A DNA stretch of 63,876 nucleotides from Deltaproteobacteria bacterium. Lineage in GTDB: Bacteria > Desulfobacterota > Desulfobacteria > Desulfobacterales > SpSt-501. The notes below the pieces were generated by a model, which saw only the letters and a program-made list of their open reading frames with translations, did not search any database and had not been told where the DNA came from. The stretch is from contig JACRCN010000037.1 in NCBI GenBank assembly GCA_016219005.1, forward strand, positions 1 to 63,876. Reading direction: 5' to 3'. A program made the position numbers and the translations under genes. Shown here in pieces: positions 1 through 63,876 of the stretch (position 1 is its first letter; the number at the start of each line of letters is the position of its first letter).

Positions 1-304
1 ACGTCGACAAACTGGTCCCGTCTCTGTCTATGTTTTGAATTCATATTCGGAAAAAAACCCCAAAAAAAGGGGACAGGAAATTCTGTTTGCGATTGACAAC
101 TGTCAGCCATATCAGCTGACCAACACCAACAAATTCTGTCGAATTTCGAAAAGTGGTTTTATCACCGGTAGACGAATTGCAAGCCGGGTTGCTATTTCAT
201 ATAAATATCTGTTGCCGTAAGAAAAAAACAGGCAAAAAAGTAGGCTGTCACACACGCAGCTTTCTTGGGGATCGGATTTACGGTGATATTTCCAACGCCC
301 AGGG
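1..304. other. Left-edge non-coding stretch
   Basis: No convincing gene is seen here. Near the edge is a short CCCC/GGGG hairpin with an A-rich loop (about positions 57-73), and a GTCAGC/GCTGAC inverted repeat lies at 102-107 and 115-120. Positions 157-226 belong to a diverged repeat that recurs near 2121. The mixture of small inverted repeats and a dispersed repeat looks like decayed mobile-element flank, which is inference only. Confidence 0.4.
157..226. repeat. Diverged dispersed repeat, copy A
   Basis: This stretch aligns without gaps to 2121-2190. The core at 180-200 is identical to 2144-2164. On the minus strand both copies translate in the same frame as EIATRL followed by a similar stretch ending in IKP, and the differences are conservative (A/V, I/V, L/I). 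That suggests two remnants of a once-coding sequence. The copies flank the GNAT and SRAP genes. The outer limits are approximate. Confidence 0.45.
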
Positions 305-853
305 TCAGGCGCGCTGTAAAGCGTCGCCTGCACCCTCTTGTTGGCCATCCGCTTTGAATCCGTCGTGAAAAGTGACGGTGCCCTGCGGAGTGTGCCCGTC
401 GAAAGGCAGAGCGAAAAAGACCTCCGGCGGCACTCCCTCATGCACAAGTCCCGGCAGGTTTTTGAACCCGAATTTCCTGTAGTAATCCGGGTGTCCCACG
501 AGACAACATCCTTGAGCATTCATATCTTTCAGCCGTGACAGCCCTTCCCGTATCAGGGCTTTGCCGATTCCCTGCCGCTGGTACTCCAGCAACACCGAAA
601 CAGGTCCAAGGCCGTACCAGTTCCGAGTGCCGTCTGAAATGGTCACAGGAGAGAATGCAATATGGCCTACCACACGATCATTGACTTCGGCGACGAGAGA
701 TATCGTGAGGGCCTTGGCGGCGCGTAGCGCCTCGATGATGAATTGCTCCGTGTGATTGCTGATCTCCAAGGTCTTGAACGCTGCAATCGTTACTTTGGTT
801 ATGGTGCCGATATCGGCGTCAGTCTCGCTCCTGATTGTGATTTCCGGTTTCAT
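305..853 (-). CDS. GNAT family N-acetyltransferase
   Basis: A 182-aa single-domain protein of the GNAT fold, resembling the small predicted acetyltransferases of COG3153. It would transfer an acetyl group from acetyl-CoA to an unknown small-molecule or protein amine in the cytoplasm. The acetyl-CoA pyrophosphate-binding motif is seen as QRQGIGKAL at residues about 92-100, followed by the typical HPDYYRKFGF stretch. The start at 853 is chosen because the earlier ATG at 886 adds a lysine-rich non-homologous tail and an AAGGA sequence lies about ten bases upstream of 853. It is monocistronic, divergent from the SRAP gene. The substrate cannot be predicted. Confidence 0.8.
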   Translation of the reverse strand: MKPEITIRSETDADIGTITKVTIAAFKTLEISNHTEQFIIEALRAAKALTISLVAEVNDRVVGHIAFSPVTISDGTRNWYGLGPVSVLLEYQRQGIGKALIREGLSRLKDMNAQGCCLVGHPDYYRKFGFKNLPGLVHEGVPPEVFFALPFDGHTPQGTVTFHDGFKADGQQEGAGDALQRA

Positions 854-1173
854 GCGTCTGGGTTCCTTCTTCTCAATGGCCAACAATGATTAGATGGTTA
901 CATATAAAACCCCACAGCGATAGAATATCACAGCTTTGGCACTTGGTGATTTGGCGGATGATATTTAACAGGTTGATTTTATGTGATTTATAGACGCTAC
1001 CACATTCGCATGGTTCAAGTCAATTCGGATGTGCCTTGCGCCATCCCTTATGTCTGACATTCTTCTCCCTCCGGGATTGAGCCATGAGGATTCAGTGCCT
1101 CCTCTAGTTTCAGTTGACCTGTCTGTTCCATGCATTAATCATAGTTGTCAAACACCAAACCAAGGATTGTGAA
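854..1173. other. Intergenic region between divergent genes
   Basis: These 320 bases separate the leftward GNAT gene from the rightward SRAP gene and presumably hold both promoters. The stretch is AT-richer than the flanking genes. No clear -35/-10 pair, hairpin or small gene with a good ribosome-binding site was found. Confidence 0.4.
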
Positions 1174-1872
1174 ATGTGCGGACGATTTGCACGGTTCAGT
1201 TCAAAACGCGAGCTTGAGCGATTCTTTAATGCTCACCCAGGGGCATTCGAGATTCATCCCAACTTCAACGTGGCTCCCACTCAGGAGATCCCTGTCATCC
1301 TCATGCACGAGGACGCCAGACACATCAAGAAACGCCACTGGGGATTGGTGCCTTTCTGGGCCAAGGACACCTCCATCGGCGCCCGGATGATCAATGCCCG
1401 TGTGGAAACCATAACCTCGAAACCCGCCTTCAGAGCTGCACTCAAACAGCGCCGGTGTCTGATTCCGGCTAACGATTTTTACGAGTGGCAGGGCAAAGCA
1501 GGGAGCAAACAGCCCTTCTATTTCCATTTACCGTCCGGGGATCCGTTCGCCTTCGCGGGTCTGTATGAGATCTGGGATGACAAGGAAGCACCCACGGAAG
1601 CCGGCCCCTACAAATCCTGCACGATCATCACGACCGATGCCAGCGACTCGGTCAAGGATATCCACAACAGAATGCCGCTGATCCTCAAACCCGAGTCCTA
1701 TGACGAATGGCTTGACCCGGAAAGCAAGGAACCTGGCAGAATCGAGGAAATCCTGAAGAAAGGTTCTGTGAAGGAACTCAAGCGCTATCCGGTTTCAAAG
1801 CTGGTCAATCAGGTTGGAAACAACAAAAAGGAATGCATGGAACCGTTGAAGGATGTCGGCAGTGAGGTTTGA
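1174..1872 (+). CDS. yedK: SOS response-associated peptidase (SRAP; YedK/HMCES family)
   Basis: A 232-aa protein of the SRAP family, which forms a thiazolidine DNA-protein crosslink with abasic sites in single-stranded DNA and protects them. The start is fixed at 1174 because the catalytic cysteine must be residue 2 after methionine removal (MCGRF). The other active-site residues known from E. coli YedK are present: N74 in the NARVE motif, E104 in FYEW and H164 in HNRMP. Length is normal for the family. It stands alone with no recombination gene beside it. No LexA box was recognised upstream. Confidence 0.93.
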   Translation: MCGRFARFSSKRELERFFNAHPGAFEIHPNFNVAPTQEIPVILMHEDARHIKKRHWGLVPFWAKDTSIGARMINARVETITSKPAFRAALKQRRCLIPANDFYEWQGKAGSKQPFYFHLPSGDPFAFAGLYEIWDDKEAPTEAGPYKSCTIITTDASDSVKDIHNRMPLILKPESYDEWLDPESKEPGRIEEILKKGSVKELKRYPVSKLVNQVGNNKKECMEPLKDVGSEV

Positions 1873-2323
1873 CCCGGCTTCAAAGAGGCAAAGCATCGCT
1901 CCATAACAGCCATGTCCGTACCCAGGCTCCTCGCAACGCCGTGCATCTGATGCGACTGCTTTCCGAACGAGGTCTCACTTCTTGCGGGGACATGAGGGGA
2001 AAGAAGCCAGAAAAGTTGGAATTAAACGGAGGAAGCACGCCGAAATAGCCGGGATAAATTCATCGCTCAGGTTGATTGGATCTAGCAAACTGACGCTTTG
2101 TGAGAGGCTCAGAGCGAGGGTTTAATCGCCGATATACGTACCACAAGCCGGGTTGCTATTTCATGTGGAGATGACTTGCTGTAGGAATGAATAGAAGTGA
2201 GACGTATGCTAGATAACCTGTTTAGCGCTAACGGAATTGGTAGGGATATACCCCAGAAACACAGTCTATCCGCAGTAGTTTTCTCAGAGGCAATTCTCCC
2301 AATAAAAACCCAGGAACCTTTTC
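1873..2323. other. Intergenic region with repeat copy B
   Basis: No gene with both a credible start and recognisable homology is seen in these 451 bases. Positions 2121-2190 hold the second copy of the diverged repeat found at 157-226. Base composition falls from here toward 4100, marking the left boundary of a lower-GC island. Confidence 0.4.
2121..2190. repeat. Diverged dispersed repeat, copy B
   Basis: Colinear with copy A at 157-226 at a constant offset of 1964 bases, with an exact 21-base core at 2144-2164. In the minus-strand frame shared by both copies this one ends at a stop soon after the IKP motif, so it cannot be a complete gene. Confidence 0.45.
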
Positions 2324-2641
2324 CTATGCGACTTGCTTTTGTGACGAGTATAGCTTTAGCTTCTGCTTAGGTTTGATAAACCTAACCGCACCAATCGTGG
2401 ACAGAATTACCAAAAAGCTTAAAGCGAGGTCCTTTATTTCTATAGAGGCTGTACCTGAGAAGAAGCCCAAAGCTATGAGCGATACCCCCAACGCTAATAG
2501 ACCGATGATGAGAGGTGCCCACAGACAAAACATCTTCATGTCGCTTACCCATTTATTGGGTATTGGGTTGCGGCAGGAGACAAACATAACCACGTAAAGC
2601 CAAGCGGCTAAGCAAATGAAAAGAACTCCCCAAAATAGCAT
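2324..2641 (-). CDS. Small two- to three-segment membrane protein, unknown function
   Basis: A 105-aa protein with an N-terminal hydrophobic helix (about residues 2-22), a basic proline-containing loop with RNPIPNKWV, a second hydrophobic helix (about 40-60), a third moderately hydrophobic segment (about 70-88) and a basic tail. It is clearly paralogous to the protein at 2916-3221, which shares the FWG start, the aromatic loop ending in KW and the same spacing of helices. A GAGG ribosome-binding site lies just before the ATG. It is the last gene of a leftward set of four small genes in the lower-GC island. No known domain was recognised. Confidence 0.6.
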   Translation of the reverse strand: MLFWGVLFICLAAWLYVVMFVSCRNPIPNKWVSDMKMFCLWAPLIIGLLALGVSLIALGFFSGTASIEIKDLALSFLVILSTIGAVRFIKPKQKLKLYSSQKQVA

Positions 2642-2656
2642 TGTATCCTCACTTGA

Positions 2657-2896
2657 CTATGAGTTGCCCTTTGGAAATCCCTTCATTTCACCGTTGATTA
2701 TTTTTTTCCCGTAGTCCCAGCAACGATTTATGGCTTCTTTCTCGGTGAGGTATGTTTCTGTCAGCCTAAAGTCCTCGGAAACGACTATTCCGCGTTCATT
2801 TTTTTTGATCTTTAGGTGAACGATCCACTGATGGTTCTTTGAGTCATGCTCGGGAAGTGCTTCGACTTCGCAACCATGATGGATCATTGCGATCAT
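2657..2896 (-). CDS. Small soluble protein, unknown function
   Basis: A 79-aa predicted cytoplasmic protein, rich in charged residues, with a pattern suggesting a beta-sheet core followed by a C-terminal helix (EKEAINRCWDYGKKII). The family was not recognised. The start is uncertain: ATG codons at 2932, 2896 and 2887 are all in frame. The one at 2932 overlaps the preceding gene by 17 bases and lacks a ribosome-binding site, so 2896, with a weak AGG upstream, is preferred. It sits between two paralogous membrane proteins and may act with them, which is inference from position alone. Confidence 0.5.
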   Translation of the reverse strand: MIAMIHHGCEVEALPEHDSKNHQWIVHLKIKKNERGIVVSEDFRLTETYLTEKEAINRCWDYGKKIINGEMKGFPKGNS

Positions 2897-2915
2897 GGGA
2901 ATCTGCCTATACTGG

Positions 2916-3221
2916 TTAGCGACCAGCAGCATATGCTGTTAGCTTCTTTTTGATGCCCAACAGTTTAATCAATATAGCCGTGCCAGCGGCGGCCGCTAAA
3001 CTCAACAAATACTCCTGCGTTGTGATAGGCGGTGCATCACCCTTAAAAGAAAGAAGAAACAACGGAATTCCAATGGCAATAAACCCTACTATTAGGATTC
3101 CCCAAACATATTGGACCATCAAACTGCTTGCCCATTTGGGTTGGCTGGGATGCCGGGCACCAAGCATGGCCATAATCGCAACTACAACTGACAGGCATAC
3201 AAAAAAAGTCCCCCAGAACAT
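2916..3221 (-). CDS. Small membrane protein, paralogue of the downstream gene
   Basis: A 101-aa protein with three hydrophobic segments (about residues 1-20, 38-57 and 70-86) and a basic C terminus (KKKLTAY). The ATG at 3221 is preceded by GGGAGG eight bases upstream and makes the protein start MFWG, like its paralogue at 2324-2641 (MLFWG). An in-frame TTG at 3236 lies inside that ribosome-binding site and is not used. The duplication of a small membrane protein within a four-gene set is unusual. Function is unknown. Confidence 0.6.
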   Translation of the reverse strand: MFWGTFFVCLSVVVAIMAMLGARHPSQPKWASSLMVQYVWGILIVGFIAIGIPLFLLSFKGDAPPITTQEYLLSLAAAAGTAILIKLLGIKKKLTAYAAGR

Positions 3222-3247
3222 AACCGATCCTCCCAATTCAAGATAAT

Positions 3248-3580
3248 TTAGTTAGTTTTTTTATATTTCACCTGAAGCAGGGCCTTTTTCTTTTTCTTGT
3301 CATAAATCCCATCATACAGAACCAGGTTGGGATGATCGTCGAGTGAATGGTAATCCTTGACTGATACCTTAGCGCTGCCTGCCGCTGAATCGGAAAACAC
3401 CCTGATGTCAAATAGATCTATTTCCTTTTTTGGTTTCATGACAGCCTTGAGCGCCCAAGCCCAGGTTGGATCTTCTTTGAATTCAACCACCAAAGTTGAA
3501 CCCACCGCATCGGGCACGCCCTTGGGGCCTGGCAGTTTATCTGATCCATCCGCATTCTCTTTTTTGAATAGACCGAACAT
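3248..3580 (-). CDS. Conserved hypothetical protein
   Basis: A 110-aa protein beginning with an amphipathic MFGLFKK segment, then a PKGVP motif, a beta-rich middle and a lysine-rich C terminus (DKKKKKALLQVKYKK). Proteins with the same FGLFKK...PKGIP start and a following VKDW/VKDY-SLD-HP pattern are familiar as conserved hypotheticals in several prokaryotes, but no function is known to me. It is the first gene of the leftward set of four, only 26 bases from the next, so co-transcription is likely. The AT-rich region upstream would carry the promoter and separates it from the divergent regulator gene. Confidence 0.6.
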   Translation of the reverse strand: MFGLFKKENADGSDKLPGPKGVPDAVGSTLVVEFKEDPTWAWALKAVMKPKKEIDLFDIRVFSDSAAGSAKVSVKDYHSLDDHPNLVLYDGIYDKKKKKALLQVKYKKTN

Positions 3581-3816
3581 GGAGTTCTCCTTTTAGGGCA
3601 TTTTAATTAATGAATTATACTTCATGCTTTATTCGACCTATTTAAACCATCCGGTAAAGAGCAAGTCAATAAAATTTTGAAAAACTGAAATTAAAATAGT
3701 GAGTGATAACTTATAGTTAGAAAGTTTTAGCTCCAGAGGTATGTATTTGATAGCTTGCAATTTCAATTTAATATGTTAATAAATTAGCGAGTTATAACGA
3801 TTGAATGGAGAAGATG

Positions 3817-4113
3817 ATGGCAGAGTGGACCTTTATTACCAATCACGCTGTCGTACTAAGCTGTGTGGCAAAAAAACCACGAATAACAGCGAGAGAGATG
3901 GCCAATCAAATTGGCATCACGGAACGGGCTATAAGGAAAATCATCAAGGATCTTGAGACCGCAAAATTTTTAGTAAAAAAGCGAGAAGGGCGAAGGCTGC
4001 GCTATAGCATACGACCGAAGCTTATGCTGAGACATCCAACTCAGAAAGACAAAGCAGTAGGTGAATTGCTGAAGGTGTTGGGTTGGAATGACGAGCTGAA
4101 AAAAGTTAAATAG
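3817..4113 (+). CDS. Winged-helix transcriptional regulator, MarR/ArsR-like
   Basis: A 98-aa protein consisting almost entirely of a winged helix-turn-helix: MAEWTFITNH leads into helix 1, ITAREMANQIGITERAIRK forms the helix-turn-helix (about residues 25-43), and LVKKREGRRLRYSI forms the wing (about 52-65). Start choice: three ATGs lie in frame at 3805, 3814 and 3817. GGAG at 3807-3810 suits 3817, and MAEWTF is a start I recognise from this family. It is divergent from the four-gene small-protein set and shares an AT-rich intergenic region with it, so local control of that set is a reasonable guess. No ligand-binding domain is present. Confidence 0.75.
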   Translation: MAEWTFITNHAVVLSCVAKKPRITAREMANQIGITERAIRKIIKDLETAKFLVKKREGRRLRYSIRPKLMLRHPTQKDKAVGELLKVLGWNDELKKVK

Positions 4114-4547
4114 AATAAACGTAGATAGGCTGCTTCTATCCCAAAGAAGCCCTCTCGGTGAGATGTCGGATGATTTCCCAGTTATCCAACATTTCAAATT
4201 AATTGCAAATTAGTTTTGAATATCAAAATCTTACCTCCGTCGGCCTGTTCCTGTAAAACCCAAACTGAGGGGGGCAAGCCATCTTCAGCCCCTTCTTCCA
4301 GGTGATAGCCACAGTCCACCTCACGTTTCAAGAAACCTGATATGGTGCCGGATGCTGTTGAATTTCAGCGTCAGGGGAAGGGGAGTTTCTTGAAGTATTT
4401 CCGAACGAATGTTCGGAGTCACTGCGTTGGCGAATTAGGAAAATGCAGATAAAAGCAAGGTGCCTCGCGTGAAGATGAAGCTCGGGAAAATCTGCGGGCC
4501 GCCAATCCCGTGCACGCTATGGTTCGCTCTCCATCTTCTCCCGCAGC
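4114..4547. other. Intergenic region with a perfect 6-4-6 palindrome
   Basis: No gene is supported in these 434 bases. The notable element is a perfect inverted repeat CCGAAC-GAAT-GTTCGG at 4401-4416. It has no T-tract, so it looks more like an operator or a remnant than a terminator. Composition changes from AT-rich near 4200 to GC-rich near 4500, marking the right boundary of the lower-GC island. Confidence 0.4.
4401..4416. promoter_or_regulatory. Operator-like perfect palindrome
   Basis: CCGAAC and GTTCGG flank a GAAT spacer. Sixteen bases with full dyad symmetry would suit a dimeric DNA-binding protein. No promoter elements or target gene were identified. Confidence 0.3.
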
Positions 4548-4820
4548 CTATGCCGCCCGGGCGGCGCCCTTGGGAGCCGGAGATCCCTGCAGCAGACCTT
4601 GCGTACTCAGGTCCTCGTCGATATCCGGCCAGTGAATGCCGTAGCCAGCTCCTGCGACGCGCCAGTTGGCCCGCTGCTTAGGTGTCGCATGGAGTAGGCG
4701 GGGGAACCAAGCCAGGGGGGCAGTTATGGTTCGTCCGTCGTACAAATCAACGCTGACCGTGTCCTCCGTGACGCGCACGTCCAAGACACGTTCACCCGCC
4801 TTAGGTTCGGAAGTATTCAT
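4548..4820 (-). CDS. DUF2442 domain protein
   Basis: A 90-aa protein of the DUF2442 family, recognised from the VRVTEDTVSVDLYDGRTI core, the LAWFPRLLHAT motif and the IHWPDIDEDLS motif near residues 62-72. It overlaps the upstream DUF4160 gene by 20 bases. The DUF4160-DUF2442 pair is common in bacterial genomes and is often listed as a putative type II toxin-antitoxin-like module, though I know of no firm biochemical role. The C terminus (residues about 78-90) is low-complexity alanine and glycine and is probably unstructured. Confidence 0.85.
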   Translation of the reverse strand: MNTSEPKAGERVLDVRVTEDTVSVDLYDGRTITAPLAWFPRLLHATPKQRANWRVAGAGYGIHWPDIDEDLSTQGLLQGSPAPKGAARAA

Positions 4821-5040
4821 TCCATGCCTCCATGAGCTCCTGTTGGTGCTCCGATATGATCGATTCGATTCTCAGCAGTTCCCTCGGTGGATAGCCGAGA
4901 TTGTAAGCCAGCGCCACTGGATTAATCCAGAACTTGGCAGAGTAAGCATCCCGGTCGACATGCACGTGGGGCGGCTCGTGGAGGTCATGACTGACGAAGT
5001 AAAATCTGTAAGGTCCTGACCTCAGTACAGCGGGAGCCAT
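4801..5040 (-). CDS. DUF4160 domain protein
   Basis: A 79-aa protein of the DUF4160 family with the hallmark sequence YRFYFVSHDLHEPPHVHVDRD (residues about 11-31), whose histidine cluster suggests metal or nucleic-acid contact, followed by AKFWINPVALA and a C-terminal helix. The start at 5040 (MAPAVLRSGPYR) matches the usual family start; the longer reading from 5118 adds a non-homologous cysteine-rich tail. It is the first gene of a two-gene unit with DUF2442. The MITE at 5179-5333 lies just upstream. Confidence 0.85.
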   Translation of the reverse strand: MAPAVLRSGPYRFYFVSHDLHEPPHVHVDRDAYSAKFWINPVALAYNLGYPPRELLRIESIISEHQQELMEAWNEYFRT

Positions 5041-5178
5041 CCATGTTTTCCTTGTCCGCGTGGTTTTGGGCGAACAACAACTTTCTGGATGATATCCTAT
5101 GCCCCGCCAACCTTGCAATAGGCAACAGAAATCAAACGAATCCTGGGTAAGATGACGTGCCTGAGTCGAACATAGAAT

Positions 5179-5333
5179 TGATGGACTCGTAAAAAGTCAT
5201 CATAACCGATGGCTTTGCAAAAAGCCCAAGTTCAAGGCGCGCGAATCCCGTGGAGTGAGGCGTACGTGCAGTACGCCGCAGCGACAGTGGGATGAAGCGC
5301 AACGCCGAAATTGGGTTTTTTACGAAGCCATCA
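5179..5333. mobile_element. 155-bp MITE-like element, copy 1
   Basis: A non-coding element with imperfect terminal inverted repeats: the left end reads TGATGGACTCGTAAAAAG and the right end, reverse-complemented, TGATGGCTTCGTAAAAAA. The four bases GAAT occur on both outer sides, consistent with a target-site duplication; the match can be read as six bases, AGAATT, if the outermost terminal bases are counted. Inside is a perfect hairpin GGCGTAC/GTACGCC at 5259-5277. The same element, also 155 bases and colinear, occurs at 28837-28991. It has no coding capacity and would need a transposase from elsewhere. Confidence 0.75.
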
Positions 5334-5422
5334 GAATTAGGCGTGATGGGATTGAGATTAGAAGCAGGAAAAACGAGCATGCGCCCCCCGGAGGGAGGAG
5401 GGGAGTGCATGCCCGTCGGTGC

Positions 5423-5444
5423 GGGGGAACCCGAAGGTTCCCCC
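5423..5444 (-). terminator. glnA 3' hairpin with UUCG loop
   Basis: A perfect nine-base-pair stem, GGGGGAACC with GGTTCCCCC, lies 16 bases past the glnA stop codon. In the leftward transcript the loop is TTCG closed by C-G, the exceptionally stable cUUCGg tetraloop. No T-tract follows, so it may act as a transcript 3'-end stabiliser or a factor-assisted terminator instead of an intrinsic one. Confidence 0.6.
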
Positions 5445-5460
5445 GGGCGGAAAACGCAGA

Positions 5461-6873
5461 TCAAATGTCGAAGTACAGGAAAAACTCGTGCGGGTGCGGG
5501 CGCAGCCGCACGGGGTCGATCTCGTTGGCGGTCTTGTACTCGGCCCACATGTCCAACACGTCCTGGGTGAAGACGTCCCCCTTCATCAGGAACTCATGGT
5601 CGGCCTTCAGGTAGTTCAGGGCCTCTTCCAGCGAGCCCGGCGCCGAGGGCACCTTGGCCAGTTCCTCGGGCGGCAGGTCGTAGATGTTCTTGTCCAGCGG
5701 GTCGCCCGGGTCGATCTTGTTCTGGATGCCGTCGAGAACCGCCATCAGGATGGCGGAAAACGCCAGGTACCCATTGCAGGACGGGTCCGGGGTCCGGAAC
5801 TCGATGCGCTTGGCCTTGGGCGAAGTGGAGTACATCGGGATGCGGATAGCCGCGCTGCGGTTGCGGCTTGAATACGCCAGGTTCACCGGGGCCTCGTAGC
5901 CGGGCACCAGTCGTTTATAGGAGTTGGTGGTGGGGTTGGTGATGGCGCAGATCGCCTTGCAGTGCTTCAGGATGCCCCCGATCGCGTGCAGCCCCATCTG
6001 GGAGAGACCGGCATACTTGTCGCCGGCAAAAAGGGGCTTGCCGCCCTTCCAGATGCTGCAGTGGGTGTGCATGCCCGAGCCGTTGTCGCCATACAGGGGC
6101 TTGGGCATGAACGTCACCGTGTGGTTGTGGCGGTAGGCGACGTTTTTCAGAACGTATTTGAACCACATCAGCTGGTCCGCCATCTGCACGAGCGAGCGGA
6201 ATTTCATGTCGATCTCGGCCTGACCGGCGGTGGCCACCTCGTGGTGCTGGGCCTCGATCTCGATGCCGAGTTTTTCCAGAACGAGCACCATCTCGGTGCG
6301 CAGGTCCTGAAACTTGTCCATGGGGGGCACCGGGAAATATCCTTCCTTGGGCCGCGGCTTGTAGCCCAGGTTCGGTGCTTCGTCCCGGCCCGTGTTCCAT
6401 GAGCCCTCGACCGAGTCGATCTCATAGAAAGCGCCGTTGCTTCTGGAATCGTAGCGGATGTCGTCGAAGATGAAAAACTCCGCTTCCGGGCCCATGAACG
6501 CCGTGTCGCCGATCCCGGTGCTCTTCAGGTAGGCCTCGGCCTTCTTGGCGATGTTGCGCGGGTCGCGGGAGTAGGGCTCGCGGGTGAGGGGGTCGGCGAT
6601 GTCGCAGATCATGCTCAAGGTCGGCTCGGCGCAGAAAGGGTCCATCTTCGCCGTTGCCGGGTCGGGAATGATCAGCATGTCGCTGGCGTTGATCGGCTGC
6701 CAGCCGCGGATGCTGGACCCGTCGAAGCCGTACCCGTCCTCGAAGTTGCCCTCCTCCAACTGGTTGATGGGCACCGAGAAGTGCTGCCAGACCCCTGGCA
6801 GGTCAATGAACCGCAAGTCGAGCATCTTGGCGCCGTTTTCCTTCGCAAAAGCCAGTACTTCTTTGGGTTTCAT
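5461..6873 (-). CDS. glnA: Glutamine synthetase, type I
   Basis: A 470-aa GSI that makes glutamine from glutamate, ammonia and ATP in the cytoplasm as a dodecamer. Diagnostic motifs are the beta-grasp N terminus ending in DGSSIRGW, the MGPEAEFF metal-binding motif, the [20 protein letters not shown] active-site stretch and the NRSAAIRIP motif. The [11 protein letters not shown] loop near the C terminus carries the tyrosine that GlnE adenylylates, so this is the adenylylation-regulated form and fits the glnE and glnD genes upstream. It is the last gene of the leftward nitrogen set, 164 bases after glnB. No good sigma-54 promoter was seen directly upstream, so read-through from glnD-amtB-glnB or a sigma-70 promoter is likely. 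Confidence 0.97.
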
Positions 6874-7037
6874 GTTGATGTCCTCCTTACCGTTAGGGAT
6901 TGGTGAATTATGGGAGCAAAGACCGATTTTCCCAGTTCCAGAGTGAATCCGACCTGAAGGCCCATTCCGTTGCCCATCAGCCAGTCACTTAAATTAAGGT
7001 TTTCTACACCGCCGGGCTGACCGGCAGACCGGCCGCC

Positions 7038-7409
<372 letters not shown>

Positions 7410-8702
7410 TTATTCCAGTTCAAAAGCCCGCTCGCCGTGGACGGCGCCGTCCAGGCCCGTGATTTCGTTCTCTTCACCCACCCGCAGGCCGCCGGTCAGC
7501 GCCTTGGTGACATAGACCAGGACCAGGGTGCCGATGGCGGTAAACCCGGCGGTGGCCAAAATGGAGACGATCTGCACCAACAATTGCTTCGGGTTGCCAA
7601 AGAACAGCCCCGTGCCGGCGGCGTTGATCGCCGGATCCGCAAAAAGTCCCGTGGCCAGGGCGCCCAGGGTGCCGCACATGCCATGGACCCCGAAGGCGTC
7701 CAGGGAGTCGTCGTAGCCGAGCTTGTGCTTGAGCCTGGACACGGCGAAAAACCCGAGGCACCCGGCCGCAAGCCCGATGAGGATGGAGGCCCCGACGCCC
7801 ACGAACCCGGCTGCCGGCGTGATCGCCACCAGCCCGGCGACGACCCCGGAGGCGATGCCGAGCACGGTCGGCTTCCTGGTGACGACCCACTCGGTGAACA
7901 TCCACGCCAGTGCCGCCGCGGCGGCCGAGGTGTTGGTGACCAGAAAGGCCGAACCGGCCAGACCGTCGGCAACCAGCGCGCTGCCGGCGTTAAACCCGAA
8001 CCAGCCGAACCACAGCAGTGCTGCGCCCAGGGCGGTCAGCGCGATGCTGGAAGGGAACATGGCCTCCTTGCCGTAGCCGATGCGCTTGCCCAGCACCCGG
8101 CAGAGCACCAGTCCCGCTACCCCGGCGTTGATGTGCACCACCGTGCCGCCGGCAAAATCCAGCGCGCCCATCGTGGCCATCCAACCCTTGCCCCACACCC
8201 AGTGGGCGATGGGCGTGTAGATGCAGGTTACCCACAACACGGTGAACACGATCCAGGAGGAAAACTTCATGCGATCGACGATCGATCCCAGCACCAGGGC
8301 CACCGTGATGCAGGCAAAGGTCATTTGGAACAGCGCAAACACGTTGGTGGGGATGGTCCCCTCCAGGCTCGCCGGGGTGATCCCCGACAAGAAAATAAAG
8401 TCCAGTCCGCCGATGATGCCGCCCACATCCGGCCCGAAAGCCAGGCTGTAGCCCCACAAGACCCAGACCACGCTGGTCAGGCAGTAGGCGACGAAGGTCA
8501 TGGCCAGGGTGTTCAGAAGGTTCTTATAGCGCGACATGCCGCCGTAGAAAAGAGCCAGCCCCGCCGGCGTCATCATCATCACCAGCGCCGTGGACACGAT
8601 CATCCAGGCCGTGTCCCCGGAGTTCAGGCCGTCGGCTGCCCAGGCCGGGGAAAGCGGAAGCGCAAGGAGCATGGTAACCGTCATTAACCGGATGCGTTTC
8701 AT
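7410..8702 (-). CDS. amtB: Ammonium transporter, Amt family
   Basis: A 430-aa protein with a cleavable signal peptide (ending AWA|ADG near residue 23) and eleven predicted membrane helices. It conducts ammonium or ammonia into the cell. The conserved twin histidines of the pore are seen in GGTVVHINAG (about residue 168) and DAFGVHGMCG (about residue 315). The tail after the last helix (GLRVGEENEITGLDGAVHGE) is the conserved cytoplasmic segment that meets PII. It starts 44 bases after glnD with a GAGGAGG ribosome-binding site and is followed by glnB, so GlnD, AmtB and PII are probably made from one transcript. Confidence 0.96.
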   Translation of the reverse strand: MKRIRLMTVTMLLALPLSPAWAADGLNSGDTAWMIVSTALVMMMTPAGLALFYGGMSRYKNLLNTLAMTFVAYCLTSVVWVLWGYSLAFGPDVGGIIGGLDFIFLSGITPASLEGTIPTNVFALFQMTFACITVALVLGSIVDRMKFSSWIVFTVLWVTCIYTPIAHWVWGKGWMATMGALDFAGGTVVHINAGVAGLVLCRVLGKRIGYGKEAMFPSSIALTALGAALLWFGWFGFNAGSALVADGLAGSAFLVTNTSAAAAALAWMFTEWVVTRKPTVLGIASGVVAGLVAITPAAGFVGVGASILIGLAAGCLGFFAVSRLKHKLGYDDSLDAFGVHGMCGTLGALATGLFADPAINAAGTGLFFGNPKQLLVQIVSILATAGFTAIGTLVLVYVTKALTGGLRVGEENEITGLDGAVHGERAFELE

Positions 8703-8746
8703 TTTGTCTCTATTCCTCCTCTGGTAAGTTTGCTACCCCATTTTCG

Positions 8747-11362
8747 TTACGCGATGTTCGGCAGCCGCGCCATGACGGCCTCCTTAACGGCCGCGACACG
8801 GTCGGCGGCATCCACTTTCTGGCCGGTGATGTCCCGCACGTAGAAGACATCCACCACTTGATCGACCTTGGTGGCGATCTTCGCCACCCAGATGTCCAGC
8901 CCGCAGCGGAAGAGGGCATCCGCGATGCTGAAGAGCAGGCCGGGGAAATCGTAGGCGAACACCTCGACGATGGTGAAGAAACTGGAGCTGGTGTTGTCGA
9001 CCCGCACGCGATGGGCGCGTCTGGCCGTGCGCGGCTTGGTGTACTGGGGCGATTCGAGGCGCGGCCTCAGCGCGGCGGAAAGATCCAGCTTCCCGGCGAG
9101 GACCGCCTTGAGGTTGTCTTCGGCCCGGCGCCACCTGTCGTCCTCGAAAATCAGGTCCGGCGGCGGGGTCACTTCGAAGACGTCCAGGGCCGTGCGGTTG
9201 TGCCAGGTGAACACCTGGACGTCCAGGATGTTGATGCTGTTCAGGGTGAAGACGCCGGCCATGCTCGCCATGAGCCCCGGGCGGTCCTTGGCGCAGATGG
9301 TCACGGTGCGGGTCTTGCCGTCGGGCGAGGGCGCGACGGTCCAGATGAAATCGCGCTCACCCAGCCTCCCGAACAGACGGATGTGCTCCACGATCCTCTC
9401 GGCCGGGACCGACAGGAGATAGCGCGGGGAAAGCGCGGGGAACAACCGCTCCTGTTCCTGGCGTTCGGCGGCGGAGCGGGCCGAGGCGAATATCGCCTCG
9501 CGCTTGCGCTCGACGGCCTCCACCGCAGCCGCCGAGGCCAGCTCGCCTTTTTCCAGGGTGTTGAGCACCTTGAAAAAAAACTCCCGCAGCAGGTGGGAGG
9601 TCCAGTTGTTCCAGGCCGCCGGCCCCGTGGCCATGGAATCGGCCACCGTCAGCAGGTAGAGCATTTTAAGCCGCTCGACGTCCTTGACCCGGCGGGCGAA
9701 GACGATGGCGGTTTCTTCGTCGTGGATGTCGCGGCGGGTGGCGGTTTTGATGAGGGTGAGATGCTCGCGCACCAGAAACGCCGCCGTGTCGACCTCGGCC
9801 GGGGTGAAGCCCCGTGCGGCGAGGACCCCCCGGGTCAATTCGGCACCCCGGCTCGAATGATCATACTCGGTCTCGCCCTTGCCGATGTCGTGCAGCAGCG
9901 CTGCCCAGAACAGCGGGGTCTTGTTCTTCAACTCGCGATAGATCCTGGCGCAGAGCGGCTCGGCCTCGGCACCCTCCCCGGCGAGTTGCGTGATGGTCTG
10001 GACGGTCCGCAGCAGGTGTTTGTCCACGGGGTACAGGTGGTATTCGTCGTATTGAATCCGGTTGGTGACGAACTGAAACTCCGGGATGAATGCCGCCAGC
10101 AGGCCGGTCGTCAGCATGTCATCGAGGGCGCTCGCGGCCGAGGCCGGCGCAAGCAGGATGCGCTCGAAGCTCCGTACGGTCTCCGGTGCTGCGCGAAAGG
10201 CCGGGTCCACCAGGTAGGTGAACTCCCGCACCAGACGCTTCGCCTCCGCGCTCAGCGGCGCCTTGAGCACGACACTTTCCTCGAAGATGCGGATGAGCAG
10301 CTCGGGCCGCTTCAGGATCGCCTCCGGGCGCGCGAAGTTCAGCAGCCCCCCGTCGACGATTTCGATTCCATCCATCGGGCTCTTGGGTGTCGTGGGGCGC
10401 CGCCGCTTGCGTTTGTTTTCCAGGCCGAGCTCGTGCAGCAGCATGAGGTGCTGGTGTTTGATCGAATCCATCCGGGCATGGAGATCGCCCAGGAAGCGCT
10501 CCACCGGCTGCTGCCCGGATTCCTCCCGGTACCGGAACCGCTCGGCGAGCTTGATCTGGTTTTCGAAGTGCAGCTGGTCGGTCTTCCGGCCGCAGAGATG
10601 ATGCAGGTGGTTGCGGACGTTCCACACGAAATCCAGGGCCTCCCAGAGGCTCTGGTATTCGGCGTGGGAGAGCAGCCCCAGGTACTCGAGATCCCGGGTC
10701 TGGCGCAGGTCGTATTCGAGTCGCGCAAGCCAGACCATCGTGTGGTAGTCCCGCAGCCCGCCCTGGCCCTCCTTGAGGTTCGGTTCCAGCAGATACGCGG
10801 AGTCCCCATAGTGGGCGTGGCGGCCGTGCGTGTAGGCCATCAGCTCTTCGAGAATGCGGCCGGAGTGTTTGCGGATGACTTTTTCGCGGAGTTGCACCAT
10901 CAGCTCGGAGAACAGCATCGACATGCCGCAGATGAAACGGGCGTCCAGGATGGGTGTCAGAACGTTCAGGTCCTTGGCGGCCAGGGACAGGCACTCCTTA
11001 AGCGAGCGGGTGGCGTAGCCGACGTCCATCCCGATGTCCCAGAGCGGGTAGATCATCTCCCGGATCAGGTTTTCGGCCTGGGAGGGGACGCGTTTGCCGA
11101 AGAGAAACAGCAGGTCGACGTCGGAGTAGAGGCACTGCTCCTCCCGGCCATAGCCGCCGAGAGCGATGATGACGTAAGGGTTCTTGTTGATTTCCAGCCG
11201 GGGTCCGATCATGCTTGTCTCGAAGGCCTGCTCGAAATAGTCGTCCAGCGCGCGGGAGTGCTGCTTCAGGAAGTCGGGCTGCTTGCCCCGCAGAAAGCGG
11301 TCGGTCAGTTCCGCCACTTTTTCCTGCAAGGACTGGGTCGCCTGATCATGTGCGCCGCGCAT
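8747..11362 (-). CDS. glnD: PII uridylyltransferase/uridylyl-removing enzyme
   Basis: An 871-aa bifunctional sensor of glutamine that uridylylates PII under nitrogen limitation and removes the group under excess. Domains in order: nucleotidyltransferase with GGYGREEQCLYSDVDLLF (about residues 69-86), a GlnD-type helical linker, an HD hydrolase domain with LLHDIGKG (mid-protein), and two C-terminal ACT domains that bind glutamine. A longer reading to 11446 is possible, but the predicted sigma-54 promoter at 11406-11421 would start the transcript near 11395, inside it, so the start MRGAHDQ at 11362 is preferred. It is the first gene of glnD-amtB-glnB-glnA. Confidence 0.95.
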   Translation of the reverse strand: MRGAHDQATQSLQEKVAELTDRFLRGKQPDFLKQHSRALDDYFEQAFETSMIGPRLEINKNPYVIIALGGYGREEQCLYSDVDLLFLFGKRVPSQAENLIREMIYPLWDIGMDVGYATRSLKECLSLAAKDLNVLTPILDARFICGMSMLFSELMVQLREKVIRKHSGRILEELMAYTHGRHAHYGDSAYLLEPNLKEGQGGLRDYHTMVWLARLEYDLRQTRDLEYLGLLSHAEYQSLWEALDFVWNVRNHLHHLCGRKTDQLHFENQIKLAERFRYREESGQQPVERFLGDLHARMDSIKHQHLMLLHELGLENKRKRRRPTTPKSPMDGIEIVDGGLLNFARPEAILKRPELLIRIFEESVVLKAPLSAEAKRLVREFTYLVDPAFRAAPETVRSFERILLAPASAASALDDMLTTGLLAAFIPEFQFVTNRIQYDEYHLYPVDKHLLRTVQTITQLAGEGAEAEPLCARIYRELKNKTPLFWAALLHDIGKGETEYDHSSRGAELTRGVLAARGFTPAEVDTAAFLVREHLTLIKTATRRDIHDEETAIVFARRVKDVERLKMLYLLTVADSMATGPAAWNNWTSHLLREFFFKVLNTLEKGELASAAAVEAVERKREAIFASARSAAERQEQERLFPALSPRYLLSVPAERIVEHIRLFGRLGERDFIWTVAPSPDGKTRTVTICAKDRPGLMASMAGVFTLNSINILDVQVFTWHNRTALDVFEVTPPPDLIFEDDRWRRAEDNLKAVLAGKLDLSAALRPRLESPQYTKPRTARRAHRVRVDNTSSSFFTIVEVFAYDFPGLLFSIADALFRCGLDIWVAKIATKVDQVVDVFYVRDITGQKVDAADRVAAVKEAVMARLPNIA

Positions 11363-11405
11363 GCCGAATCTACCTTTTCCTTTCCGAACGTTCCCACGGA
11401 TATTG

Positions 11406-11421
11406 AGCAAGGCCCGTGCCA
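11406..11421 (-). promoter_or_regulatory. Sigma-54 promoter of glnD
   Basis: Read leftward the sequence is TGGCAC-GGGCC-TTGCT, a full match to the sigma-54 consensus TGGCAC-N5-TTGCW with the invariant GG and GC in correct -24/-12 spacing. Transcription would begin near 11395, leaving about 33 bases before the GlnD start at 11362. Two palindromes that could bind the activator lie 100-150 bases upstream. Confidence 0.85.
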
Positions 11422-11500
11422 GTATGTTTTGAATAGAATAATACAAATGTTTTCAGTGGATTGCCTTGATTTCGGGGCGACGGGTGGGGTCCGTTATAGA

Positions 11501-11546
11501 TTACATTTTTGTAAAAAAATAAAATTTTAATATTACATTATTGTAT
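11501..11546. promoter_or_regulatory. Paired TTACA-N4-TGTAA palindromes upstream of glnD
   Basis: A perfect TTACA-TTTT-TGTAA lies at 11501-11514 and a near-perfect TTACA-TTAT-TGTAT at 11533-11546. Their starts are 32 bases apart, about three helical turns, and they centre about 113 and 145 bases upstream of the predicted sigma-54 start. This is the normal position and phasing for enhancer sites of an NtrC-type activator. The motif differs from the classical enterobacterial NtrC site. A related site lies upstream of the glutamate synthase promoter. Confidence 0.55.
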
Positions 11547-11572
11547 TAAAACGACCGGGCGGGGGGGCGGGC

Positions 11573-14461
11573 TCAGCGTTCCCGGAAGACGGCCTTCCAG
11601 ATCCGGCGGATGCGCTGCTGCAGGCGGTCGAACTTTTCCGCGGGGACGGTGGCGGGCTTCGCCTGCAGGCTCAACTGGTGGGCGGCCGCACGGTAGATCA
11701 GGTAGGCGTGCTTGAGGACGTGGGCCGTGACCTCGTTCAGCACCGTCGCGCCGATCAGGGTTTGGATCAGGCGCACGTTGTCGGTCCACTGCACCAGTTC
11801 CGGGTGGCGGTGGGCGAGGCGCAGGACCAGGTACTGGACCAGAAACTCGATATCGACCATCCCGCCCGGGTCCTGCTTGAGGTCGAAAACGCCGGCTTCG
11901 GGCCGGCTGCGCTCCCGGCGCATGCGCTCGCGCATCTCGATGACATCGGCGCGCAGCCGGGTCGTATCCCGGCGCCGGGCGAGGGTCTGCGCGCGGATCG
12001 AATCGAAGCGGGCGGTGATCGCCGCCTCCCCGCTCACCGCCCGTGCCTTGATGAGGGCCTGGTGCTCCCAGGTCCAGGCTTCGTTCAGCTGGTAGTCGCC
12101 GAAGGCCTCGACGTGTCGGACGAGGATGCCGGAGATCCCGCTCGGCCGCAGGCGGGTGTCGATCTCGTAGACCTTGCCGGCGCGGGTGTGGGAGGTCAGG
12201 ATGTGGATCACGCGCTGGCCCAGGCGGTTGAAAAACTGTGCGGTATCGATCGGCCGCGGCCCGCCGCGCGTCGGTCCGTCCACGCCCGTGTGCAGAAACA
12301 CGAGGTCCAGGTCCGAACCGTAGCCGAGTTCGAGCCCGCCGAGCTTGCCGTAGGCGATGACGGCGAAGCCCCGCTCGCAGGGCCGGCCGTCCAGGCGGCA
12401 GACAGGGGTTCCGTGCCGTTCCACCAGGTGGTCCCAGGCAAGGTCCACGACGGCGTTGACGGCGATCTCGGCGATGTCCGAGAGAAAGTCGCTCACCCGC
12501 ATGAGCGGGAGCCTCCCGGTTACGTCCGCCGCTGCAACCCGCAGGACGTTGCTCTGTTTGAAGATGCACAGCTCTTCGATCTGGGATTCCAGGTCGTCGG
12601 GCGGGGCCTGGGCCAGGCGGCGCCGGATGTCGGCGGCGAGCGCATCGCGGTCGGGCGCGCGGTAGAGGGTGCGCGAGTCGAGCAGCTCGTCGAGGAGCAC
12701 CGGGTGCTGCGCGAGAAACGAGGCGATCCAGGGGCTGGCGTCGGCCAGTTTGACCATGTGCCGCAGAGCGGCAGGGTATTCCAGGAGCAGCGCGAGGTAG
12801 CTGGTGCGCCGCTCCACGGTCCGGACGAGGTCCAGGATGCGCCTCAGGGCGCTGAGCGGCTGGGAGGCGTGGGACGCCTCGCGCAGAACCAGCGGGATCA
12901 GCCGATCCAGGCGCTGGCGGCCGGTCAGGCTCAAGGCCCGGGTTTCCGCGTCGCTGCGTAGGTGGTCGAGCAGGCGCAGCACCTCCTCCGGCTCGCCGTA
13001 GCCGATCCGCGTGAGGATCTCGGCGGCCCGGGTAACGCCGGCCGCCTGCGTCCAGATCGTGTCCAGCTCGCGTGCGCCGGCGGATTCGTGCGCTTCCCCC
13101 TCGGGCTCGTCGAGCAGCATCTGGAAATGGCCGTGGACCGCATGGCGGTGCCCCTCTAGGGAGGCCGTGAAAGCCGCGGCGGTGTCGAACCCCATGGCGG
13201 TGGCCAGGCGCGTCATCCCGGCAGCTTCCCGCGGCAAATCGTGGGTCTGCTGATCGGCGGCCTCCTGCAGGCGGTGCTCGACGTTGCGCAGAAACACATA
13301 AGCGGCGTCGAGTTCGCAACGGGTGTCCTCGGAAATGGTGCCGCGCTCCGCCAGAACGGCGAGGACCTTCCGGATGCCGCGCTCCTGCAGGTCCGGGGTC
13401 ACCCCGCCGCGGATCAGCTGAAAGATCTGGCCGAAGAACTCGACTTCGCGGATGCCGCCCGGGCCGAGCTTGATGTTGCGTTCCAGGCCCTTGCGCGCCA
13501 CCTCCTGGGTGATCATCAGTTTCATGGCGCGCAGGGACTCGAAGGCGCCGAAGTCGAGGTAGCGGCGGTAGACGAACGGCTGCAGCCGACGCAGCAAGTC
13601 TTCCCCCGCCGGCCGGTCCCCGGCCACCGCGCGCGCCTTGATCCAGGCGTAGCGTTCCCAGTCGCGTCCCTGTTCCTGGTAGTAGCTCTCCAGGGCCTCA
13701 AAACTCATGACCAAAGGGCCGTTGTCGCCGAAAGGGCGCAGGCGCAGGTCCACCCGGAAGACGAACCCGTCGGCCGTCGGGTGGCCGATCACCTGGATCA
13801 GTTTGCGGGCAAGGCGGGTGAAGAAGTCGTCGTTGGCTACCGACCGGTCGGTCTCGCGGGTTTCCCCTGGGCCGGGATAGGCGAAGATCAGATCGACGTC
13901 CGAGGAGAAGTTGAGCTCGCCGGCCCCGAGCTTGCCCAGCCCCAGGACCACGAGAGCCTGCGGGCGGCCGTCGGCGCCGGCCGGGACCCCCTGCTCGGCG
14001 CTTTGCCAGCGGGTTAGCCAGGCCAGGGCTTGATCCAGGCAGGCTTCGGCCAGGGCGGAGAGGTCGGCGGTGGTTTCGGCAAGGTCGGCCAGGCCGACGA
14101 GGTCGCGCCAGGCGATACGGACCATCTCGCGTCGTCGGAAGCGGCGCAGGCGGAGACCTAGATCCGCGGGCTCCGCGACTCCATCCAGGGCGCGCGAAAG
14201 CCTGGCGGCGCATTCGCCCGCGCCGGAGGTGCGCTGCAAATCCCCGCTGTCGGTCAGATCCGCCAGGAGCCGGGGATGGCGGGCGCAGCACTCGGCGACA
14301 AAGTCGCTGAACGCGAGCACAGCTGCGAGCTGGCGGTGGAACTCCGGTTCATCCGGCAGTGCGACCCCGGCCTCCCGGCAGGCCTCGCGCAGCCGGCTCG
14401 TTTTGGCATCCGCATCTGCCTGCATGATATCCGGCAGCCGATCCACGGGGTTCATGCTCAT
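11573..14461 (-). CDS. glnE: Glutamine synthetase adenylyltransferase/deadenylase
   Basis: A 962-aa bifunctional enzyme that adenylylates GlnA when glutamine is plentiful and removes the AMP when it is scarce, under PII control. Two GlnE nucleotidyltransferase domains are seen. The N-terminal one has LGKLGAGELNFSSDVDLIF (about residues 175-195), the C-terminal one YGKLGGLELGYGSDLDLVF (about 695-715), and both keep the metal-binding D-x-D. Helical PII-uridylyltransferase-type domains follow each. Length is full for the family. It starts 28 bases after the M48 protease gene and is separated from glnD by the AT-rich region holding the glnD promoter. Confidence 0.95.
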   Translation of the reverse strand: MSMNPVDRLPDIMQADADAKTSRLREACREAGVALPDEPEFHRQLAAVLAFSDFVAECCARHPRLLADLTDSGDLQRTSGAGECAARLSRALDGVAEPADLGLRLRRFRRREMVRIAWRDLVGLADLAETTADLSALAEACLDQALAWLTRWQSAEQGVPAGADGRPQALVVLGLGKLGAGELNFSSDVDLIFAYPGPGETRETDRSVANDDFFTRLARKLIQVIGHPTADGFVFRVDLRLRPFGDNGPLVMSFEALESYYQEQGRDWERYAWIKARAVAGDRPAGEDLLRRLQPFVYRRYLDFGAFESLRAMKLMITQEVARKGLERNIKLGPGGIREVEFFGQIFQLIRGGVTPDLQERGIRKVLAVLAERGTISEDTRCELDAAYVFLRNVEHRLQEAADQQTHDLPREAAGMTRLATAMGFDTAAAFTASLEGHRHAVHGHFQMLLDEPEGEAHESAGARELDTIWTQAAGVTRAAEILTRIGYGEPEEVLRLLDHLRSDAETRALSLTGRQRLDRLIPLVLREASHASQPLSALRRILDLVRTVERRTSYLALLLEYPAALRHMVKLADASPWIASFLAQHPVLLDELLDSRTLYRAPDRDALAADIRRRLAQAPPDDLESQIEELCIFKQSNVLRVAAADVTGRLPLMRVSDFLSDIAEIAVNAVVDLAWDHLVERHGTPVCRLDGRPCERGFAVIAYGKLGGLELGYGSDLDLVFLHTGVDGPTRGGPRPIDTAQFFNRLGQRVIHILTSHTRAGKVYEIDTRLRPSGISGILVRHVEAFGDYQLNEAWTWEHQALIKARAVSGEAAITARFDSIRAQTLARRRDTTRLRADVIEMRERMRRERSRPEAGVFDLKQDPGGMVDIEFLVQYLVLRLAHRHPELVQWTDNVRLIQTLIGATVLNEVTAHVLKHAYLIYRAAAHQLSLQAKPATVPAEKFDRLQQRIRRIWKAVFRER

Positions 14462-14489
14462 CCGATCGTCCGGCGGGTCCGTGTGCGCC

Positions 14490-15827
14490 TTAACGGACGT
14501 AGCCCCATTGACGCAAACGCTGGTAGGCGTGCTGGGCGTACTGGCCTTCGGACACTTTCTGCAGGTAGCGGCGGTAGTCCTGGGCCGCCTGGGGCTGGCG
14601 GTTCATGCCCTCCTGGGCATAGCCCTGGAAGAAGATCACGTGGGGATTGCCGGGCATCAGCCGCTCGACGGTGTTGAATTCCTGGTAGGCGCCCTCATAG
14701 TCCTTGGTGTGCAGCCGGGCGAAGCCGCTCAGGTGGTGGCCCTGGGCTTCCTGGGGGTAGGCGGCCTTGGCTTGGTCGGCGTAGCGCAGTCCCTCCGCGT
14801 AATCCTTCTGGGCGATCCGGCAGGTGGCCATCATCACCAGGCCGGCATAGTCGTTGGGGCTCTGCCGCAGGGCGTTGCCATAGTGCTGTTCGGCCTCCCC
14901 GTACTTTTTCACCCTTACGAGGGACTGGCCCTTCTCGAGCTCATCGATGGTGCCCTGCATGGCCCGCAGGCGGGCCGTGCTGTCCATGAATCGCTCGCGG
15001 TAGATGGGGTAGTCCTTGGCCTGCGGATACTGGGTGCGCACGGTGTCGACCGCGGTCTGGTAGCGCTCGTCGCTCATCGGGTGGGTGGCAAAGAAGATTT
15101 CGACCCCGCTCGGTTTGCTCTTGGAAAGGCTGCGCAGCATGTCCATCAGGCCCACCATGCCGGCGGGCCCGTAGCCGGCGCGCACCATGTACTCGGTCCC
15201 CAGGGCGTCCGCCTGGCGTTCGTTGTCGCGACTGTAGGAGGCGAGCAGGGCGCCGGCCCCGATGCCCCCCAGCTGGGAGGTGATCTGGCCGAAACCCGGG
15301 GCTGCGGCGCCGGCCAGGATCGAGAACCCGCCGACCACGGCCTGGCTCAGCATGCCCTTGGACATGGCCGAGGCGGTGTGGCGGGCGTTCACGTGGCCGA
15401 TTTCATGCCCCAGCAGGGCGGATAGCTCGGCCTCGTCGTTGAGCTTCAGGAGAATGCCCCGGGTGCAGGCGATGCTGCCGCCCGGGAAGGCATAGGCGTT
15501 GACGTAGGTGGCGTTGACCACGCGGAACGAATACGGCATCAGGCTCCGGTGGGTCCGGGGCGTCATCGCCCTGCCCACCTGGTTCACGTAGGCGTTCAGG
15601 GCGCTGTCCTGGGTCGCCCCGTAGTCCGACGAGAACTGCATGGGCGAATATTGCCGGTCCATCTGGATCTCCTCCTCCTCGGAGACCATCATCAGCTGGC
15701 TTTCGCCGGTGACCGGGTTGGTGGCGCAGCCGGCGGCGGCAGCGGCGGCCGCGATACCCGTCAGCCGCATGAACTGACGGCGGGTCAGCCCGTATCGATA
15801 CCCCAGGGCAACATCGCATGACTTCAT
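14490..15827 (-). CDS. M48 family metalloprotease with TPR domain (BepA-like lipoprotein)
   Basis: A 445-aa periplasmic protease. The N terminus has a twin-arginine-like motif RRQFMRLTG (residues 16-24), an alanine-rich hydrophobic core and a lipobox ending at C34, so a lipid-anchored, possibly Tat-exported protein is predicted. The zinc site is HEIGH at 141-145 with a downstream glutamate in NERQADALG. The C-terminal third carries TPR-like helices. The layout matches BepA/YfgC, which assists outer-membrane protein assembly and degrades misfolded LptD or BamA. The ATG at 15827 has a strong AGGGGAGGAAGGG upstream. It is the first gene of the leftward unit with glnE, an association without obvious functional logic. 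Confidence 0.9.
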   Translation of the reverse strand: MKSCDVALGYRYGLTRRQFMRLTGIAAAAAAAGCATNPVTGESQLMMVSEEEEIQMDRQYSPMQFSSDYGATQDSALNAYVNQVGRAMTPRTHRSLMPYSFRVVNATYVNAYAFPGGSIACTRGILLKLNDEAELSALLGHEIGHVNARHTASAMSKGMLSQAVVGGFSILAGAAAPGFGQITSQLGGIGAGALLASYSRDNERQADALGTEYMVRAGYGPAGMVGLMDMLRSLSKSKPSGVEIFFATHPMSDERYQTAVDTVRTQYPQAKDYPIYRERFMDSTARLRAMQGTIDELEKGQSLVRVKKYGEAEQHYGNALRQSPNDYAGLVMMATCRIAQKDYAEGLRYADQAKAAYPQEAQGHHLSGFARLHTKDYEGAYQEFNTVERLMPGNPHVIFFQGYAQEGMNRQPQAAQDYRRYLQKVSEGQYAQHAYQRLRQWGYVR

Positions 15828-15986
15828 CCCTTCCTCCCCTGAAAGAGCGCGGAAACGTGCGCGATCGAAATGGATGGACCTGCAACACGCCGTCAAAATT
15901 TATAAAAGATATCCGTGGGCGTGTCAAAGGGAAGTTGAGCCAATGGAATCGACACCATCAACGGCCGCCCCTCCGCACCCGGCTGC

Positions 15987-16000
15987 TTACAAAATTGTAG
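15987..16000. promoter_or_regulatory. TTACA-N4-TGTAA-type site upstream of glutamate synthase
   Basis: TTACA-AAAT-TGTAG, one mismatch from perfect symmetry, has the same half-sites and spacer as the two palindromes upstream of glnD. It lies about 180 bases before the predicted sigma-54 start. A shared activator for both nitrogen promoters is inferred. Confidence 0.45.
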
Positions 16001-16145
16001 CCTTTGCCGCCATTCCGACCCCTGCGATCGGTTTTCAATTGACTCCGCGATTTTTTTATTTCATAATGCCCATTCTGTTGTCTGTTGCAGCCCTCTTGTG
16101 TTCCCGGGTGCTTACCGGCGCCCACGCTGCTTCGGTTCGAGCGCG

Positions 16146-16161
16146 TGGCACACGGATTGCT
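16146..16161 (+). promoter_or_regulatory. Sigma-54 promoter of the glutamate synthase operon
   Basis: TGGCAC-ACGGA-TTGCT matches the sigma-54 consensus fully with correct GG/GC spacing. Transcription would start near 16172, giving a leader of about 190 bases before the first gene at 16362. Confidence 0.8.
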
Positions 16162-16361
16162 TGTCAAAGCAGATGGGGTGGTATCCGCAGGGGGGGAGGC
16201 TTCACGGGGTTAGCCTGGGAAAGCCCTGGTGGCCCGCCGCACCAGTCCCCGCATCGAATTGGCCCATCCGGTCGTGCCGCGCTTCACCCGCAGACTCGTT
16301 CCGGTGCGTGCACAGAGCAACAATTCGCCGTCGGTTGATTCTCAATATTAAGGAGAGTTCC

Positions 16362-17492
16362 ATGTGCCGGTTGTTTGCCATCACCAGCAAAGAGCCACTG
16401 TCTCCCATGGTGGCCGTCGAGGCGCTGAACGTCATGCGCGAAGGCCATGACGGCTCCGGCGTCGGACTGTTCCTGCGGGATTTGAGCGGCCCCTTCGAAG
16501 ATCTGAAAGACGCCCCGATCCTGTCCGGCATCTTCAGCGAGGAGGGGCTCAAACGCCTGGACACCTTCATGATGGACGTCGGGTTCATGACCAAATACAA
16601 GATCTCCATCAAGGTCCCCAAGACCCCGCCGCCGGGGGTGCCCCGGCGGGACATCTACCTGATCCGTGCCTATGAATACCCCGAGGAGTGGGAGGGGCTC
16701 AGCCGGGAGGATCTCCATTTCAGGCTGATGACCACCCGCCTGCAGCTGCGGAGCATGGGCGAGCAGAAGGAGGACATGATCGTGTTCTCCTTCTGGCCGG
16801 ACGTGATCATGCTCAAGGAGATCGGCGACCCCATGGCGGTGGCCCGACACCTGCAGCTCGACCGCAAGGAGCTTCGTGCGCGGGTGCTCATGGCCCAGGG
16901 CCGCCAGAACACCAATTACGCGATCAACCTTTACGCCTGCCACCCCTTTTTCATTCAGGGGTTTGCCAGCATGACCAACGGGGAGAACACGGCCTTCATC
17001 CCGATCCGCACGTTCCTCGAGTCCCGGGGATTCCCCGGCTACATCGGCTACAACTCGGACTCGGAGGTCTTCACCCACATCCTGCACTACACGACCACCC
17101 GGCTGGGGTTCGGGATCGAGGCCTACAAGCACATCATCACCCCGCTGCAGGACGGGGACATTGAAAAACACCCGAACGCCGAGTTCCTGCGCCGCCTCAA
17201 GCAGACCTGCCGGCCGCTCATCATCGACGGCCCGAACTGCGTCATCGGCTGCCTGCCGGACGGCAGCCTCTTCATGGTCCAGGATCGCAAGAAGTTGCGG
17301 CCCGGGGTGGTCGGAGGCAAACCCGGGATGTTCGCCTTTTCTTCGGAAATCTGCGGCCTGGACGCCGCCATCCCGCTGCGGGACAAGAGCCGGGACTTGC
17401 AGCCCATGTACCTGGACACCGCGGTGGTCGGCCCGGACCGCCAGGAGGTTCGCCTATGCAGCCAGAAAGACCCATTAGCCCTTCCTCGCTGA
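16362..17492 (+). CDS. Glutamate synthase, glutamine amidotransferase subunit (archaeal-type split GltB)
   Basis: A 376-aa class II glutamine amidotransferase that releases ammonia from glutamine for the synthase subunit encoded next. The nucleophile must be Cys2 of MCRLFAIT, which fixes the start at 16362, preceded by AAGGAG. Motifs of the Ntn fold include EGHDGSGVG (about residues 25-33) and QGRQNTNYAINLYACHPFF. It corresponds to the first domain of standard GltB; here it is a separate gene, as in archaea and several anaerobic bacteria. Its 3' end overlaps the next gene by 37 bases, which implies translational coupling and fixed stoichiometry. Confidence 0.9.
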   Translation: MCRLFAITSKEPLSPMVAVEALNVMREGHDGSGVGLFLRDLSGPFEDLKDAPILSGIFSEEGLKRLDTFMMDVGFMTKYKISIKVPKTPPPGVPRRDIYLIRAYEYPEEWEGLSREDLHFRLMTTRLQLRSMGEQKEDMIVFSFWPDVIMLKEIGDPMAVARHLQLDRKELRARVLMAQGRQNTNYAINLYACHPFFIQGFASMTNGENTAFIPIRTFLESRGFPGYIGYNSDSEVFTHILHYTTTRLGFGIEAYKHIITPLQDGDIEKHPNAEFLRRLKQTCRPLIIDGPNCVIGCLPDGSLFMVQDRKKLRPGVVGGKPGMFAFSSEICGLDAAIPLRDKSRDLQPMYLDTAVVGPDRQEVRLCSQKDPLALPR

Positions 17493-19090
17493 GTGTTAAG
17501 GACCTGCGCTGGCAGATCCTGTGGGATAAAGAAACCTGCACCCTGTGCGGCAAGTGCACCGCCGTATGCCCGGTGAACGCCATCGAGCTCGGCGTCTTCC
17601 GCAAGCGACTGATCGAGCCGCCGGTCGGCTTCCTGGAGCCGCCGGGCAACATCACCAAGTCCTATTACGGCGTGCGTCAGAAGACCGACCCGGCCTATGC
17701 GTGCGTCGGCTGCGCCATGTGCAACATGGTCTGCCCGAATAACGCCATTGCCCCGATGCGGGCCGACGAGGTCGACAAGCTGCGCTTTCATCTCGACCGC
17801 GGGGGCCAGCCCCGGCGCCGGGGCGGCCGGCGCAATGTCCCCGGCGTGCTGTTGGACCGGCTGAAGTTCATCCGTATCTCCATGCTGACCGACCCGGCCC
17901 TCGACGCCGGCCGGCACGAGTTCGAGCTGCGCACCCTGCTCGGCCGCGTGCTCCCGCCGGAGGAAAATCTCCAGCACATCCGCGAGCACGGCTGGATCCC
18001 GCCGGTGCGCGAGATCTACCCGCTCGTGATCGGCGGCATGTCCTTCGGAGCGCTCTCCCCGAACATGTGGGAGGGGCTTCAAATGGGGGTCGCCTACCTC
18101 AACGAGGAGCTCGGCATGCCGGTGCGCATGTCCACCGGCGAGGGCGGCTGCCCGCCGCGGCTGCTGCGCTCGCGCTTCCTCAAGTACGTGATCCTGCAGA
18201 TCGCCAGCGGCTACTTCGGCTGGGATGAGATCCTGCATGCCATCCCCGAGATGAAGGAGGATCCCTGCGCCATCGAAATCAAGTACGGCCAGGGCGCCAA
18301 GCCCGGCGACGGCGGGCTGCTGATGTGGTACAAGGTCAACCGGCTGATCGCCGCCATCCGCGGAGTGCCGGCCGGGGTGAGCCTGCCCAGCCCGCCGACG
18401 CACCAGACTCAGTACTCAATCGAGGAGTCGGTGGCCAAGATGATCCAGTCCATGAGCATGGCCTGGGGCTTCCGTGTGCCGGTCTACCCCAAGATCTCCG
18501 GCACTTCCACCGCCCTCGCGGTGCTGAACAACCTGACCCGCAACCCTTACGCGGCGGGACTCGCCATCGACGGCGAGGACGGCGGCACGGGGGCTGCCTA
18601 CAACGTCTCCATGAATCACATGGGACATCCCATCGCGAGCAACATCCGCGACGCCTACCTCACTCTGGTCAAGCTGGGCATGCAGAACCAGCTGCCGCTC
18701 TTTGCGGGCGGCGGTGTGGGCAAGACCGGCAATCTCGCCGCCAACGCGGCGGCCCTGATCATGCTGGGGGCGAGCGGGATCCAGACCGGCAAGTACATCA
18801 TGCAGGCGGCCGCCGGCTGCCTGGGCTCCGAGTCCGACCGTTGCAACATCTGCAACATCGGCCTGTGCCCGAAGGGCATCACGGCCCAGGATCCGCGCCT
18901 CTATCGCCGGCTGAACGTCGATGACGTCGCCCAGCGCGTCGTGGACGTGTTCCTGAGCTTCGATACCGAGCTCAAGAAAATCGTGGCCCCCCTTGGCCGC
19001 TCGACCTCGCTGCCGATCGGCATGTCCGACGCCCTGGGGGTGGACGACTACCGCACGGCCGAGCGGCTGAGCATCAAGTATGTGGTCTAA
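17456..19090 (+). CDS. Glutamate synthase, FMN/Fe-S synthase subunit (archaeal-type GltB)
   Basis: A 544-aa subunit that condenses ammonia with 2-oxoglutarate and reduces the product to glutamate. The N terminus carries two 4Fe-4S clusters (C28, C31, C34, C38 and the CVGCAMCNMVC motif near 82-92), absent from the standard E. coli GltB. Then comes the FMN-binding TIM barrel with GGMSFGALS, PPTHQTQYS, LAIDGEDGGTGA and FAGGGVGKTGN, ending with the cysteines of the 3Fe-4S site (CLGSESDRCNICNIGLC). The ATG is preceded by CAGGAGG. The extra ferredoxin module suggests an electron route from the Fe-S-rich GltD fusion encoded downstream. Confidence 0.93.
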   Translation: MQPERPISPSSLSVKDLRWQILWDKETCTLCGKCTAVCPVNAIELGVFRKRLIEPPVGFLEPPGNITKSYYGVRQKTDPAYACVGCAMCNMVCPNNAIAPMRADEVDKLRFHLDRGGQPRRRGGRRNVPGVLLDRLKFIRISMLTDPALDAGRHEFELRTLLGRVLPPEENLQHIREHGWIPPVREIYPLVIGGMSFGALSPNMWEGLQMGVAYLNEELGMPVRMSTGEGGCPPRLLRSRFLKYVILQIASGYFGWDEILHAIPEMKEDPCAIEIKYGQGAKPGDGGLLMWYKVNRLIAAIRGVPAGVSLPSPPTHQTQYSIEESVAKMIQSMSMAWGFRVPVYPKISGTSTALAVLNNLTRNPYAAGLAIDGEDGGTGAAYNVSMNHMGHPIASNIRDAYLTLVKLGMQNQLPLFAGGGVGKTGNLAANAAALIMLGASGIQTGKYIMQAAAGCLGSESDRCNICNIGLCPKGITAQDPRLYRRLNVDDVAQRVVDVFLSFDTELKKIVAPLGRSTSLPIGMSDALGVDDYRTAERLSIKYVV

Positions 19091-19173
19091 CGGAGCCGGC
19101 AGCTGAAAGCTCGAGGCAGTAGTGGACAAGTCAGATTCTCGGCACTGAAACAGAGCGCCTGGAGTATAATCGA

Positions 19174-21522
19174 ATGGACGATCCCAAGCAAAGCGGTTCG
19201 AAAGCGGTTCACGTAATTTCCGGCAAGCGGGGCGACGAGCGCGTCCGCTCCCGCATTCTCGAGGAAGAGGTGCAGGAGGCCGTTGCCCAGGGCCACCGCC
19301 GGCTGCAGATCGAGGCCTACGGCCAGCACGGCATCGGCGGCCGCCTCTGGCGGGCCGGGAGGGAAGCGGTGTCCATCCGGATCACCGGGCACCCCGGGCA
19401 ACGGGTGGGGTCCATGGGGTTCCCCCACACCGCGATCGAGGTCCTCGGGCCGGTGTCCGACGACGTGGGCTGGTTGAACGCCGGCGCCGAGATCGTCGTA
19501 CACGGCAATGCCGGCAACGGTGCCGCCAACGCCATGTCCCAGGGTCGGATCCTGGTCGGCGGGAACATCGGCGCTCGCGGCATGACCATGACCAAGCACA
19601 ACCCGCGCTTCAGCGCGCCGGAGCTTTGGGTGCTGGGGTCCGCCGGGGACTACTTCGGCGAGTTCATGGCCGGCGGCATCGCCGTCATCTGCGGACACGA
19701 GGCCCAGACGCCGGAAAACGTCCTGGGCCACCGGCCGCTCGTGGGCATGGTCGGCGGCCAGGTGTTCTTCCGCGGCCCCCACGGCGGCTTCAGCCAGGCG
19801 GACGCGAGGCTGGCGCCCATCGGCGAGGCCGACTGGGACTGGCTGCTCGCCCATCTGAAGATATTTCTCAAGAAGATCGGCCGCTCCGAGCTTTGGCGGG
19901 TGTTCGCCGAGCGCGAGCACTGGCAGCTTCTGGTCGCTCGCAAACCCAACGAGAAGGCCGGCCGCGCGACGCGCTCCATTGCGGCCTTCCACCGCGAGGT
20001 CTGGGATGCGGATCTCGGCCCCGGCGGGTTGATCGGCGACCTGACCCGGATCGACCGCAGCGCCATCCCTCTGATCGTCACCGGCAGCCTGCGGCGCTTC
20101 GTGCCGGTGTGGGAAAACCAGAAGTACGCGGCCCCCTGCGAGGCGAGCTGCCCCACGGGGATCCCGGTCCAGCGCCGCTGGCAGCTCATCCGCGAGGGCC
20201 GGGTGGACGAGGCCGTCGACCTCGCTCTTGCCTACACCCCTTTTCCGGCGGCGGTGTGCGGCTACCTGTGCCCGAACCTGTGCATGCAGTCCTGTACGCG
20301 CGGCACGGCGGCCATGGCCCCGGTGGATACAACCCGGATCGGCCAGGCCAGCATCCGCGCGAAGCTCCCCGAGCTTCCGCCCCTGAGCGGCCGGCGCACC
20401 GCCGTGATCGGCGGCGGACCGGCGGGGCTCTCGGTCGCCTGGCAACTGCGGCTGTGCGGCCACGAGGCGGTGGTCTACGAGCTGGCCGGCCGGCTGGGGG
20501 GCAAGTTCACGCGCGTCATTCCCGAAAGCCGGATTCCGCGGGAGGTGATTGAAATCGAGCTGGGCCGCGTCAAGGAGGTCGTGCCCCACGTCTACCTCCA
20601 GCAGCCGCTCGCCCGGGAAGACGTTTCCCGTCTGCGGGAGGACTTCGACTTTGTCGTCATCGCCACCGGCGCCCAGAAGCCGCGCATGCTGCCCATCCCG
20701 GGCATCGAGCGGGCCGTTGCGGCGCTGGACTTTCTCGAGGCGGCCAAGGCCGGGACGGCCGCCTGCGGCAAACGGGTGGTCGTGATCGGTGCGGGCAACG
20801 TCGGCTGCGACGCCGCCACCGAGGCGCGCCGCTTCGGGGCCGAGGACATCCTGCTGCTCGACGTGCAGCAGCCGGCCTCCTTCGGCAGGGAGCGGCAGGC
20901 CGCCGAGGCCGCCGGCGCCCGGTTCCGCTGGCCCGTCGTCACCCGCGAAATCACGGCGGCCGGCCTCACCCTCGCCGACGGCGAGGACATCGCCGCGGAC
21001 ACGATCATCGTTTCCATCGGCGATGTCCCGGACCTCTCCTTCCTGCCCGAAGGGGTCGCGGCCGAGCGAGGCTTCGTCAAGGTGGACGCGGATCACCGCA
21101 CCAGCGACCCCAAGGTTTTCGCCATCGGCGACGTGGTGCGACCCGGGCTGCTGACCGAAGCCATCGGTGCGGGGCGCCGGGTGGCCCAGAGCATTTGCGA
21201 CGAATCCGACGGCCGGACGCCGGCGCCTTTCCGGCGCCAGATGATCGAGAAGCGGCGGGTGACCCTGGAGTACTTCGACCCGCGTATCACCGTGTTTTCC
21301 GATGTGCACCAGTGCGGCTCGCAGTGCCTGTCCTGCGGGGCCTGCCGGGATTGCGGGGTCTGCGTCGCCATCTGCCCTCCGGGGGCTATCCGCCGGAACG
21401 AGCTGGGCGGGAAAAACTACGAGTACGCGGTAAACGAGAACCTGTGCATCGGCTGCGGATTCTGCGCCGGGGCCTGCCCCTGCGGGGTCTGGAACCTGGA
21501 GGAGAATTATCCGCTGGAATGA
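19174..21522 (+). CDS. Glutamate synthase GXGXG domain fused to GltD-like oxidoreductase and ferredoxin
   Basis: A 782-aa fusion. Residues about 1-240 are the GXGXG right-handed beta-helix that forms the last domain of standard GltB (GNAGNGAANAMSQGRILVGG). Residues about 310-700 are the GltD-type oxidoreductase, with four cysteines of the N-terminal Fe-S domain (CEASCPTG, CGYLCPNLCMQSC), an FAD-binding IGGGPAGLS and an NAD(P)H-binding IGAGNVGCDAA. Residues about 715-775 form a 2x[4Fe-4S] ferredoxin domain (CLSCGACRDCGVCVAIC, CIGCGFCAGAC). It would pass electrons from NAD(P)H or ferredoxin to the FMN subunit. It lies 83 bases after that gene in the same direction. Confidence 0.92.
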   Translation: MDDPKQSGSKAVHVISGKRGDERVRSRILEEEVQEAVAQGHRRLQIEAYGQHGIGGRLWRAGREAVSIRITGHPGQRVGSMGFPHTAIEVLGPVSDDVGWLNAGAEIVVHGNAGNGAANAMSQGRILVGGNIGARGMTMTKHNPRFSAPELWVLGSAGDYFGEFMAGGIAVICGHEAQTPENVLGHRPLVGMVGGQVFFRGPHGGFSQADARLAPIGEADWDWLLAHLKIFLKKIGRSELWRVFAEREHWQLLVARKPNEKAGRATRSIAAFHREVWDADLGPGGLIGDLTRIDRSAIPLIVTGSLRRFVPVWENQKYAAPCEASCPTGIPVQRRWQLIREGRVDEAVDLALAYTPFPAAVCGYLCPNLCMQSCTRGTAAMAPVDTTRIGQASIRAKLPELPPLSGRRTAVIGGGPAGLSVAWQLRLCGHEAVVYELAGRLGGKFTRVIPESRIPREVIEIELGRVKEVVPHVYLQQPLAREDVSRLREDFDFVVIATGAQKPRMLPIPGIERAVAALDFLEAAKAGTAACGKRVVVIGAGNVGCDAATEARRFGAEDILLLDVQQPASFGRERQAAEAAGARFRWPVVTREITAAGLTLADGEDIAADTIIVSIGDVPDLSFLPEGVAAERGFVKVDADHRTSDPKVFAIGDVVRPGLLTEAIGAGRRVAQSICDESDGRTPAPFRRQMIEKRRVTLEYFDPRITVFSDVHQCGSQCLSCGACRDCGVCVAICPPGAIRRNELGGKNYEYAVNENLCIGCGFCAGACPCGVWNLEENYPLE

Positions 21523-21648
21523 CGGCAAGCGAGCCGGCTGTCATGTTCCAAGGATGAGAGCCGGATGGTTGCATGGACGCTCTCGCTGCAATTGGGTTGC
21601 GGCGCCCGGTGTTATTCTGTATGTCATGAAGTCCTTTTATCTGTGGGA

Positions 21649-21663
21649 GCGGCTTCCAGCCGC
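21649..21663. repeat. REP-like hairpin
   Basis: GCGGCT-TCC-AGCCGC, a perfect 6-3-6 hairpin inside the longer GTGGGAGCGGCTTCCAGCCG context, resembles the short palindromic REP sequences found in many proteobacterial genomes. Only one copy was noticed in this window, so the repeat status is inferred. It sits between the glutamate synthase genes and purF. Confidence 0.35.
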
Positions 21664-21701
21664 GATTGCTTCGCGTGCATTTTAATGAGGTTGAATCGGC
21701 C

Positions 21702-23141
21702 ATGTTGAAAACTGCGGCGTTGACGTTAAAGGATGAATCCGACAAGCCCCGCGAGTCCTGCGGCATTTTCGGGATCTGCGGACAGCCGGAGGCGGCGGCA
21801 TTGACCTATTTCGGCCTTTATGCGCTGCAGCACCGGGGTCAGGAGAGCGCCGGCATTGCCGTGGCCCGGGACGACGCGATCGTCGCCCACAAGGGCATGG
21901 GCCTGGTGGCCGACGTGTTCGACGTCGACCACTTGGAGGAGCTCGCCGGCTGCTGCGCCATCGGGCACGTGCGCTATTCCACCACCGGCAGCTCGATTCT
22001 CACCAACGCCCAGCCCTTCATCGTCCGGCACCGCAACAAGATGTATGCGGTCGGCCACAACGGCAACATCATCAACGCCCACAGGCTCAAGGAAGAACTC
22101 GAGCAGGCCGGCTCGATCTTCCAGAGCACGATGGACAGCGAGATTTTCCTGCACCTGTTTGTGAAAAACCTTACGCTCGGCTTCGAGCGGGCCCTGGTGG
22201 AATCCGTGTCTCGGCTGGAAGGCGCCTTTTCTTTCGTCATGCTCACCAACCGGGGCGAGGTGGTCGGAATCCGCGACCCGCACGGCTTCAGACCCCTGTG
22301 CCTGGGCCGCCATGCCGGCAATTACGTGCTGGCCTCGGAGAGCTGCGCCCTGGACCTGGTGGAGGCCGAATTCATCCGCGAGATCGAACCGGGCGAGATC
22401 GTCATCATCACGCGGGACGGGATGCGCAGCATCCAGACCCCGGCGGCTAGTCGGCGGGCGTTCTGCATCTTCGAGCTCATTTACTTTGCGCGGCCGGACA
22501 GCACCATCGACGGCAAGAATGTCTATCTCGTGCGCAAGGCCCAGGGCCGCCAGTTGGCCCGGGAAGCGCCGGTTTCGGCCGATTTGGTGATGCCGTTCCC
22601 GGACTCGGGGACTTACGCCGCCATCGGCTACTCGGAGGAATCCGGCATCCCCTTCGAGCTGGGGATGATCCGCAATCACTACGTCGGCCGGACCTTCATC
22701 CAGCCCACCCAGAGCATGCGGGATTTCGGCGTGCGCGTGAAGCTCAACCCGGTCCGGGAGCTTCTGAAGGGCAAGGACATCATCATCGTCGACGACTCCA
22801 TCATCCGCGGTACCACCGTCAAGACGCGGGTCAAGGCGCTGCGGGAGCTGGGGGTGAAGCGGGTGCACATGCGCATCGCCGGTCCGGCGCACCGGTTCCC
22901 CTGCCACTACGGCATCGACTTCTCCACCCGCGGCGAGCTGATCGCTTCGGGCAAATCCGAGGAGGAACTGCGCGTTATGCTGGACCTGGATTCGCTGCAC
23001 TACCTCAGCATTCCCGGCCTGCTGGAGTCGACGGCTGTCCCCGACGCGGAGAACATGTTCTGCAAGGCCTGCTTCGACGGCGCCTACCCCGTCCATTTCG
23101 ACGACGCCGTTTCCAAGGACTGTCTGGAAAAAAACTGCTGA
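21702..23141 (+). CDS. purF: Amidophosphoribosyltransferase
   Basis: A 479-aa enzyme for the first committed step of purine synthesis: PRPP plus glutamine gives phosphoribosylamine. The N-terminal propeptide ends at ...KPRES and the exposed nucleophile is C20 (CGIFGI), typical of the propeptide-processed, Fe-S-containing class. The amidotransferase domain is followed by a phosphoribosyltransferase domain with the PRPP motif IIIVDDSIIRGTT (about residues 363-375). C-terminal cysteines (FCKACF) fit a 4Fe-4S site. The start at 21702 follows a GAGG sequence; the in-frame ATG at 21666 adds twelve unrelated residues. It is downstream of the glutamate synthase genes, a glutamine-linked neighbourhood. 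Confidence 0.94.
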   Translation: MLKTAALTLKDESDKPRESCGIFGICGQPEAAALTYFGLYALQHRGQESAGIAVARDDAIVAHKGMGLVADVFDVDHLEELAGCCAIGHVRYSTTGSSILTNAQPFIVRHRNKMYAVGHNGNIINAHRLKEELEQAGSIFQSTMDSEIFLHLFVKNLTLGFERALVESVSRLEGAFSFVMLTNRGEVVGIRDPHGFRPLCLGRHAGNYVLASESCALDLVEAEFIREIEPGEIVIITRDGMRSIQTPAASRRAFCIFELIYFARPDSTIDGKNVYLVRKAQGRQLAREAPVSADLVMPFPDSGTYAAIGYSEESGIPFELGMIRNHYVGRTFIQPTQSMRDFGVRVKLNPVRELLKGKDIIIVDDSIIRGTTVKTRVKALRELGVKRVHMRIAGPAHRFPCHYGIDFSTRGELIASGKSEEELRVMLDLDSLHYLSIPGLLESTAVPDAENMFCKACFDGAYPVHFDDAVSKDCLEKNC

Positions 23142-23251
23142 TCGCCGGACGGGCAGTCCGCTTCCGCCTCCCTTTCAACCGGTTCCATCAGGTTGACAAC
23201 GAGGCGAATGCCGCAGTCGGTGAGCGCGGTGAGCTTGGCGGCAGCTTCCGT

Positions 23252-23749
23252 TTAAGCCGCCAACCGTTTCTGTTCCGGCACCAGACCCATACCCGCCAGA
23301 TGTGCGTGAATCCGTTGAGGCGAAAAATTGATCATGTTCTTTGCAACCTTCAAGACTTCGAATCCTTGTTTGGCGAGAGTTTCCATTGCAGGGGAAACAT
23401 AGCGTCGCATGGGAGAGGATGCCGCCACAATTATGGTCCCGGCCTGCTGAGCCTTGGCAAGTTTTTGGACTTCATTCATGACGATTGCGGAGAAGCGACG
23501 TCGCAACTCGCCGAGATGTTGTTCCCGCCGATCGTCATACCCGTGAACAGGTCCACCGCGGGGTGCAGTACCCCTTCCTGTCTTTGAATCGGAATATCTT
23601 TCCTGGTCGCCCACCATCGCTTCAGGGTTGATAAGGTCTTTAAGTTCAACGATTCGGGGGCCCGACTCCAAATCCGGAAATTTCACGGGTTGGAGTGTAA
23701 AGACTCTTGCCTTTTCGTCATTGGCCAAAACGATGAGATATTCACCCAT
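23252..23749 (-). CDS. Host attachment protein family (bacterial release-factor-like)
   Basis: A 165-aa protein of the family annotated as protein required for attachment to host cells, later linked by others to bacterial relatives of archaeo-eukaryotic release factor eRF1. Seen features are the N-terminal strand with VLANDEKARVFTL, a glycine- and charge-rich middle (about residues 52-80), and the helical C-terminal part with VAASSPMRRYVSP and INFSPQRIHAHL. The name reflects an old study; a ribosome-associated or stress role is more likely but unproven. It is preceded by GGAGGGTAAGTC and ATG and stands alone. Confidence 0.75.
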   Translation of the reverse strand: MGEYLIVLANDEKARVFTLQPVKFPDLESGPRIVELKDLINPEAMVGDQERYSDSKTGRGTAPRGGPVHGYDDRREQHLGELRRRFSAIVMNEVQKLAKAQQAGTIIVAASSPMRRYVSPAMETLAKQGFEVLKVAKNMINFSPQRIHAHLAGMGLVPEQKRLAA

Positions 23750-24242
23750 GACTTACCCTCCTTTCATTCATCTCTCGGCTGTGGATTAGGATAGGGTCTG
23801 ATGTTCTTAAGTTAAGAGTTATAGCGCAGAGATCAATTGCCTGGAGTTTGGGCATTGCCTTCAACTATCTGCAAGCGGATATGATCTCCTCATTTAACTG
23901 GTGGGGTTGCCCGTTTTAATTGTATTTTCCTCCTAACCGGGATCTTGAATATGTCATCGGATCAATGAAGTGGTGAACGTCGTCAGCAGCAAGACGGAAG
24001 CACAGGCGGCGGTGGATTGTGCTTAACGATTTCAATAAGTTAAGTCTTTTTAGGAGGGTAGGAGGTTCGTGGGCATTGACTGCTGATCGCCGTGCTGGAT
24101 CATCCGCCCCGGCCGCATTCAGCGGCTGAATCCTCCGGCCGGCTTGCGCTTTCGGCCCCGCCGGTGTAAAGTTCCCATATTATCCGGCGATATTGTCATG
24201 ATCTCCGCGGAATCCGGCGGCGACAGGTGAGCGAGGGGTTTT
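23750..24242. other. Long divergent intergenic region
   Basis: No gene is supported in these 493 bases. A perfect TCTTAA-G-TTAAGA palindrome at 23805-23817, about 60 bases upstream of the host-attachment gene, looks like an operator. A partly similar AAGTTAAGTCTT occurs near 24035-24050. A short G-rich AGGAGGGTAGGAGG stretch near 24052 resembles a ribosome-binding site but no gene follows it closely. Confidence 0.4.
23805..23817. promoter_or_regulatory. Operator-like palindrome upstream of the host-attachment gene
   Basis: TCTTAA-G-TTAAGA is a perfect 6-1-6 inverted repeat located where a repressor or activator of the leftward gene could bind. The regulator is unknown. Confidence 0.3.
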
Positions 24243-24752
24243 ATGATCGAATCGAAATACCTCAAGGACAACATCGAGAACATCCAGAAGCTGATGGCGA
24301 TTCCCGCCCTGCGGGACTTCGAGACCAGGAGCCTCGGCAAGCTGCTCAAGCTCAGCAAAATCCGCGAATACGAGGACGGCGAGGCCATCATCCGCGAGGG
24401 CGATTCCGACCCGTGGTTGTACTTTCTGCTCTCCGGGAAGATCCGCATCAGCAAGGAGAGCCTGGAGATCGGCATCATCGACAAGAAGGGCGAGATCTTC
24501 GGCGAAATGCGCATCGTCGACAGCATGGACCGGTCGGCCACGGTCAAGGCGTTCGGTAAGACCGTCTGCCTTGCCGTCGACTCCGCCGCCGCGAGTCGCA
24601 TAACCCCCAACACCCCCCAGGAGGAAAAACTGGATTTTCTCCTGCTGCTGTACCGCATCTTCGCCGAGTACATGTCCATCCGCCTGCGGGCGACGAACGA
24701 GGAACTGGTCGCCGCCAAGAAGAAGGTCAAACGCCTCATCAGCAAACTATGA
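24243..24752 (+). CDS. Cyclic nucleotide-binding domain protein
   Basis: A 169-aa protein with one cNMP-binding beta-roll (about residues 35-125): the EDGEAIIREGDSDPWLYFLLSGKIRI stretch and the GEIFGEMRIV phosphate-binding cassette. A C-terminal helix rich in lysine and arginine (residues about 135-169) replaces the DNA-binding domain of CRP-type regulators, so direct DNA binding is doubtful. It overlaps the radical SAM gene by four bases (ATGA), which implies coupled translation and a shared role, perhaps ligand-dependent control of that enzyme. The ligand is unknown. Confidence 0.85.
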   Translation: MIESKYLKDNIENIQKLMAIPALRDFETRSLGKLLKLSKIREYEDGEAIIREGDSDPWLYFLLSGKIRISKESLEIGIIDKKGEIFGEMRIVDSMDRSATVKAFGKTVCLAVDSAAASRITPNTPQEEKLDFLLLLYRIFAEYMSIRLRATNEELVAAKKKVKRLISKL

Positions 24753-25774
24753 TGACGGCTTCTTCCACGGTTGAATTTACGCGGCGGGCGGCGAATGTTT
24801 TTTTTCATGTGTTGACGCGCTGCAACCTGCGCTGCCGGCATTGCTACATCCATCCGAAACAGCACGGCCGGAAACGGCTTCCCATCGCATCCATCGAACG
24901 CTGGCTGGCGGTCTTCGCCGAACGCAGCCCGGGCGCGAACGTGGTGTTCCTGGGCGGCGAGCCCACCCTGCACCCCGATCTGCCCCAGGCCGTGCGCTGC
25001 GCCCGGCGGCTCGGATTCGCCAGCATCACCATCGACACCAACGGCTATCTGTTCAACCGCATCTTGGATCGCGTAACCCCCGCGGAAGTGGATGTGTTCA
25101 GCTTCAGCCTGGACGGGGCAACTCCCGCAACCAACGACGGCCTGCGCGGTCAAGGCTCCTACGACACTTGCCTTGAAGGCCTGCGCAAGGCCAGGGCCAA
25201 GGGATTCCGCACGAGCCTGATCTACACGGTCAGCCGCGCCAACCTCCACGAGCTTCCCCGGATGGGCCCCCTGTTGAACGATCTGGGGGTCGAGCGCTTT
25301 TTCATCCAGGTGCTGGGACTGCGGGGCAAGGCCGCCTCCCCCGGAGGCGCGGCGGGGGCGAGGCCAATCCTGCGGGTGTCGCGGACCGAGTGGCTGGAGA
25401 TTGTGCCGGCGGCGGCCGCGGCGGTGGCGCGGCGCGGCATCCGCGTGATCTACCCGAAGGTGTTTATGGCACCGCATGAAACGTTTGAGTGCGCAGGGCG
25501 CGTGGCCGACAACTACTTCGTGTTCCCGAATGGCCGGGTCTACCGCTGCCCCTTGTGCGAAGACCTCCCCATCCACAGCCTCGCGTTCGACGGCGACCGT
25601 CTGGTGGAAACCCCGTCGATGAACGAGAGCGACCTCTTCCGGCTGGACATCCCCGAGGGCTGTGTGATGAACAAGCTGATCCAGCCGGACAATCTCACCG
25701 CCACTGCCGCCGGAGTGCCCGAATACAAAATCGCCTGCTGCCTGCTGAAGGAAGAAATCTCAGCCGGAAGTTAA
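24749..25774 (+). CDS. Radical SAM protein
   Basis: A 341-aa radical SAM enzyme. The cluster-binding motif is C25-x3-C29-x2-C32 in TRCNLRCRHCYIHP, followed by the GGEPTLHP SAM-amine motif and a TIDTNGY strand. Further cysteines (ECAGR, YRCPLCED, GCVMN, ACCL; about residues 248-330) could form a partial SPASM or Twitch auxiliary cluster site. The sequence resembles enzymes that modify peptides or assemble metallocofactors, but no specific family could be named. It is the middle gene of a three-gene unit with a cNMP-binding protein and an HTH/zinc-ribbon regulator. Confidence 0.82.
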   Translation: MMTASSTVEFTRRAANVFFHVLTRCNLRCRHCYIHPKQHGRKRLPIASIERWLAVFAERSPGANVVFLGGEPTLHPDLPQAVRCARRLGFASITIDTNGYLFNRILDRVTPAEVDVFSFSLDGATPATNDGLRGQGSYDTCLEGLRKARAKGFRTSLIYTVSRANLHELPRMGPLLNDLGVERFFIQVLGLRGKAASPGGAAGARPILRVSRTEWLEIVPAAAAAVARRGIRVIYPKVFMAPHETFECAGRVADNYFVFPNGRVYRCPLCEDLPIHSLAFDGDRLVETPSMNESDLFRLDIPEGCVMNKLIQPDNLTATAAGVPEYKIACCLLKEEISAGS

Positions 25775-25786
25775 TCGAAGCGACCG

Positions 25787-26077
25787 ATGGAATCGCACAC
25801 CATCCGCCAAGGCATCATTTCCCTGCTCAGCGAGCAGGAGCTGGACGCCCGGGATCTCTCCCAGGAATTGGGGCTCAAGGAGAAGGATATCTATGAGCAC
25901 CTCGCGCACGTTGCGCGTTCGGTTGCGGCTTCGCGGGGGCGTTTTGTCGTCACCCCCAGCCAGTGCCTGCTGTGCGGCTACGTGTTTAAAGACCGCCGGC
26001 GGCTGACCCGCCCCGGCCGCTGTCCGCAGTGCCGGCGCTCCAAGCTTCAAAACCCTTCCTTCCGTATCTTGACCTGA
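25787..26077 (+). CDS. HTH/zinc-ribbon transcriptional regulator (COG3357-like)
   Basis: A 96-aa protein with an N-terminal winged helix (residues about 5-48, ELDARDLSQELGLKEKDIYEHL) and a C-terminal zinc ribbon with C60, C63, C79 and C82. This two-domain layout matches the predicted regulators of COG3357, best known from archaea. It begins 12 bases after the radical SAM gene, in the same direction. It may also read conditions relevant to the nrfHA genes just downstream, though those have their own FNR-type promoter. Confidence 0.75.
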   Translation: MESHTIRQGIISLLSEQELDARDLSQELGLKEKDIYEHLAHVARSVAASRGRFVVTPSQCLLCGYVFKDRRRLTRPGRCPQCRRSKLQNPSFRILT

Positions 26078-26134
26078 GCCCACGTGCCGGCGGTTGCCCT
26101 CACCGGCTTCGCATGCCCGCCAACGAAATTGTTT

Positions 26135-26176
26135 TTGACTTAAGTCAAGTTTTTTTCTATAGGTAGCTGCTATAAA
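26135..26176 (+). promoter_or_regulatory. FNR/CRP-family site and -10 box of the nrfHA promoter
   Basis: A perfect 14-base palindrome TTGACTTAAGTCAA at 26135-26148 matches the FNR/HcpR-type core TTGAC-N4-GTCAA. A TATAAA box lies at 26171-26176. If transcription starts near 26183, the palindrome is centred at -41.5, the classical class II activator position. This predicts activation of nitrite ammonification under anoxia or nitrosative conditions by a CRP/FNR regulator encoded elsewhere. Confidence 0.75.
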
Positions 26177-26291
26177 CCTTTCCTAACCATTCCCTTCGAT
26201 CCAACGCACTGTAAAAATTTATTTTTCCACCTGTTCAGACGGCATCCTGCGGTGTCCTTTTGCATCCAACGAACCTGACGAGGTTTGAACG

Positions 26292-26753
26292 ATGAGTGCT
26301 CTGAAGAAACACAGATGGAAGATCCTGTTGGGGATCGTTGTGCTGGGCGGCGCTTTGGGCATGTTCCTGGGTTTCGGCCCGCCCCAGCTCTTGGCCAAGA
26401 CCGAAAGCCCCCTGTTTTGCAGCTCCTGCCACGTCATGGAATCCAGGTTTGAAGCGTGGTTCAACGTCGGCGCGCATCGCACCATCCGCTGCGTCGACTG
26501 CCATCTGCCCCATGAAAACCTGCCCGCCTACTACGTCTGGAAATCCGTGGACGGCATGAAGGATGTCCTTGTCTTCTATTCCGGCCGGACGCCGGAGACC
26601 ATCGCCATTTCCGAACGCGGCAAGAAGTTCGTGCAGGCCAACTGCATCCGCTGCCACACCGAGCGTGTGGCGATGATCGACCAGGATCGCCGCTGCTGGG
26701 ACTGCCATCGGTTCCTGCAACACCAGCTGGCCGGCGTGCGAATGACGAACTGA
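26292..26753 (+). CDS. nrfH: Cytochrome c nitrite reductase small subunit
   Basis: A 153-aa membrane-anchored tetraheme cytochrome that takes electrons from menaquinol and passes them to NrfA. One N-terminal membrane helix (about residues 10-30) is followed by four CxxCH haem sites at 43-47, 67-71, 118-122 and 135-139. Length and haem number are normal for the NapC/NirT/NrfH family. It begins the nrfHA operon; nrfA follows 46 bases later with an AGGAGGAG ribosome-binding site. Confidence 0.95.
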   Translation: MSALKKHRWKILLGIVVLGGALGMFLGFGPPQLLAKTESPLFCSSCHVMESRFEAWFNVGAHRTIRCVDCHLPHENLPAYYVWKSVDGMKDVLVFYSGRTPETIAISERGKKFVQANCIRCHTERVAMIDQDRRCWDCHRFLQHQLAGVRMTN

Positions 26754-26799
26754 AACCCATCGATCGCATGTAACCCAAAATGCATTTTAGGAGGAGGAG

Positions 26800-28266
26800 A
26801 TGTCCTACAGCGCAAAACACATCGTGGCGGGCTTTTTGTGCGTGGCCCTGGCATTCGTCCTCATCGGGTGTGAGTCGCCCAAACCGCAGGCGGTGAAGAC
26901 CGTCAATATCCCGGACGGGGAGATCGACCCGGCGGTCTGGGGCAAAGCTTATCCCGAGGAGTTCGAGCTTTGGAAAAAGACCATGGAGCCTGTGGCCACC
27001 CGCCGCAGCAAGTACAAGACCGGCATGGACGGCGGGGCGGTCAGCGTGGACAAGTTGTCTGAATTTCCCTTCATGGCGCTGTTGTACAATGGCTGGGGGT
27101 TCGGCGTGGAATACAACGAGCCCCGCGGCCACGCTTACATGATTCGCGACCAGATCGATATCGATGCCACGCGCATCGGGGCCGGCGGGGTGTGCCTGAG
27201 CTGCAAGAGCCCTTATGCGCCGGGGCTGCAGAAAGAAATGGGAGTCGATTACTACAAGACGCCCTTCAAGGAAGTGCTTGGAAAAATCCCCGAGAAGAAC
27301 CGGGAGCTGGGGGTCGCCTGCATCGACTGCCACGACAACAAGGACATGTCTCTCAGGATTTCCCGCGGGTTCACGTTGATCGAGGCCTACAAGTCCATGG
27401 GGGTCGATCCCGCCAAGCTGACGCGCCAGGAGATGCGCGCGGCGGTTTGCGCCCAATGCCACGTGACCTACAACATTCCCAAGGACAAGGAAAACAAGTC
27501 CGTCGGGCTCTACTTCCCGTGGCAGAACAGCAAATTCGGCGGAATCACGATCGAGGACATCATCAAGCAGATCCGCAAGGATGAAACCGTCAGGGAATGG
27601 AAACAGACGGTCACCGGCTACCGGATGGCCTACATCCGCCATCCCGAGTACGAATTTTGGACCAACAACAGCGTGCACTTCAAGGCGGGTGCCTCCTGTG
27701 CCGACTGTCACATGCCGTACACCATCGCCGGGGTGCACAAGGTGTCGGATCACCGCGTCATGAGCCCGGTCCAGGCCGACATGAAAGCGTGCAAGCAGTG
27801 CCATGCCGAGAGCCCCGAATGGCTGCGGGAGCGCGTCTTTTCCATCCAGGACCGCACGGTATCCATCATGATCCGCGCCGGGTATCAGACCGCCACCGTG
27901 GCCAAGCTGCTGGAAACGACCCATAAGGCCCAGGCGGAGGGCAAAACCATTGATCAGCCGCTTTACGACAAGGCCAAGGAATTCTATGAAGAGGCGTTCT
28001 ACAGGGTTCTTTTCATCGGCGCCGAAAACTCGATGGGGTTCCACAACCCGCCGGAAGGTCTGCGCATCCTGGGCGACTCCGTCGCCTTCGGCAGCCGGGC
28101 GGAGGCCTACCTGCGCCAGGCCCTGACCAAGGCCGGGGTCGATGTGCCGATAAAGGTGGATCTTGAAATCATGAAGTATGTCGACCAGCGGGGCTCCAAA
28201 AAGCTGCCGTTCGACCCGAAGCTCGAGATCAAGGATCCTTACGGTCTGCAGGAGAGGTTCTTCTAA
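26800..28266 (+). CDS. nrfA: Ammonia-forming cytochrome c nitrite reductase
   Basis: A 488-aa pentahaem enzyme that reduces nitrite to ammonium with six electrons at the outer face of the membrane. The active-site haem is bound by CLSCK at 132-136, with lysine in place of histidine; the other four are CxxCH at 174-178, 217-221, 300-304 and 331-335. The N terminus has a signal peptide with a lipobox ending at C24 (LIGC), so this NrfA is predicted to be lipid-anchored, as in several Desulfobacterota. A bidirectional terminator follows. It supplies respiratory nitrite removal and ammonium near the nitrogen assimilation genes. Confidence 0.96.
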   Translation: MSYSAKHIVAGFLCVALAFVLIGCESPKPQAVKTVNIPDGEIDPAVWGKAYPEEFELWKKTMEPVATRRSKYKTGMDGGAVSVDKLSEFPFMALLYNGWGFGVEYNEPRGHAYMIRDQIDIDATRIGAGGVCLSCKSPYAPGLQKEMGVDYYKTPFKEVLGKIPEKNRELGVACIDCHDNKDMSLRISRGFTLIEAYKSMGVDPAKLTRQEMRAAVCAQCHVTYNIPKDKENKSVGLYFPWQNSKFGGITIEDIIKQIRKDETVREWKQTVTGYRMAYIRHPEYEFWTNNSVHFKAGASCADCHMPYTIAGVHKVSDHRVMSPVQADMKACKQCHAESPEWLRERVFSIQDRTVSIMIRAGYQTATVAKLLETTHKAQAEGKTIDQPLYDKAKEFYEEAFYRVLFIGAENSMGFHNPPEGLRILGDSVAFGSRAEAYLRQALTKAGVDVPIKVDLEIMKYVDQRGSKKLPFDPKLEIKDPYGLQERFF

Positions 28267-28314
28267 GGCGAACACGCGGTCCGGCATGGGCAGCGCCGGT
28301 CAGCCCCACCCGAC

Positions 28315-28348
28315 AAAAAGCCCCCAGCGATTTCGCCGGGGGCTTTTT
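28315..28348. terminator. Bidirectional intrinsic terminator
   Basis: AAAAAGCCCCC-A-GCG-ATTT-CGC-C-GGGGGCTTTTT forms a strong stem with an A-tract on one side and a T-tract on the other, so it would end nrfHA transcripts rightward and the ACT-gene transcript leftward. Confidence 0.88.
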
Positions 28349-28384
28349 CATGTGACGTTCAGCCGTCAACTTCTAGCTTGCGGC

Positions 28385-28816
28385 TTACATGGCGTAGAGG
28401 TCTAGTCCATCGATGACCGGGACCCCTTCGCGGCGCAGCACCTCGGTGGCCGCGGCGGTGTTGTCGAAGCGGAAGATGAGCACCGCGTTCTGGCCGCTCT
28501 GCCGGACAAAGGCGTACATGTATTCCACGTTGACACCGGCCTTGGACAACGCCGTGAGGATCTGGTGCAGCCCGCCGGGTTGGTCCTGCACTTCCACGGC
28601 CACGACCTCGGTGATGCGGACCGTGAAGCCGTTCTCCCTGAGCAGCCGCTTGGCCTTCTCGTTGTCGTTGACGATCAGCCGCAGGATGCCGAAATCGGAG
28701 GTGTCGGCCAGAGAGAGCGCCCGGATGTTGATCCGGCCTTCCTCAAAAATGCGGGTCACCTCCGACAGGCGGCCGGCCTTGTTTTCCAGGAATATCGAAA
28801 TCTGCTCGACGTTCAT
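28385..28816 (-). CDS. ACT domain protein
   Basis: A 143-aa protein made of two ACT domains in tandem (about residues 1-68 and 70-143), the first beginning [22 protein letters not shown] and the second [23 protein letters not shown] domains bind amino acids and regulate partner enzymes. In many anaerobes this protein is encoded beside phenylacetate-CoA ligase and indolepyruvate oxidoreductase, which suggests sensing of an aromatic or branched-chain amino acid. Here a MITE copy lies between it and paaK. Confidence 0.85.
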
Positions 28817-28836
28817 GTCCGTCTCCCATCCGGTTT

Positions 28837-28991
28837 TGATGATCTCTTAAAAAATCATCCCATTCGATGATAGCGCAAAAAGGCCAAGCTCAAGGCGCGC
28901 GAATCTCGTGGAGTGCGGCGCCCATTCAGTATGCCGCAGCGGCAACGTGATGAAGCGCAACGCCGAAATTGGGCGTTTTACGAAGTCATCA
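28837..28991. mobile_element. 155-bp MITE-like element, copy 2
   Basis: Colinear and exactly as long as the copy at 5179-5333, with the conserved internal stretches CAAGGCGCGCGAAT and GAAGCGCAACGCCGAAATTG at identical offsets. The left terminal repeat is more decayed (TGATGATCTCTTAAAAAA). No clear target duplication is visible. The right end overlaps the stop codon of paaK, whose TGA is the first three bases of the terminal repeat, so insertion probably reset the 3' end of that gene. Confidence 0.72.
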
Positions 28992-30290
28992 GATGTTGCG
29001 TTTGTCGATCACGCGCACGGCCTTGCCTTCGCTGCGCTGGATGCCCTTGGGCTCCACCAGCTTGACCTGGGCGGCAACCCCCAGGGTTTCGCGGATGTTC
29101 CTCTCCAGCTCCCGTTCGATGGACTGAAGGTTCTTGATCTCGTCGGAGAACATAGCCTCGTTCACCTCCACGAGCACCGTCAGCTGGTCCAGGGTGCCGA
29201 TGCGTTCCACCACGAGCTGATAGTGCGGCTCGAAGTGCTTGGTCTCCATGATGACGCTTTCGATCTGGGACGGGAAGACATTGACGCCGCGAATGATGAG
29301 CATGTCGTCGCTGCGGCCCTGGATCCGGCCCATGCGCACGATGGTGCGGCCGCAGCGGCAGGGCTCGGGGTAAAGCACGGAGAGGTCCCGGGTGCGGTAG
29401 CGAATCAGCGGGAAGGCCTCCTTGGTGATGGTGGTGAACACGAGCTCGCCGGGGGTCCCGTAGGGCAGCACCGCGCCGGTGTGAGGGTTGATGATCTCGG
29501 GGATGAAGTGGTCCTCGAAGATGTGCAGGCCGTTCTGGGCCTCGATGCACTCGACGGATACACCGGGGCCCATCACCTCGCTCAGCCCGTAGATGTCCAT
29601 CGCCTTCAGGTTGAGCGTGCGCTCGATCTCCCTGCGCATCTGCTCGGACCAGGGCTCGGCGCCGAAGATGCCCGCCTTGAACTTGAGGTCGCGGAAGCTC
29701 ACCCCCATCTCCCCGGCCACCTCGGCCACGTGCAGGGCGTAGGACGGGGTGCAGGTGAGTACGGTCGGGCCGAAGTCCTTCATGATCATCACCTGGCGCT
29801 TGGTGTTTCCGCCCGAGATGGGGATGACGGAGGCTCCGAGCCTTTCGGCGCCGTAGTGCACGCCCAGCCCCCCGGTGAACAGGCCGTAGCCGTAGGCATT
29901 GTGGACGATGTCGTCCCGGCGCGTGCCGGCCGCCATCAGGCTGCGCGCCATCAGCTCGGCCCAGGTCTGGATGTCCCGCGCGGTGTAGCCCACCACCGTG
30001 GGTTTGCCGGTCGTCCCGGAGGAGGCGTGGATGCGCGTGACGTTGTCCATGGGCACGGCGAACATCCCGAAGGGGTAGTTGTCGCGCAGGTCGGCCTTGG
30101 TGGTGAACGGCAGTTTCTGCAGGTCGGAGAGCGAGCGGATGTCCGCGGGCGCAACTCCGGCCTCCTCGAAGCGCCGCCGGTAAAACGGTGTAGCGTTGTA
30201 GACCCGCGCCACGGTCGCCTGCAGTCGTCTGAGCTGGATGGACTCGAGCGCCTCCCGGGGCATGGTTTCGAATTCTTCATTATAGATCAT
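28989..30290 (-). CDS. paaK: Phenylacetate-CoA ligase
   Basis: A 433-aa adenylate-forming enzyme that activates phenylacetate or a related aryl acid with ATP and CoA. Motifs seen are the P-loop [16 protein letters not shown] (about residues 89-104), [10 protein letters not shown] (about 234-243), the [14 protein letters not shown] hinge region and the catalytic lysine near the C terminus (RSEGKAVRV). Length is normal. The stop codon lies in the terminal repeat of a MITE, so the last residues may differ from relatives. It overlaps a 35-codon HTH-like reading frame at its start (ATGA), implying coupled translation. In anaerobes such ligases often act in amino-acid catabolism with ACT proteins. 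Confidence 0.93.
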
Positions 30291-30394
30291 GACGTTTCCT
30301 CTTTGAGGCCGGTCCGCTGCGCCACGTCCGCGAGGCTCAGCCCCTTATTTTCCATGATGGTTTTGATGCGTTGCCCGACTTTTTCGGTTTTCAC
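30287..30394 (-). CDS. Truncated XRE-type helix-turn-helix peptide overlapping paaK
   Basis: A 35-aa reading frame from a GTG start with GGGGAG six bases upstream. It encodes the first two helices of an XRE-family HTH ([20 protein letters not shown]) and ends just before the recognition helix, at TGLKEETS. Its stop codon overlaps the paaK start as ATGA. Full-length relatives would continue with SFLSQIE and often a cupin domain. Either it is a decayed regulator whose start has been kept because it drives paaK translation, or a leader peptide. It cannot bind DNA as a normal HTH. Confidence 0.6.
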
Positions 30395-30602
30395 ATGCGC
30401 TCCCCTGCGGCAAGCATGGTTGCTAAAAAAGAGATGGTCTATACACTAGATGGGCGGCATGTGAAAGAAAAAACAGCGCCGCGGCCCGGCCGGGCAGGCA
30501 TGGCCGGGAGGCTTGCTGACATGCCAGAGAGGAGCCCGCATCCCAGGACGGTATGCCATTTTCCGTCGCCTCGGATAACATGCAGAATCGCCGCGCCCGG
30601 GC

Positions 30603-30636
30603 AAAAAATAGCCGGAAGCGGTATGCGCTTCCGGCT
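30603..30636 (-). terminator. Intrinsic terminator of the cyclophilin gene
   Basis: Read leftward, an eleven-base-pair perfect stem AGCCGGAAGCG/CGCTTCCGGCT with a five-base loop is followed by ATTTTTTG. It lies 30 bases past the stop codon of the gene at 30666-31232. Confidence 0.85.
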
Positions 30637-30665
30637 TGTTGAATACCCATCCGATGGCGGCGGGT

Positions 30666-31232
30666 TTACTTCACCCGCTCGGCCGTGATGATCATAAGGG
30701 TGTCGACGGGGACATCCTGGTGGCCGCCGCGATTGCCGGTCTTGACCTTCGTGATGGCGTCCACCACATCCAGGCCTTCCACCACTTTGCCGAACACGGT
30801 GTAGCCCCAGCCCTGAGGCGTCTTGTTCTTGTGGTTCAGGAAGTCATTGTCGACGCTGTTGATGAAAAACTGGGCCGTGGCGCTGTCCGGGACCTGGGTG
30901 CGGGCCATGGCGATGGTGCCGCGTAGGTTCTTCAGGCCGTTGTCCGCCTCGTTTTTGACGGGCGGTTTGGTGGGTTTTTCCTTCATGCTGAGGGTCATGC
31001 CGCCGCCCTGGATCATGAAGTTGGGGATGACCCGGTGGAAGATGGTGCCGTTGTAGTGACCGTCGTCCACGTAGGCGAGGAAGTTCTTGACGGTGGCCGG
31101 TGCCTTGTCCGGGTAGAGCTCCAGCACAATGCGGCCCTTGTCGGTCGCCAGGGCCACCTTGGGGGTCTCGTCGGCCACGGCGGGTGTTACGGCTGCCAGA
31201 ACGCTCAGTGCGGAAATCCATGCAAATTTCAT
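30666..31232 (-). CDS. ppiA: Periplasmic peptidyl-prolyl cis-trans isomerase (cyclophilin)
   Basis: A 188-aa exported cyclophilin that speeds proline isomerisation during protein folding in the periplasm. Residues 1-20 are a signal peptide cleaved after AVA. Catalytic features are [13 protein letters not shown] (with the conserved R), [16 protein letters not shown] and the [13 protein letters not shown] segment near the C terminus. The start at 31232 (MKFAWIS) is chosen over an earlier ATG because it begins the signal peptide. Monocistronic with its own terminator. Confidence 0.92.
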
Positions 31233-31464
31233 AGGCGTGTCTCCATTCAGGGATTTAAATGCCCCCGCAACATAAACGAAAATCACCCGAAGTCAAGCGC
31301 AATCTGGCTCCTGTATAGCTCGGCGAGGTTCGTCGACACATCCCCGGGCCATCCTGAGCCTTGCCGGTTGAATCTGCAGGGAACCTGTGAAAATATCGCT
31401 TTCCGCCTGGTTGCGGCAGGCCAACGCGGAGCTATGAGAATCCATGCCCCATGAAGGAACGGCC

Positions 31465-31899
31465 ATGAACGGTGTCTACGTGTATGATTTCTGCGTCCCG
31501 GCCGATGCGGCCGACCCCAACGGGCACGTCAGCAACATCGACTATGTGCGCTGGATGATCGAGGCCGCCCATCGGCACGCCGCGTCCATCGGCTGTACGG
31601 CTGCGACCCGGGAATCCGGCGCCACGTGGGTCGTGCGGTCGCATTGGATCGAATACCTGCGGCCGGCCTTCGCCGGCGACGCAGTGACGGCCATGACCTG
31701 GGTGGCCGATCTGCGCCGCGTGCAGTCCCTGCGAAAATACAGGTTCTTGCGCCAGACCGACCAGAGCGTCCTGGCCCAGGGAGAAACCGAGTGGGTCTTC
31801 GTGGATGCCGCCACGGGGCGGCCGCGCGCCATCCCCCAGCCCATCAAGGCCCTGTTCCGCGTCATGCCGGACGGTCCCGGGACCCGCACACGCGGCTGA
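31465..31899 (+). CDS. Acyl-CoA thioesterase, 4HBT/YbgC-like
   Basis: A 144-aa hotdog-fold thioesterase. The YDFCVPADAADPNGHVSNIDYVRWM segment (about residues 5-29) matches the 4HBT family active-site region, with the catalytic aspartate position near DPNGHV. A hotdog helix (IEAAHRHAASIG) and strands with WVVRSHWIEYLRPAFAGD follow. It would hydrolyse an acyl- or aryl-CoA ester. The start at 31465 has GAAGGAA nine bases upstream. It is near paaK but on the opposite strand and separated by ppiA, so a link to aryl-CoA metabolism is only suggestive. Confidence 0.8.
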   Translation: MNGVYVYDFCVPADAADPNGHVSNIDYVRWMIEAAHRHAASIGCTAATRESGATWVVRSHWIEYLRPAFAGDAVTAMTWVADLRRVQSLRKYRFLRQTDQSVLAQGETEWVFVDAATGRPRAIPQPIKALFRVMPDGPGTRTRG

Positions 31900-31911
31900 G
31901 GGCGTCGGATT

Positions 31912-32592
31912 TCAGTTGCGGTCGATGTCTATTTTGCCGCGCCGATACTTGTTTTCGCCGGCGATGCGCTCGATGTTCTTGCGCGCCGGAATGTAGGAAG
32001 GATCCAGCGACAGGGCGGCGTGATAGTTTTTCAAAGCAGCTGACGGATGAGCGCCTTGGACTTCCAGAATGGCCCCCAGCAGGTTGAACGCCTCGGGTCG
32101 CGAAGGGTCGATGGCCACTGCCTTTCTCACATGCGCACCAGCGGCCTCGAAACGGTAGTCGGCAATGCATTTCTTTGCCAGCTCGATCAGCGTCGGGTAG
32201 CCCTCCGCCTGCGATTCGTCGATAACTTCCCGCTCCATGACTTTGCCGACCAACTCGCGGATTTCCGCCGGGGTACAGGGCTTCTGAAGAAAATCGACGG
32301 CGCCGAGTTTCATGGCCTCGACCGCCGACTCGATGGTCCCGTGGGCGGTGATCATGATGACCCGTACTTTCGGGTGCCCCTCCCGAATGCGGCGCAGGAG
32401 CTCGATCCCGTCCATGCCGGACATTCTGAAATCCAGGAGGGCCAGATCGAAATCGGTCTTTTCCAATCGCGACAGCGCTTCTTCACCGGTTGCGGCCGTT
32501 CGGGTGTCGAAACCTATCTGGGCCAGCGTTTCGGAAAATGTCAGGCGGATGTTCTTTTCATCGTCGACAACGAGCGCCAGTTTCTTGTCCAC
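31912..32592 (-). CDS. Response regulator with C-terminal TPR region
   Basis: A 226-aa protein with a CheY-type receiver (residues 1-120): acidic pair D10/D11, phospho-acceptor D54 in LLDF, T82 and K104. Residues about 130-215 form tetratricopeptide-like helices (FEAAGAHVRKAVAIDPSRPEAFNLLGA and LKNYHAALSLDPSYIPARKNI), so output is probably by protein contact, not DNA binding. A GTG start with AGGAGG six bases upstream is clear. It is the last gene of the leftward potassium operon, 88 bases after the sensor-like gene. Its kinase may be the KinB-like one at the head of that operon. Confidence 0.88.
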   Translation of the reverse strand: MDKKLALVVDDEKNIRLTFSETLAQIGFDTRTAATGEEALSRLEKTDFDLALLDFRMSGMDGIELLRRIREGHPKVRVIMITAHGTIESAVEAMKLGAVDFLQKPCTPAEIRELVGKVMEREVIDESQAEGYPTLIELAKKCIADYRFEAAGAHVRKAVAIDPSRPEAFNLLGAILEVQGAHPSAALKNYHAALSLDPSYIPARKNIERIAGENKYRRGKIDIDRN

Positions 32593-32680
32593 GGATGACC
32601 TCCTGTCTCATGTTGTATTGCAAGGCCCCAGCCAGGGTGCACGGTCGATGGCGCGCATCTTCGGGGAGTGGAAAACCCGG

Positions 32681-33703
32681 TCAACGGGTGGCTTTGAAGG
32701 CCTGTCTGCTGAAGGCTTCGTGGAGCTGCTTCAGAAGGGCCTCGCAAAGGGCCGTCGCCTTTTGCTTTCGGTCAAGCGAGATGTTGAGCGAGGTGACGTT
32801 CGTGTTTTCACGCGACCACTTTAGCACGCTCGCCGTCACCGCCCTGAATTCGCGATCGGCCGCGACCGCTGCGTTCACGTAGGGCTGCATGTCGGCAGGT
32901 GCCACCAAGCGTGCCAAGGTCGTGAGCGAGCGCTGGACGACCTCCTCCTTGGCGTGGATGACCTGCTCGATCCGATTCATCTCCTCGTCATCCGGCGTTA
33001 CAATGTGAGGGGCATGCAGGCTGAGGATCTTGAGCTCGGCCGAAAGCGCGTCGGCCGCTGCACGGATGAGCCGGGCATCCGTCACCTCCCGCGTCATGGC
33101 GTTCAGCGCATTTTCGAAACGCTCGACCGCTTCGCGCCCCTTGCCGAAGGAGAGCCTGAAGGCCTTGAGGTTGGTGTTCTGAACCGCTAGATCGAGAACC
33201 ACCCGGTCGATCTTGCGGACCTGCTCCCAGGCGGCCTCGAATTCGTGGAGCAGTTTCGACTCGTCCGCTGCAGGGTGCAGGCCGACCAGCCGGGACAGCT
33301 CTTTGAGATCGACCTCCACGGCTTCAGCCGCGCGCCTGGATTCATCGGCGAAAGCAAGGGATGCTTCATCGGTTTCGGCCATCACGGCGAGCTTCTCGGC
33401 CTCGATCGATTTGAGGAAATTGATTCTCAGAGCGGACAGGGCTTCGAGTTTCTGCGCCAACACGTGGGGGACGTTCTGGAATTCCAGCGGGGTGTTCCGA
33501 TAGTATATAAGGATGAGGAGCAAAACGGCCGTTAAGCCCAGGCCGGCCCATAGCGGCCGCAAGCCAAGGGCACTGGCAAGACCGGTTTTGGGCCGCGACG
33601 GCGCCGTGGCCGCTTCCATCAGCTCAGAATCTTCCGGGGTCACGTCCGCCTTAATCCCTCGGGCCTTCAGCGGGGTGACCTTATCATTGCTATTGTTTTG
33701 CAT
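32681..33703 (-). CDS. Membrane-anchored helical-bundle protein (sensor-domain-like)
   Basis: A 340-aa protein with a short cytoplasmic N terminus, one membrane helix (about residues 49-66, GLGLTAVLLLILIYY) and a long all-helical extracytoplasmic region (about 75-335) that resembles the four-helix-bundle sensing domains of chemoreceptors and kinases (LSALRINFLKSIEAEKLAVMAETDEA). There is no HAMP, kinase or signalling domain and no second membrane helix. It starts nine bases after kup with AGGAGG, so it is tightly coupled to a potassium transporter. Unknown function; an accessory or stress-sensing subunit is possible. Confidence 0.65.
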   Translation of the reverse strand: MQNNSNDKVTPLKARGIKADVTPEDSELMEAATAPSRPKTGLASALGLRPLWAGLGLTAVLLLILIYYRNTPLEFQNVPHVLAQKLEALSALRINFLKSIEAEKLAVMAETDEASLAFADESRRAAEAVEVDLKELSRLVGLHPAADESKLLHEFEAAWEQVRKIDRVVLDLAVQNTNLKAFRLSFGKGREAVERFENALNAMTREVTDARLIRAAADALSAELKILSLHAPHIVTPDDEEMNRIEQVIHAKEEVVQRSLTTLARLVAPADMQPYVNAAVAADREFRAVTASVLKWSRENTNVTSLNISLDRKQKATALCEALLKQLHEAFSRQAFKATR

Positions 33704-33711
33704 GCCGCCTC

Positions 33712-35706
33712 CTAAAACCTGATTTGCGCCCCCAGCTCGATCACCTGGTTGGGAGGGATGCCGAAATAAACTGTTGGGTTGGCCGCATTGCGGGACATGA
33801 ACGCAAAGATGGCCTTGCGCCAGCGCATCATGCGGGAGGTGCCGGTGGTCAAAAGCGTCTCGCGGCCGAGATAGAAGCTCGTCTTGGCGGGCTCCACGGA
33901 AAGGCCGCATCCGGCGGCAAGCTTCATGATCTGTGGAACATTGGGGCTTTCCATGAAACCATAGATAGCGGTGAGCCGGTAAAACCCCTGCCCAAGGTCC
34001 TCCAGGCTCATCCGCTGGTCGCCTGCTACCGCCGGCACATCCGCCGACTGGATCGTCAGCAGCACCACGTGCTCGTGCAAAATGTGATTGTGCTTGACGT
34101 GGTGCAGCAGGGTGGGCGGAACGCCTTCCGGTGAAAGGGTCATGAACACCGCCGTCCCCCGCACCCGGGGCAGACGATGCCGCGCGATATCCGATAAAAA
34201 GGCATCCAGCGGCAGCCGGTCGGTGAGCAGCCGTTGTTTCAGTTCTTCGCGGCCCTTTTTCCAGGTGGAAAAGACGGTCGTGATCACAACCGCCACCACC
34301 AGAGTGATCCAGCCGCCGTCGAAGATCTTGAAGAGGTTCGCGCCGAAGTAAGTCAGATCGAAGAGCAGGAAGAGGCCCACGGGCGGCAGGACTTTCCACA
34401 CCGGCCAGCGCCAGACGCAAATCGCGGCTACAAGATACAGACCGGACGTCAGACTCATCGTGGCCGTCACCGCAAGTCCGTAGGCTCCGGCCAGGCGGCC
34501 GGATTCTTTGAAGGATAACACGAGAAGCAGGCAGGCGATCATGAGGGCGTAGTTGACGGCCGGGATGTAAACTTGTCCCTTGACCTCGGCTGAGGTGTGA
34601 ACGATCTGGATACGCGGGCTGAAGCCGAGTTGAATGGCTTGCTGGGTCAGGGAGAACGAGCCGGAGATCAGGGCCTGGGAAGCGATAACCGTCGCGATAG
34701 TTGCCAGGGCCACCATGGGATAAAGCAGACCGGCAGGCACTAGTCCGTAGAAAGGGTGAAAACTGGCCCCGGGGTTGTTCAACAGCAGCGCGCACTGGCC
34801 GAAATAGTTCAGCAGGAGCGCGGGATAGGCCAGGCCAAGCCAGGAAAACTGGATGGCGCGGCGGCCGAAGTGACCCAGGTCGGCGTAAAGCGCCTCTCCT
34901 CCCGTGATGCACAGGACGACGGAGCCTAGTACCACGAAACCGTGCAGGTGATTGGCTGCGAAGAACCTCCACGCGTAGCGGGGATCAAGTCCCGCAAGGA
35001 TGCGGGGAGATTGCAGAATCTCCAACAAGCCGGCGGCCCCGATGGTCAAAAACCAAATGACCATGACGAGACCGAAGACCTTGCCGATGCCGGCCGTGCC
35101 GCGCTTTTGCAGCAGAAACAGCGCGACCAAAACGGCGCAGGTCAGAGGCACGATGAAAGGCTTGGCCGTTTCGGTGGCAACCTCCAGCCCCTCGATGGCG
35201 GACAGCACCGAGATCGAAGGGGTGATGATGCCGTCCCCGTAAAGCAGCGCAGCCCCGAAAATCGCTCCCAGAAAGACGGTTGACCGCATCTGCGGCGATA
35301 ATTTTTCGCTCGAACCCGCTATCAGTCCCAGCAGGGCGAAAATTCCGCCCTCGCCGCGGTTATCGGCCCGCAGAATGAATCCCACGTATTTGACCGTTAT
35401 CACGATGGTCAGGGACCAGAAGATCAGCGACACCACCCCGAAGAGATTGACCTCGTTCAAGGCGATGGCATGCGGGCCGTTGAAGCATTCCCGCACGGCA
35501 TAGAGCGGGCTGGTGCCGATGTCGCCGTACACCACGCCCAGGGCCGCGATTGCCAGTTTGAGCGTCTTGCCTCCAATAGGGAGGTGAGGGACGCCGGGGG
35601 CTGGGCAGGTGTGTGAGCCGGCCGAAACCGAATCTCCCGCCGGGGCTTGTTTCTCAAGGCCGCCGCTCCGAAGAGCGTCCTCTGCTTTGTTTGGGCGATT
35701 AGCCAT
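33712..35706 (-). CDS. kup: KUP-family potassium uptake protein
   Basis: A 664-aa KUP/HAK/KT transporter that imports K+ with protons. About twelve membrane helices (residues about 50-470) are followed by a cytoplasmic C-terminal domain. Family signatures are GVVYGDIGTSPLYA (about residues 54-67), the GEGGIFALL and GDGIITPSISVLSAIEGL segments, and the C-terminal SFYLGRETLL. The N-terminal 40 residues are low-complexity. The start codon overlaps the end of the KimA-like gene (ATGGCTAA), so the two transporters are translationally coupled. It adds a low-ATP-cost K+ route to the locus encoding the high-affinity KdpFABC pump. Confidence 0.94.
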   Translation of the reverse strand: MANRPNKAEDALRSGGLEKQAPAGDSVSAGSHTCPAPGVPHLPIGGKTLKLAIAALGVVYGDIGTSPLYAVRECFNGPHAIALNEVNLFGVVSLIFWSLTIVITVKYVGFILRADNRGEGGIFALLGLIAGSSEKLSPQMRSTVFLGAIFGAALLYGDGIITPSISVLSAIEGLEVATETAKPFIVPLTCAVLVALFLLQKRGTAGIGKVFGLVMVIWFLTIGAAGLLEILQSPRILAGLDPRYAWRFFAANHLHGFVVLGSVVLCITGGEALYADLGHFGRRAIQFSWLGLAYPALLLNYFGQCALLLNNPGASFHPFYGLVPAGLLYPMVALATIATVIASQALISGSFSLTQQAIQLGFSPRIQIVHTSAEVKGQVYIPAVNYALMIACLLLVLSFKESGRLAGAYGLAVTATMSLTSGLYLVAAICVWRWPVWKVLPPVGLFLLFDLTYFGANLFKIFDGGWITLVVAVVITTVFSTWKKGREELKQRLLTDRLPLDAFLSDIARHRLPRVRGTAVFMTLSPEGVPPTLLHHVKHNHILHEHVVLLTIQSADVPAVAGDQRMSLEDLGQGFYRLTAIYGFMESPNVPQIMKLAAGCGLSVEPAKTSFYLGRETLLTTGTSRMMRWRKAIFAFMSRNAANPTVYFGIPPNQVIELGAQIRF

Positions 35707-37570
35707 GCACCTCACCTTTTCTTCCAATCTCTAAAGCAGGCTTGTAGCCGATATCGAAATTGAACTTGGGGAAAAGCGTGGGCAGCTTCATCATTTTGAA
35801 CACCATCACCCCGATGGATATACGGTCCAACCAAGACGACATGGGCCATCCAAAATGAACCGTGATGACCCGGTCCGAAAGTTCGTATTCGATCACCTTG
35901 AGAAACGCGACCATGCGATGGTAGATCCCGGCCTTCCCGAAGGGCAGCCTGAAATGGTTGACGCCGGCGCGAGCGGGGATTCCCTGCCGGGGAGAGAAAA
36001 AACTCACGTAGACGTCATTGCGCCGGTCCGGCACCGCGGAGTCCTCACGCGGCCGGCTGAAGAAGATATTCAGGTCCCGGCTGGCGGCCTCGGCCAGGTA
36101 GAGAATCACTTCCATTTCGCTCTCCGCCTGGGCGACTTCGGCTTTCTCGGGACGGCGCTTCTTGGACACGATAATCCCGGACGTCAGCACGATGCACGTG
36201 AGGAGCCCCCAGAGCGCCGTGCCGTGCGGCTTGTCCCAGGCGAGAAACACGAAACAGCTGGTCAGCACGACAAACAGGGCCAAGGTGCCCAGGCGGCTGG
36301 TCGAATACGGGATCACTTCCTTGGTGCCCATGAAATAGCGATAGATGATCAGAGATCCCATATTGATGCAAAAGCTCGCCACGATCCCGATGGCATACAT
36401 ATCGGCCAGGATCTTCTGGCTTCCGCTGGTGATGAGGACGATCGCGGAGAAGAGGATTGCATCCAAAATATGGATTCGGTAGAGGGAATTGCTCCGGTTG
36501 GTGGCAATGATCCATTGAAAGCCGTAGCGGTGGGCCACCCTCTCGATGAGCTCGCTGGAGGCCACAAAGGCGGTGTTTACGGCCATGAGCAGGGTGAAGC
36601 TTGCAAGCACGGCGACGGTCACCCCGAACCAGACGCCGTTCAGGAGAGTCGCGAAGTAGGTGATCAGGTCGCCCTCGTGCTCCGGAAAGTCGATCGGGGC
36701 TGAGAGCGTCAAGACCGCAACCAGCGGGGTGACGACGCCCACCGTCAAGGCCAGAAACAGGTAGGCTTTCTTGATCGCTCGCCAGTTCTCGACAAAGCCG
36801 GCGGTTTGGATCACCGACTCGATTCCGGAGTAGGCCAGGATGCAGAAGGCGATATTCTTGATGAAATTGCCGTAGGTCTCTATCCATGACCCGCCTTGCG
36901 TCGAGGCCACGGCTTGGCGACCGGATTCCTTTATTTGTTCGACCGAGGCGTGATCCAGATCCATGAGCCCGGAAACAATCAAGTTGAGGATGACGACGGC
37001 GGCGAAGATGAAAATAGCAAAGGTGAAGCGGACATTTTCCCGGATGCCCAAGATGTTCAGCCCGGCAACAAACCAGATGGCTGCCAGGACAAGCGATTGC
37101 ACCAGCAACGGTGAATCGGAGATGGCCGGAAAAAAAGAAGACGCGTTCAGCACGGCGCTCACCGCGGAGATGCAGGCGGTGAGAATATAGTCCACCATAA
37201 TGGATGAAACCGCCACAAAGGACACGACCGGTCCGAGCACCAGATAAGAGAAGGAATAGACTCCTCCGCCGATCAAGCCGTGATGCTCAAGGATTTCGGC
37301 GATCTCCACGAAACGCGTGCTCAGCAGACGGATCAGGAGACTTGTCAAGGCAATGAAGATGATGGCGCTCGATCCGATAAACCTATAGGACTCGGCCGGC
37401 ACATAGAAGATGGATGTGAACTCATCCATCAGGGTGATGATGCCGATGCCCATCCATGTCAGCCACAGGCGGCCGGACCGGTAATAGGTAAGAAGACCGC
37501 GCATCCTCAGGAGATAAACAAAGAGCCCCACCAGAAACAGGTTCAACGCCAGCAGGATCATTACTTTCAT
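35699..37570 (-). CDS. APC-superfamily permease, KimA-like candidate potassium importer
   Basis: A 623-aa protein with about twelve membrane helices (residues about 1-475) and a cytoplasmic C-terminal domain of about 145 residues. Similarities by eye to B. subtilis KimA include GGGVYSFSYLVLGP...MVDYILTACISAVSA (helix 3 region) and IEYELSDRVITVHFGWP in the C-terminal domain, where KimA has a c-di-AMP-binding USP-like fold. The start ATG at 37570 has GGAG upstream and overlaps the stop of a decayed USP remnant. Operon position before kup supports K+ as substrate. An amino-acid or polyamine permease is the alternative. Confidence 0.7.
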   Translation of the reverse strand: MKVMILLALNLFLVGLFVYLLRMRGLLTYYRSGRLWLTWMGIGIITLMDEFTSIFYVPAESYRFIGSSAIIFIALTSLLIRLLSTRFVEIAEILEHHGLIGGGVYSFSYLVLGPVVSFVAVSSIMVDYILTACISAVSAVLNASSFFPAISDSPLLVQSLVLAAIWFVAGLNILGIRENVRFTFAIFIFAAVVILNLIVSGLMDLDHASVEQIKESGRQAVASTQGGSWIETYGNFIKNIAFCILAYSGIESVIQTAGFVENWRAIKKAYLFLALTVGVVTPLVAVLTLSAPIDFPEHEGDLITYFATLLNGVWFGVTVAVLASFTLLMAVNTAFVASSELIERVAHRYGFQWIIATNRSNSLYRIHILDAILFSAIVLITSGSQKILADMYAIGIVASFCINMGSLIIYRYFMGTKEVIPYSTSRLGTLALFVVLTSCFVFLAWDKPHGTALWGLLTCIVLTSGIIVSKKRRPEKAEVAQAESEMEVILYLAEAASRDLNIFFSRPREDSAVPDRRNDVYVSFFSPRQGIPARAGVNHFRLPFGKAGIYHRMVAFLKVIEYELSDRVITVHFGWPMSSWLDRISIGVMVFKMMKLPTLFPKFNFDIGYKPALEIGRKGEVHG

Positions 37571-37774
37571 CAATGCTCTCCGAAAAGCAGGGCTGATAGG
37601 CGCCGTCCTGTCAAAAGGGACGGACCCCTAAAGCAATCAATCTCCGATCCAAATTGTTTCGCCAGGCCTATGTTGTCGGCGGCGCGGTTGTTCTCCGCTC
37701 AATCCTGCGGAGGAAGGGCTTGGGCCTATGCACACCAATAACCTTTCGGTAGGGGTGGATTCTATGTCTGCCAC
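37570..37774 (-). pseudogene. Decayed KdpD-type universal-stress domain remnant
   Basis: From a GTG at 37774 with TAAGGAG upstream, 45 codons read ADIESTPTERLLVCIGPSPS..., matching the first strand and loop of the KdpD USP domain, then stop at 37637. In another frame the following bases read AENNRAADNIGLAKQFGSEID, matching a later part of the same domain (usual text: RAADNLRLAKQLGAEI), and end at 37570-37572, overlapping the permease start. A frameshift plus internal deletion of about 30 residues explains this. Its ribosome-binding site and overlap may still help translate the permease. The intact KdpD-USP-EIIA gene lies just upstream. Confidence 0.65.
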
Positions 37775-37890
37775 GGCTGAGTCTCCTTAGTGTCATCTCG
37801 GTGGATGGTTCGGTCATGGCAGGATGGCATCGCGGGGCGAGGCCGTCCATTCGGTCTCCGCAGTCCCCAGGGCCGATCCTGCGGCGTCGG

Positions 37891-39588
37891 TCATCTCGGG
37901 TTCCGCTCTGCGGGAACAGCTTGCTGGTACTCGATGGCGGCCATGTGTTCTTCCAGAAGGTGCGCAGCGTCCTCTGCGTTCCGGGCCGTCACCAGCTCCT
38001 GGCGCAGCATAGTGAGCTGCGCCAGCTTGCTGATGCGACTCAGGAGCTTGACATGAACTTCCGGCGGCGCCATGGGCGACAGCAGCAGGAAGACAACGCG
38101 CACGGATTTGCCGGTTGACGGTTCGCTGACTCCCTGCTTGGCCACGCCTATCCCGACCACCGCCTCATCCAAGCCTGCCAGCCGGGCATGGGGGAGCGCT
38201 ACGTCCTCTCCCAGAAAGGTGGATCCCTGCTGTTCCCGTTGGACCAGGGCTTGCCAGGCCGGCTGCTCAGACACTTTTTTGTTATCCCGGCAACATGCGG
38301 AAAGCAGCTGCCGCATCGCCGCTTCTTTTTCCATGGGCTCATGCCAGATCAGCACCGCGACCCGGGCGGGGAAAGACCTGGCCGATTTCGACTCCGCCGG
38401 AGGCCGGTTCGTTTTGTCCGTATCCAAAGCGGTGCCTTCCACCCGGGCGACCGCGCCGGTTCCGACCTCGCGCGTATCAAGCACAATGACCGTGATCCCT
38501 TTGGCTTCCTCCACCAGCCGTTGGATGAGAGTTGCCTTGCCGGTCAGCCGCTGCCACACCGGCAGTTTCCGGCCGCTCCGTCCGACCACGATGTGCCCGA
38601 CCCGGTATTCCTTGGCAAATTGGAAGAGCGTCCTGACGACATCATCCCCTTTGTAAGTGAACACGGTCGCCCCCAGCTGCTGGGCCAGGGTCAAGGCGTT
38701 GGACAGCACGCGCTGTGTTTCGGAATCGATCTTCGTCGGGCTTTCGGAAGCGGTCTGGACGTAGACCGCATACCAGTTGCGATTCAGTCGGCCGGCGAGA
38801 CGCGAGGCATACCGCAGCAGGGCTTCGCTGTTCGGGCTGCGCGAACTGAGGCAGACCATCACCTGATCGGGGCTGGAAGGCACATCGTCGCCCCGGGGGG
38901 CGCGGTGGCGCGAGTCGATCTGGGCCGCGAGCTCACGCAGCGTGAGCTCGCGCAGCTGCTCGAGGTTGGACTGCTTGAAGAAGTGGGTCAGGGCGGTTTC
39001 GATGCGTTCGGTCGTGTAGACCTTGCCTTCCTCCAACCGGCGGCGAAGGTCCTCGGTGGTGATGTCGATGTTCACGATCTGGTCGGCCTCCGTTGCCACC
39101 CGGTCGGGTATGCGCTCGCGCACCTTCACTCCGGTCACCTGCTCGACCGTGTCGTACAGGCTTTCCAGGTGCTGCACATTCAGGGTCGAGATCACGTGGA
39201 TTCCCGCCGCCAGGATCTCCTCCACATCCTGGTAGCGCTTGGCGTTGCGGCTTCCGGGCACGTTCGTGTGGGCCAGCTCATCCACCAGCACCACGGCAGG
39301 CTTGCGCGCGATGATGGCGTCCAAGTCCATCTCATGGATCTCGATGCCGCGGTACACGATCTGCCGGCGCGGGACCACCTCCAGCCCCTGCAGCAGGCAT
39401 TCCGTCTCCTCGCGCCCGTGGGTCTCCACCAGTCCGACCACGACACCGATGCCGTCCTCCTTGAACCGCTGGCCTTCCAGCAGCATCTGGTAGGTCTTTC
39501 CCACCCCGGCGCAGTAGCCCAGGTAGATCTTGAGCTTCCCACGCTGTGAACGGCGGACCAGCCGCAGGAAACTGTCGGCGCGGTTTTC
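37891..39588 (-). CDS. KdpD sensor domain - USP - PTS EIIA fusion without kinase
   Basis: A 565-aa protein. Residues about 10-215 are the KdpD N-terminal domain with Walker A GYCAGVGKT (25-33) and the VVLVDELAHTNVPGSRN Walker B region. Residues about 235-365 are a universal-stress domain (VMVCLSSRSPNSEALLRYA, HIVVGRSGR). Residues about 420-550 resemble a PTS EIIA type-2/EIIA-Ntr domain with the phosphorylatable histidine at about 467 (ALPHARL). The DUF4118 membrane segment and histidine kinase of true KdpD are absent. The start at 39588 has GGAG eight bases upstream. It lies 16 bases after a histidine kinase gene, so the two probably form a split K+-sensing kinase. Confidence 0.88.
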   Translation of the reverse strand, partial: ENRADSFLRLVRRSQRGKLKIYLGYCAGVGKTYQMLLEGQRFKEDGIGVVVGLVETHGREETECLLQGLEVVPRRQIVYRGIEIHEMDLDAIIARKPAVVLVDELAHTNVPGSRNAKRYQDVEEILAAGIHVISTLNVQHLESLYDTVEQVTGVKVRERIPDRVATEADQIVNIDITTEDLRRRLEEGKVYTTERIETALTHFFKQSNLEQLRELTLRELAAQIDSRHRAPRGDDVPSSPDQVMVCLSSRSPNSEALLRYASRLAGRLNRNWYAVYVQTASESPTKIDSETQRVLSNALTLAQQLGATVFTYKGDDVVRTLFQFAKEYRVGHIVVGRSGRKLPVWQRLTGKATLIQRLVEEAKGITVIVLDTREVGTGAVARVEGTALDTDKTNRPPAESKSARSFPARVAVLIWHEPMEKEAAMRQLLSACCRDNKKVSEQPAWQALVQREQQGSTFLGEDVALPHARLAGLDEAVVGIGVAKQGVSEPSTGKSVRVVFLLLSPMAPPEVHVKLLSRISKLAQLTMLRQELVTARNAEDAAHLLEEHMAAIEYQQAVPAERNPR

Positions 39589-39604
39589 CATGGTGCTATC
39601 TCCG

Positions 39605-41458
39605 TTAGGCGACATTTACGGCAGTGGTCTCGGGCCCTGCATCCTCAGGCAACGTGAACCAGAAGGTCGAACCCTTCCCGGGTTCGGAGGCCACGCCGAC
39701 ACTCCCGCCGTGGGCCTTCACGATTTCCTTTACGATGGCAAGCCCCAGGCCGATACCGGTCGGCCTGTCCTGTCCCGGCACACGGTAGAACGGATCGAAG
39801 AGCCGGCCGAGGTGCTCGGCTTCGATGCCCTTTCCGCTGTCGGTTACCGCGACTCTCACCATGCCGGGTTCGGCCTCGGCTCCGACCGACACCGACCCGC
39901 CGGGATTCGTGAACCGCAGCGCATTGGACAGCAGATTCGCCAGGACGTGCTGCAGCCGTTTGCCGTCGCCAAGGACATTCGGCAGGCCGTCAGGCACGGT
40001 CATGGCCAAGGCGATGCCCTTGTCCTTGGCCTCGGCCAGAAACGGCTCGACGGCGTCCCGGACCATAGCGTGCGGTGAAACGGATTCGATGTCCAGCAGG
40101 GTCTTGCCGGATTCCATCCGGTTGAGGTCCAGAAGCTCCTCGACGATGGCCGCCAGCCGCTCGCTCTCCTCCCGCGCAGCGAGCAGAAGCTCGGTCTGTC
40201 GGGCGTTGAGAGGCCCGAGCGTCTCCTCGAGGAGCAGGTGGACCGACATGCGGATCGAGGTCAACGGGTTCCGCAGCTGGTGGGACACCGTGGTGACCGC
40301 ACTGCGTTTGAGCTCCTGCTGCTCGCGCAGCGAGGTCACATCCTTGAGGATGACCGCCGTGCCGGAGATCTCCCTCCGGCCGGACTCCACCACGATGGGC
40401 ACGACCACGGGGCTGAAAAAGTATTCGCGGTTGTCCCGGAAGATCTGGATGCAGGCCTCTGCGGCGGTGTCTTCCACGACGCGGCCCTCATCCTGGGCCC
40501 GCCGCTCCATGGCCGTCAGCCATTCGTAGCCGAGATCCTTCAGGCGGACGCCCGGTTTGAGACCGAAGAACGTCTCGGCGGGCTCGGTGGCGACTTCAAC
40601 GCGGTCTTCGAGGTCCAGCACGGCGATGGCGGCGGGCAGCGCTTTGAACACCTCGCCGAGGGCTTGACGGGTGCGCATGAGGTCGCGGCGATTGCTGCGT
40701 CGGGTGCGCCGCAGGCCCTCGGCCATGGCGTTGAACGCTTCCGAGAGCCGACCGATCTCGTCCCGCGAGCCGGCGTTCAGCACCAACTCGAGGTTGCCGC
40801 GGCGGATCTCGTTCGCAGAGTCGATCAGGCGTCGGATGGGGTCCAGTATCCAGCGTTGGGCAAGCAGGCTGAACAAGATGGCCACTACGGCGCAGGATAG
40901 GATGGCAATCGTCATGCGGCGTTGCGCCGAGGCAGCCTGGGAACGGGCGGCATCGTTGGCCTCGCTCATGTTGGCCTGGTTCATCTCCAGGATCTCCTGC
41001 GCGAGTCCTTTGATTTTCTCGAACAGGGGCAGGAGCGTCGAAAAGTACTCCGCACGCCGCTCTTCGAGAGGGCGGGACGGGTCGATGACTCTATGGACGA
41101 TCTCGGAATACTCGTGGAAGATCTCTCCGAGGAGGTGGGACTTCTCCCTTTCACCTGGCAGGGTGATGTTGCCCATCTCCACCGTCAAAGCCTTCGAGAA
41201 CTGCTTCATGCCGGCCTCGATCTGGCGCCGGCCATCGGCATCCGCCCCCAGAAACGTGAAGACGATCCCGCTGTCGACGCGCTCGAGGGATTCCCTCATT
41301 TCCTGACAGGCCACGACACTGCGGTAGTTCTCGCGCAGGATGACGTCGATCGCTTCGCCCAAGTGCCGGATCTGCACGATGGTCATCACACCGATGACCG
41401 CCACGATCACCAGCAGGCCGCCGAAGCCTAACATGAGTTTTTGCCGGATGCTGAACAT
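39605..41458 (-). CDS. KinB-like sensor histidine kinase
   Basis: A 617-aa membrane kinase. Order: membrane helix (about 9-28), periplasmic helical bundle (about 30-180), second helix (about 182-202), HAMP (about 203-255), PAS (about 275-385), HisKA with VTTVSHQLRNPLTS and an HATPase domain with NLLSNALRF, DSGKGI and GIGLGLAIVKEI. This layout matches Pseudomonas KinB, partner of the sigma-54 activator AlgB; an AlgB-like gene lies at 46528-47889. The start at 41458 has GGAGGAG upstream and lies 19 bases after the predicted sigma-54 transcription start. It heads the leftward potassium operon. Assignment to kdp control is inference from context. Confidence 0.88.
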   Translation of the reverse strand: MFSIRQKLMLGFGGLLVIVAVIGVMTIVQIRHLGEAIDVILRENYRSVVACQEMRESLERVDSGIVFTFLGADADGRRQIEAGMKQFSKALTVEMGNITLPGEREKSHLLGEIFHEYSEIVHRVIDPSRPLEERRAEYFSTLLPLFEKIKGLAQEILEMNQANMSEANDAARSQAASAQRRMTIAILSCAVVAILFSLLAQRWILDPIRRLIDSANEIRRGNLELVLNAGSRDEIGRLSEAFNAMAEGLRRTRRSNRRDLMRTRQALGEVFKALPAAIAVLDLEDRVEVATEPAETFFGLKPGVRLKDLGYEWLTAMERRAQDEGRVVEDTAAEACIQIFRDNREYFFSPVVVPIVVESGRREISGTAVILKDVTSLREQQELKRSAVTTVSHQLRNPLTSIRMSVHLLLEETLGPLNARQTELLLAAREESERLAAIVEELLDLNRMESGKTLLDIESVSPHAMVRDAVEPFLAEAKDKGIALAMTVPDGLPNVLGDGKRLQHVLANLLSNALRFTNPGGSVSVGAEAEPGMVRVAVTDSGKGIEAEHLGRLFDPFYRVPGQDRPTGIGLGLAIVKEIVKAHGGSVGVASEPGKGSTFWFTLPEDAGPETTAVNVA

Positions 41459-41487
41459 GGTTCTCCTCCGCAGGCAATACGCAACTA

Positions 41488-41503
41488 AGCACGTGCCGTG
41501 CCA
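41488..41503 (-). promoter_or_regulatory. Sigma-54 promoter of the leftward potassium operon
   Basis: Read leftward: TGGCAC-GGCAC-GTGCT. The -24 element is perfect, the -12 element has one change (GTGCT for TTGCT), and GG/GC spacing is correct. Start of transcription near 41477 would leave a 19-base leader carrying the GGAGGAG ribosome-binding site of the kinase gene. Confidence 0.72.
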
Positions 41504-41625
41504 CTTTTCTGTAAAGAGGTGCGGGCGGCGGGGATGGATGTCGCGCAGCAGCAAGGGCAACGGCTGGACCCCGTTTCACCTCTGCATGGGGAGGCGGTCG
41601 TCTGCGCCCGGTCCGGATGCGCAGT

Positions 41626-41740
41626 TTGCAAATTACAACCCCGGCCCCCGATCACCCTTGCATTGTGCAAGGTCAAAAACCTCCGACAGTTCGGGTACAA
41701 GAGAAGGGCCGTCAACGTCCGATGAGATTGCATGATGCAA
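41626..41740. promoter_or_regulatory. Three TTGCA-type palindromes between divergent sigma-54 promoters
   Basis: Site 1 at 41626-41638 is TTGCA-AAT-TACAA (one mismatch). Site 2 at 41656-41672 is CCTTGCA-TTG-TGCAAGG (perfect 7-3-7). Site 3 at 41728-41740 is TTGCAT-G-ATGCAA (perfect 6-1-6). Sites 2 and 3 share the 13-base pattern TTGCATKRTGCAA. Centres are 32 and 70 bases apart. They lie roughly 110-220 bases upstream of the rightward start and 155-260 upstream of the leftward start, normal enhancer distances. The likely binder is the AlgB-like activator encoded after kdpC. This motif differs in spacer length from the nitrogen-type TTACA-N4-TGTAA sites. Confidence 0.6.
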
Positions 41741-41825
41741 GCCGCAGAAGCGGTCACCTTGTCTATTTCAATCTCGCCGTTCGCCATATCGAGAGTATTC
41801 CTTTGAAATTACGCAAAATCGGAGA

Positions 41826-41841
41826 TGGCACGCTCTATGCT
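41826..41841 (+). promoter_or_regulatory. Sigma-54 promoter of kdpFABC
   Basis: TGGCACG-CTCT-ATGCT has a perfect -24 element, correct GG-N10-GC spacing and one change in the -12 element. Transcription from about 41853 would leave some 35 bases before the small gene at 41887. Kdp operons described so far are mostly driven by sigma-70 promoters with the OmpR-type regulator KdpE, so this is unusual. Confidence 0.78.
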
Positions 41842-41886
41842 AAAAGTCGTGGCCGAGGATCCAAATTGAAGAAAAGGAGTACAGGC

Positions 41887-41970
41887 ATGGGAGATGCGGC
41901 CTACATCATCGGTGTGATCGTTTTTTTCATTCTCTGCGCGCTGTACGTTGCAGCGCTCGATAGGATTTGA
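41887..41970 (+). CDS. 27-residue membrane microprotein preceding kdpF
   Basis: A 27-aa peptide with a good ribosome-binding site (AAAAGGAG) eight or so bases upstream. It has one membrane helix (IIGVIVFFILCALYVAAL) and ends with D-R-I. Similar short peptides with an FFxL core and a C-terminal DRL/ERL, encoded just before kdpF or kdpA, are familiar from kdp operons of several phyla, usually left unannotated. It ends two bases before the kdpF start, so it is surely co-translated. It may be an accessory single-helix subunit of the Kdp pump. Confidence 0.7.
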   Translation: MGDAAYIIGVIVFFILCALYVAALDRI

Positions 41971-41972
41971 AC

Positions 41973-42053
41973 ATGGAAATTATAGTGGGTTGTATCGGTG
42001 TCGTGCTGATCGTTTACTTGTTCATTTCGGTCATAAGGCCGGAAAGGTTCTGA
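41973..42053 (+). CDS. kdpF: K+-transporting ATPase subunit KdpF
   Basis: A 26-aa single-helix peptide ending in the characteristic RPERF. KdpF sits at the KdpA surface and stabilises the complex. It starts two bases after the preceding microprotein gene and ends two bases before kdpA. Confidence 0.9.
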   Translation: MEIIVGCIGVVLIVYLFISVIRPERF

Positions 42054-42055
42054 CC

Positions 42056-43870
42056 ATGCAGGTTTTCAACGACAACTTCGGGTGGGTTCAATTGGCCGTG
42101 TTCACCGGCCTGCTGCTGCTGCTCACCCGCCCGACGGGAGTTTATCTCTCCCAGGTGTTGGACGGGTCGGGAAAGACGTTTCTGGGCCCGATTCTGAGGC
42201 CGGTGGAACGATCCCTGTATTTTCTCCTGAGGGTGGACCCCCAAAAGGAGCAGGACTGGAAGCAGTACACCGTTTCCATGCTCGCGTTCAGCCTGGCGGG
42301 CCTTCTTTTCACCTATGCGATTCTGCGGCTGCAGCACCTGCTGCCGTTGAACCCTCAGGGGCTGGGGCCGTTTAGCGACCACCTGGCGTTCAACACGGCG
42401 GTGAGTTTCACGACCAACACCAACTGGCAAAGCTACGGCGGGGAATCCACGGCCTCCTATCTGACCCAGATGGTGGGGCTGACGTTTCACAACTTCACTT
42501 CCGCCGCCGTGGGGATAGCCATAGCAGCCGCCCTGGTACGCGGCATTGCCAGGCAATCCGCCAAGACCATCGGCAATTTCTGGGTGGACCTCGTGCGGGT
42601 GAATCTTTACGTTCTTCTGCCTCTGTGCATCGTCTACGCCGTGTTCCTGGTGTCCCAGGGCATGATTCAAAACTTCAAGCCCTACGACACGGCCCGGATC
42701 CTTGACCCCTACACCGTCGAGGTTGCGAAAAAGGATGACAAGGGCGACGTCGCCAAAGACGCCCTCGGCAACCCGGCGATGGAGGAGCGCAGGATCGAAA
42801 TCCAGGCCATCGCGCAGGGCCCCATGGCCTCGCAGGTGGCGATCAAGATGCTGGGCACAAACGGCGGCGGTTTCATGAATGCCAACGCATCGCATCCGTA
42901 TGAGAACCCGACGCCGCTCTCAAACTTCATCCAGATGCTCTCCATTTTCCTGATCCCCAGCGGCTTGACGTATTACCTCGGCCGCATGGTGAAAAACCAG
43001 CGTCACGGGTGGGCGATCTGGGGTGCCATGGCAGCCATCTTCCTGATGGGCGTCGTCGCCTGCTGGTGGGCCGAGTCTGCCGGGAACCCCCGCTTGCATG
43101 CGTTGGGCGTGGACGCTGCGTCGGGCAACATGGAAGGCAAGGAAGTGCGCTTCGGCATCTTCAATTCCGCCCTGTTTGCCACCATCACCACCGATGCCTC
43201 CTGCGGCGCCGTGAACTCCATGCACGACTCTTTCACGCCTTTGGGCGGGTTGATACCCTTGATCAACATCCAGCTGGGCGAGGTGGTCTTCGGCGGGGTC
43301 GGGGCGGGTCTTTACGGCATGCTCGTCTTCGTGGTGCTCGCGGTGTTCCTGGCGGGCTTGATGGTCGGGAAGACCCCCGAGTACCTCGGCAAGAAGATCG
43401 AAGCCAACGACGTGAAATTCGGCGTCCTGTTCGTGATGGCGGCGGCGTTCAGCATCCTGGGTTTCGCGGCCTGGGCCGCGGTGAGCGCCTGGGGGCTCGC
43501 CGGCTTGAACAACGCAGGCCCCCACGGCCTCAGTGAAATGCTGTATGCCTTCTCGTCCGGCACCGGCAACAACGGCAGCGCCTTCGCAGGGCTGACCGCC
43601 AACACTTACTGGTACAACACCACCATCGGTCTGGCGATGCTGATCGGCCGCTTCATCATGATCATCCCGGCCCTGGCCCTGGCCGGAAACCTGGCGCGCA
43701 AGAAGCGCGCGGCGGCAACGGGCGGAAGTTTTCCGGTATCCGGCCCGCTCTTTTCCGTCCTTCTGCTCGGCACGATCCTGATCGTCGGTGCGCTGACTTT
43801 TTTCCCTGCGCTCTCACTGGGGCCCATCGTGGAACACTTCCAGATGACCGGCTCGAGCATCGCTTATTAG
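42056..43870 (+). CDS. kdpA: K+-transporting ATPase, channel-like subunit
   Basis: A 604-aa integral membrane subunit that binds and passes K+ in the high-affinity Kdp pump. It has the fourfold repeat of the KtrB/TrkH superfamily with selectivity-loop segments FTTNTNWQSYGGE (about residues 116-128), GTNGGGFMNANASHP (about 266-280), TDASCGAVNSMHDSFTPLGG (about 379-398) and SSGTGNNGSAFAGL (about 500-513). Length is slightly longer than E. coli KdpA (557) because of an insert near residues 215-240. The start at 42056 follows two bases after the kdpF stop. Confidence 0.96.
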   Translation: MQVFNDNFGWVQLAVFTGLLLLLTRPTGVYLSQVLDGSGKTFLGPILRPVERSLYFLLRVDPQKEQDWKQYTVSMLAFSLAGLLFTYAILRLQHLLPLNPQGLGPFSDHLAFNTAVSFTTNTNWQSYGGESTASYLTQMVGLTFHNFTSAAVGIAIAAALVRGIARQSAKTIGNFWVDLVRVNLYVLLPLCIVYAVFLVSQGMIQNFKPYDTARILDPYTVEVAKKDDKGDVAKDALGNPAMEERRIEIQAIAQGPMASQVAIKMLGTNGGGFMNANASHPYENPTPLSNFIQMLSIFLIPSGLTYYLGRMVKNQRHGWAIWGAMAAIFLMGVVACWWAESAGNPRLHALGVDAASGNMEGKEVRFGIFNSALFATITTDASCGAVNSMHDSFTPLGGLIPLINIQLGEVVFGGVGAGLYGMLVFVVLAVFLAGLMVGKTPEYLGKKIEANDVKFGVLFVMAAAFSILGFAAWAAVSAWGLAGLNNAGPHGLSEMLYAFSSGTGNNGSAFAGLTANTYWYNTTIGLAMLIGRFIMIIPALALAGNLARKKRAAATGGSFPVSGPLFSVLLLGTILIVGALTFFPALSLGPIVEHFQMTGSSIAY

Positions 43871-43887
43871 AATAAGGATATCCAACA

Positions 43888-45912
43888 ATGGCTGCACGCA
43901 TTCAAATGAGTTTCGATCGGGCGATTCTAAGCCAGGCGGTTGCGGACGCGTTCAAGAAGCTTCATCCGGTTTACATGCTGAAGAACCCGGTCATGTTCGT
44001 CACGGAAGTCGGGGCTGCACTTACCACCCTTGCGATGGTCTTTCGGGCGGAGGGCGAGCCGCTCGGCTTTACCCTGCAGATCGCCCTCTGGCTCTGGTTC
44101 ACGGTGCTGTTCGCCAATTTTGCGGAAGCCGTGGCCGAAGGGCGGGGCAAGGCCCAGGCCAATGCGCTGCGCAAAACCCGCACCCGGACCATTGCGCATC
44201 GCCGCGTGCACGGCGGATCGGGCTACCAGGATGCCCCGGCGGATCAGTTGCGGAAGGGGGACGTCGTGATGGTCTCCGCCGGCGAGGCCATACCCTCCGA
44301 CGGCGAGGTCATCGAGGGCGCCGCCTCGGTGGACGAGTCGACCATCACGGGCGAGTCGGCGCCGGTGATACGGGAAGCCGGCGGCGACCGCAACTCGGTA
44401 ACCGGCGGCACCAAGGTCTTGTCGGATCGACTGGTGATCCGCGTCACCGCCAACCCGGGCGAGAGTTTCCTCGATCACATGATCCACCTGGTCGAAGGCG
44501 CCCAGCGCCAGAAGACACCCAACGAGATCGCCCTCACGATTCTGCTGTCGGCGTTGACGATCATTTTTCTGGTAGTGGTGATGAGCCTGAAATTTTTCGG
44601 CATCTATTCCGAGGTGAACTTCTCGGTCACCGTGCTGACCGCGCTCCTGGTGTGCCTGATCCCCACCACGATCGGCGGGCTTTTGAGCGCCATCGGCATT
44701 GCCGGCATCGACCGCCTCGTGCAGAAGAACGTGCTCGCCATGAGCGGCCGGGCGGCTGAAGCCGCTGGCGACGTGGATGTGCTGCTGCTCGACAAGACCG
44801 GCACGATCACCCTCGGAGATCGCCAGGCGACCGAATTCCTGCCGGCCCAAGGGGTGAGCAAGGAGAAGCTGGCCGATTCGGCCCAGCTGGCCTCGCTTGC
44901 CGACGAAACGCCCGAAGGCCGGAGCATCGTTGTGCTGGCCAAAAGATACGGGTTGCGGGGGCGCGCGATGTCGGAGATGCCCGCGGCTGTTTTCGTTCCA
45001 TTTAAAGCGGAAACGAGAATGAGCGGTGTCGATATCGACGGGCGCAGCATCCGCAAGGGTGCTGCAGACGCCATTGCGGAATATATCGGCGATGCGCTGC
45101 CGCCCTCGGTGAATGCGGAGGTGGAACGGATCTCGCGCTCGGGCGGGACCGCGCTGGCGGTCGCCGAAAACCGCCGCGCGATCGGCGTGGTGCACCTCAA
45201 GGACATCGTGAAGGGCGGGTTGAAGGACCGCTTCGAGCGCTTCCGCGCCATGGGGATCAAGACCGTCATGATCACGGGGGACAACCGCCTGACAGCCGCC
45301 GCCATCGCCCGGGAAGCCGGAGTGGACGATTTTCTGGCGGAGGCCCGACCGGAGGACAAACTGGCCCTGATCCGCAAGGAACAAGCCGCCGGGCACCTGG
45401 TCGCCATGACCGGCGACGGCACCAACGATGCGCCGGCTCTTGCGCAGGCCGATGTGGGGGTTGCCATGAACACCGGGACCCAGGCTGCCAAGGAAGCGGG
45501 CAACATGGTGGATCTGGATTCAAACCCCACCAAGCTCATCGAAATTGTTGAAATCGGCAAGCAGATGCTGATTACGCGGGGGGCCCTGACGACCTTCAGC
45601 GTTGCCAACGATGTCGCCAAGTACTTTGCCATCATCCCGGCGATGCTGATGGCCACGTTTCCGGCCATCAGCCCGCTGAACATCATGGGCCTGCATTCGC
45701 CCTTGAGCGCCATATTGAGCGCCGTCATTTTCAACGCTCTGATCATCATGGCCCTGATACCGCTGGCGCTGCGCGGGGTGCGGTTTCGGCCGCTCACCGC
45801 CGCCGCTCTCCTCCGCCGCAACCTGCTCATTTATGGTCTGGGGGGCGTGGTGGTGCCTTTCTTCGGGATCAAACTGATAGACCTGACCGTCGCGGCACTG
45901 CATATAGTGTAG
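43888..45912 (+). CDS. kdpB: K+-transporting ATPase, catalytic P-type subunit
   Basis: A 674-aa P-type ATPase that hydrolyses ATP to drive K+ import through KdpA. Motifs in order: actuator-domain TGES (about residue 150), phosphorylation site DKTGTIT (aspartate about residue 302), nucleotide-domain segment KGAADAI and hinge [20 protein letters not shown] (about 510-529). Seven membrane helices are expected. It starts 17 bases after kdpA. Confidence 0.97.
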
Positions 45913-45928
45913 CAAAGGGGACCTTCAA

Positions 45929-46513
45929 ATGAAAAACATGCTGTCCGAGTTTCGCGTTGCGGTGGTCGCCACCTTTTCTCTGGCCGTTGTCTTGTGCGGC
46001 GTCTACCCATTGGTGGTTTGGATTATATCTCAAGGCCTGTTCCCACACGAAGCGGACGGGTCATTGATTCAGCGCGGCGGAACCATCGTGGGTTCCGAGT
46101 TGATCGCTCAGAACTTCGGCAGCCCGAAGTATTTTCATCCGCGCCCATCGGCTGCAGGGGAAGCGGGTTTCGACGCCGGTAACTCATCCGGAAGCAACCT
46201 GGGGCCCATTTCCAAAAAACTGGCCGATGCGGTTAAGGGGCGTGTCGAGGCCTACCGCGCTGAAAACGGCCTTCCGGCGGACGCGCGGGTCCCCGCCGAT
46301 GCGGTGACCTCGTCGAGCAGCGGCCTGGACCCGCACATCAGTCTTAAGAATGCGCTCATGCAGGCGCCGCGAGTGGCACGGGCACGGGGTGTCGGCCGTG
46401 AGGCACTCGAAAAAACCATTCATGCACATACGGATGGCCGCGACTTCGGAATCTTCGGTGAACCGAGGGTCAATGTGTTGAAACTCAATCTGGCCTTGGA
46501 TAAGAAAATGTGA
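45929..46513 (+). CDS. kdpC: K+-transporting ATPase, subunit C
   Basis: A 194-aa subunit with one N-terminal membrane helix (about residues 10-33) and a periplasmic domain with FGSPKYFHPRPSAAG, DAVTSSSSGLDPHIS and VNVLKLNLAL. It assembles with KdpA and KdpB and is needed for pump activity. It is the last gene of the rightward kdp operon; the stop lies 14 bases from the convergent end of the AlgB-like gene, with no obvious terminator between. Confidence 0.95.
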   Translation: MKNMLSEFRVAVVATFSLAVVLCGVYPLVVWIISQGLFPHEADGSLIQRGGTIVGSELIAQNFGSPKYFHPRPSAAGEAGFDAGNSSGSNLGPISKKLADAVKGRVEAYRAENGLPADARVPADAVTSSSSGLDPHISLKNALMQAPRVARARGVGREALEKTIHAHTDGRDFGIFGEPRVNVLKLNLALDKKM

Positions 46514-46527
46514 GCCCTATGGTGGCG

Positions 46528-47889
46528 TCAGATCCCTAAGTGCTTGCGCTTGCGCCAGAGGGTGGCCTGATCGATGCCCAGGATCTCGGCTGCTTCCTGA
46601 AGGGATTTGGTCGTGGCCAGTACGCGGCGGATGTGGTTTTCCTCAACCATGCTCAGAGGCACCCGGTCGCCCAGTTGAATGGGGGGGCGATGCGGAGAGA
46701 TGGACTCGGGAAGATTTTCGATGCCGATGACGTCTCCGGGGCAGAGAATGGCCGCGCGTTCGATGACGTTGCGCAACTCCCGGATGTTGCCCGGCCACGA
46801 ATAGTCCCGTAGCGCCCGGAGCGCATCGTCGGATAGCCCTCGGAAGGCCTTGTGATTCTGAGCGCCGAAAAACCCCAGCATGGTCACGGCCAGAAGCTCG
46901 GTGTCGTCCGGGCGCTCGCGCAGGGGAGGGATCTCGATCTGAATCACGTTGAGCCGGTAGTAGAGATCTTCCCGGAACCGGCTGTCTTTGACCGCTTTTT
47001 CCAGATCGGCGTTGGTGGCCGCCAGGATGCGGACATCCGCCTTGCGGGTGTGCTGGTCGCCCACCCGCTCGTAGTCGCGGTCCTGGATGAAGCGCAGCAG
47101 CTTGGGCTGGATTGAAAGCGGGAGGTCACCGATCTCATCGAGAAAGAGGGTGCCGCCCTCGCAGGCGGCGACCCGGCCGGGGTTATCCCGCAGGGCCCCG
47201 GTGAAGGCCCCCTTCACGTGCCCGAAAAGCTCGCTTTCGAGAAGTTCCGGGTTCAAGGTCGGGCAGGAGATGATACCAAGCGGCTTGGACGTACGCTGGC
47301 TCCACCCGTGGATGGCGCGCGCCAGAACGGATTTGCCGGTGCCGCTCGGCCCCCGCAGCATCACGACGGCTTCGGAAGGCGCCACCTGCCTGGCCAACTC
47401 GATGGCCCGCTGCATCCCGGGGTGATTGGATTGGAACAGAATTTCCGGGTGCACCCGTTCCAGGTCTTCCTGGAGCCCTGAAATCCGCTGCTCCATGGCG
47501 TGCAGGGTGGCGATGCGCTCCGTCACCAACGCGACCTGGTCGGGTTTGAAGGGTTTGGGGATGTAGTCCGCGGCCCCGCGCCGAATGGCTTCCACAGCCG
47601 TGTCGATGGAGGCATAGGCGGTGATGACCACGATTTTAAGCCAGGGGCAGGCGGACAGCAGAACGGAGATCAAGTCCATCCCGCTTTCCGTTCCCAGCCG
47701 GAGGTCGACGAACGCCAAATCGAAGACCTGCAGGGCCGCCGCCTCCTGGCCATCCTTGGGGCTGCCGACGGCGGTGACGCGGTGCCCCCTGGTCTCCAGA
47801 CAGACGGCCAGGGTCTTGCGGATGTTGGCTTCGTCGTCGACGACCAGGATGTTCAGGGGTCCCGGTTTTTGATATGTGCGCTTGTTCAT
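46528..47889 (-). CDS. AlgB-like sigma-54-dependent response regulator
   Basis: A 453-aa NtrC-family activator: receiver (about residues 10-125, phospho-acceptor D62 in FVDLRLG), AAA+ domain with GPSGTGKS Walker A, the GAFTGA sigma-54 contact loop and GGTLFLDEIGDLP, and a Fis-type HTH at the C terminus (SLQEAAEILGIDQATLWRKRKHLGI). The sequence is strikingly close to Pseudomonas AlgB (RAIHGWSQR, QPKLLRFIQDRDYERVGD). An in-frame ATG at 47898 is an alternative start. Lying convergent to kdpC and near a KinB-like kinase and two sigma-54 promoters, it is the best candidate to activate the potassium operons. Confidence 0.9.
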   Translation of the reverse strand: MNKRTYQKPGPLNILVVDDEANIRKTLAVCLETRGHRVTAVGSPKDGQEAAALQVFDLAFVDLRLGTESGMDLISVLLSACPWLKIVVITAYASIDTAVEAIRRGAADYIPKPFKPDQVALVTERIATLHAMEQRISGLQEDLERVHPEILFQSNHPGMQRAIELARQVAPSEAVVMLRGPSGTGKSVLARAIHGWSQRTSKPLGIISCPTLNPELLESELFGHVKGAFTGALRDNPGRVAACEGGTLFLDEIGDLPLSIQPKLLRFIQDRDYERVGDQHTRKADVRILAATNADLEKAVKDSRFREDLYYRLNVIQIEIPPLRERPDDTELLAVTMLGFFGAQNHKAFRGLSDDALRALRDYSWPGNIRELRNVIERAAILCPGDVIGIENLPESISPHRPPIQLGDRVPLSMVEENHIRRVLATTKSLQEAAEILGIDQATLWRKRKHLGI

Positions 47890-48304
47890 AGATTTCATCC
47901 GGCCGTCCGGCGAGCCGGAAAATACGTGAATCCTACCATCGGTGCGATTCGCTGTAAAGCGCAACGGATTTCTGCGTGGTTTTCGAAAGCAGCGTTTGTG
48001 CTCCCCGGAACGTATGGCCTCTGAGCGTACAGCCCGCCTCCGTACTACGGCAGTCGGTCTCCCGCAATCCCAAACAGCAAAAAATTAAATGGATGATGAC
48101 ATATCGCTGCCCAGATGTTAAATGGCAATAGCACGGATGGGATTCTTCTGGTTTGCAGGGTGGGTGGTTCTTCCTCGCCATTCCAGAGCGCCCGGCATGT
48201 TCACTCCTTTTTAATAACGGTGCCCGCTGGAATTGGCGTTCACCCTTAAGCAAGGTACGGGACCGACCGGCTCGATATAATTCTATCAGAATAGGATCAG
48301 ACCC
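47890..48304. other. Divergent intergenic region with a weak promoter
   Basis: No gene is supported here. Near the right end a TATAAT box (48276-48281) overlaps a perfect ATTCT-ATC-AGAAT palindrome at 48280-48292, 12 bases before the SRPBCC gene, with AGGA as ribosome-binding site at 48293-48296. No matching -35 box was found, so an activator or repressor acting at the palindrome is possible. Confidence 0.35.
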
Positions 48305-48784
48305 ATGCGAGTTACCAAACCCAACCGTGTCACACGTACCTTTAAGCAACAGCTTGTGGCGGAGCCCTCGAAGGTATTCCCTTTGCTGTGCCCCGTGCGC
48401 GAGGCGGATTGGATTGATGGCTGGGACCCCCTCGTTGTATTCAGCGAATCCGGTATAGCTGAACCCGATAGTGTTTTTCTTACTGAAGCGAGCCCGGGCA
48501 ATGCAATCTGGTACATCACCAAACATGAGCCGAGCAATGGCTTAGTGGAGATGATCAAAATCACCCCGACCATCACCGCCTGCAAATTGACCATTGAACT
48601 GCGCCCGGTCGAAGGGGGATCGGAGGCCAGCATTACATACTCTCACACGAGCCTGGGACCGGAAGGTGACGCTTTCGTAGCGTCATTTACGGAAGGGTAT
48701 TACCGGCAATTCATACAGGATTGGGAGGCACGCGTGAATCATTACCTTACGCATGGGAGCATGTTGCGTACAGCGCGGGGCTGA
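48305..48784 (+). CDS. SRPBCC-family protein
   Basis: A 159-aa protein with the START/SRPBCC-like pattern: an N-terminal strand (VTRTFKQQLVAEPSKVFPLLCPVREADWIDGW), central strands and a long C-terminal helix (GYYRQFIQDWEARVNHYLTH). Such folds bind lipids or other hydrophobic ligands. The WIDGWDPLVVFSESG segment is typical of small bacterial members. It is followed 20 bases later by a QueG-like Fe-S protein gene in the same direction, so the two may act together. The ligand is unknown. Confidence 0.7.
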   Translation: MRVTKPNRVTRTFKQQLVAEPSKVFPLLCPVREADWIDGWDPLVVFSESGIAEPDSVFLTEASPGNAIWYITKHEPSNGLVEMIKITPTITACKLTIELRPVEGGSEASITYSHTSLGPEGDAFVASFTEGYYRQFIQDWEARVNHYLTHGSMLRTARG

Positions 48785-48804
48785 CATCGCGTTCGAGACG
48801 AAAG

Positions 48805-49737
48805 ATGAACAGGAGATATTCAGTGGAAAACAGCGTCCCTGTTTCAGGTGACTGGGTAAATGGCGTGATCAGCGATTTCATCGCCGCTTCACCCGAAAAC
48901 ACAATGAGAAACAAAACTGAGGACCCTGCATGGGAAGATGCCCTGGTTGGATTCGCTTCCGGTGCGGACCAGATTTGGCAGCAGTACAAGGAATATGTCG
49001 GGCCCTTCCACTGGACCCCCTGGGAGGTCTTCAACCAGCACTGTCCCGCGGAACCGGCAGGCGCTGAAGAACTGACCGTCATCTCATGGGTCTTGCCGCA
49101 ACGGGCGGCGGTCCGCAAAGCTAACCGCAGGACTAAGAACTATCCATCCGAAGAATGGGCACGGATCAGGGTCTACGGTGAGGAGTTCAATGTAGCCCTG
49201 CGTCGGCACCTGGTCGATCGTCTTAAACAGGTTGGCCATGCTGCCATTGCTCCGATGCTGGCTTCCAACTGGACCATCGTCAAATCTGAACGATTTTCCT
49301 ATGCCTCTTCCTGGTCTGAACGCCATGCCGCCCATGCGGCCGGTTTGGGCACTTTCGGTCTGTGCGACGGGCTCATCACCGCCAAGGGCAAAGCCATGCG
49401 GGTTGGATCGGTAGTGGCCAAGATATCCATTAAACCGACTCCCCGGCCTTATTCCAACCACCGTGCTTATTGCCTATTTTTCGCTGACGGAACGTGTGGC
49501 AAATGTATTGATCGTTGTCCGGTCCGCGCTATTACCGAGGCCGGCCACGACAAGGAGAAGTGTCGGCAGCACTTGGCTCGCGCTAGAGAGTATGTGAAAA
49601 AGACCTATAAGTTCGATGGCTATGGATGTGGGTTGTGTCAGGTGGGTGTCCCCTGCGAGGCGGGCATACCTGTAAAGGCAGCCCGGGAAGCCCTGGAGCG
49701 TGGAGAGTTGCCGCCTCCAACGCCGCCTTTGGCTTGA
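48805..49737 (+). CDS. Epoxyqueuosine reductase-like Fe-S protein
   Basis: A 310-aa protein resembling QueG-type and dehalogenase-type Fe-S proteins. The N-terminal half contains VGHAAIAPMLASNWTIVKSERFSYASSWSERHAAHAAGLGTFG, the cobalamin-domain-like stretch of the family. The C-terminal half has two 4Fe-4S sites (CGKCIDRCPVRAIT and CGLCQVGVPC). It is shorter and less typical than true QueG, so the role in tRNA modification is doubtful; it could be a redox enzyme of unknown substrate. It follows the SRPBCC gene by 20 bases. Confidence 0.72.
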   Translation: MNRRYSVENSVPVSGDWVNGVISDFIAASPENTMRNKTEDPAWEDALVGFASGADQIWQQYKEYVGPFHWTPWEVFNQHCPAEPAGAEELTVISWVLPQRAAVRKANRRTKNYPSEEWARIRVYGEEFNVALRRHLVDRLKQVGHAAIAPMLASNWTIVKSERFSYASSWSERHAAHAAGLGTFGLCDGLITAKGKAMRVGSVVAKISIKPTPRPYSNHRAYCLFFADGTCGKCIDRCPVRAITEAGHDKEKCRQHLARAREYVKKTYKFDGYGCGLCQVGVPCEAGIPVKAAREALERGELPPPTPPLA

Positions 49738-49770
49738 GCCCAGACACCCGACGATCGGCCTGAATTTAAA

Positions 49771-49995
49771 ATGCCTAAAAACCAAGCTTCACACCGGCGC
49801 GCCATCGTCCTTCTGCTGCTGACAGCGCTGCTCTGGAGCACCAGCGGCTTGTTCGTCAAGCTTCTGCACGGGCATCCGCTTTCGATCTTCAGCGCCCGAG
49901 GCATCGTCGCCAGCGTGGTGTTCCTGATCTGGCTGCGGCGGGTTCCGCTCCGGCCCACCCTCTGTATTTTTGAGATAGCTTCTAAAAATCCTTAA
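49771..49995 (+). pseudogene. Truncated EamA-family (DMT) transporter
   Basis: The first about 65 residues (AIVLLLLTALLWSTSGLFVK, then HPLSIFSARGIVASVVFLIWL) are a normal start of an EamA/DMT exporter of about 300 residues. Homology ends near base 49965 and the frame runs into unrelated sequence and a stop at 49995, overlapping the 3' end of the chemoreceptor gene. The remaining eight helices were not found on the other side of the chemoreceptor. A deletion or insertion joined the two. Confidence 0.7.
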
Positions 49996-51898
49996 AGTCG
50001 TCCGCGCTATCCAGCGGGATCATCTGCTCGGGGTCCGGTCCAGCCTTTTTCTTTAAAGAGGCGCTTTTAGGAAGCCCCCTGCTTTTCTGCCCGCGGCCGG
50101 ACGCGCGGGGGCCCTCCTTCGGGGCTTTGGACTTGACCGTTCGCTCGGCGTTTCCGCCGATGATGGTGACGAGCTGTCCGATGGCGGCTTGCATCTGTTC
50201 CGCCTGGGCATTCAGTTCTTCCGAGGCCGACGCGGACTCCTCGGCCGTGGCCGCATTCTGCTGCACCACCTTATCCATCTCCGAGACCGCCTTGTTGATC
50301 TGATCGATTCCCTGGGCCTGCTCGGTCGAGGCTGCATTGATTTCGGAGACAAGATCGGCGATCTTCTTTGAACTCGTGGACACCTCCGTAAATGCGGCGT
50401 TGGTGCTGTTTACCAGCCCCGTGCCGTCCTTGATTCGTTTGACCGAGCCATCGATAAGATTGGAGGTGTTTTTGGCTGCCTCGGCCGCGCGGATGGCGAG
50501 GTTGCGCACCTCGTCGGCCACGACGGCAAACCCTGCACCGGCTTCGCCCGCCCGAGCAGCCTCCACCGCGGCGTTCAGCGCCAGCAGGTTGGTCTGGAAC
50601 GCGATCTCGTCAATCGTTTTGACGATTTTCTGCGTCTCTTCGCTGGACTTTGAGATCTCTTTCATGGCGCCGGTCAACTGCGTCATAGACGCATTGGCCC
50701 TGTCGATGATCTGATTTGCCTCGGTGCCCATGATGTTTGCCTGCCGGGCGTGTTCCGCATTCTGTTTGGTCATGGAGGATATCTCCTCCAGCGAGGCGGA
50801 GGTCTCCTGGATGGAGGCGGCCTGTTCGGAGGACCCCGCGGCCAGCGTTTGGCTGGAAGATGACACCTGGCCGGCGGCTGAGGCCACCTCCCCGGAGCCG
50901 GCGGTGATCAACTCAACCACGCGACCGATTGGTTTAGTAAGGGATCGGGAAAAAAATATGATGGCAACAACCGTCAAAGCAAGGAGAACCGCACCGATCA
51001 GGATGATGGCGTTGCGTATGGAATGCGCTGTTGCCAGGAATTCATCCTCATCCTGGGTGACCATTACCGTCCAGCGTGTGAGATCGATCGGCGCAAATCC
51101 GGCAATCCTGTTCACTTTTTTGAAGGTGTAACGCTCAACGCCCTTTTTGACCGTACGGATGGACTTAAAGAGGTCCGACATCTCGGGGATTTTGCTTATG
51201 TCCAACTTCAGAATCTGCTCCTTGTCCGGATGGACAAGCGCTAGACCCTCAGGATTTATGATACCCGGATATCCTGTTGCTCCGATTTTGACATTCACGA
51301 TATGTTCGGTCAAAAAATCAATTTTCATCATGATTGCCATCAGCCCGACGAGTTTGCCCGCATCGTCTTTCACTGGCGTACAGATCGGGGCGATCAGTCT
51401 TCCGGTTGATTTTGAGACGACCGGGTCAGCTACATATGGTTGCCCGCTGGCTTTAACCTTCTGGAAATAGACCCTTCCGGATGTATCAATCCCGGTTTGT
51501 GTTCCGTTTTGAGCATCGGCAAATACCTTGCCGTCCAGTCCAATCAATACAAGGGCTTCATAGTCTTTCGAAATCGGTTTGAAGGAGGCCGCCAGGTCGT
51601 TGTTAACCGCTGCTATTTCAGTGGAAGCCGACCCGGCACCAGCTTCCTGCACCTTTACGGCGGCTGACTTTACAGATGCCCTCGATGCCAACTCGGTCAC
51701 CAATTTGACTTCTTCCTGAAAAACAAGTTCCACCATGTCAGCAAGGTTGCCCGCGGTTCTGACCGCCTGCTCACTTGAGATTTGAGTCAATGCGTTCGAA
51801 GCGGTAATCAGAGAATAGAGACCGATAGCCAGGATGGGGACAAGGACAACCAACACTCCGCCAACTATTAATTTAAAACCAAGAGAACGCCTTTTCAT
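49982..51898 (-). CDS. Methyl-accepting chemotaxis protein with dCache-type sensor domain
   Basis: A 638-aa chemoreceptor. Membrane helix 1 (about residues 9-31), a periplasmic double-Cache-like domain (about 35-290: [46 protein letters not shown]), helix 2 (about 294-316), then a very short HAMP remnant ([15 protein letters not shown]) running almost directly into the methylation helices. The hairpin tip is intact ([24 protein letters not shown]). After the coiled coil a basic linker leads to a conserved acidic tail [11 protein letters not shown], perhaps a docking site for CheR or CheB. It is preceded by TTAGGAGG. The ligand is unknown; the GRVYFQ and D-PVVS pattern often goes with amino acids or carboxylates. 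Confidence 0.92.
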
Positions 51899-52364
51899 GA
51901 AAAATAATTCCTCCTAACCGATTGAAATAACCTCACGATGCACTCCGGAACAAGCCGCCTGCCGGCACCACCTCTTTATCGGCAAAAGCCTTTAGCTACG
52001 AAATATTCAGTTGCTGTATCGCTTGCTTCGTTAGTGGATTATTCGGCGGGTGGTTGAAAAACTTTAGGCTTTTGAACCGCGGGAGGCTCTTCAAGGTGGC
52101 AATGGTTTAATCCTTGCAACAGTCGGCAATTGGACGGTCGCCAGCGGAATGAGGGCATCCGCGCAACGCCGGATCGCGGCCTGACGCGTCCTTTTTCAAC
52201 ACGCTGATAGAGCGTGTTGACACACTTCGCGCTGTCCCATATGTTGGGCCAAACGGTGATCGTCGTCATCGTCGGGTGCTTTTTCTGGAAGTCCTGGAAG
52301 CACGCCAAGACGGCCGGGCCCTGACCGCTCGCGGCATTCCCGAATCGAAAAAGTTTGGGGTTTC
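51899..52364. other. Intergenic region with hairpin and possible microprotein
   Basis: Upstream of the chemoreceptor a GCCGATAA box is seen (51976-51983). Further right a perfect nine-base-pair hairpin CAACACGCT/AGCGTGTTG lies at 52197-52219, without T-tract on the exit side. A 36-codon rightward frame at 52214-52324 encodes a hydrophobic stretch (TVIVVIVGCFFWKSWK) but has no ribosome-binding site. No other gene is supported. Confidence 0.4.
51976..51983 (-). promoter_or_regulatory. Sigma-28-like -10 box of the chemoreceptor gene
   Basis: Read leftward the eight bases are GCCGATAA, the exact flagellar sigma-28 (FliA) -10 consensus, 77 bases before the start codon. A good -35 element (TAAA at the usual distance) is missing, so this is tentative. 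Confidence 0.3.
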
Positions 52365-53192
52365 TTGGACGCAACGAAAGTGAAGCGGTTGGTCAAAGTC
52401 ATCGGAAGCGCGGTGCTGATCTACGCGGCCTATTGCCTGCTGCTGTTTTTCGTGCAGCGGCACGTCCTTTTCCCGCGTTATATGATTCCGACCCCAGAGC
52501 CGCCGGCCCTCAAGACGACGCGCATCGAGCCCTGGTGGCTGGAAACCTCCTTCGGCAAAGTTGAGGCATGGTATCTGCCTCCGGCGGAAGCCGATCAACC
52601 GGCAGCGGCGGTCATTTTCGGCCACGGCAACGGCGAGTTGATCGACTACTGGCCGAATGCGCTTGCGCGGTTTTCGGAAATGGGCATCGGCCTGCTTTTG
52701 GTGGAGTTCCCCGGCTACGGGCGCTCGGCCGGGTCTCCGTCGCAGGCGCGCATTGCCGAAACCTTCATCCTGGCCTATGACCGGTTGGCGGCCCGCGCGG
52801 AGGTGGACCCGTCCCGCATCCTGTTGTTCGGCCGCTCGCTCGGCGGCGGCGCGCTTTGCGATCTGGCGCTCAAGCGACCCTCGGCGGCCCTCATCCTTAT
52901 GTCCTGCTTCAAGAGCGTCAGCGCCTTTGCCGTCCGCTACCTGGCCCCTGCGTTTTTGATCCGCGATCCGTTCGACAACCTGGCGGCCGTTCGCCAATAT
53001 AAGGGCCCCGTGCTGGTCGTGCATGGGAAGTTCGACGAAGTGGTGCCCTTCGGCCACGGCCAGGCTTTGCACTCCGCCGCGCAAAACGGTAAAATGATTG
53101 TGTACGATGCCGGCCACAACGACTGCCCGCCGGACTGGGCGGTCTTCTGGCGCGACGTGAGGGATTTTCTGAGCGCGAATGGAATCCTGTAA
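52365..53192 (+). CDS. Alpha/beta hydrolase, membrane-anchored
   Basis: A 275-aa serine hydrolase with an N-terminal membrane helix (about residues 10-31) and an alpha/beta-hydrolase domain. Catalytic residues by motif: serine in FGRSLGGG (about 165), aspartate in HGKFDEVVPF (about 227) and histidine in YDAGHNDCP (about 250). It resembles the BEM46/YfhR-type family. The start TTG at 52365 is uncertain; a GTG at 52380 is in frame. Substrate unknown. The histidine phosphatase gene follows 90 bases later in the same direction. Confidence 0.82.
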   Translation: MDATKVKRLVKVIGSAVLIYAAYCLLLFFVQRHVLFPRYMIPTPEPPALKTTRIEPWWLETSFGKVEAWYLPPAEADQPAAAVIFGHGNGELIDYWPNALARFSEMGIGLLLVEFPGYGRSAGSPSQARIAETFILAYDRLAARAEVDPSRILLFGRSLGGGALCDLALKRPSAALILMSCFKSVSAFAVRYLAPAFLIRDPFDNLAAVRQYKGPVLVVHGKFDEVVPFGHGQALHSAAQNGKMIVYDAGHNDCPPDWAVFWRDVRDFLSANGIL

Positions 53193-53282
53193 AACGGATT
53201 TCATCAGTCGTCTGCTTTGAGCATACAACTTCTCGTGGAGGCGCGTTGAAGATCAAAGCCCTTCATCGACCGAGGCATTGCA

Positions 53283-53912
53283 ATGTCGCCTGAAACCACG
53301 GTGTGGCTCGTCCGGCACGGCTACGTTCACAACCCGAAAAAGATCATCTATGGCCGGCTGCCGCGCTTCCGTCTGAGCGAACGCGGCCTGGAAGAGGCCC
53401 GGGCCGCCGGGCGGATGATGTCCGAAATGACGCTGCATGCCGCATACAGCAGCCCGCTGCTGCGGGCCCGCCAGACGGCCCGGGAGATTCTGGCGTTTCA
53501 TCCGCAGCTCAGGCTCAGGCAGTCCCCGCTTTTAAATGAGGTGTTCACGGCGTTCGAGGGCAAACCCAGCCATGTGGGGGACAGCCGGCGTGATGATTAT
53601 TACACCGGCGTGGGGCCGCCCTATGAGCAGCCGGCGGACATCGTCGGCCGGGTCTTGGCGTTTTTCGAAAATGCGCGGCGGCGCCATGCCGGCGAAAACG
53701 TGCTGGCCGTCACCCACGGGGACATCATCGTCTTCACCATGCTATGGGCCCGGGGCCTGGCGTTCAGCCCGGAGAACAAGATCAATCCGCACGCCTTCGG
53801 GTTCGATGGATATCCCGCCACCGGCTCGCTGACAGCCTTCATCTTCCGCACGGACGCCGACGGCGAATTGCCTGAAGTCCGCTACATGCAACCTGCCTTG
53901 ACAGAGGGCTGA
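53283..53912 (+). CDS. Histidine phosphatase family protein
   Basis: A 209-aa phosphoglycerate-mutase-like phosphatase. The phosphohistidine motif is VRHGYVH (about residues 10-16; usually RHG-E/Q), with a downstream catalytic pair seen in SSPLLRARQTA and VTHGDII. Such enzymes act on sugar phosphates, alpha-ribazole phosphate, phosphoserine or protein phosphohistidine. The substrate here is unknown. It lies convergent with the PIG-L gene; a role in the neighbouring possible thiol pathway (dephosphorylating a glycosyl inositol phosphate, for example) is only speculation. Confidence 0.8.
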   Translation: MSPETTVWLVRHGYVHNPKKIIYGRLPRFRLSERGLEEARAAGRMMSEMTLHAAYSSPLLRARQTAREILAFHPQLRLRQSPLLNEVFTAFEGKPSHVGDSRRDDYYTGVGPPYEQPADIVGRVLAFFENARRRHAGENVLAVTHGDIIVFTMLWARGLAFSPENKINPHAFGFDGYPATGSLTAFIFRTDADGELPEVRYMQPALTEG

Positions 53913-54043
53913 AAAACCGCGCCTAAGGCCGGGAACCGGTGTTGTGCGGCTTGTGTAAATGCTCACATAGTGTCAGGCCGGGAGCATTTCAAATGGCGGA
54001 ACAACGCAGCCATCGGCTCTCGGATGGGGATCAGCAGCAGCCC

Positions 54044-54739
54044 TCAGGGTGGAGCCTCGACGTAGTGGAAGGCCTCGGCCAGGCCGAAGGATTCCCCCGC
54101 CGCCATCTCTCGGCAGCGCTGGCGCAGCCACTCTTCCGGGTCGCCGCGTTTGAACTCGCGCACCTGAGTCTTGTGGCAGCGCAGGGCGGCGATCTTGAGG
54201 TCGAAGGTCGCCGTGATGTCCGAGCGGCGGTTGATGTCCTCCGCGCCCCAGAAGTAAAGCTCCTGCACCTTGTGGGGTGCAAGGCCTTCCGCTATCAGGT
54301 CGGGGTAGGCCAGGTGGTCGCGCGCGAACGGGAAGACGGCGTCCAGGACGACCTGGCCGATGATGCGGTGATCGCGGTGCCAGATGTAGCGGCGGTAGGG
54401 GTCCGAGGTCATGACGATCTTCGGCCGGTACGTGCGGATCATGCGGACGATGAGCTTGCGGAACTCAGCCGTGTCCTCGATCCCCTGGTCGGGCCGCCGC
54501 AGGAACACCACCTCCTGCACCCCGAGGGTGCGGGCCGCGGCGCGCTGCTCTTCCTCCCGGATCGGGGCCAGCAACTCCGGGGTCAGCGACGGGTCGCTGG
54601 TGCCCTTTTCGCCGCTTGTGCAGACGACATACGTGACCCGTCGCCCTGCCTGCACCCACTGGGCCACTGTTCCGGCGGCACCGAACTCGCTGTCGTCCGG
54701 GTGGGCCGCAATCACCAGCACATCGGCCTGAACCGTCAT
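54044..54739 (-). CDS. PIG-L family deacetylase (MshB/BshB-like)
   Basis: A 231-aa zinc-dependent N-acetylglucosaminide deacetylase of the LmbE/PIG-L family. The metal motif is AAHPDDSEFGAAGT (about residues 11-24), with a further metal histidine in WHRDHRIIG (about 120). Family members remove the acetyl group from GlcNAc-inositol in mycothiol (MshB) or GlcNAc-malate in bacillithiol (BshB) synthesis. It overlaps the glycosyltransferase gene by four bases (ATGA) and has GGAGG upstream. It is the last gene of a tightly packed leftward operon that encodes an MshA-like transferase, a GNAT-like protein and a CysS-domain fusion. Confidence 0.9.
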   Translation of the reverse strand: MTVQADVLVIAAHPDDSEFGAAGTVAQWVQAGRRVTYVVCTSGEKGTSDPSLTPELLAPIREEEQRAAARTLGVQEVVFLRRPDQGIEDTAEFRKLIVRMIRTYRPKIVMTSDPYRRYIWHRDHRIIGQVVLDAVFPFARDHLAYPDLIAEGLAPHKVQELYFWGAEDINRRSDITATFDLKIAALRCHKTQVREFKRGDPEEWLRQRCREMAAGESFGLAEAFHYVEAPP

Positions 54740-56067
54740 TGTAAGCCTCCTGCCGCCATCAGCACGGCCTCATCTGCACGGCATCCTGCGATTTCGCAAC
54801 GCCCGGCCGCGCAGGGTGCCGCCGTGTCATCATGCGCATCTTCGATCGTCGGCCCCGCGGCCATGCGGCTGTCCCGGTATACCGCCAGAACCTCTTCGGC
54901 CACCCTGGACCAGTCATATCGCCATACCGACCGGCGCACCACCTCAGGGCGCTCCCCGTTTTGCGATAGGACCTCGGCGATCGAATCAGCCAGCGAGCGG
55001 GCACTGCCACTTTTCGCCAATCGCCCGTTGGCCTTCTGGTGAATGAGGTCATCGGTGGCGCCGACGCGTGTTGCCACCACCGGCGTTCCGCAGGCCAGGG
55101 CCTCCAGCGCCACCATCCCGAAGCTCTCATAGACCGACGGCAGTACGAGCAGGTCCGCGGCGCTGTAATACTGGGGCAGCACGATTTGATCGACACGCCC
55201 CGCGAAGGTCACCCGCTCCTCGATGCCGGTATCACGGCACAATTGCCGCATGCGCTGATGGGCCGGATCGTCCTCACCGTCTCCGCCGACGATCATCACC
55301 CGCAGATGCGGGTAATGCTTCATGCAGGCCACGGCGGTGAGCAGCCGGTCCAGACCCTTCTCCGGGGCGAACCGGCCGACATACAGGACCAGCCGGTCCT
55401 GCGGCGCGACGCCGATGCATCTGCGTGCGGCCGGTTTCGCAACCGGGCGGAACAGCCCGAGATTCACCCCGCAGGGCACGACCGCCAGCTTCTCGGCCGA
55501 GGCGCGGTAGTGGCAAAGCAGATTCTGCATTTCCCGGCTGGAGGTGACCAGGATCCGGTCGCAGGACTCTACCAGGCGGAATTCGGCGGCGATGCGGGTT
55601 TCGGATTCGCACGCGTTCGCGCACAGCAGGTTCTTCACCGCGCCAAGGGTGTGAAAGGTGGTGACGTGGGGGGCGCTCCACGCCTGCCGGGCCTGAATCC
55701 CCACCTGCCCGGATAGCCAGTAATGACTGTGGATGACGCCGTAGTCGATGCCCTCGCGCTGGCGGAATTCCTCCAATGCCCTGAAAAAGGCGAACAGATA
55801 CGGGTAGAGCTCTGTTTTCGGAGCATCGGTGCTTGCTCCCAGATCCAGGTGGATAACCCGCACGTTCTCGGACAGGGCGATCCGCTGCCCCGGCTGCGCG
55901 CCGTCGGCGGTGCGCGTGAAGATGTCCACCCGGTGTCCGCGCTCCCCGAGTTCGCGTGCCAGTTCCCGGATGTAGACGCTCATCCCGCCGGTGTCCTGGG
56001 TGCCGAGCCGGCCGACCGGGCTCGAGTGGACGCTGATCATCGCAATGCAGTGGGGCCAGGGACGCAC
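54736..56067 (-). CDS. Glycosyltransferase family 4, MshA-like
   Basis: A 443-aa retaining glycosyltransferase of the GT-B fold. The N terminus (SVHSSPVGRLGTQDTGGMSVYIRELAREL) and IHSHYWLSGQVG are close to MshA, which joins UDP-GlcNAc to inositol phosphate, and to sucrose-phosphate synthases. The C-terminal half has the donor site (YVGRFAPEKGLDRLL, YESFGMVALEALACGTPVVAT, with the nucleotide-binding E-x7-E). GTG at 56067 is a suggested start; a TTG at 56109 and an ATG at 56040 are alternatives. It overlaps the deacetylase by four bases. MshA-like assignment rests on eye comparison; a surface-glycan transferase is the alternative. Confidence 0.85.
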   Translation of the reverse strand: MRPWPHCIAMISVHSSPVGRLGTQDTGGMSVYIRELARELGERGHRVDIFTRTADGAQPGQRIALSENVRVIHLDLGASTDAPKTELYPYLFAFFRALEEFRQREGIDYGVIHSHYWLSGQVGIQARQAWSAPHVTTFHTLGAVKNLLCANACESETRIAAEFRLVESCDRILVTSSREMQNLLCHYRASAEKLAVVPCGVNLGLFRPVAKPAARRCIGVAPQDRLVLYVGRFAPEKGLDRLLTAVACMKHYPHLRVMIVGGDGEDDPAHQRMRQLCRDTGIEERVTFAGRVDQIVLPQYYSAADLLVLPSVYESFGMVALEALACGTPVVATRVGATDDLIHQKANGRLAKSGSARSLADSIAEVLSQNGERPEVVRRSVWRYDWSRVAEEVLAVYRDSRMAAGPTIEDAHDDTAAPCAAGRCEIAGCRADEAVLMAAGGLQ

Positions 56068-56087
56068 GGGTATCTTCTCTTTCGGGG

Positions 56088-57098
56088 TCAGGCCGTTTCG
56101 ATCCGGCAATGGTAAACCGGCACGTCCCTGCCGCCGAGCTGTCGTTTGTAGGTTTCGTTGCCCTTCAGAAAATCATACTTGGCCAAACCGCGGGAGATGG
56201 CATCCTGGATGCTCAAGACTTTACAGAGGATGCCCACGCTCAAAGAACCCTGACCGGAGTCAAAGGCGCTGTTGTATAGGTAGCGCGTCGCGCCGTGGTC
56301 GAAGCACATTACAGCGGCTGCGGCAGCCCCGTCAATATCCAGAAATCCCAGGCGTGTTGCCGGCACCCGCCGCGCCAGCGTCCGGAAGAACGATTCCATG
56401 CGTGCGGTCATGAATTCGGCCTTGTCGGCGCGGTTCATGCGGAAAAGCCTCAGAAAGTCTTCCATGCCGGCGTCGATGTCCCCGCGGCCGCCCACCATTC
56501 GAAACGTGAAGGCGGCGCTTTGCTGCAGCCGCCTGAGCTTGCGTCGGACTTCGTGGCGCTGCTTGCCGGATAGCCGATCCAGGTATTCCTCCCAGGTGGG
56601 CGGCAGATCGGCCTCGAACAGGACGTCTTCGGTTTCGCTCGCAACCGGCCACCCTCTCCCGCGGGCTTGCGGCACCAGCTCCGTCATGACGACCGAATCA
56701 GGCCGGACCGGCCCGAGTTCCATCCGGGTCACGGCCTCGCGGTTCACATAATCCAGGAGGGTTGCGCAGAATTCCTTTATCCGCCGGGGGTCCACCACGA
56801 CATCCAGATGATCGCAGACATCCGCACCCCCCATGAGCCGCAGCGAGCCGCCTTCCCGCTGGAGAGGGGCGATCCCGATCAGCCGGCGGTCCTCCCGCAC
56901 GGAAAGAATCAGGGATTCGGCCGGAGGGGCGAATACCTCCCACCAGGCGTGCAGCCAACCGGGCAGGATGAATGGGGAGGCCCATTCCAGCTCATTTCCG
57001 GGCACCTGAACCGGGTCGGGCAGGCTATCAAACGTCTCCACGCTGACCGTGAAATGACCCGATGCCCGGTCCGAGGTCGAAGAACTCTGCCGCATCAT
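56088..57098 (-). CDS. GNAT-fold acyltransferase (BioF2/CelD, Fem-like)
   Basis: A 336-aa protein of the Acetyltransf_6/COG5653 type, two GNAT-like halves in one chain. Recognised by SPFILPGWLHAWWEVFAP near the N terminus, a basic central GKQRHEVRRKLRRLQ (about residues 178-192) and the C-terminal acyl-donor region GLAKYDFLKGNETYKRQLG (about 305-323). The family is related to FemX-type enzymes that transfer amino acids from aminoacyl-tRNA, and to acetyltransferases. It overlaps the S51/CysS fusion by four bases (ATGA). In context it could acylate the amino sugar made by the PIG-L and GT4 products, a role like MshD or MshC. That is inference. Confidence 0.82.
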   Translation of the reverse strand: MMRQSSSTSDRASGHFTVSVETFDSLPDPVQVPGNELEWASPFILPGWLHAWWEVFAPPAESLILSVREDRRLIGIAPLQREGGSLRLMGGADVCDHLDVVVDPRRIKEFCATLLDYVNREAVTRMELGPVRPDSVVMTELVPQARGRGWPVASETEDVLFEADLPPTWEEYLDRLSGKQRHEVRRKLRRLQQSAAFTFRMVGGRGDIDAGMEDFLRLFRMNRADKAEFMTARMESFFRTLARRVPATRLGFLDIDGAAAAAVMCFDHGATRYLYNSAFDSGQGSLSVGILCKVLSIQDAISRGLAKYDFLKGNETYKRQLGGRDVPVYHCRIETA

Positions 57099-58351
57099 TC
57101 ACCCACCCGCCACCGGGCGCCGCGGCTCGTGTCCTCGACGACGACGTCGGCCCGCTGCAGGCAGTCTCGCAGCATGTCGGCTTCGGTCCAACGCTTTTCC
57201 GCCCGTAAGTGATCGCGCAGGCTGAGCAATTCCTCCACCAGCGGCCCGAGGCACTCGGCCGTAGTGCGCGGTGCTGCGGACATGGCGGTTCCCATCAGGA
57301 CGACCCACTCCCGCAGGATTTCCCGCGTCTGGGAGATGAACTCCTCGCTTTCGAGATCGCGGGAGGCCCTCCAGACGATGCGGTCGAGCTCCAGGATCGC
57401 GGACGACATGTGCGCGGGGTCGCGGCGGTCGAGGCCTTCCTGAAACCTGCGTTCGAGCGCGTGAACGCCTTCCCAGAACGATCCGGTGTCGCCGGAGCCG
57501 GCCGGCGGGTGCGGCTCGGAAACCGCTCCGGCCGGCCGGTGGGCGGCGGGTTCAAACGGCTGGCCCCGGAGAACGTCCAGGGGCGCGATCTCGTTTTTCG
57601 TTAGCACCCGTTCCGACCCGGCATGGCGCAGGACGACACTGCCGATCCCGCGGATGCGCACCTCGTTGCGCGTAAGATCGATGATGCAGGCCGTATGTTC
57701 TTCGAGGCCGAGGATGACCACATCGTCCGGAAGGAGACTCTCGAGAGCCCTGAAGCGCGGCTCCCCCATGAAGCAGAAGCGAGTGTCGTGGTTGCCGCCC
57801 TCGGCGTTGTTCCAGTGGGGGACCACGACCAGGTTGAGGCCGAAGCGGCCCAGGATGTCGATTCCGGGCTCCCAGCGCGGGTCTTCGCCCACTTTGTAGA
57901 TTTCGTACACCGGCAGCGTGAAACGCCCCACGGTCAGGGCCGCCGCACTTGCCGCCACCAGGCACCCGCCGGACTCGATGCGTTGGGCCAGAATGTCAGT
58001 GACGGGGGTGCCGGTCCACTGGCGCACGGCGTAGGTGGGGCTTCCGGGCCCGATCAGAACAAAGTCGGCCTGTTTGAGTGCGATAAAGGCTTTTTCGGAT
58101 TCGAACAGTGCGGCCCGGGTCTTGGACTTGTATGATGCCAACGCCATGGGATGGCCGACTTTGTCGCGGAAATACTCGCCGGCCTTGGCCGAAATCTGGT
58201 CGGCGTTCAGCTGGAACCCGGCCGGCGTGTCTAAAAATACGGCCCGGGCCTCGGGGCCGAGCCTTCCGATCATGTCCTTGTGAACTTCCACCATGGTGGC
58301 GGTGAGCTCACCCGAGCCCATGAGGACGATATGGCCCTTGCCTGGGAGCAT
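57095..58351 (-). CDS. Peptidase-S51-like domain fused to CysS C-terminal domain
   Basis: A 418-aa fusion. Residues about 1-255 are a class-I glutamine-amidotransferase-like fold of the peptidase S51/cyanophycinase type (GHIVLMGSGELT, GPGSPTYAVRQW, CLVAASAAAL with the candidate nucleophile serine, HWNNAEGGNHDTRF). Residues about 300-418 resemble the C-terminal tail of cysteinyl-tRNA synthetase (LRAEKRWTEADMLRDCL ... VVEDTSRGARWRV). No CysS catalytic domain is present. The start at 58351 has GAAGGG upstream. It overlaps the GNAT gene. A link to cysteine or Cys-tRNA in a thiol pathway is suggested by the tail. Confidence 0.8.
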   Translation of the reverse strand: MLPGKGHIVLMGSGELTATMVEVHKDMIGRLGPEARAVFLDTPAGFQLNADQISAKAGEYFRDKVGHPMALASYKSKTRAALFESEKAFIALKQADFVLIGPGSPTYAVRQWTGTPVTDILAQRIESGGCLVAASAAALTVGRFTLPVYEIYKVGEDPRWEPGIDILGRFGLNLVVVPHWNNAEGGNHDTRFCFMGEPRFRALESLLPDDVVILGLEEHTACIIDLTRNEVRIRGIGSVVLRHAGSERVLTKNEIAPLDVLRGQPFEPAAHRPAGAVSEPHPPAGSGDTGSFWEGVHALERRFQEGLDRRDPAHMSSAILELDRIVWRASRDLESEEFISQTREILREWVVLMGTAMSAAPRTTAECLGPLVEELLSLRDHLRAEKRWTEADMLRDCLQRADVVVEDTSRGARWRVGE

Positions 58352-58375
58352 AAACACCCTTCGTGAGTGCCTTCC

Positions 58376-58403
58376 AAGCTGGAAGCTGGAAGCTCGAAGT
58401 CGG
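58376..58403. repeat. Four tandem 7-bp units
   Basis: The unit AAGCTGG is repeated twice exactly and twice with changes (AAGCTCG, AAGTCGG) just upstream of the S51/CysS gene. Such short AAGCTGG-type tandems occur between genes in related genomes. It lies where the promoter of that gene could be. Confidence 0.4.
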
Positions 58404-58476
58404 AAGATGGCTACCTAAATTTTTTCTTTTGCTTCGAGCCGTCTATTCCGGATTCGTTCCGGAGTTGGCCCCAACT

Positions 58477-59187
58477 TTAGAGATGATCTTTGACCTCGAT
58501 CGGCAGCAGGACCCGTTGTCCATGATGAAATACGGCTTGGCCGTCGGGTTCATAAACGGTTACGGCCCCTTTGCCGTACACTGTCCATTGGCCTTCGGGC
58601 CTGTCATTCAGCAGGCCGGTTTCCTCGTCGATCCCGATCAGGAGCGCCCCCGGTAACAGACGGGTCAGTCGCGGCGCCCAGTTTTTGCCGAAAGTGTCAT
58701 GATGCGGCAGCACGCACACCTCCGGCAGAAGATCGAGGCCCGGCAACACGTTGCCGGAGGCTGAATCAAAATAGAATTCGCACAGCACCATGGCCCCGGC
58801 GCTGCTGCCGGCGATGACGGCACCGGCCCGCAGGGCGCTCACCATCGCCTGCCAGGCCAGGCTATCGGACAGGGTTTCCGCCAGGTAACGGGTGAAACCG
58901 CCCAGCACAAAAACAAGCCGTGCGCGTTCGATCTCCTTTGCCAGGTCGGGCCGGTCGGCAGAAGCGCGGTCGATGATGTCAACTGCCCGAACGTCGGCAG
59001 CCCCGAGGCTCTGAAACCAGCCGACTCCGTTCGCTGCGGCGCGCGCGTGGTTGTTGTCCGGAGCGGCCGCGGCCGGGATGATGCGGACCGGCTGCGCCCG
59101 CCCGCCGCAGACCGCTATGGCGCGCTCATCCGCGGCCGCCATCCCCGCGTTGAACTCACTGCCTCCCTCGAGCAGGACAAAACCCAT
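58477..59187 (-). CDS. Peptidase S51 / cyanophycinase-like protein
   Basis: A 236-aa serine peptidase-like protein. The nucleophile motif is canonical (AGSSAGAM, about residues 124-131), with LPHHDTFGKNW carrying a likely catalytic histidine and ALLIGIDEETGLL near the C terminus. Family members cleave cyanophycin or aspartyl dipeptides. It is 125 bases upstream of the S51/CysS fusion and is transcribed in the same direction, so it may be the first gene of the operon or share its regulation. It has a less degenerate active site than its neighbour. Confidence 0.85.
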   Translation of the reverse strand: MGFVLLEGGSEFNAGMAAADERAIAVCGGRAQPVRIIPAAAAPDNNHARAAANGVGWFQSLGAADVRAVDIIDRASADRPDLAKEIERARLVFVLGGFTRYLAETLSDSLAWQAMVSALRAGAVIAGSSAGAMVLCEFYFDSASGNVLPGLDLLPEVCVLPHHDTFGKNWAPRLTRLLPGALLIGIDEETGLLNDRPEGQWTVYGKGAVTVYEPDGQAVFHHGQRVLLPIEVKDHL

Positions 59188-59533
59188 GGTGTCCCCATAA
59201 CCTGCTAAATCGATTGGAGATCAAATTAACACCAAAGCTGGGGATGTCAACAGCGGGCTTCAAGTTGAAGGCGGGTTTCACGATTTGAAAAATCCCTCTG
59301 GCCACCTCTATCAAAGGGAGGATTTTATAAGCGACTTCTTCCGAAGTTGTTCCGGGCGAATCCGGCCTTGCAACGGCAAAGAAAAATCTTCTGTTTTCGA
59401 TGCAGTCCTGCCTTTTTCTTGACACCGCACGACCCCTAACATAGAATGCATTTCCTCAATGAAACCGGCTCTGTGACAGACGGGATTGATGCTCGACGAG
59501 TCAACAACCACCAACAATGTAGGGAGGTGCTCG
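59188..59533. other. Divergent region between S51 gene and TRAP cassette
   Basis: These 346 bases hold the promoter of the TRAP cassette at 59419-59447 and no gene. The left part (59190-59400) is of mixed composition, with a few imperfect inverted repeats and nothing recognisable. Confidence 0.4.
59419..59447 (+). promoter_or_regulatory. Sigma-70 promoter of the TAXI TRAP cassette
   Basis: A perfect -35 box TTGACA (59419-59424), a 17-base spacer and a good -10 box TAGAAT (59442-59447). Transcription would begin near 59454, about 80 bases before the start of the binding-protein gene. Confidence 0.8.
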
Positions 59534-60481
59534 ATGAAAAGACTGTTCAGTGTGTGCGTGGCGGTTCTGTTTGTGATCGGTGCGGTGGCCTCGGTGCAGT
59601 CGGCCGACAACCTGGTGCTCGCCACCGGCGGTACTGCCGGGACCTACTACCCCTTCGGCGGGGCCATGGCCAAGATCTGGAACTCCAAGATCAAGGACAT
59701 GAATGTCACCGCCCAGACCAGCGGCGCCTCGGGCGAGAACATCCGGTTGATCAACAAGAAAGAGGTCGAACTCGCCCTGGTTCAGAGCGACACGCTGGAC
59801 CAGGCCTGGAACGCCATGGAAGCCTTCAAGGAGCCGCTCAAAGGCATGAGTGCCATCGCAACACTCTATCCTGAAATCGTCCAGGTCGTAGTACGGGCCG
59901 ACAGCCCGATCAAGACCTTCGCCGACCTGAAGGGCAAGAAGGTAGGTGTGGGCGCTCCGGGCAGCGGCACCGAGATCAACTTCCGGCAACTGATGGACAT
60001 CTACGGTCTGAAGAAGGAAGACGTCAACGGGCAGTACTTGTCTTACTCCGAGAGCGCGGAAGCATTCAAGGACAAGCACATCGACGCCTTCATAGCGACG
60101 GCCGGCATCCCCAACTCGGCCATCATGGATGTTTCCACGCAGAACGAAATCCGGATTCTCCCGATCTCCGCCGACATCTCAACCAAGCTGATCCAAAAAC
60201 ATCCCTTTTTCGCAGCGGTGAAGGTCCCGGCCAACACTTACAAGGGCCTGACTGCGGACGTGCCCACCGTGGCGGTGAATGCCGTGCTGATTGCCGGCAA
60301 CCAACTGAAGCCGGATATGGTCTACAACCTGACCAAAGCCCTGTTCGAGAACCAGACGGACCTGGCCTCCGCTCATGCCAAGGGCAAGGAAGTGAGCCCG
60401 AAGTACGCGGTGCAGGGCGTGTCCATTCCCTTCCATCCGGGCGCGGTGAAGTATTTCAAAGAAAAAGGCCTGATGAAGTAA
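59534..60481 (+). CDS. TAXI-family TRAP transporter solute-binding protein
   Basis: A 315-aa exported binding protein. Signal peptide of about 23 residues (cleaved after QSA), then the TAXI hallmark ATGGTAGTYYPFGGAMAKIWN (about residues 28-48) and the GAPGSGTEINFRQLMDIYGL motif (about 142-161). It would capture an acid, such as glutamate or a related carboxylate, in the periplasm and hand it to the fused permease. AGGGAGG precedes the ATG. A hairpin follows directly and the DUF1850 and permease genes come next. Confidence 0.92.
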   Translation: MKRLFSVCVAVLFVIGAVASVQSADNLVLATGGTAGTYYPFGGAMAKIWNSKIKDMNVTAQTSGASGENIRLINKKEVELALVQSDTLDQAWNAMEAFKEPLKGMSAIATLYPEIVQVVVRADSPIKTFADLKGKKVGVGAPGSGTEINFRQLMDIYGLKKEDVNGQYLSYSESAEAFKDKHIDAFIATAGIPNSAIMDVSTQNEIRILPISADISTKLIQKHPFFAAVKVPANTYKGLTADVPTVAVNAVLIAGNQLKPDMVYNLTKALFENQTDLASAHAKGKEVSPKYAVQGVSIPFHPGAVKYFKEKGLMK

Positions 60482-60483
60482 AC

Positions 60484-60512
60484 AGCCATCCCGCCCCCAG
60501 GGCGGAATGGCT
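60484..60512 (+). terminator. Hairpin after the binding-protein gene (possible attenuator)
   Basis: AGCCAT-C-CCGCC and GGCGG-A-ATGGCT pair around a five-base loop, with one mismatch, two bases past the stop codon. Only TTT follows, so partial termination or 3'-end protection is likely. That would make binding protein more abundant than the permease, as is usual in such operons. Confidence 0.5.
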
Positions 60513-60625
60513 TTCGAGTCCAAGGGGTCCAGGGTTCAAGCGAAACGTCTTCACGCGGTGTTCACTTGCCCTCGACCCCTTTGATCTGTTCCCGCGTGAT
60601 CAAGATAGACCGAGCGCGATCTTTG

Positions 60626-61129
60626 ATGAGCCATCGGCTGAGTTTGGGTTTGCTGATTGCGGGAGCTGCGGTGGTCGTGGTTTTCGGCTGGCCCTTCTTC
60701 AGCGTGCTTGAGATCAGCGATTTAAATACCGGCCGGGCCGTGCTGTGCGCCCGCATGCGCGCCGGGGAGGAATTCGTACTCGCGTTCACCCACTCCGTCA
60801 ACCGACGGCCGGTGTACGACACGCTGCGGGCGGAAGGCGACCGCCTGGTCATCGTCAAGTCCCGGTTTGACTCCTTCGGTGCCGGCATGCCGGAGGCTTC
60901 GACGGACGAGGGGACGCTGATCGTCGCCCCGGACGGCTGGCTGGAATGGACGGTCAACCGCCCCGTGCCTGAGATCATCGTCCGGGTGGGGCGGGTGGCC
61001 GAGCATAAATTGAATTTCAAAGGACGCGAGATCCGGCTTGCGGATCTGGCGCAACCCGGGGCACCATTAATCATGCGCGTTCGCAAAGCGCGAATGCTCG
61101 ATCTCGTGAAAGGCAGGTGCGTGCCGTGA
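60626..61129 (+). CDS. DUF1850 protein of TAXI TRAP operon
   Basis: A 167-aa protein with one N-terminal membrane helix (about residues 6-26) and a domain with LAFTHSVNRRPVYDTLR (about residues 50-66) and FDSFGAGMPE, which is the DUF1850 signature. It is regularly encoded between the binding protein and the permease in TAXI-type TRAP operons and may be a small accessory subunit like DctQ, but its role is not established. The start at 60626 (MSHRLS) is preferred over an earlier ATG at 60566. It overlaps the permease gene by four bases (GTGA). Confidence 0.85.
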   Translation: MSHRLSLGLLIAGAAVVVVFGWPFFSVLEISDLNTGRAVLCARMRAGEEFVLAFTHSVNRRPVYDTLRAEGDRLVIVKSRFDSFGAGMPEASTDEGTLIVAPDGWLEWTVNRPVPEIIVRVGRVAEHKLNFKGREIRLADLAQPGAPLIMRVRKARMLDLVKGRCVP

Positions 61130-63132
61130 GCGAAAAAGAAGAAGATCCGGTTCAGTCCGGTGTCCTCACCACCAAGATGGAAGGGGTCGAGGCCGTTTCC
61201 AAGGAAGAGATCGAGAAGATCCTCAAACAGGTCGACAAGGAGGCCCGCGCGCGCAAACTGACCGGCACGCCGCATTGGATCGTCTATGTCATCGGCGTTT
61301 CGTGGTCGATCTTCCAGGTATACACGGCGGCCTTCGGATTGCTCCCTGCCCAGCTGCAACGATCCATCCACCTGGCGTATGCCTTCGCATTGACCTACCT
61401 GCTGTTCCCGGCCCGCGCCGGCAATGAGGACAATCGCCTGTACTGGTACAACTGGGTCTTGGCCATTTTTGCCTGTTACATCGGGTTGTACATGGCCTTA
61501 AATTACGTGCGCATCATGGAGGCCGGCGGGGATTATTCACGCATGGATTATTTCGCCGCCGGATTCGGCATCCTACTCACGCTGGAGGCGGGGCGACGGG
61601 TGGTGGGGCTGCCGATCGTCTGCCTGGCGACGTTTTTTCTGTTCTTCTGCTATTTCGGAGCATATTTCCCCGGTTTCATGTCGCACCGCGGGTATTCATT
61701 GGAGCGCATTGCATCCCACATGTACCTGACCACCGAGGGCATCCTGGGTATTCCTTTAGGGGTGGCGGCGACGTTCATCTACCTGTTCATCCTGTTTGGT
61801 TCCTTCCGTGAAAAGTCGGGGCTGGGGCAGCTCTTTATCGACATTTCCAACGCGGTGGCCGGCTGGGCCTCCGGCGGCCCGGCCAAGATGGCCGTCATCA
61901 CCAGCGCCCTGGAGGGAACGGTGTCCGGAAGCTCGGTGGCCAACACCGTGGAATCCGGAAGCCTCACCATCCCCATGATGAAGCGTCTGGGCTACCGGCC
62001 CGAGTTCGCGGCGGCGGTGGAAGCCTCATCCTCCACGGGCGGGCAGATCATGCCGCCCATCATGGGGGCTGCGGCCTTCATCATGGCCGAGTTCCTCAAT
62101 GTGCCCTACCTCGACATCGCCAAGGCGGCGGCCATCCCGGCCTGCCTCTATTTCTTCGGCGTGTTCATGGAAGTACACTTCGAGGCCAAGCGCTGCAACC
62201 TGCGGGGCCTGAGCCGCGATGAGCTGCCCAGGTTTGTGGACGTCATGAAGGAGCGGGGGCATCTCTTCGTTCCGCTGTTTGCGATCATCATATTTCTTTC
62301 GATCGGGTTTACTCCGCTTTACGCCGCTCTTATGGGCCTGGTGACTTGCATCATTGCGGGTGCTTTGAAGAAAGCAACCCGCATGAGCCCCCGGCAAATC
62401 GCCGACGGGTTCGAACTCGGTGCCCGCAACGCTGTCGGGGTGGCGCTTGCCTGCGCGTCGGCCGGCATCATCATCGGCGCGATTACCCTGACCGGGCTGG
62501 GGCTCAAGCTGGGCAACGGCCTGGTGGAATTAGCCGGCGGCAACCTCCTGTTGACGCTTATCTTCACCATGGTTACCTCGCTCATCCTCGGCATGGGGGT
62601 TCCGACCACGGCCAACTACATCATCACCTCCACCATCGCGGCCCCGGCTCTGATCCAACTGGGGGTGCATCCGCTGGCGGCCCACATGTTTGTCTTCTAC
62701 TTCGGCATTGTGGCCGATATTACGCCGCCGGTCGCCCTGGCTGCGTACGCCGGCGCCGGTATCGCCAAATCCAACGCCTTCTGGACGGGGGTCACTTCCA
62801 CCAAGCTCGCCATCGGGGCGTTTCTGACGCCCTACATCTTTGTCTACAACACCTCCATGCTCTGGATCGATACGACATGGTACGCGATGATCCAGACCCT
62901 GATCACGTCCTGCGCCGGCATGACGGCAATCGGGGCGGCCATGATCGGTTATTTCGTGGCACCGATGAACTGGGTCGAGCGGATCTTGTTTGTCATCGGC
63001 GGCCTGCTGCTAGTGGACCCGGGCACGCTCACCGACATCATGGGCCTCGGCCTGCTGGCCGCGTGCGTGGCCAACCAGTATCGAAAGAAAAGAGCAGGAG
63101 TCGTCAGCACGGCAACGACTGCGGACGCTTGA
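61126..63132 (+). CDS. TRAP transporter fused permease (DctQM-type, TAXI-associated)
   Basis: A 668-aa membrane protein with about 17-18 helices. The N-terminal part (about residues 50-170) corresponds to the small DctQ subunit, the rest to the DctM-type ion-transporter domain, with GTVSGSSVANTVESGSLTIPMMKRLGY, SSSTGGQIMPPIMGAAAF and MGVPTTANYIITSTIAAPAL. It would import the substrate of the binding protein with sodium or protons. The start at 61126 (GTG, overlapping the DUF1850 stop) follows AGGCAGG; a GTG at 61117 is possible. A strong terminator follows. Confidence 0.93.
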   Translation: MSEKEEDPVQSGVLTTKMEGVEAVSKEEIEKILKQVDKEARARKLTGTPHWIVYVIGVSWSIFQVYTAAFGLLPAQLQRSIHLAYAFALTYLLFPARAGNEDNRLYWYNWVLAIFACYIGLYMALNYVRIMEAGGDYSRMDYFAAGFGILLTLEAGRRVVGLPIVCLATFFLFFCYFGAYFPGFMSHRGYSLERIASHMYLTTEGILGIPLGVAATFIYLFILFGSFREKSGLGQLFIDISNAVAGWASGGPAKMAVITSALEGTVSGSSVANTVESGSLTIPMMKRLGYRPEFAAAVEASSSTGGQIMPPIMGAAAFIMAEFLNVPYLDIAKAAAIPACLYFFGVFMEVHFEAKRCNLRGLSRDELPRFVDVMKERGHLFVPLFAIIIFLSIGFTPLYAALMGLVTCIIAGALKKATRMSPRQIADGFELGARNAVGVALACASAGIIIGAITLTGLGLKLGNGLVELAGGNLLLTLIFTMVTSLILGMGVPTTANYIITSTIAAPALIQLGVHPLAAHMFVFYFGIVADITPPVALAAYAGAGIAKSNAFWTGVTSTKLAIGAFLTPYIFVYNTSMLWIDTTWYAMIQTLITSCAGMTAIGAAMIGYFVAPMNWVERILFVIGGLLLVDPGTLTDIMGLGLLAACVANQYRKKRAGVVSTATTADA

Positions 63133-63196
63133 ACGAAAAGCCCATGGTTCAGGATCTCCGAGGAGAGGTTCGCCGCTGAGCGGCTTGTCGGCAAAT

Positions 63197-63242
63197 GAAA
63201 AAGGGTCTCAGCAGGAATGCCAGGCTGGGACCCTTTTTTTTT
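63197..63242 (+). terminator. Intrinsic terminator of the TRAP cassette
   Basis: GGGTCTCAGC and GCTGGGACCC pair around an eleven-base loop and are followed by nine or more T residues, 70 bases past the permease stop. Confidence 0.92.
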
Positions 63243-63390
63243 GTGCGCGTTCCACCGGAGAATCTATGTGCGGTCGTTGACTGCAGCCGACAGCCGGTCG
63301 CTCTCCATGCTCACCTGTTCGGCTATCCACTCTGACGGCCGGCGCAGCGTGGCACAGCCGGACTCAGTATCCTGGACATGACTCTCTCTC

Positions 63391-63498
63391 TCAGTTCTTT
63401 TTCTTCATCGCATCAGCCAGGTTCTGAACGGTACCGACGACGGCCAGCGCCAAGACCCCAAAGATTGAAAGCTGGATGATCCATTCTGTTAACGTCAT
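63391..63498 (-). CDS. 35-residue membrane microprotein downstream of the TerC-type gene
   Basis: A 35-aa peptide with one membrane helix (IIQLSIFGVLALAVVGTV) and a basic end (MKKKN). AAAGGA lies about nine bases upstream of the ATG. It begins 81 bases after the TerC-family gene and reads the same way, so co-transcription is likely. No family was recognised. The good ribosome-binding site, balanced hydrophobic helix and lysine tail argue that it is real. Confidence 0.55.
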   Translation of the reverse strand: MTLTEWIIQLSIFGVLALAVVGTVQNLADAMKKKN

Positions 63499-63579
63499 GA
63501 TTTCAATCCTTTCCCTTCTCTTATCGATGGCTTCTATTCAAGTCGTCCGCATCGCCTGTGAGCCCAACCGATTGCTGAA

Positions 63580-63876
63580 TCACTTTCCGCCGGCGGAGCG
63601 ACCCTCTTCAATCGCCACGTCCGCAACGCCGCCGCGGGCGGGCTCCGTTTCGCATTTCAGCCTCTTCTGGTAGAGGATCCACTTGCTCAGACCGCAGACG
63701 AAGACCACGAAGAAAGCCATCGACGCATACTCCGTCCAATGGGGCAGGTTGAAAAGCCCGACGACAAACGGGTCGGTGGCCATCATCTCGCCGCCCACCT
63801 TGCCGAGCAGCGCCGCCCCGAGCCACAGGATGATCGGGTAGCGGTCCATCAGCTTGGCAAGCATGGTGCTCATGAA
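63580..63876 (-). CDS. TerC-family integral membrane protein, C-terminal part
   Basis: The last about 98 residues of a leftward gene whose start lies beyond the window. Two membrane helices are visible: RYPIILWLGAALLGKVGGEMMATDP (about residues 11-35 of the visible part) and the segment EYASMAFFVVFVCGLSKWI. The first matches the TerC/YjbE-family pattern (xPxIxxxGAALLGxxAGxM). Family members export manganese or calcium-type cations or function in stress tolerance. The frame is open to the window edge; the ATG near 63873 is probably internal. Confidence 0.75.
   Translation of the reverse strand, partial: FMSTMLAKLMDRYPIILWLGAALLGKVGGEMMATDPFVVGLFNLPHWTEYASMAFFVVFVCGLSKWILYQKRLKCETEPARGGVADVAIEEGRSAGGK

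Follow-up and report, generated by a model that had tools for sequence, protein, structure and literature searches.

Known thiol pathways and the gene set

The closest described systems are the mycothiol pathway (MshA, MshB, MshC and MshD) and the bacillithiol pathway (BshA, BshB and BshC). In the available part of PMC6282198, mycothiol genes are reported in Actinobacteria only. In the window, that is the whole stretch of 63,876 nucleotides analysed here, we found a minus-strand operon that shares with the mycothiol pathway an MshA-type GT4 glycosyltransferase and a PIG-L deacetylase, and in some relatives also an Ino1 neighbour and in a few an MshD-like GNAT. The operon differs in that it lies outside Actinobacteria, its proteins score under the equivalog cutoffs, and a Fem-like GNAT and an S51-CysS_C protein, here called S51Cys, are present instead of a dedicated MshC, which was not found. 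With the bacillithiol pathway it shares the GT4 and a BshB-like PIG-L, but no BshC was found in the window's own genome, and the GT4 scored 323.9 bits on the MshA model TIGR03449 (below its cutoff of 462.5) and 122.2 bits on BshA. To our knowledge no low-molecular-weight thiol is assembled from aminoacyl-tRNA, and a literature search returned neither such a thiol nor any thiol attributed to this operon. The features of the locus are as follows.

53283..53912, plus strand: histidine phosphatase, convergent to the PIG-L gene (Pfam; cluster in 17 of 38 loci)
54044..54739, minus strand: PIG-L zinc deacetylase, BshB/MshB-like, 231 aa (Pfam, NCBIfam, invariant residues)
54736..56109, minus strand: MshA-like GT4 glycosyltransferase, 457 aa, TTG start uncertain (TIGR03449, inositol-phosphate-site residues, trees)
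56088..57098, minus strand: Fem-like tandem GNAT (Acetyltransf_6), proposed cysteinyl-tRNA:GlcN-inositol transferase, 336 aa (Pfam, AF2, fold matches)
57095..58357, minus strand: S51Cys, with a serine hydrolase domain of the S51 type (about 8-258) and CysRS C-terminal helical bundle/CysS_C tail (about 295-419), 420 aa (Pfam, AF2, fold matches, triad)
58477..59187, minus strand: second S51 (cyanophycinase-like) protein, a common upstream neighbour (Pfam 56.2 bits; cluster in 20 of 38 loci)

By ORF calling, successive genes of the operon overlapped by 4, 22 and 4 nt; the longest of these overlaps results from taking the unproven TTG as start of the GT4. For S51Cys the initial annotation had chosen an alternative start, the Met at 58351.

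Distribution of the operon

An overlapping set of genes for an MshA-like glycosyltransferase, a deacetylase, a GNAT and a CysS-tail protein had been described in the initial annotation, and ORFs and Pfam matches confirmed it. In the gene-neighbourhood survey of the CysS-tail fusion proposed there, 41 of the 80 named loci had all four genes grouped, and in 40 of these 41 the genes shared one strand, which indicates an arrangement beyond chance. The overlapping gene set is thus genuine, and the operon is conserved and widespread among sulfate reducers and their relatives. Among the remaining 39 loci, 23 had less than 7.5 kb downstream of S51Cys, so that operon genes may be missing through contig ends; this explanation did not apply to the other 16, and in some loci S51Cys was separate from the other operon genes. 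Two loci considered as stand-alone S51Cys were dropped as uninformative because just 673 (L151) and 343 (L155) bases lay downstream.

Of 291 genomes of the class, 43 carried S51Cys, which served as operon marker. These were compared with 37 genomes without S51Cys, which were the first listed rather than a random draw. PIG-L was encoded in 38/43 versus 1/37 genomes and the GNAT in 40/43 versus 1/37, and all 39 PIG-L-bearing genomes among the 80 also carried the GNAT. The genomes are akin, so Fisher values for these counts are not independent-sample probabilities. One genome (G030) encoded GNAT, GT4 and PIG-L without S51Cys, and another (G263) had S51Cys while searches for GNAT and PIG-L gave no match.

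Glycosyltransferase, deacetylase and neighbouring genes

The product of 54736..56109 carries GT4 domains (Pfam). The MshA model score was rejected as proof of identity, as a Burkholderia GT4 not called MshA scored 310 bits. In two trees the operon sequences joined actinobacterial MshA, apart from the other sampled GT4s, with moderate support of 85/90 and 85/85. The first of these trees omits Methanosarcina, Skermanella and Roseomonas (very long branches) and Arthrobacter (stop-codon filter), and the second comprises 51 sequences with six long control branches. Placement with surface-polysaccharide enzymes, an alternative named in the initial annotation, was thus not seen among the sampled controls, of which Roseomonas alone adjoins an annotated polysaccharide gene. 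An initial tree in which the Nocardia and Nonomuraea sequences were in the wrong frame, and which set Tsukamurella MshA with other GT4s (94/98) away from the operon sequences, was discarded. Residues K78, Y110, T134 and R154, which we take to be the inositol-phosphate site of MshA, were all found in the window's GT4; the lysine was kept in 33 of 35 sequences and the other three in 35 of 35, and the full set was absent from every non-MshA control. Together, trees and residues uphold the earlier call of an MshA-like glycosyltransferase.

For the downstream gene, the PIG-L assignment was borne out (Pfam 112.9 bits), with H13, D15, D16, H121 and H124 invariant in 28 sequences. Its description as MshB-like, however, held only in part, since the NCBIfam score for BshB1 (104 bits) exceeded that for MshB (53 bits), both below cutoff.

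Of 38 loci, 10 had a member of the Ino1 neighbour cluster beside the operon; one member of this cluster was identified by Pfam. Ino1 (PF01658) was detected in 39/43 genomes with S51Cys versus 11/37 without, and the same search found nothing in G113, G120, G222 or the genome to which the window belongs. PF01658 replaced both PF07994, which was insensitive (C. glutamicum gave no match), and another Ino1 search that lacked a positive control. MshD-like GNATs occurred in 6 of the 80 genomes, every one with PIG-L. The proteins of four relatives scored 79-100 bits against an MshD cutoff of 163.1 and up to 74.9 bits on RimI against a cutoff of 86.4, and are by this measure nearer the RimI cutoff. No MshD turned up when the window's own genome was searched with an MshD-like query at E 1e-12. 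MshD-like genes and GloB-like (glyoxalase-II-like) genes adjoin PIG-L in some relatives.

Proposed pathway

We assign a probability of roughly 0.5 to the operon being a mycothiol-type thiol pathway in which the Fem-like GNAT moves Cys from Cys-tRNA(Cys) in place of MshC. The most likely product is a cysteine conjugate of glucosaminyl-inositol, because the GT4 groups with MshA and keeps the inositol-phosphate residues, Ino1 adjoins the operon, and some relatives add MshD-like or GloB-like genes. From the computed gene set, its conservation, the folds, residue conservation and co-occurrence we infer the following reactions, tRNA donor and product. The GT4 would couple GlcNAc to inositol phosphate, and a phosphatase would strip the phosphate; the histidine phosphatase encoded next to PIG-L is a candidate for this GlcNAc-Ins-P step. 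Deacetylation by PIG-L would yield GlcN-inositol. The ordinary CysRS would charge tRNA(Cys), and the Fem-like GNAT would pass Cys to the glucosamine amine. S51Cys would be an accessory that binds tRNA(Cys) via its CysRS-derived tail and either retains or frees Cys-tRNA or recycles the conjugate by hydrolysis of its cysteine amide.

The initial annotation had suggested a novel thiol or aminosugar conjugate, possibly made by Fem-like transfer of cysteine from Cys-tRNA. The position of the GT4 on the MshA side, the missing BshC, the GNAT fold and the CysS tail residues favour this suggestion, whereas the lack of an Ino1 match in the window's own genome and the occasional separation of S51Cys from the operon weaken it. 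Tentatively, we propose that Desulfobacterota, Nitrospirota and further groups build a redox thiol tRNA-dependently, by a Fem-like transferase together with a hydrolase devoted to binding tRNA(Cys); to this we give slightly less than even odds. If true, cysteine drawn from charged tRNA and not from the usual ligase would be a new route to a cellular thiol, a GlcN-inositol thiol from Cys-tRNA would tie translation to redox chemistry, and the family of tRNA-dependent small-molecule enzymes would grow. The S51Cys/GNAT/GT4/PIG-L set would then also be a marker predicting thiol chemistry in uncultured anaerobes.

The Fem-like GNAT

The GNAT matched Acetyltransf_6 (PF13480) with 82.2 bits, and its AF2 model (pLDDT 93.0) agreed best with aminoacyl-tRNA-dependent transferases (Z 17-22 over 260-285 aligned residues; 9wqw 21.7, 6snr 21.1) versus Z 13-14 for MshD (14.2), in line with the GNAT/Fem-type acyltransferase annotated initially. 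It resembles FemABX, MprF and the streptothricin-type enzymes Sbb17 and Sba18 in its double-GNAT fold across nearly the whole model and in missing the acyl-CoA loop, but differs in sequence family, with about 9-15% identity, and aminoacyl-tRNA is its predicted donor. Streptothrisamine, the acceptor in 9wqx and 9wqy, is an aminosugar compound. Searching PDB sequences with a profile of the GNAT returned no match. The invariant K318 may be the counterpart of FemX Lys305, a residue described in PMC12945691.

Alternatively, the GNAT could add a non-cysteine acyl group to GlcN-inositol, from acyl-CoA or another aminoacyl-tRNA, and the conjugate would not be a thiol. We consider this unlikely. The amino acid is deduced solely from the CysS tail of the neighbouring protein, whose linkage to the operon is not constant, and the top Foldseek match by E-value was the acetyl-CoA tandem GNAT 2wpw (1.4e-11, with FemX at 1.5e-11; Z 14.0); Acetyltransf_6 proteins may share a FemX-like fold regardless of donor. 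On the other hand, the acyl-CoA pyrophosphate loop was found in 0 of 36 GNATs within the motif-A window, compared with a loop motif somewhere in 7 of 7 MshD-like proteins. Only this window, placed by text search, is informative, as the same expression over the whole protein matched 22 of 36. The CysRS-type tail of S51Cys and the GloB-like and MshD-like genes next to PIG-L in relatives also argue against this alternative.

The S51Cys protein

The CysS C-terminal domain named in the initial annotation was recovered (CysS_C 32.9 bits, Pfam cutoff 23), but the N-terminal S51 hydrolase domain had been missed. This domain resembles peptidase S51 (cyanophycinase, PepE) in fold (6nqc, Z 25.4; AF2 model pLDDT 83.7) and in its Ser-His-Glu triad, and differs by the CysRS-derived tail and by a Pfam score just under cutoff (20.5 bits versus 23.9). 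The triad S137-H181-E220 was intact in 29/29 sequences. The tail (1u0b_B, Z 8.4) was aligned onto the CysRS-tRNA(Cys) structure 1u0b; R385 was kept in 28/29 sequences (one Lys) and an aromatic residue at 390, D394 and D409 in 29/29 each, residues that we assume to be the tRNA/anticodon contacts of CysRS.

The conserved triad and tail could also fit S51Cys itself being the cysteine transferase, with a Ser acyl-enzyme formed from tRNA(Cys) and resolved onto GlcN-inositol, and the GNAT acting as an MshD-like acetyltransferase. S51 dipeptidases such as PepE cleave N-terminal Asp-X bonds, so that an aminoacyl-enzyme would be natural for S51Cys. Nevertheless this seems distinctly unlikely: the GNAT fold suits a tRNA role better, G030 lacks S51Cys despite its other three genes, and homologues occur in Streptomyces and Nonomuraea, which make mycothiol using MshC. 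These homologues suggest that S51Cys is an accessory and not the cysteine ligase. No annotated msh gene was found near the actinobacterial S51Cys genes.

Candidates for a separate cysteine ligase

The initial annotation had noted no MshC or BshC catalytic domain in the gene set. The window's own genome gave no match to BshC in a search that matched 3 of 14 control genomes, and no MshC scored above cutoff nor was an MshC-type paralogue conserved with the operon. Ligation by an MshC-like CysS paralogue elsewhere in the genome, either a truncated CysS or a CysK-CysS fusion, is very unlikely. The window's own genome does encode a 436-aa truncated CysS without CysS_C but with HIGH and KMSKS intact, scoring 273.9 bits on the MshC model (cutoff 485.1), and truncated matches were also found in the carriers G154, G095 and perhaps G222. 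Yet similar matches of about 400 residues occurred in G004, G043, G045 and G058, all without S51Cys, and 37 of 44 genomes (43 carriers and G236) showed exactly two matches to CysS, mostly an ordinary enzyme plus a fusion-type one. The fusion, which had at first seemed linked to the operon, was rejected as the missing ligase, since at least 49 of the 54 genomes that lack S51Cys also had a second CysS match in a long frame (at least 759 aa) and KMSKS was lost in 15/15 fusion-type sequences (12 from carriers, 3 from non-carriers). Of three canonical control sequences from relatives, canon_L162 was dropped as a wrong ORF. Family models confirmed the fusion in the window's own genome, and the others were assigned by frame length.

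Points that we counted against the proposed pathway were the lack of an Ino1 match in the window's own genome, the first rank of 2wpw by E-value and the possibly donor-independent fold of Acetyltransf_6 proteins, the Burkholderia score on the MshA model, the RimI scores of the MshD-like proteins, the exceptions G263 and G030, the missing msh annotation near actinobacterial S51Cys genes, and the truncated CysS as a possible ligase in the window's own genome.

That the operon instead modifies a surface glycan or lipid, unrelated to thiols, is highly improbable: GT4, PIG-L and Acetyltransf_6 are frequent in polysaccharide loci and a PEP-CTERM FemAB model matched the GNAT weakly (12.4 bits), but an incidental reading of the labelled neighbour clusters noticed no flippase, polymerase or export gene, and the GT4 trees, the inositol-phosphate residues and the Ino1, MshD-like and GloB-like partners point away from it.

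Operon structure and distribution

The four genes that the initial annotation had described as overlapping were confirmed as ORFs, all on the minus strand, with overlaps of 4 nt, 22 nt and 4 nt. Pfam and NCBIfam assigned their products to S51-like plus CysS_C (an S51-type serine hydrolase domain fused to a CysRS-derived tail, here S51Cys), Acetyltransf_6 (Fem-like GNAT), GT4 and PIG-L. S51Cys was present in 43 of 291 genomes of the class, own genome included. The suggested neighbourhood survey of the CysS-tail fusion, using the best 80 of at least 563 relatives found in named genomes, showed all four genes together in 41 of 80 loci and on one strand in 40 of these 41; 23 of the other 39 loci have less than 7.5 kb of sequence downstream. 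These 80 relatives, mostly MAGs, are labelled as Desulfobacterales, Syntrophobacteria, Nitrospiraceae/Nitrospirae, Thermodesulfovibrionia, Deferrisomatales and Syntrophomonadaceae. Support is good both for the gene set and for its mycothiol-like logic. According to PMC6282198, mshA-D are confined to Actinobacteria (for further literature see PMC2922099, PMC3023750, PMC12945691, PMC9976931), and we found no description of this operon or of a tRNA-dependent thiol in open-licence literature.

Neighbouring clusters comprised a second, upstream S51 protein (20/38 loci), a convergent histidine phosphatase (17/38) and Gfo/Idh/MocA genes joining the operon (19/38, with two copies in 17 of the 19). For one such pair (locus L044) the top models were a general oxidoreductase and D-xylose dehydrogenase, inositol 2-dehydrogenase ranking second for both proteins, all below cutoff. 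The operon at L044 contains a 550-aa gene (L044:10239-11891) whose Gfo/Idh/MocA domain starts at residue 200 and whose N-terminal half by eye appears ThuA-like. At 59486-63132 of the window the operon adjoins genes of a TAXI/TRAP transporter (a binding protein of the NMT1_3 family, DUF1850 and a fused permease); such genes were seen in 5/38 loci.

Glycosyltransferase and possible inositol supply

The operon GT4 scored 324 bits on the MshA model (cutoff 462.5); since it fell under the cutoff and a Burkholderia GT4 reached 310 bits, this score proves little. Residues K78, Y110, T134 and R154 of MshA, which are reported from the 3C48 work to bind inositol phosphate, give better evidence: among 35 operon GT4s, Lys was found in 33 and Tyr, Thr and Arg in all. 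Among 16 controls read in correct frames, only the Tsukamurella and Nocardia MshA rows had the complete set; Arg replaces Lys in Nonomuraea MshA, a Methanosarcina GT4 has Tyr and Thr and lacks Lys and Arg, and the remaining twelve lack the Thr.

A placement with surface-polysaccharide enzymes, considered in the initial annotation, was not obtained with controls of which one, Roseomonas, stands next to an annotated polysaccharide gene. In a 51-row tree the operon GT4s formed one clade (99/99) that joined actinobacterial MshA with moderate support (85/85), apart from the other controls, and a 47-row tree gave the same join (85/90); of the three MshA rows used, only that of Tsukamurella is annotated as MshA. 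An earlier tree, in which two rows were in the wrong frame, did not agree.

Ino1 neighbours the operon in 10/38 loci by clustering, one member being identified via Pfam, and PF01658 (Ino1) occurred in 39/43 S51Cys genomes vs 11/37 without S51Cys. The four S51Cys genomes without a match (own genome, G113, G120, G222) are a real gap, which counts against the inositol reading. A Burkholderia multivorans replicon (L229:3992-9236) has an MshA-like GT4 beside UDP-glucuronate decarboxylase and, at a distance of about 3.5 kb, a PIG-L deacetylase.

Proposed delivery of cysteine

The GNAT model (pLDDT 93.0) is nearer in fold to aminoacyl-tRNA transferases (Z 17.3-21.7: Sbb17/Sba18 21.4-21.7, FemX 6snr 21.1, FemA 20.9, Weissella FemX 19.4-19.7, MprF/L-PGS 17.3-19.5) than to MshD (14.2 and 13.0). 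By Foldseek E-value the acetyl-CoA tandem GNAT 2wpw was level with FemX, its Z being just 14.0. The acyl-CoA loop was absent from the motif-A window of 36/36 operon GNATs; 7/7 MshD-like proteins carry the motif somewhere in their sequence. GNAT occurred in 40/43 carriers of S51Cys vs 1/37 non-carriers, PIG-L in 38/43 vs 1/37, and all 39 PIG-L genomes had the GNAT; the single-contig, S51Cys-bearing genome G263 had a match to neither. MshD-like GNATs were found in 6/80 genomes, every one a PIG-L carrier; the own genome had none. GloB-like hydrolases made up 22/166 sequences examined, at least one genome being counted twice. Four proteins each of the MshD-like and GloB-like types scored under cutoff, and RimI fitted these MshD-like proteins nearly as well as MshD. 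The reading that fits best has cysteine delivered from Cys-tRNA, with a probability of about one half.

A truncated CysS possibly acts as cysteine ligase in the own genome. Short CysS matches occurred there, in G154, G095 and perhaps G222 among carriers, and in the non-carriers G004, G043, G045 and G058; truncated CysS in a few genomes of both groups indicates that no dedicated ligase goes with the operon. Across 44 genomes (43 carriers and G236), CysS matches numbered two in 37, three in 3, one in 3 and none in G236. The second was usually a fusion-type frame, also seen in non-carriers, and KMSKS was lost in 15/15 such frames examined. BshC, reported as missing beside the four genes, had no match in the whole own genome either.

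S51Cys is treated as a putative tRNA(Cys)-binding accessory rather than a ligase, because L152, L153 and L154 have no GNAT, GT4 or PIG-L within 3.8, 10.0 and 6.0 kb downstream, the two actinobacterial homologues with annotated neighbourhoods have no msh genes nearby, and G030 has GNAT-GT4-PIG-L and no S51Cys. Its AF2 model (pLDDT 83.7) has the S51 fold (6nqc, Z 25.4); residues 295-419 align to tRNA(Cys)-bound CysRS (1u0b_B, Z 8.4), the rmsd of 16.7 reflecting a different arrangement of the subdomains. The catalytic triad and tail residues are conserved, also in four actinobacterial homologues. L071 and L072 lack the helical bundle and keep the tail, Pfam detecting CysS_C in L072 only. S51-CysS_C proteins lacking other operon genes nearby were seen in MAGs (L152-L154) and on Streptomyces-family replicons (L218, L219).

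Two further CysS-like arrangements were observed. Most genomes of this order have, alongside a normal CysS, a fusion of cysteine synthase with a CysS-like module from which KMSKS has been lost (L041:15239-17500, L204-L217), family models confirming the own-genome case only. At L039:6836-12113 and L202:7426-14147, CysS-like genes, in L039 without anticodon domain, lie beside HgdB/HgdC-like and selenium genes (by eye, SelB-like in L039, SelD/YedF-like in L202), and possibly represent a selenocysteine-linked CysS paralogue.
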